DNA from: Pavlovales sp. CCMP2436 | Taxonomy: Eukaryota > Haptophyta > Pavlovophyceae > Pavlovales | NCBI GenBank assembly: GCA_026770615.1 | Contig: MU631315.1 | Location: 665,362-682,020, forward strand | Reading direction: 5' to 3' | Length of the DNA: 16,659 nt | Notes under the pieces: generated by a model | Told to the model about the DNA's origin: nothing | What the model saw: only the letters and a program-made list of their open reading frames with translations | Database searches by the model: none | Part shown: positions 1 to 16,659 of the stretch, piece by piece | Numbering within the stretch: position 1 is the stretch's first letter | Layout of the letters: every line of letters begins with the position of its first letter | Made by a program: the position numbers and the translations under genes

Positions 1-3000
1 CCGACGACGACGGCCCACCGCAGAACCGCCAGCGCCGCGGTGATGCAGTGGAGCCCGCCATGCCAACGCGCGCGCCCAACCGCGCGCGCCCGGAAGACGA
101 GCGGGGCTCGGCAGTAGACCATCTCGATGTGATGGATCTGGCCGGGCTCAACGGCAACGTGTTCTCCATTGACGCGGGCAAGAACTCCCCCGAGCACCGC
201 GAGAACTGAGCCGAGTTCAACACCGAGGTGCTCACTCACCTGCAGCACGCCACCACCGACCTCGAGCACGACCGGTGCTACAAGCTGATGATCGTTGCAC
301 CCTCCCTCTTCTTCCGCAAGTCGGCGCGCGGCGGCCACCGCACAGTGCAAGCCATCGCGAACCGCTTTGCCGCCTGGCGTTCGGGGGACTACGCCTCGCT
401 CATTGACGGGTGGGCAAAGGCTATCGCCCTCAGCCGGGGCAGTTAGCCGCGCGAGCGGACCGAGCTCGACAACGAGGTGAAAAAGGCACTCGGCAAGCTC
501 GAGCGCGGCCTCGTCTCGCACGCCGCTCGCCTTCTCGAGAGCCATGGATTCGCAGACATCTTCAACCCCGAGATCTTGGAGCAGATGCGCCTCAAGCACC
601 CAATCCGCAAACCAGAGAACCGTATGGCAGACTCCCTCCCGATCCCAGACCCGAGCGAGCGCCTACGTTCTTCCTGAGACGGTCAGGCGCGTGTACAGCG
701 CACTGCCCCGCGAGAAGGCGCAAGGCGCATTCGCTTGGCGATAAGAGATGCTCACCGCGTTAGCCCCGTCGGTCCCGTTTGCAAGCGAAGCGGCCAACGA
801 GGCTGTGAGCTGCAACGCTTGGTTCGCCACGGAGCTTGCCAACGGCGACTTTCCGCCCTGGTTCAACTTCGTCCTCGCCGCTGTCCGAGTCATCCCGCTG
901 CACAAGAGCGACCAGATGCCCCTGGCGGGGGAGACGCCGGACGTCCGCCCGATCGGCATCTCGTGCGCGCTCCGCCGGGCTCTCACCCGCACCATCTTCG
1001 CCGAGGGTGAGCTGCGCGACACGCTGCGCGACTACCTCTCGCCTACACAGCTCGCAGTCTTCGTCCCGAGCGGTGGCACCAAGCTTGTGTTTGCGGTACG
1101 GGAGCTACTCGACGCCCACCCCGAGTTCTGCGCGCCTTAAACTCCGTAACCCGCGCTGGCTTGCTCGCCGAAGTGCTCGACAACCCCACGACAGCACCGA
1201 TGGCCCGCCTGCTACACTTCCTCCTATCGCCCAAGTCGCTGAACTTCGGCGGCTCCGGCGAGTTCCTCGAGCAGATTCTTGCGTTCTGCAGCGAGGAGGG
1301 GGTGTAGCAGGGCTCTGTCGAGGGGATGATCGCATTTGCGATGGCAATCCGCGCCTCCCTTGGGGTGCTAGACGCCGAGCTTGAGGCTGGTTGTGGCGGG
1401 GCTGCGCTCGCTGGTGCAGACGACGTGACTGCGCTCGGCACGCCTGCCATCGTCTTCCCGGCCGTCGACAGGTTCCTGGCCTCGGTGCACGCGAAGCTGG
1501 GCCTCGAGGCCAACCTGATCAAGATCGTCAGCTACATCTCCCCCGACCATGCCGCTGAGCTTGATCGCGTCCGAGTCATGTACGGCGTGCCCCTCGGCTT
1601 CGCGTGCTCTGCCGACGGCTCCATCGCCCTCGGCATAAAAATATACGGCATCCCGCTCGGCTCGGTAGAATTCGTCGCCCTCACCCTCGCCTCCAAGTGC
1701 AATCAGATCACCGGCACCTCTCAGAAACTCAACTCTTTGCTTGGTCTGAAGCACAACAAGGCGCTGTGGGCGATCACAGTCAACTCGACGGCACACAAGG
1801 GTGGCTACTGGGCTCAGCACTGCTTCCCCGACGAGAACATCGACTTCTGCCTCGGCGTGGACAACGCCATCCTCAAGCAGGCGTCTGTGGCGCTTGGCTG
1901 CGACCCGACCACCGACTGGCTGGCGCACAAGCGCCTCTACCTACCGACGCGCCTGGCCGGCCTCGGCTTACCCTCGCTCTCCGAGACGCGCTCGGCCGCC
2001 TTCGTCGCGTCGGCGGCACGCGCAGCGACCTCCTACCTCGATCAGCACGACGCGACGGGCACAGTGACGGTGCACGGCGTCCTCGAGCGGCCGTCAATCG
2101 CGGAGCGAATCGGGTGTGACTCCTTCGCCGCACCCGAGTCGCAGGGCTTGCGGAAGTTCGGCGACACCGGCTCACGCCTCGGCGCGGCAATCATCGCGAC
2201 CGGCACCGCCCTGCGCGCTCGCGTGCCACCCGGGTACACGGGCGAGCTCTGCGTGTTACGTATGCCCTCAGAGGAGATGGGCCTGCGCGTCAAGGGGCTG
2301 CACGGCGCCGGCCTGCAGGCGGCCATCACGTCGGACTTCAGCAGATTGAGCACGAGACGCTGAGTGAGCAGCTCGCGCACCGGCCACGAGGAGACTGCCA
2401 GATGCAGGTCTTCCGCAACATCTCGCGCGAGAGCATGATCGTCTTCACGGTACTCCCTGCCGGTCTCGCCAAGGTGCCCAACGACGAGTGGACCAAGATA
2501 TCCGCACGTGCCCTCGGCCTCCCGAGCCCCGCGTGCGCTCACCTCGTCGGGCGCCCACTCCTCCAGATCTCCGGCCGCAACACCACACACGTTGACACCT
2601 ACGACGACACGCTCGCTGCAGCCACAAATTTCCAGGGCGGCCACTTCGCCAAGCTCCAGCACGACCCCGTCGTCAGGGCGGTCGCGCGCTTCGCGACCGT
2701 GTATGGCTGCACCCAAGCCCAGGCGGAGAACTCAGAGATTTTCGGCTCCGTTCTGCGGCAGAACCCCGGTTCGATGCGGACCGAGGAGGCGCTTCTCCGC
2801 GCGCGCGGCTACAGGCGACGCCTATGTGGAGCTCGACCAGCCTGATGGACAGGCCGCCGTTGGTCACATCGTCGAGATGAAGACGGTCCACTACGGCCTG
2901 ACGCACTACAACGCGGTCGCGCCGACGCGCGGCCACGCGGTAGAGAACCGCTCGGGCAAGCTCGACGCTGAGCGCAGGAGGCAGCTCCAGCAGACCGACC

Positions 3001-3499
3001 GCGAGGTTTTCGGCACGCGAGAGGGCCAGGTGGGACTGATGGAGCAGCGCCTCAACGGTTTCCCCCCGTCATCGGCATAGCGACCGGCGGCTTCGGGGAG
3101 CAGTCAAAGAGCCTTGACAACCTTCTCAAGAACTTCGCTGGCATGGGTGCGGAGACGTGGATGGGCAAGCTCAGCGCGCCGACGACGATGCAGGCGCACA
3201 ACATGCTTCTCGGGCTCATGCGCAAGTAGCTCGGAGTGATCGTGGCGCGCGGCCACGCCAGGCTCATCCTTGCCCGCGCGCGCTCGCTGCACATGCAGAC
3301 TGCGCGCGCGGTCGCTGGTGCCCGGGGTGCACCTTGGTTCCAGCGCACCGGCCGCTCGGCAAACGGGCCCGAGGACGCCCCTGCGCACGCGGACGGCGCG
3401 TACCGTGACGACAACTGGCGCAGCCACAATGCCGACCGGGGCGCACGCCTCGGCCGCGGCGGCCGCGGCGGCCGCGGCGAACAGGGCACACGCACCTAA
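1..3499 (+). mobile_element. Decayed LINE-like (non-LTR) retroelement, copy A, cut by left window edge
   Basis: This region is the remnant of a retroelement related at protein level to the minus-strand copy at 8366-12969. The two share, in the same order, an N-terminal segment with a His-Leu-x-Val motif and Ala-Gly, a leucine-rich segment with Phe/Leu-Arg-Lys, an RT palm, a thumb-like region and a C-terminal Glu-x-Lys-Thr domain. The similarity is clear but far from identical, so the two are old and separate insertions. The first ~110 bases are GC-rich and show no readable homology; the 5' part, where a ubiquitin/ORF1 region would lie, is outside the window. No poly(A) tail is visible after 3499; a G-rich tract follows. 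LTRs, integrase and retroviral protease were not seen, which favours a non-LTR class. Confidence 0.75.
111..3499 (+). pseudogene. Reverse transcriptase / nuclease polyprotein pseudogene (copy A)
   Basis: The protein can be followed only by changing frame: ~111-677 (frame of base 111), 748-1132, 1141-2363, ~2364-2810, ~2810-3065 and ~3065-3499. In-frame stops are TGA 207, TAG 444, TGA 675, TAG 1305 and TAG 3227. RT landmarks are RPIGIS-x-ALRR at 946 (fingers), QGSVEG at 1308 (motif B), Ala-Asp-Asp at 1416-1424 (motif C, the catalytic Asp pair) and YGIPLGS near 1645 (motif E-like). The motif A aspartate is missing: after HPEFCA near 1132 the sequence jumps to a segment reading NSVTRAGLLAEVL, so a deletion removed it. 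The C-terminus has VEMKT at ~2871-2885, matching the Glu-x-Lys of copy B, and an Arg/Gly-rich tail at 3440-3480. It is non-functional. Assignment to an RT is firm; the nuclease label for the C-terminus is inference. Confidence 0.75.
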
Positions 3500-3522
3500 A
3501 TGGACGTTAGCAATGTGTGTGT

Positions 3523-3542
3523 GGGGGGGGGAGGGGGGGGGG
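3523..3542 (+). repeat. G-tract (G9-A-G10)
   Basis: Nine G, one A and ten G follow a short GT run, 24 bases after the end of the copy A pseudogene. It could be slippage-derived, and it could form a G-quadruplex. It may mark the 3' junction of the retroelement, but no tail or duplication confirms this. Confidence 0.8.
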
Positions 3543-3598
3543 AGCCTGTGGCAATTGCTACGAGTTCACCACCAACCTCACCTCTACCACCACCATCC

Positions 3599-3681
3599 CT
3601 GCTGCCAGTACTAACGTCTGACGTCGACCAAGTCAGTGCGTGAACAACACCTGTTGAACCATGCTAAGCCGCTATATATAT
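3599..3681 (+). repeat. 83-bp direct repeat, copy 1 (upstream of OTU remnant)
   Basis: This begins CTGCTGCCAG and ends GCCGCTATATATAT. It matches 5270-5352 in the same orientation at 77 of 83 positions by my count, without gaps. Similarity weakens upstream but seems to continue a further ~15 bases through a CCAC-rich stretch. It contains the palindromic core TGACGTC. With copy 2 it brackets the OTU remnant and the 330-bp repeats. The function is unknown; it could be a terminal or subterminal repeat of a non-autonomous element. Confidence 0.85.
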
Positions 3682-3750
3682 GTATATTATTACTATCGGA
3701 GTACCTAACGCTAGGACTAACACCTCACTATCCAACCCAGCGGGCCCGCC

Positions 3751-4479
3751 ATGGGCAGCAAGAAGAAAGGCTAGCAGAGCACAAAAGCCCCTACGAAGGA
3801 AGAAGCCGACACGATCACTAGAGATCTACGGACAAGCGAACCGGCTGGCAACCTGAGAGCGCTACTGGCAAGGGTAAACCTAACCCACCACGCTAGCATA
3901 CAAGGTGATGGAAACTGCCTCCCCTATGCTGTGCTGAGAAGCGCAGGAAGGACGGTTAGCTGGGAGGCAGCCATAGCACTACGAAATGCGGCAATCACAC
4001 ATGCCCGCAGCCTCCCGCAACACATCCAGGAACAGTTTAATCTACGCAGACCGGAGAACGTAGGTGACCCTATGGGCAATAACCTTGACCACCGGCTAAT
4101 CCGTAACGTTTGGCCAATCGAAGCGCAAGCAAAGTACGGACCACCTCACTTCGGACCAAATCAGGCAGCATGGATGAACGATAACATGCTGCACAGCATC
4201 GCTACATGCGTAGGCAAAGATGTGGTTCTAACTAATCAAGAGACTGGAGCAGGGGCAAGTGCATAAATTCATCGCTATATACCGCGCCGAGCCTCTGAAC
4301 GGCCTCTTACCATACAGCGCAAACAGAAACGGGTGGACAGCCCGGCCTAGAGCTAGCTCAAAACCCTATCTGAGCTTATCACAGAGTCGCGCAACGGAGG
4401 AAGGATGATGTGCGTAATCTCCATCGATGAAGGCAAGACACACTTTGAAGCAACAGAAGACAGTCTGACCCAAGGATAA
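3751..4479 (+). pseudogene. OTU-family cysteine protease (deubiquitinase-type) pseudogene, catalytic residues retained
   Basis: OTU enzymes are papain-like cysteine proteases that usually cleave ubiquitin or ubiquitin-like conjugates. From the ATG at 3751 the frame reads MGSKKKG, then TAG at 3772, then on to the OTU signature IQGDGNCLPYAVLRSAGR at ~3898-3951. Asp-Gly-Asn-Cys supplies the catalytic Asp/Cys motif. A second conserved block, WMNDNMLHSIA near 4171-4203, fits the OTU Trp-x-x-x-x-x-Leu helix. The frame is lost near 4255, where a TAA at 4264 appears, is readable in another frame to ~4355, and returns for CVISIDEGKTHFEAT near 4411-4455, where His of THFE is the expected catalytic His. 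It ends at TAA 4477. The minus-strand copy at 13444-14133 aligns throughout, including the frameshifted part. It lies 3' of RT copy A on the same strand. OTU identity is well supported by motifs; the gene is broken. Confidence 0.7.
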
Positions 4480-4527
4480 GAAGCCAGAAATTAAGACTGA
4501 CGAAACCAAAACGGCGAGGGGAGAAGC

Positions 4528-4852
4528 GAGGGAGAAGGTGAGTGCGAGGATGAGGGCGTGGTGGAGATGGGAACAATGGCAGCGGTAGCCGCAGCAGCTC
4601 GAGAGAAGGAGATGGCAAGCTGTGGTGAAAGTCGAACGTGGGAGGCTGGGACGACGACGACAGCGGCACATGGAAGGCGGCGGCGGGGGTGACAATAAGG
4701 CAAGGACATCGGCGTGTCCGGCATCTCAACGATGTAATTTTTTTTAGCGGTGGTCACGAAGATCTGCTGGAACGGCGGATTCACTTGCGAAAGTGACGTC
4801 GTTATGAACCGACGACGACGAGAGGACTCGGGCGGAATAAATTATAAACTAA
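4528..4852 (+). repeat. ~330-bp direct repeat, unit 1
   Basis: This unit runs from a purine-rich GAGAAGGTGAG-like start, through a GCAGCAGCTCGAGAGAAGG block, to a GACGTCGTTATGAACC end and an AATAAATTATAA tail. It is repeated at 4912-5246 with high identity and small indels; the repeat period is about 382 bases. Both strands have open stretches in several frames, but these are equally preserved in all frames, so I do not call a gene. Confidence 0.85.
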
Positions 4853-4911
4853 AATAGCGCTCACATTGGAACAAGAGTGGCTTGCAAGATTCGCCAGCTC
4901 TTTTTTCTAGG

Positions 4912-5246
4912 AGAGGTGAGAGCGAGGGTGTGAACGTGATGGAGATGGGAACGGTGGCAGTGGCAGCCGCAGCAGCTCGAGAGAAGGAGACGGCAAGCTG
5001 TGGTGAGAGTCGAACGTGGGCGGCTGGGACGACGACAACAGCGGCACATGGAAGGCGGCGGCGGGGGCGACAATGCGACAAGAACATCAGCGTGTCCGGC
5101 AATTCAACGATATAAATTTTTTTCAGTGGTGGTCACGAAGCTCTGGCGCAGATGAAGACCTGCTGGAACGGCGGATTCACTTGCGAAAGTGACGTCGTTA
5201 TGAACCAACGACGACGAAACGACTCGAGCGGAATAAATTATAATAG
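4912..5246 (+). repeat. ~330-bp direct repeat, unit 2
   Basis: Second copy of the unit at 4528-4852. It carries an insertion of about 14 bases near 5140-5155 (CTCTGGCGCAGATG-like) absent from unit 1. The last ~85 bases, with TGACGTCGTTATGAACC, recur as a third diverged copy at 6765-6850. The unit ends shortly before the second 83-bp repeat. Confidence 0.85.
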
Positions 5247-5269
5247 ATACCTTATTACCACTACCATCA

Positions 5270-5352
5270 CTGCTGCCAGGACTAACGTCTGACGTCGACC
5301 GAGTCAGCGAGTGAACAACGCCTGTTGAACCATGCTGAGCCGCTATATATAT
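5270..5352 (+). repeat. 83-bp direct repeat, copy 2
   Basis: Same orientation and same length as 3599-3681, with six mismatches and no gap. It ends exactly where the minus-strand hypothetical reading frame (5352-5688) ends, so that frame's stop lies at the repeat border. Confidence 0.85.
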
Positions 5353-5688
5353 CAGTACTTGAATAGGCCCAGAGAGCGGTCGGTCACGAGAATGTACTTG
5401 TAAAGCGCGCCGTCGCAGTAGGTGGCGAGCTGGTCGAGGAAGTCGGCGAGGCCATGGCCGCCGGGGAAGTGGCGTGCCAAGCAAAAGACGAACGTGGTCG
5501 TGTTGTATCTGCAAGTAAATCCTAAGATCTCGAAGAGCTTCGCCTCGCGCAGATGCGGCGGCGGCGGCATGCTGAGGAGGAGGACCGCGAGGCTGGAGAC
5601 GGCCGTCGCCGAGGTCGGCTATCGCCTGGATGATGGCCGCCTGGATGTCCATCGGGGCGGTCGGGGTAGGGCTGGAAAGCGTCGACAT
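5352..5688 (-). pseudogene. Unrecognised protein remnant, possibly gag-like
   Basis: Reading from 5688 the frame starts MSTLSSPTPTAPMDIQAAII and then appears to shift near 5600 into a second frame. The second frame contains LREAKLFEILGFTCRYNTTT and FPGGHGLADFLDQLATYCDG and stops at 5352. The segment with Leu-Ala-Asp-Phe-Leu-Asp-Gln-Leu resembles the start of some retrotransposon Gag proteins, but this is a weak likeness. Codon use is GC-rich in the third position. It could also be the 5' exon of a short host gene, or chance. No homology can be asserted from sequence alone. Confidence 0.2.
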
Positions 5689-5719
5689 CGCGTGTGCGTG
5701 TGGTAGAGGGTGCCGATCG

Positions 5720-6075
5720 GTTGCGTGTTCAGGGTGCCAGTGTCAGGTGTTCTCGGTGGTGATTGCTCGTTTTGAGATTTTGAATGGAATTTTCTTGCAT
5801 TTCTCGTGCGCGTAAATATTGATTCGATTTAGGCACTCGAGCTGAGAAGCGGTGTTTCAGGGCCGATTGTAATTTTGATAATTGGTGTTTCAGGGCCGAC
5901 TTTAGGGCCCGATTGTAATTGAGATAATTGATGTTTCAGGGCCGATTCCCGGGATTAGATGTAAGGGGTATTGGTGAAAGTGATGAAGGTTGTTTTCAAC
6001 CTTCACCATCTGTTCGCGTACTGAGGGGCCTACTGCGGACCGCTCATTTTGGTGAAGGATGAAGGTTATATTTAT
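5720..6075. other. Non-coding spacer with minisatellite and hairpin
   Basis: No convincing gene is present. Besides the GTTTCAGGGCCGA repeats there is a hairpin at 5985-6004 (GAAGGTTG, TTTT loop, CAACCTTC). A GGTGAA...GATGAAGGTT motif occurs at ~5973 and again, shortened, at ~6050, just before the dispersed 112-bp repeat. Confidence 0.6.
5849..5955 (+). repeat. Short tandem repeat with GTTTCAGGGCCGA core (three copies)
   Basis: The core GTTTCAGGGCCGA occurs three times, near 5854, 5887 and 5932. Copies 1 and 2 are followed, directly or after a short insert, by a GATTGTAATT...GATAATT segment. Spacing is about 33 and 45 bases, the longer unit carrying an internal partial repeat of CTTTAGGGCC type. 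It is minisatellite-like and non-coding. Confidence 0.8.
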
Positions 6076-6187
6076 GATAGGGATTCAAGCTGGCGTCTGA
6101 CTGTTCTGAATGTTGTGCTGGTCTGAGCGCTGCGTCGCTCATTGCCTGCTGCCTGGTTTAGTCGGCTGCGCTGGTTTGGGCGCCACC
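6076..6187 (+). repeat. Dispersed ~112-bp repeat, copy 1
   Basis: This starts GATAGGGATTCAAGCTGGCG and ends GGGCGCCACC. It is repeated in the same orientation at 15491-15602, over 9 kb away, with only a handful of mismatches (about 8 to 10 by eye). The flanks are unrelated, so it is a mobile or otherwise copied unit rather than part of one large duplication. No ORF, tRNA-like promoter boxes or poly(A) tail was seen. Confidence 0.85.
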
Positions 6188-6308
6188 ACGCGTGCCGATG
6201 GATCTCCGGTAGTGTGCCCGGGCAAGGGCGTTTAGGGAGATGATCTGCTGGTTGCTGTTAATATAAGCTTAGTGTCATAGAATCAAGTTGATCGCGATCG
6301 GATTTGTA

Positions 6309-6356
6309 TATACAGGGCAAGGCTTGAATCCCCATCATAAATATACAGGGCAAGGT
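6309..6356 (+). repeat. Short direct repeat TATACAGGGCAAGG (two copies)
   Basis: TATACAGGGCAAGG occurs near 6309 and again near 6342, separated by TTGAATCCCCATCATAAA-type sequence. It is non-coding. Confidence 0.7.
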
Positions 6357-6410
6357 CATCTTATAATCTTGATTATACAACTAAAAAAGTCCTAGAACCA
6401 AGATTCACGG

Positions 6411-6464
6411 GCGCGCTCCGCGCGCTTCAGCCCCGCTGGAACGCAGTCGGCCTGCGGCCGACTG
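6411..6464. repeat. Two adjacent perfect hairpins
   Basis: Hairpin 1 is GCGCGC (6411-6416), TCC loop, GCGCGC (6420-6425). Hairpin 2 is CAGTCGGCC (6444-6452), TGC loop, GGCCGACTG (6456-6464). They lie in AT-rich non-coding sequence and stand out by GC content. Possible roles are an element terminus or a structured RNA; no transcript evidence is available. Confidence 0.75.
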
Positions 6465-7100
6465 CCAAAAGAATCAAGTTTTCAAGGTAATCATACCGAC
6501 CGTTTTAGCCGCATACAGCTAGTGGGGTCCACCCTTGAATTGACTATTGACGTTCGGCCACTGATGGTCTGTACAGAAGTTAGTTATGTTCGAAAGCAGA
6601 AAGCACGTCTTAATTAAATTCCGCCGTCCTGCCGCCCGCGTCAACTTAGTTATTCTTAGTTGTCAGTGGCCGGGTCACGGCGGGTGGTTGGTTGCGTTCG
6701 GCAACTCAGCGATGAAATTTTGTCAGTGATGGCCCTTCAGCTGAATGAACTCAGTTGGAGGTACCTGTTGGCACGGCGGATTCACTTTTCGGGGTGACGT
6801 CGTTATGAACCGACGACGATGAGGGGTCTCGACATAATAAATTTTATTACCAATAACAATAGTAACCAATGCTACAACAACGCGCAATTTTGAAGTGAAC
6901 TTCGCGGCATCGTTGATGGGGCAAGAATCCATGGCGACACGTCTATGACAATGATCAAAGCTGCTAGCGTTGACGTTCCCGAGCTAGCGCCGTGGGCGTC
7001 GGCGGGACTCGGCGGTCGGGGCCAGTGTCAGTGACGTGGTGGATCGACGTGCTCTTCGCGACGACCTTCACCCTTTACACTCCGCAATTCTTCCCCTAGA
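6465..7100. other. Non-coding region upstream of the DUF3110 gene
   Basis: No supported gene. It holds the third partial copy of the 330-bp repeat (6765-6850) followed by an AT-rich stretch, and then a GC-rich stretch at 6975-7100 that should contain the promoter of the plus-strand DUF3110 gene. I could not identify a defined TATA box or initiator. Confidence 0.5.
6765..6850 (+). repeat. Diverged third copy of the 3' end of the ~330-bp repeat
   Basis: CACGGCGGATTCACTT, TGACGTCGTTATGAACC and GACGACGA-TGAG follow in the same order and spacing as at 4768-4850 and 5165-5246, ending in an AATAAATTTTAT tail. Weaker similarity may extend upstream to ~6700 (CAGCGATGAAATTT). Confidence 0.75.
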
Positions 7101-7244
7101 TGATTGAGGATGACTATCGCACCCACCACGCGTTGCTGCCCTGCGAGTACCAGTCCAAAAGTGTTAGTTAGTGTCCACATTTCAAAAGTGGTCTTTCACG
7201 TTCATTCATCAGCGTTGAGACCTCGCGCCCAGAGCTACTGCATC

Positions 7245-7284
7245 GCGTCTCAGGAGCTGCTCGTGGTCGCGTCTCAGGAGCTGC
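7245..7284 (+). repeat. 16-bp direct repeat before the DUF3110 start
   Basis: GCGTCTCAGGAGCTGC is present at 7245-7260 and 7269-7284, a period of 24 bases (a multiple of three). It lies just upstream of the preferred start codon at 7299. Confidence 0.85.
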
Positions 7285-7298
7285 CCGCGTCGCCCGCG

Positions 7299-8036
7299 AT
7301 GCTCAGCGTCTCGCGCCCGCTGGTCGCGGCCCTCGTGCTGCTTCTCTCGGCCCCCGCGCGCGGGTGGCAGTCGGGGTCTCTCAGCGCCCTCCGCAGTCCG
7401 ATCGCACACTCGACCTCCTCAGAGTGTTCCAGCCGCTCGACCTGCCGTGCGGCGCGCGAGCCGAGGGCCGTGATGGCACTCGCGGAGGGTGACGCCTTCG
7501 ACATGTCAGAGCTGACGCGGCGGATCGCCAGCCTGCGGGAGGATGTGGTGGTGCAACCTCTCCCTCTCTCCCAGCTGGTGGTGCAACCTCCCGATTTCCC
7601 CCAGCCTCTCCCTCTCTCCCAGCTCTCGAACGAGGATGCCGGTCTCTCCCACTGCTACGTTCTGCTCTTCAACGAAGGATCCAACAACGAAGGGATCTAC
7701 AGCGTTGCTTCGGATGACATTAACGTGGTGCTGGCCTGGGAGACCGAAGCAGACGCCATGAACTATGGCGAGAAGCTGGTCGCGCAAAACATGCCGCAGC
7801 CCACACCAAAACTGTTCCCAATGTCTGACATTAACGAGTTTGTCTCGGAGGCAGGGCTGCACGTCGGCGTAGTGCGTGACGGGATGGATTACACGCCGCC
7901 CTCTCGCACTGTGGACAAGTTTGATTGGGCACCGAGCGGTCCCGCATCGGGCGAGCCCCCGACGCGCGAGACTGACGGCACATACAGCGAGGACCAGCTC
8001 GATGCTTTCAAGCGCCAATTCGAGCGCGGTCTATGA
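7299..8036 (+). CDS. DUF3110-domain protein, probably plastid-targeted
   Basis: The encoded 245-residue protein has a DUF3110 domain at about residues 119-192, with the family hallmark CYVLLFNEGSNNEGIYSV, then VLAWETEADAMNYGEKL and a Phe-Val-rich end. DUF3110 proteins are small proteins of unknown role shared by cyanobacteria and plastid-bearing eukaryotes. I chose the ATG at 7299 rather than the in-frame ATG at 7104, because it starts a signal-peptide-like segment (MLSVSRPLVAALVLLLSAP, then ARG-Trp) followed by a Ser/Arg-rich, acid-poor stretch to ~residue 60. That fits the bipartite presequence of secondary plastids. Residues ~85-110 are duplicated low-complexity (PLPLSQL twice). The C-terminal tail has YSEDQLDAFKRQFERGL. 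It is a single uninterrupted exon ending in TGA, and it appears intact. Confidence 0.8.
   Translation: MLSVSRPLVAALVLLLSAPARGWQSGSLSALRSPIAHSTSSECSSRSTCRAAREPRAVMALAEGDAFDMSELTRRIASLREDVVVQPLPLSQLVVQPPDFPQPLPLSQLSNEDAGLSHCYVLLFNEGSNNEGIYSVASDDINVVLAWETEADAMNYGEKLVAQNMPQPTPKLFPMSDINEFVSEAGLHVGVVRDGMDYTPPSRTVDKFDWAPSGPASGEPPTRETDGTYSEDQLDAFKRQFERGL
7545..7624 (+). repeat. In-frame internal duplication in the DUF3110 gene
   Basis: CCTCTCCCTCTCTCCCAGCT occurs at 7557-7576 and 7605-7624, 48 bases apart, which is exactly 16 codons. The flanking GTGGTGCAACCTC is also repeated 30 bases apart. The duplication keeps the frame, extends the Pro/Leu/Ser-rich linker between the presequence and the domain, and looks recent. 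Confidence 0.85.
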
Positions 8037-8365
8037 TTTTGAGGAGGTGCCTGTGTGCAGTAATCGCATCGGTCAATCTGCATAATTATTTAGTTTTGAA
8101 ACTAAAGATTGTTAAATGCTTTATTATATTAAAATAAATAAGTTAGCGCTTCAGCAATCCGCTCATCGGGCTCATCGCCGCCATGCCGAGCGGCTCGGCG
8201 CAGGGTCGGGTGAGCTGCGAGTCGGGGCAAACGGGGCCTACCAGAGAGCGGGCCCGGGATTTTTTTAGGCAACGACTTACTTAATAGGAAGACAGGCAGC
8301 AGCAGTCAAGCAAATCTGATGTGTACGGCCAACGAATTCAGCCAGTGATCGCCCAGGTGGCGGGC
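8037..8365. other. Intergenic: 3' UTR of DUF3110 gene and 3' border of retroelement copy B
   Basis: After the TGA, an AT-rich stretch at ~8085-8145 with AATAAATAAG-like sequence probably serves as the 3' end of the DUF3110 transcript. From ~8150 the DNA turns GC-rich. GCCCGGGATTTTTTTA at 8252-8267 holds seven T (A7 on the minus strand) and could be the short poly(A) tail and flank of the minus-strand retroelement. Confidence 0.45.
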
Positions 8366-11300
8366 CTACGCGGCTTTATGCCACGACCGCGTCTCTTGTC
8401 GCTGGTGGTATACGCCCCCAGCCCACTCCTTGGTGCCGTCGTCGTCCGCGCCACCGTGTGCTGCGCCGCCGCCACCGATGTTCTCCATACGCGCGCGCGC
8501 TATGATGACCTTTGCGTGTCCACGCAAGGCGCACATACCGATCTCCTGCCGCATCTTCCACAGGAGAGCGGTGCGTGCGAGCTGTTCAGAGGGAGCTCCC
8601 GTGCGCCCTCGCAGTGCGCGTGCGCCCATGCTGGCGAAGTCAGCGACCAGCGTTTCCAAGCCGACCGAAAACTCCTCAAAGGCGCCAACTGCGAGAGCAG
8701 TGAACGGGTCGCCGCCTGAGGGGCAGAAGGTCAGCGCGCGGGCCTCCATTGGGCCAGTCTGCCCGGCTGGTGTGTGGAAGAAGTCGCGGTCGAGCTTGAT
8801 GAGTTCCTTGATGCGCTCGCCAGGTAGCGCGTCGGCGCGCCTGCCCACCGCGCCCTGCGGGTACTGCCCGTCGGTGTCCTTGTACCGAGTAGGGCAGAAC
8901 GCGATGGTCTTGAGTTCGAATAGCCGCGGGACTGCACGCCTACCCCAGTGGTCGTACTCGGCGTAAAAGTTGACCTTCGACCCAGGTCGCCGGCCGACTC
9001 CGCCGTAGTAGAGGTGGTAGGCCGCTGGGTTGGCGGCGAGCACCGAGCTAAAGATGTCTCCAACCTCGGTGCGCGCGAACGCACCCACGGACCTCGAGAA
9101 CTCCGCGAGGAGGGCGAGGATTGGGTCGTGCCGGAGCTTGGTGATGTGGCCGCCGGTGACGCCTGCACCCGTGGCTGCGACAAGGTTGTCTCCGAACGCG
9201 TCGATGAGGTGGCCGAAGAGCCGCGCGCCGCGCGCGACGAGGCCGGCGCAGATGGAGCTCTGGACGCCGAAGAAGCGCGCGGTGATCTCCACCCACTCGC
9301 CGGTGTTGCAGAGCCCGTAGCCGTCCGGTAGTGCAGCGACCCAGGCGGAGCTGTTGCGATCGAGGCTCCTGAAGAGGTGTATGGCGCGATCGCTGCGGTG
9401 TCGCGCGCTGATCTGCATCTTGAGCACGTCGTACCTGTGAGCCTCCAGGTCGTCGTCGGTGAGGTCCTTCTGCATGTTGAGGCACAGCCTGCCGGCGTTC
9501 CTGCGTGCCGTCGGCCATGCTTCCCCTGGAGGTAGGTGGAGCACGGAGGTTGGCCGATCTCCGTTGAGCCCGCTCGTGTGGCGATGCCGGCCTCCTGCTG
9601 CAGCAGCAACCAGCAGCAGCGGAAGGCCTGTCCCTGTAGCGGCGGTGGTAGAGAGCCTGCCCCGGAAGACAGCAGCTGGTACGCGCGCCAGCCGTGCTGC
9701 TGCATGTCCACAAAGGAGTTCCGCTCCACCGTGCGCTCGACCTGCGGCAGCTCGAGCATCCCGCGCTGCGTGACGCCACTGGCCGGGTTGGTCGCGTCGG
9801 CCCACACGTCGAGAAAGGCTGGCACCGCCTGCACCATGGCGCCACAGAAGGCGGCCGGCGCGATGTCGACCATTCGCCGAAGTCCGGCGCCACGGTAGCG
9901 GCGGGGAAGCGCGAGGCGGGCGGTCGCGAACTGATCGTCGTCGAGCGAGACTCCTAGCGCGTGCGTCGCCTGTGCGTGGATGATCGCGTCGAAGCGGGTG
10001 CATGCCTCGCGCGAGTGGTCCGGGTAGCAGTGCCGCGCAAAGTACTCGAACTTGCGCGCCGTGGAGAAGAGGGTCAAGAGCCAGAGCTGTTGCTTGTGTG
10101 GCGAGCTGAGCGAAGTGATTAGCTTTGTTGAGATGCATGCGATCTCGTCACACTTGTCAGCTAGGGCAAGCTTGATGTACTCCTCCGACCCGATGGGGAT
10201 GCCGTAGCACATGACGCCGTAGTACGGAGTCACGCCGTCGAGTAAGAGGCTGCGCGTCACCAGACCGCGGTGGGTGTCGAGGGAATCGATGTGGGCCTCA
10301 TCGATCCAGCACTCGCACTTGGCCGGTTGCACGACGAGGCCGAGCCGCGCGAAGAGCGCGTCATGGAAGCGCTGCATCGCCATATAGACGATATGGGGCG
10401 GGCCGACCGCCCGTACATCGTCGTGGCAGGCCCGAGCGCCCCCACCGTATGGCCGCAGCTCTGCGTCCAGCACCTGTAGCTCGGGGTGAATGGAGATCGC
10501 GAAGGCGACTCCGCCCTCCACCGACCCTTGGGCGACACCTGTCTCGCCGTCCCTGCCCATGGGCGTCAAGCCGCCACCCTTGCCGCTGACGAAGATGGGG
10601 TACTTTGGGGCAAGCGTGGCGTAGAAGAGGCGTGCGAGCGGGGCAAGGCCGGAGGAGCTGGAGAGGGTGCGCGTCACCATCTCTGCGCGGTCGCCCTCGT
10701 TGAACGCGTTGTAGATGTCGGAGCCGGCGATGCAGAAGCTGGGGTTCTCGAGGAGCTCGCTCACCGAGGAGCTCGCGCACGCCAAAGATGAATTTCGTCC
10801 CGCCTGCCGAGACGAGCACTCCCAGCTGCTGCGGGAAGAGGTAACCCTCGATCTCGCCGCGAAGGCCCTTGTTGAGGAAGACTCCCTTGGTGAGACCCCG
10901 TCTCAGCGCGCTCGAGATGCCGATTGGCCGCGCAGACTCCGCGACGCCGGCCTGGACCGCACACTTGCGGAGTGGCACGCACCGTGCGGCGCAGAAGACA
11001 AGTAGAACCAGGAGGGCAGATCGCCGTTGGAGAAGGATGATGCCAGCCAGGCGTGCGACCCGAGCACGTGGCGTGTAGCGTGAGTCCTCGGTATGCCTCC
11101 TCCATCTCCGTGACGCCGACAACGAGACGGTTGGTGGTGTCTAGGCCCGGGATGACCGCTGGCATGGGAGACCTCCTGGGCGAATGCTTGGCGAGCATCT
11201 GCTGAAGCACGGCCGGGTCCGCGATGTCAGCGAGGCCGTGGCTCTGAAGCAGCTTTGCGGCGTCGGAGAACTTGCCCTTGGCGAGAAAGGCGACGGCCGC

Positions 11301-11572
11301 CTTGATGTCACGCTCGGGGTTGGCTGGACGGGAGCGCCGGCTGCTGCGCTGCTGTGCCTCCGCCGCGCAGTCTCCAGACCAGTCAGCAACGAGGCTGCCA
11401 AAGTCTCCCCGCCCCCATCGGTCAAAGCGGGAGGCGAGCAGTCTGGCGCTCGCCAGACGTCTTTGGCGGCCCCTGCGGGCCGCGGGCTGCTTTCGGAGTA
11501 GTAGCGAGGGTAGGATCAGCAGCATCTTCAGCGCTTGCACCTCCTCCACCTCGTTGTCCGGCCGGAGTTGCG
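8366..11572 (-). pseudogene. Reverse transcriptase / nuclease polyprotein pseudogene (copy B)
   Basis: The N-terminal part has MLLILPSLLLRK at ~11525 and a segment matching copy A (KFSDAAKLLQSHGLADIADP). RT motifs are RPIGISSALRR at ~10930, motif A DIYNAFN at 10719-10699, motif B GVAQGSVEGG near 10530, motif C Cys-His-Asp-Asp at ~10425-10417 and YGIPIGS near 10195. The catalytic aspartates are all present. The C-terminus contains FELKT near 8905-8918 and GPMEARALTF, both shared with copy A. Frame changes occur at ~11090, ~11025, ~10765 (a 16-base tandem duplication) and ~9600, so no intact protein is made. The stop is TAG at 8366-8368. RT identity is clear. I infer a PD-(D/E)XK-type nuclease for the Glu-x-Lys domain, which would fit restriction-like-endonuclease LINEs. 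Confidence 0.75.
10749..10776 (-). repeat. 16-base-period tandem duplication breaking the RT frame
   Basis: CGAGGAGCTCGC (plus strand) occurs at 10749-10760 and 10765-10776. The 16-base period is not a multiple of three. It lies exactly where the reading frame passes from the RT finger part (FGVRELL) to the part with motif A. It is a clear molecular cause of one frameshift. Confidence 0.85.
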
Positions 11573-12969
11573 GATGGCTTCGATGATGAGGACCGTTGCG
11601 GTGGCCCAGGGCTCGTGGAAGTCTCGGGGTATGGCATCGAGTTGCCGAGACGTGTTCCCCGCGTGCCCAGCGACTTCGGCAACAGTGAGGTGGTCGAGGA
11701 CGGAGAAGTCGCGGCCGGTCGGGTCTGCGCTTGGCCGTGTGGGTAGGGGCATGGTTGGGCGCTCGACGTCCTCGCTCGACGATGGCGCTTGCAGTTGACG
11801 ACGGGGTGGTGGTAGCAGTCTCCCATGCCCACCAGAGAGCGCGTTGCAATCGCCGCGCGCGCGCCCTCCTGCACCCCCCCCGTCATCCCCCCACCACGGC
11901 CGCGCCTGTAACCTCCGCCATACGCACCGCGATGCAGTGGCGACCGCTGCGGTGGCCGCTGCTGCGGCGGTGGCGGCGGTGGCTGAGCTGGCGGTCTTGG
12001 CAGCGGCTGCAACAGTGGTACGGAGCCGGAGATGTGGTCCTTCCAAGCTTCCCCGTCAAGGGTAGGGCGTAGGAGCGTAGCTGCAGCTTCGTCGGCAACG
12101 TTGGTGGCGTTGTCGAGGACATCTCTGCGTGCGACGAGGAGCATGTTCGCAAACACGCTGGCATCAGCTTGCGCCCGGACCCTGAAGGCATGCTTGGCAG
12201 CATGGGCCTCGAAGAGCGAGGGCCGGTTGGCCTGTGCTGAGGTCGAGCCACTTCCGCCACTGAGCCTCATCCATCCGGTGGTGCGGTTGTTGGGGAAATT
12301 GTCCACATCATCTAGGACGAGAGCGATGACTCGGTTGCGGTCGTCGTCGAAGGCAAGTGTGTCAGCCTCGTCGATGACTTGCAGTGCACGCTGGCAGACG
12401 GCGAAGATCAAGGTGGTCGCGAGGTCATGAGCCACTGTGCAGCCTTGCACCATGTGCCAGAGCTTGTCGATGTGCAGCCCCTTGCCGCAACTCACATTGA
12501 ATGCAGTCTTGAGCGTCTTGTCGCGGGCCTTCTGCGCATCCGCACGGCTCTGTCGCGGGGGGATCTTGCTAGGCTCGATGGCTTTCGGCGCGACCGGCAG
12601 CGCAGCGAGGATCGCGCGTGCAAGCTCGCGACCCGATCTAGAGCGCTCTACCCTGATCGGGCCGCCCGCCGCGAGAAGCAGCGCGTATATCTCGTTGTAG
12701 GAGACTACGATGCTGGCTGCGAAGGAGGGGTTGTTTGACGCGCCGCCTCTCATGCGGCTCGTGAGGCGCAGTGTCGCATGATTCTCGACACTGCACTCGA
12801 CGAGTGAGTGCTGGTCATCCAACCGCTTGCCTTCGCAGGTGAGGAGTTGGAGGTCGCGTGCGATGCCGGTCTAGAGCGTGATAGCGTCCTTGACCGTCTC
12901 GACCGTGAGGTATGGCTTCACCTCGACCACCAGCGTCTGGCCAGCGAAGTTCACGTCAAAAATGTGCAT
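11528..12969 (-). pseudogene. Retroelement ORF1 with N-terminal ubiquitin domain (broken)
   Basis: From the ATG at 12969 the frame encodes a 76-residue ubiquitin domain, interrupted by TAG at 12871-12873. It continues in the same frame into an otherwise unrecognised ~230-residue region (with VIALVLDDVDNFPNNRTTG) and then a Pro/Gln-rich and Arg-Gly-rich stretch (PPPPPPQQRPP; GGYRRGRGGG). The latter is a typical RNA-binding type. Soon after, CYHHPVVNCKRH could be a zinc-binding motif. At a G8 run (11874-11881) or shortly after, the frame must change to reach RDFSVLDHLTVAEVAG near 11700, which has a counterpart at ~114-150 in copy A; another change near 11570 leads to the RT part. ORF1 and RT may form one polyprotein. 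An upstream in-frame ATG at 13092 would add 41 Ala/Ser/Pro-rich residues. Confidence 0.65.
12742..12969 (-). other. Ubiquitin domain ending in Arg-Gly-Gly, fused to ORF1
   Basis: The codons from 12969 to 12742 align with ubiquitin at all 76 positions without any gap. By eye, about 30 positions are identical, including Met1, Ile3, Phe4, Gly10, Pro19, Val26, Lys27, Ile30, Gly35, Ile36, Gly47, Lys48, Leu50, Asp52, Leu56, Leu67, Leu69, Arg72, Arg74, Gly75 and Gly76. The domain starts MHIFDVNFAGQTL and ends LRLTSRMRGG, then Ala-Ser-Asn. Ubiquitin fusions are normally cut after Gly76. Differences: Ile44 is Thr (the main interaction patch), Lys63 is Asn, Lys11 is Gln, and position 33 is a TAG stop. 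The gene upstream and downstream is retroelement-related. This is a ubiquitin fold with high confidence; whether it was cleaved is inference. Confidence 0.85.
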
Positions 12970-13092
12970 GGGGCTTGACTCGACATCGTGCGCCGCGCTC
13001 CGCGCCAACGCCCCGCTCAGCGCCGCGCTAGGTGACACGCCCAACTGTGCACTCGGCGGCGGCGGCGCGCTCAGTGAAGCGCTCAGCAGCAC

Positions 13093-13443
13093 GTCCGACG
13101 GCGAAGTAATAGTGGGTGGGCGCCAGTGGGGGCAGCGACGGTGTGTAAAAGTCTATAAAAACGTCCGGTCCCGTTCGCGGTCTCCCAGTTAAAACTGGGA
13201 CCAGCTCCCGAGCCCCCGGATACCGTCATCCCCGCTAAGACTGATCAGGCACACGACTGTCGACGACACTCGACTTGCGCGCTGATCAACCTGTGCTGCA
13301 TCTCGCTCGTCTCGAAAGGCGGCCCGCCTGCGCACGCACCGCACCTACAGCACATAATACAAGCAGAGAAAGTGAACTTCTGCGCCAGCCCACCTCCCCA
13401 ATCCCTCTCCCCCCTACCCTCTCCTTGCTTGTCAGTTGTTCTA
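13093..13443. other. Spacer between OTU remnant and ubiquitin-ORF1
   Basis: No gene is supported. It has stops in the minus frames, a perfect hairpin at 13183-13200 (TCCCAGTT, AA, AACTGGGA), and a C/T-rich stretch at ~13385-13430. It could hold the 5' UTR or internal promoter of ORF1, but no defined signal is visible. Confidence 0.5.
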
Positions 13444-14133
13444 TTAAATTTCTCGTGTCGTCTCGAAGTGTGTCATGTTAGCGTCGATGGTGATTACGCA
13501 TATTTGTCTGCCTTGCCCGCTGCGCGATGCCGTGAGCAATTCACCGAGGGTCTTATTTTGCCGTACTCTGCCTCCTGTAGTAGTTCGGTGTATCCATGTG
13601 GTACTGCCGATCCGCAGGTGGTGTGGGGTGTATGCATAATATAGGTCGATAATAATGTCGCCCACTTTGCCGGGGTCTCTGCCTAGTTTCAGCACCGCGA
13701 TGTCTGTTCCCATGACTGTCGCTATGCTGTGGAGCATGTTGTCTGACATCCATGCGGCCTGGTTTGCTGGGAAGTGGGGAGGGCCGTGTTTTGCTTGCGC
13801 TGCTATTGGCCAGAAGTTGGGTCACTTACTGTGGTCTAGGTCTTTCCCCATGAGGTCATCTGGGTCTATATCCGGTCTGTATAGCCTGGGGGCCTTCTTA
13901 ACTTCCATCGGGAGGGCGATTGCTAGTGTAATTGCCTCCTCCCGTATTTGTATGGCTGCGTTCCAGCTGGCTGGTCGCCCTGAGCTCTTTAGTGCCGCAT
14001 AAATCAGGTAGCTTCCGTCGCCATTCACGTGTTCTGGGGCTAGCGCTACTGACGCCAACAGGCGTGAGCGCCCGGGATTTTTACGGGTTTTAAAAAGCAA
14101 GCGATATTCGACAAGCGAGCGCTTTATTGACAC
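13444..14133 (-). pseudogene. OTU-family cysteine protease pseudogene with catalytic Cys replaced
   Basis: The frame from the ATG at 14133 runs to TAA at 13444 with only one interruption, TGA at 13822-13824. The OTU signature is VNGDGSYLIYAALKSSGR near 14027-13974. It aligns with Asp-Gly-Asn-Cys of the plus-strand copy, but Asn is Ser and the catalytic Cys is Tyr (TGC to TAC). The second block, WMSDNMLHSIATVMGTDI, is strongly conserved, as is CVITIDANMTHFETT near the C-terminus with its His. The middle (DIIIDLYYAYTP) is in frame here, which shows that the plus-strand copy is the frameshifted one. The N-terminal ~20 residues have no match in the other copy. It lies directly upstream of the ubiquitin-ORF1 on the same strand and could be the first gene of that element. 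It is catalytically dead as written. Confidence 0.7.
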
Positions 14134-14510
14134 CGACTGGTGCGAAGGGGCCGACTAGGCGCCCCCACTGCTCCCCCAGCTACTGGCGCACTATTTATAT
14201 TCGCTTTCCGCAGTTCAGAACATTTAACTTTGTCATCCACAGTACAGAATCAGTTTTAAGATTCGCCAGCTAACACACTTTTAGTCGATTCTCAAAATCA
14301 ATCGCGCCGCCACCCCGCGCCGCCCGACGCCCCCGGAGGCCCCTCCACCCAGTTCAAATTGGCGGAAAAAGCTCCCCCGACTGCCCGGCGTGACAGAGGG
14401 CCCGGGGGGCCTTGTCACATAGGGCCCCGAACCGGTCCTGGACCGGCGTTTAAGGCAAATGACAGTAGGGAGTCCGAAAGTTTTTAAATTCAAAAATATC
14501 AGAAACCCAC
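14134..14510. other. Non-coding spacer
   Basis: A minus-strand open stretch at 14281-14493 has no recognisable domain and starts without a convincing ATG, so it is not called. A perfect hairpin lies at 14432-14446 (CCGGTCC, T, GGACCGG). The segment changes from GC-rich to AT-rich toward its end. Confidence 0.5.
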
Positions 14511-14518
14511 ACTGACCC

Positions 14519-14640
14519 CATATATATATATCCCCATATATGTATATATATATATATATGTGTATATATATATATATATCTCTTTATATATATATATAAA
14601 GATATAGTTATAGTTTTATATAGATTTATAGCTGTTTGTG
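14519..14640. repeat. AT-rich microsatellite (TA)n with interruptions
   Basis: Long TATATA runs are interrupted by CCCC, GTGT, CTCTTT and AAAGAT. Parts can fold on themselves (CTTTATATATATATATAAAG). It is simple-sequence DNA. Confidence 0.95.
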
Positions 14641-14748
14641 TTAGCCCAGGGCCGAGTGAGTCGGTTAATAGTAAAACATTATTTAACAACAAAATGAGAA
14701 TATCTGATTATAAGTTACTATTAATAATTTAATATTATTCAATATCAT

Positions 14749-15006
14749 GGGTCAGAATCCAAATTAGTGGCCAGTCCGGGGAAATTCGAAAAAAGTCCGG
14801 AGAAAATCCTCCGGAGCAACTCAGGAACCGGAGGTGGTACCGCGGAGTTAGTTGCAGATTCGTGAATGGAGCGGCGCCCCATTCACGAATCTGCAACGAA
14901 CTCCGCGGTACCACTTCGGGGACCATGCCTTTCTTTACGCTTCCGAACGCTGAGAATCGGAAATGTTAGTTACATAAAGTATGATATCGACCCAAAAAGC
15001 ACCTGT
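14749..15006 (+). repeat. Tandem repeat unit 1 (~258 bp) with 36-bp inverted repeat
   Basis: The unit starts GGGTCAGAATCCAAATTAG and ends before the matching GGGTCAAAATCC at 15007. Inside is a 36-bp inverted repeat: left arm 14834-14869, loop 14870-14878, right arm 14879-14914, with a single mismatch. Unit 2 is similar along its whole length. Confidence 0.9.
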
Positions 15007-15310
15007 GGGTCAAAATCCGAATTAGTGGCCAGTCCGGGGGGAAAATAGAAAAAAAAATCCGGTGAAAATCCTTTGGAGCAACTCAAGAACCGGAGGTGGT
15101 GCCTTGGAGTTTGTTGCAGATTCGTGAATGGGACAGATTCTTGAATGGGGCACCGCCCCATTCACGAATCTGCAACAAACTCCGCGGCGGTGCCCCATTC
15201 ACGAATCTGCAACAAACTCCGCGGCACCACTTCGGGAATCATGACTTTCTTTTCGCTTCCGAACGCTGAGAATCGGAAAGTTAATTACACGAAGTATGAT
15301 GTCAACCCTA
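15007..15310 (+). repeat. Tandem repeat unit 2 with extra copy of the inverted-repeat arm
   Basis: It repeats unit 1 and carries the same hairpin arms: left arm 15096-15132, right arm at ~15156-15188, and the same right arm again at 15193-15230. The two right arms share CCCCATTCACGAATCTGCAA. A short extra ACAGATTCTTGAATGGG lies near 15134. The unit closes with CGCTTCCGAACGCTGAGAATC, as in unit 1. Confidence 0.9.
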
Positions 15311-15490
15311 GAGGCACCTGGGAGGCACACGAGGTGGGCTCCGACCGTCGAGGAGGGCACTATTGGACATCAGCTATCGACACTTAGCGCGCAGGGGTGA
15401 CCAATGTCTACTACTTCGTCCCGGCCACCACTTTTCCCCCTCCCTATTGCGGAATCGCGCCACGAATTCGGATTTCAACCCTCATATACT
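15311..15490. other. Non-coding spacer
   Basis: Nothing recognisable was seen between the end of the tandem repeat and the dispersed repeat at 15491. Confidence 0.5.
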
Positions 15491-15602
15491 GATAGGGATT
15501 CAAGCTGGCGTCTGACTGTTCTGAATGTTTTGCTGGCCTGAGCGCTGCGTCGCCCATTGCCTGCTGCGTGCCTTAGTCGGCTGCGCTGGCTTGGGCGCCA
15601 CC
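15491..15602 (+). repeat. Dispersed ~112-bp repeat, copy 2
   Basis: It matches 6076-6187 in the same orientation, starting GATAGGGATTCAAGCTGGCG and ending GGGCGCCACC. Its end lies ~180 bases downstream (3') of the stop codon of the minus-strand gene at 15785. Confidence 0.85.
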
Positions 15603-15784
15603 GCCTCATATTATTCATCCTGGCGTCCACCCATAGCGTGAGTGTGCTGTTTACCATTTGCACCGCTAGATTATTGTTATTACAGTGTTAGCTAAGTATA
15701 CAGCGCGCTGACAATGCAGCGTGCACCGCCGAGCCGAGGCTCGAGCCAAAGTCCCGCTCGGAAACGGCGAAGTTTCCTCGGCGC

Positions 15785-16659
15785 TCAAACGAGCGGCGTG
15801 GAGACGGTCTGCCGCCCGTGCGCAGCGGCGAGCGCCGGCGCGCCCACGTGCCCGTACCGCCTCATGCGCTTGAGCGACACGGCGACGAGCGCAAAGACCG
15901 CCGCGGCCGTCGCGAGCAGTCCGGCGGCGGCGGGCAGCAGCGCAGCGCTGGGACCCGCGCCCGCGGCGTGGGCAAGCGCGAGGCGCGGCGTCGGCACCGC
16001 GGCGGGCAGCGCGTCGGCGCGGAGGCAAGAGGCTCCGGCAGGGGCGGCGGGCGCCTCGGCCCTGTCGGCCTTGCCCCCCGCTCGGATCTCCTTCTGCTTG
16101 TCGGGCGCGCACGCCTCGGGGAGCGAACCAGGCGCGTAGAAGGCGCACACGCGGCTGACGAACCCCGCGGCGTCGAGGGCGCCCAGCGCGGCCACGTGGC
16201 CGTTGACCACAAGGGTGGGCGAGGAGAGCTCGGTCGAGCGGATGGCCTTGTACCCCACCTCAGCGGCGGCCTTCTGCGTGGAGGCGGCGTAGGCAGAGAG
16301 GGACTTTGCGGCGTGCGAGCTGATCTTGGCGAAGTCGACGCCGACCGACTTGTACTTGGAGACCTTGGCCGAGCAGTCCCTGTACTTGTCGAGTGTGCAC
16401 CCCAGCTTGTTGAAGGCCAGGATGTACGCGTTGAGCTTCGCCGGGCTGTAGAGCTCCTCCACCGCCATCTGCCGCGCGTCCTCGTCCGCCTCGTCACTCC
16501 CGTGCATCGAGCAGGGCGCGTCGTCCGTCGGCCCGAGGGGGGGCGCTCCCTTGCCGCCCAGCGCTTTGGGCGACGCGCAGTAGCCCGAGGGAACGGCCGT
16601 TCCGTTCGCGCCGGCAAAGCGCGAGAAGGTGATGAAGTGGATCTGCGGACGGAAGGAGG
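15785..16659 (-). CDS. Membrane protein with thioredoxin-like lumenal domain, vacuolar-sorting-receptor/GILT-like (3' part)
   Basis: The frame is open from the right window edge to TGA at 15785, giving ~290 residues; the start is outside. It reads QIHFITFSRFAG, then a Cys-rich part with CSMHGSDEADEDARQMAVEE, LNAYILAFNKLGC, DCSAKV...GVDFAKI, and PTLVVNG followed by VCAFYAPGSLPEAC. Order and spacing (Asp-x-Arg-Gln, Cys...Gly-x-Asp...Lys-Ile, Pro-Thr-Leu-Val-Val-Asn, a C-terminal Cys pair) resemble the thioredoxin-like lumenal region of plant vacuolar sorting receptors; GILT-type thiol reductases are an alternative. A single hydrophobic segment (AALLPAAAGLLATAAAVFAL) near the C-terminus is followed by KRMRRYGH and a ~25-residue tail, consistent with a type I membrane protein. 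Codon use is strongly G/C-ending. The frame seems intact. Confidence 0.6.
   Translation of the reverse strand, partial: SFRPQIHFITFSRFAGANGTAVPSGYCASPKALGGKGAPPLGPTDDAPCSMHGSDEADEDARQMAVEELYSPAKLNAYILAFNKLGCTLDKYRDCSAKVSKYKSVGVDFAKISSHAAKSLSAYAASTQKAAAEVGYKAIRSTELSSPTLVVNGHVAALGALDAAGFVSRVCAFYAPGSLPEACAPDKQKEIRAGGKADRAEAPAAPAGASCLRADALPAAVPTPRLALAHAAGAGPSAALLPAAAGLLATAAAVFALVAVSLKRMRRYGHVGAPALAAAHGRQTVSTPLV

What the first reader, a model, noticed from the sequence alone, without database searches (positions are those of the whole stretch)
12742..12969. Ubiquitin domain at the head of a retrotransposon ORF1, ending exactly in Gly-Gly
The match to ubiquitin is gapless over 76 positions, and Arg-Gly-Gly falls exactly at positions 74-76, followed directly by element-encoded sequence. 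A ubiquitin-fusion layout implies that host or element deubiquitinases release the protein with a new N-terminus (Ala-Ser-Asn). That would be an unusual processing strategy for a LINE-like element.
Basis: partly seen in the sequence, partly recalled or inferred. Interest (0 to 1): 0.87.

Follow-up and report, generated by a model that had tools for sequence, protein, structure and literature searches.

The report
LINE retrotransposon carrying two ubiquitin domains
A many-copy LINE-type jumping gene in an algal genome (likely a haptophyte) carries two ubiquitin-like segments inside its first protein, one of them ending in the same Arg-X-Arg-Gly-Gly tail as real ubiquitin, and host enzymes would likely cut the protein there; the copy in this window is a broken, shortened one.

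Summary
The ubiquitin match is real: 76 residues without gaps on the minus strand (12969..12742), Pfam ubiquitin E=1.3e-11. The window copy has an in-frame TAG at codon 33. The setting needs correcting: the domain is not at the head of ORF1. This copy is 5'-truncated at 13145. Two subfamilies (Ub2 about 65% identical) share the layout, with about 21 and 17 Ub2 copies. A sister RT family (about 40% identical) has no Pfam ubiquitin hit within 12 kb upstream in 61 listed rows. Ub2 shows signs of purifying selection. Oligo(A) 3' ends mark a LINE. Release after Gly-Gly is plausible, but both domains have lost Ile44, which many deubiquitinases use, so processing is unproven. No relative of the ubiquitin-ORF1 part was found outside this genome, and my paper searches listed no precedent. 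New variant of a known kind.

The parts
8260..13145 (-). The element copy (subfamily A), 5'-truncated; 3' end is a run of seven A at 8260-8266
   Evidence: No subfamily A alignment to the window reaches beyond 13145; 3' homology to the A copy in L053 ends at 8270, then the A run and other sequence
12742..12969 (-). Ub2: 76-residue ubiquitin domain ending Arg-Met-Arg-Gly-Gly
   Evidence: PF00240 E=1.3e-11; gapless to ubiquitin (sister copy)
12871..12873 (-). In-frame TAG at Ub2 codon 33 (this copy is broken)
12970..13145 (-). Remnant of the linker upstream of Ub2, in frame; the rest (Ub1, F-box-like/ankyrin module, most of the Pro-rich linker) is missing from this truncated copy
11887..12741 (-). 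ORF1 C-terminal part after the Gly-Gly (no Pfam hit besides ubiquitin), with a Pro-rich stretch and a Gly/Arg-rich (RGG-like) stretch at 11887-11928
8366..11752 (-). ORF2 region, broken by frame changes and stops in this copy: ATG-equivalent at 11752, stop at 8366-8368
   Evidence: long open relative P0001
9586..10785 (-). Reverse transcriptase part of ORF2: motif-A-like DIYNAFNE 10690-10719, motif-B-like GVAQGSVEGG 10510-10539, motif-C-like HDD 10402-10431
   Evidence: homologous to P0009, which carries PF00078; coordinates; motif names recalled
8903..8965 (-). D..ExK-like stretch (YAEYD...FELKTI), possible restriction-like endonuclease; not confirmed
   Evidence: read from sequence; profile comparison with the P0009 C-terminus gave no match

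Best explanation
This is a non-LTR (LINE-type) retrotransposon whose first protein carries two ubiquitin domains, one on each side of an ankyrin module, and its Gly-Gly ends are predicted to be cut by host deubiquitinase-like enzymes, so that the putatively RNA-binding end of the protein would likely be released from an N-terminal part that may engage the host ubiquitin system. Shown by sequence: the order Ub1 - (weak F-box-like) ankyrin module - Pro-rich linker - Ub2 - ORF1 C-terminal part with RGG-like stretch, then an RT; Ub2 and the ankyrin module shared by two subfamilies; constraint on Ub2; a Gly-Gly at the end of both domains. Inferred: cleavage at Gly-Gly, RNA binding by the RGG-like stretch, and the adaptor role of the F-box-like/ankyrin module.
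For: Ub2 PF00240 44.5-49.3 bits and Ub1 46.1 bits, cut-off 25.4. Both lie in one stop-free frame in L010 (1,025 codons), and in C104 and C426 both are listed with the same open-frame length (1,125 and 2,663). Ub1 lies upstream of Ub2 in 10 copies, by 1,552-1,573 bases in 6 of the 10. Ub2 lies 1.3-3.5 kb upstream of RT on the same strand in 18 of 57 A/B RT rows. A and B share the ankyrin module and Ub2. Gly-Gly intact in 14 of 16 A and 15 of 16 B copies analysed, next residue Ala in 15 of 16 each; residues 72-76 do not differ between the subfamilies although 25 of 76 do. Ub2 dN/dS 0.44 within A and 0.40 within B, reached by 1 and 3 of 300 neutral simulations, whose mean is about 0.8. RT homology through P0009. 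A and B share a 3' end, with an A run in 7 of 9 ends.
Against: Ile44 and Val70 are Thr in Ub2 of both subfamilies and Leu73 is Met; Ub1 has Lys at the Ile44 position and Pro at 74 (read and the alignment). Many deubiquitinases need that patch (recalled). Zero differences in residues 72-76 between A and B is expected by chance at P=0.13, and the tail is not more conserved among copies than the rest (5/80 and 4/80 changes against 49/1136 and 58/1130). The F-box match is below Pfam's cut-off (best E=0.01). No protease domain showed in the frames scanned. Net A-B dN/dS 0.49 has a wide interval, 0.25-1.0. The simulations assume a star tree and no CpG effect.
Confidence: 0.45

Rival explanations
1. 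The two domains are uncut ubiquitin-like (UBL) docking domains, as in proteins that present themselves to the proteasome or to p97; the Gly-Gly is inherited and idle.
For: Ile44 patch altered in both domains, Leu71 and Leu73 changed in Ub2, Ub1 tail KLPGG; tail not more conserved than the rest among copies. Ub2 of B copy L045 also passes the Rad60-SLD cut-off (29.4 bits against 23.8).
Against: Gly-Gly kept at the end of both domains and in both subfamilies although Ub2 is only 42-47% identical to ubiquitin. Docking UBLs usually use the same patch that is altered here (recalled).
Confidence: 0.3
2. The N-terminal module is an SCF-type adaptor: the F-box-like part binds Skp1, the ankyrin part binds a host restriction factor, and the element has that factor ubiquitinated and destroyed; the ubiquitin domains assist.
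For: Ankyrin matches in 8 of 9 scanned copies (best E=3.7e-7) and F-box-like matches in 4 of 9, best E=0.01; the block is shared by subfamilies A and B.
Against: F-box below the curated cut-off wherever a score was shown; no target known. It could hold together with the best explanation.
Confidence: 0.15
3. Passenger: host sequence captured once by an ancestral element and carried along without function.
For: The sister family C seems to do without it. Many copies are broken.
Against: Kept in frame in two subfamilies; Ub2 dN/dS below neutral simulations; two separate ubiquitin domains in one protein.
Confidence: 0.1

Closest known systems
Linear ubiquitin fusions (Ub-L40, Ub-S27a; recalled)
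   Same: 76-residue ubiquitin domain, Arg-Gly-Gly end, next protein follows at once
   Different: Here the domain is internal, strongly diverged (32-36 of 76 identical), lacks Ile44, and sits in a mobile element
[quoted passage not shown]
   Same: LINEs that carry a component of ubiquitin-like protein processing next to the RT
   Different: Those carry the protease; this one carries the ubiquitin-like domains, and no protease domain showed in the frames scanned
Ginger and Helentron DNA transposons with Ulp1/OTU domains (PMC2836005, PMC4067079; search listing only; domain content partly recalled)
   Same: Mobile elements with parts of the ubiquitin system
   Different: DNA transposons, proteases, not ubiquitin domains (partly recalled)
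Host ubiquitin inserts in pestivirus polyproteins (recalled; listing only)
   Same: Ubiquitin inside a polyprotein giving a processing site
   Different: Recent insert of host ubiquitin in an RNA virus; here an old, diverged domain under selection in a retrotransposon

Membership tests
Ubiquitin family (PF00240) | Profile match over the curated cut-off | tested here: met
   Ub2 44.5-49.3 bits, Ub1 46.1 bits, cut-off 25.4
Ubiquitin family (PF00240) | C-terminal RxRGG tail | tested here: met
   Ub2: 12 of 16 A and 13 of 16 B copies analysed keep Arg72, Arg74, Gly75, Gly76; Ub1 ends KLPGG, so only Gly-Gly there
Ubiquitin itself (conjugable modifier) | Leu8/Ile44/Val70 hydrophobic patch | tested here: not met
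   Phe8 (A) or Leu8 (B), Thr44, Thr70 in Ub2
Ubiquitin fold | Beta-grasp structure | tested here: inconclusive
   Single-sequence model: strand-strand-helix-strand-strand, pLDDT 66; 0 Foldseek matches at E<=0.001 and no ubiquitin among the 50 listed
Linear ubiquitin-fusion precursor | Ubiquitin at the N-terminus of the fusion | tested here: not met
   In-frame sequence with Ub1 and ankyrin module precedes it
Linear ubiquitin-fusion precursor | Cleavage after Gly76 | not testable with these tools
   needs an experiment
Non-LTR retrotransposon (LINE) | Reverse transcriptase | tested here: met
   E=1.6e-9 to P0009, and P0001 is 25% identical to P0009 over 656 columns; P0009 has PF00078 at 9.6e-15. 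The element's own frames and P0001 give no direct Pfam or PDB match
Non-LTR retrotransposon (LINE) | Oligo(A) 3' end, no LTR, staggered 5' truncation | tested here: met
   Shared terminal sequence, then an uninterrupted run of 5-10 A in 7 of 9 ends; interrupted in L048, absent in L049. 3' flanks differ except L042/L048. Staggered 5' ends. No LTR-like repeats at the ends of the window copy
Non-LTR retrotransposon (LINE) | Target-site duplication | not tested
   Flanks only looked at by eye
RLE-type LINE (R2/NeSL/HERO-like) | C-terminal PD-(D/E)xK endonuclease | tested here: inconclusive
   D..ExK-like stretch read in sequence; profile comparison failed
F-box protein (PF00646) | Match over cut-off | tested here: not met
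   Best E=0.01; 4 of 9 copies at E<=1; 13.3-15.5 bits where shown against 20.5
Ankyrin repeat protein | Match over cut-off | tested here: met
   PF13637 24.3 bits in L043 and 22.7 (at the cut-off of 22.7) in L025; 21.2 in L013, under it; 8 of 9 copies match at E<=1, best 3.7e-7

The most novel reading that the evidence does not exclude
A LINE whose ORF1 protein is a self-contained ubiquitin-system interface: two ubiquitin domains bracket an F-box/ankyrin adaptor, host ligase machinery is recruited against a restriction factor, and deubiquitinases free the RNA-binding ORF1p by cutting after Gly-Gly.
Probability: 0.2. Interest if true: 0.92.

Novelty: new variant of a known kind. Interest (0 to 1): 0.73.

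Why it matters
Some LINEs carry Ulp1-type proteases (PMC4640811, passages). An element that carries ubiquitin domains instead gives a counterpart to them, and a directly testable cut site (Gly76-Ala77). If the ankyrin module proves to be a ligase adaptor, it would be a clear case of a retrotransposon taking host protein-turnover parts into its own ORF1.

Tried and rejected
Rejected: chance match (PF00240 E=1.3e-11, dozens of copies); host ubiquitin gene interrupted by the insertion (Ub2-RT spacing); recent processed copy of host ubiquitin (only 32-36 of 76 identical, two subfamilies). Led nowhere: homologue searches with the N-terminal part and with Ub2-ORF1, none at E<=0.001 among 7,991 and 5,643 candidates (they did not return this genome's own proteins either, so the absence is weak); viral contigs with P0001 and phages; PDB search with the RT profile; structure of the RT (pLDDT 34) and of Ub2 alone; endonuclease profile comparison; NCBIfam. 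Paper searches listed no title or abstract start about a ubiquitin domain in a LINE ORF1; four of the nine listings were cut (20 of 66, 20 of 113, 15 of 32, 8 of 58 papers shown), and only passages of two papers were read. Identity of the genome: seven RT gene models of Pavlovales sp. CCMP2436 match, but none is identical to a fetched locus.

Full report
WHAT IS THERE. On the minus strand, window 12969..12742 encodes 76 residues that align to ubiquitin without gaps and end Arg-Met-Arg-Gly-Gly, followed by Ala-Ser-Asn. Pfam PF00240 scores 44.5 bits, E=1.3e-11. This copy is broken: TAG at codon 33 (12871-12873), and the RT part changes frame and holds further stops.

A REPEATED ELEMENT. The window lies in G000:C9 (119.35 Mb in 703 contigs). 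The ORF1 DNA gives 45 matches in this genome, a lower bound because 40 of 102 candidates were scored. The Ub2 DNA gives 41 rows (40 of 45 candidates scored): 21 at 88% or more (subfamily A, window included), 18 at 75-79%, of which 17 I assign to subfamily B (16 read, C532 not fetched) and one (C18) is more diverged, and two short pieces. Seven RT gene models named Pavlovales sp. CCMP2436 match the RT, so the host is likely this or a close haptophyte; that assembly is reported as 165.4 Mb (PMC9756366, passages), larger than G000, and no fetched locus was identical to a model.

NOT AT THE HEAD OF ORF1. No subfamily A alignment to the window reaches beyond 13145, 176 bases upstream of Ub2; other A copies align to each other for up to the full 1,500 bases fetched upstream. 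In L010, L013 and L025 the Ub2 frame is open to the edge of the fetched DNA (500-501 codons); in B copy L043 for 465 codons; in the other aligned copies it is open for less. L010 holds, in one stop-free frame of 1,025 codons, a second ubiquitin domain (Ub1: PF00240 46.1 bits, ends KLPGG; not gapless), an ankyrin region, a Pro-rich linker, Ub2 and the ORF1 C-terminal part. Searching Ub1 with its 46 preceding residues gives 25 rows, none with a stop inside; eight cover nearly the whole query at 88-100%, and the rest are partial copies, weaker matches and other ubiquitin genes. Ub1 lies upstream of Ub2 in 10 copies, nine of A and one of B (C38, where Ub1 is 50% identical), by 1,552-1,573 bases in six of the ten and 1,130-2,173 in the others. 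For C104 and C426 the genome search lists both domains with the same open-frame length (C426 has N upstream). Upstream of Ub1 in C426 is an Ala/Glu/His/Pro/Asp-rich repeat, in frame by its coordinates, preceded by N.

ANKYRIN AND F-BOX-LIKE MODULE. Of nine copies scanned, eight match ankyrin profiles at E<=1 (best 3.7e-7) and four match F-box (best 0.01, under the cut-off where scores are shown). Two of the nine (L015, L019) are partly out of frame. The block is shared between A and B. I call it F-box-like only.

THE RT. Window 9586-10785 is 24% identical over 81% to P0009 (E=1.6e-9; 9 proteins at E<=0.001 among 7,995 scored candidates), which carries PF00078 (E=9.6e-15); P0001, a 1,148-residue open relative of this RT from a JGI metagenome (84%), is 25% identical to P0009 over 656 columns. 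The element's own frames and P0001 give no direct Pfam or PDB match. RT motifs A, B and C can be read (DIYNAFNE, GVAQGSVEGG, HDD in place of YADD; motif names recalled). A D..ExK-like stretch may be an endonuclease, but the profile test failed. The ATG-equivalent of P0001 lies in the +1 frame relative to Ub2 in 9 of 17 A copies, and in frame in 5 of 11 B copies, so A may have two overlapping ORFs and B one; copy decay prevents a firm statement.

A LINE. Subfamilies A and B share a terminal TAAGTAAGTCGT-like sequence. Of nine ends seen, seven are followed by an uninterrupted run of 5-10 A, L048 by an interrupted run and L049 by none. The 3' flanks differ from each other, except that L042 and L048 share theirs (94% over 299 bases), and the window's 5' flank matches the same repeat further on. 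So some copies sit in one other repeat; whether this is target preference or duplication was not tested. 5' ends are staggered. No LTR-like repeats bound the window copy. Target-site duplications were not tested.

DISTRIBUTION. One search (117 of 310 candidates scored, so incomplete) gave 118 RT rows: 57 I assign to A/B (37-42% identity to the query) and 61 to family C (75% or more), the family whose copy opens this window; rows can be pieces of one copy. Of 57 A/B rows 18 have Ub2 1.3-3.5 kb upstream on the same strand (15 of them at 2.05-2.53 kb) and 5 have Ub1 4.1-5.5 kb upstream; of 61 C rows none has a PF00240 hit within 12 kb upstream. For the other A/B rows the domain's absence is not shown to be a loss: 5' truncation, gaps, contig ends and the scoring limits also explain it. 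Gaps and contig ends were not checked for C either, and a diverged ubiquitin in C below the Pfam threshold is not excluded. RT identity of the A copy to five B copies is 78-81%, to C 37%, so capture in the A/B ancestor is the simplest reading.

SELECTION AND KEY RESIDUES. In 16 A and 16 B copies (five A copies with broken or partial Ub2 and L040 dropped), Ub2 dN/dS is 0.44 within A and 0.40 within B; neutral simulations with a transition bias (star tree, no CpG effect, mean about 0.8) reach these in 1 and 3 of 300. Net A-B dN/dS is 0.49, interval 0.25-1.0. Gly-Gly is intact in 14 and 15 of 16, the next residue is Ala in 15 of 16 each, and 13 and 14 of 16 have no stop in Ub2. A and B differ at 25 of 76 majority residues, none in 72-76, expected by chance at P=0.13; among copies the tail is not more conserved than the rest. 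Ile44 and Val70 are Thr in both subfamilies; Lys48 is Lys in A and Arg in B.

HOW IT LIKELY WORKS. The most likely mechanism is cleavage after the Gly-Gly of Ub2 by a host deubiquitinase-like enzyme, freeing the C-terminal ORF1 part with its RGG-like stretch from an N-terminal module of ubiquitin and ankyrin domains. Shown: architecture, constraint, Gly-Gly. Inferred: the cut, RNA binding, engagement of ligases or proteasome. The loss of Ile44 is the main argument against and makes uncut docking domains the chief rival.

COMPARISON. NeSL elements of nematodes and one nematode Utopia element carry an N-terminal Ulp1-like protease (PMC4640811, passages). None of the titles and abstract starts listed in my searches describes a ubiquitin domain in a LINE ORF1; subscription papers are largely outside that library.

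LIMITS. No relative of the Ub-ORF1 part was found outside this genome, but those searches did not return this genome's own copies either. Independent confirmation in another species is missing. Letters of Ub1 were read from one copy only; others are known by coordinates and identity.

Noticed in passing
window 1038-3283 (+): Copy of a sister RT family (C, 37-42% identical to A/B) with 61 RT rows listed in the genome and no ubiquitin hit upstream; at least one in-frame stop in the RT part of this copy.
   Followed up: partly
window 7104-8036 (+): 310-residue frame with a DUF3110 domain (PF11360, E=5.1e-21), beside the element's 3' end: likely a host gene.
   Followed up: partly
window 13146-13369; L042 7533-7757 and 3' flanks of L042 and L048 (oriented): The window copy's 5' flank is 95% identical to a stretch about 1 kb past the 3' end of the element in L042, and L042 and L048 share 94% identical 3' flanks from the tail on: several copies sit in one other repeat, two at the same point. 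Target preference or duplication not resolved.
   Followed up: partly
window 6075-6187 and 15490-15602: 113-base direct repeats, 94% identical, 9.4 kb apart, bracketing the DUF3110 gene and the element.
   Followed up: no
window 4105-4220 and 13703-13818: Inverted copies (77%) of a stretch; no Pfam match for the frames tested at 3931-4266 and 13822-14133.
   Followed up: partly
window 14789-15279: Two tandem units of hairpin-forming sequence (arms 86-94% complementary), beside an AT-rich microsatellite at about 14520-14630.
   Followed up: no
L053, oriented 6529-8906: A 5'-truncated subfamily A copy directly at the oligo(A) tail of a subfamily B copy.
   Followed up: partly
L056 (C426, 5' of Ub1): Ala/Glu/His/Pro/Asp-rich tandem repeat ahead of Ub1, in frame, preceded by N (352 of 601 bases); the true N-terminus is unknown.
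   Followed up: no
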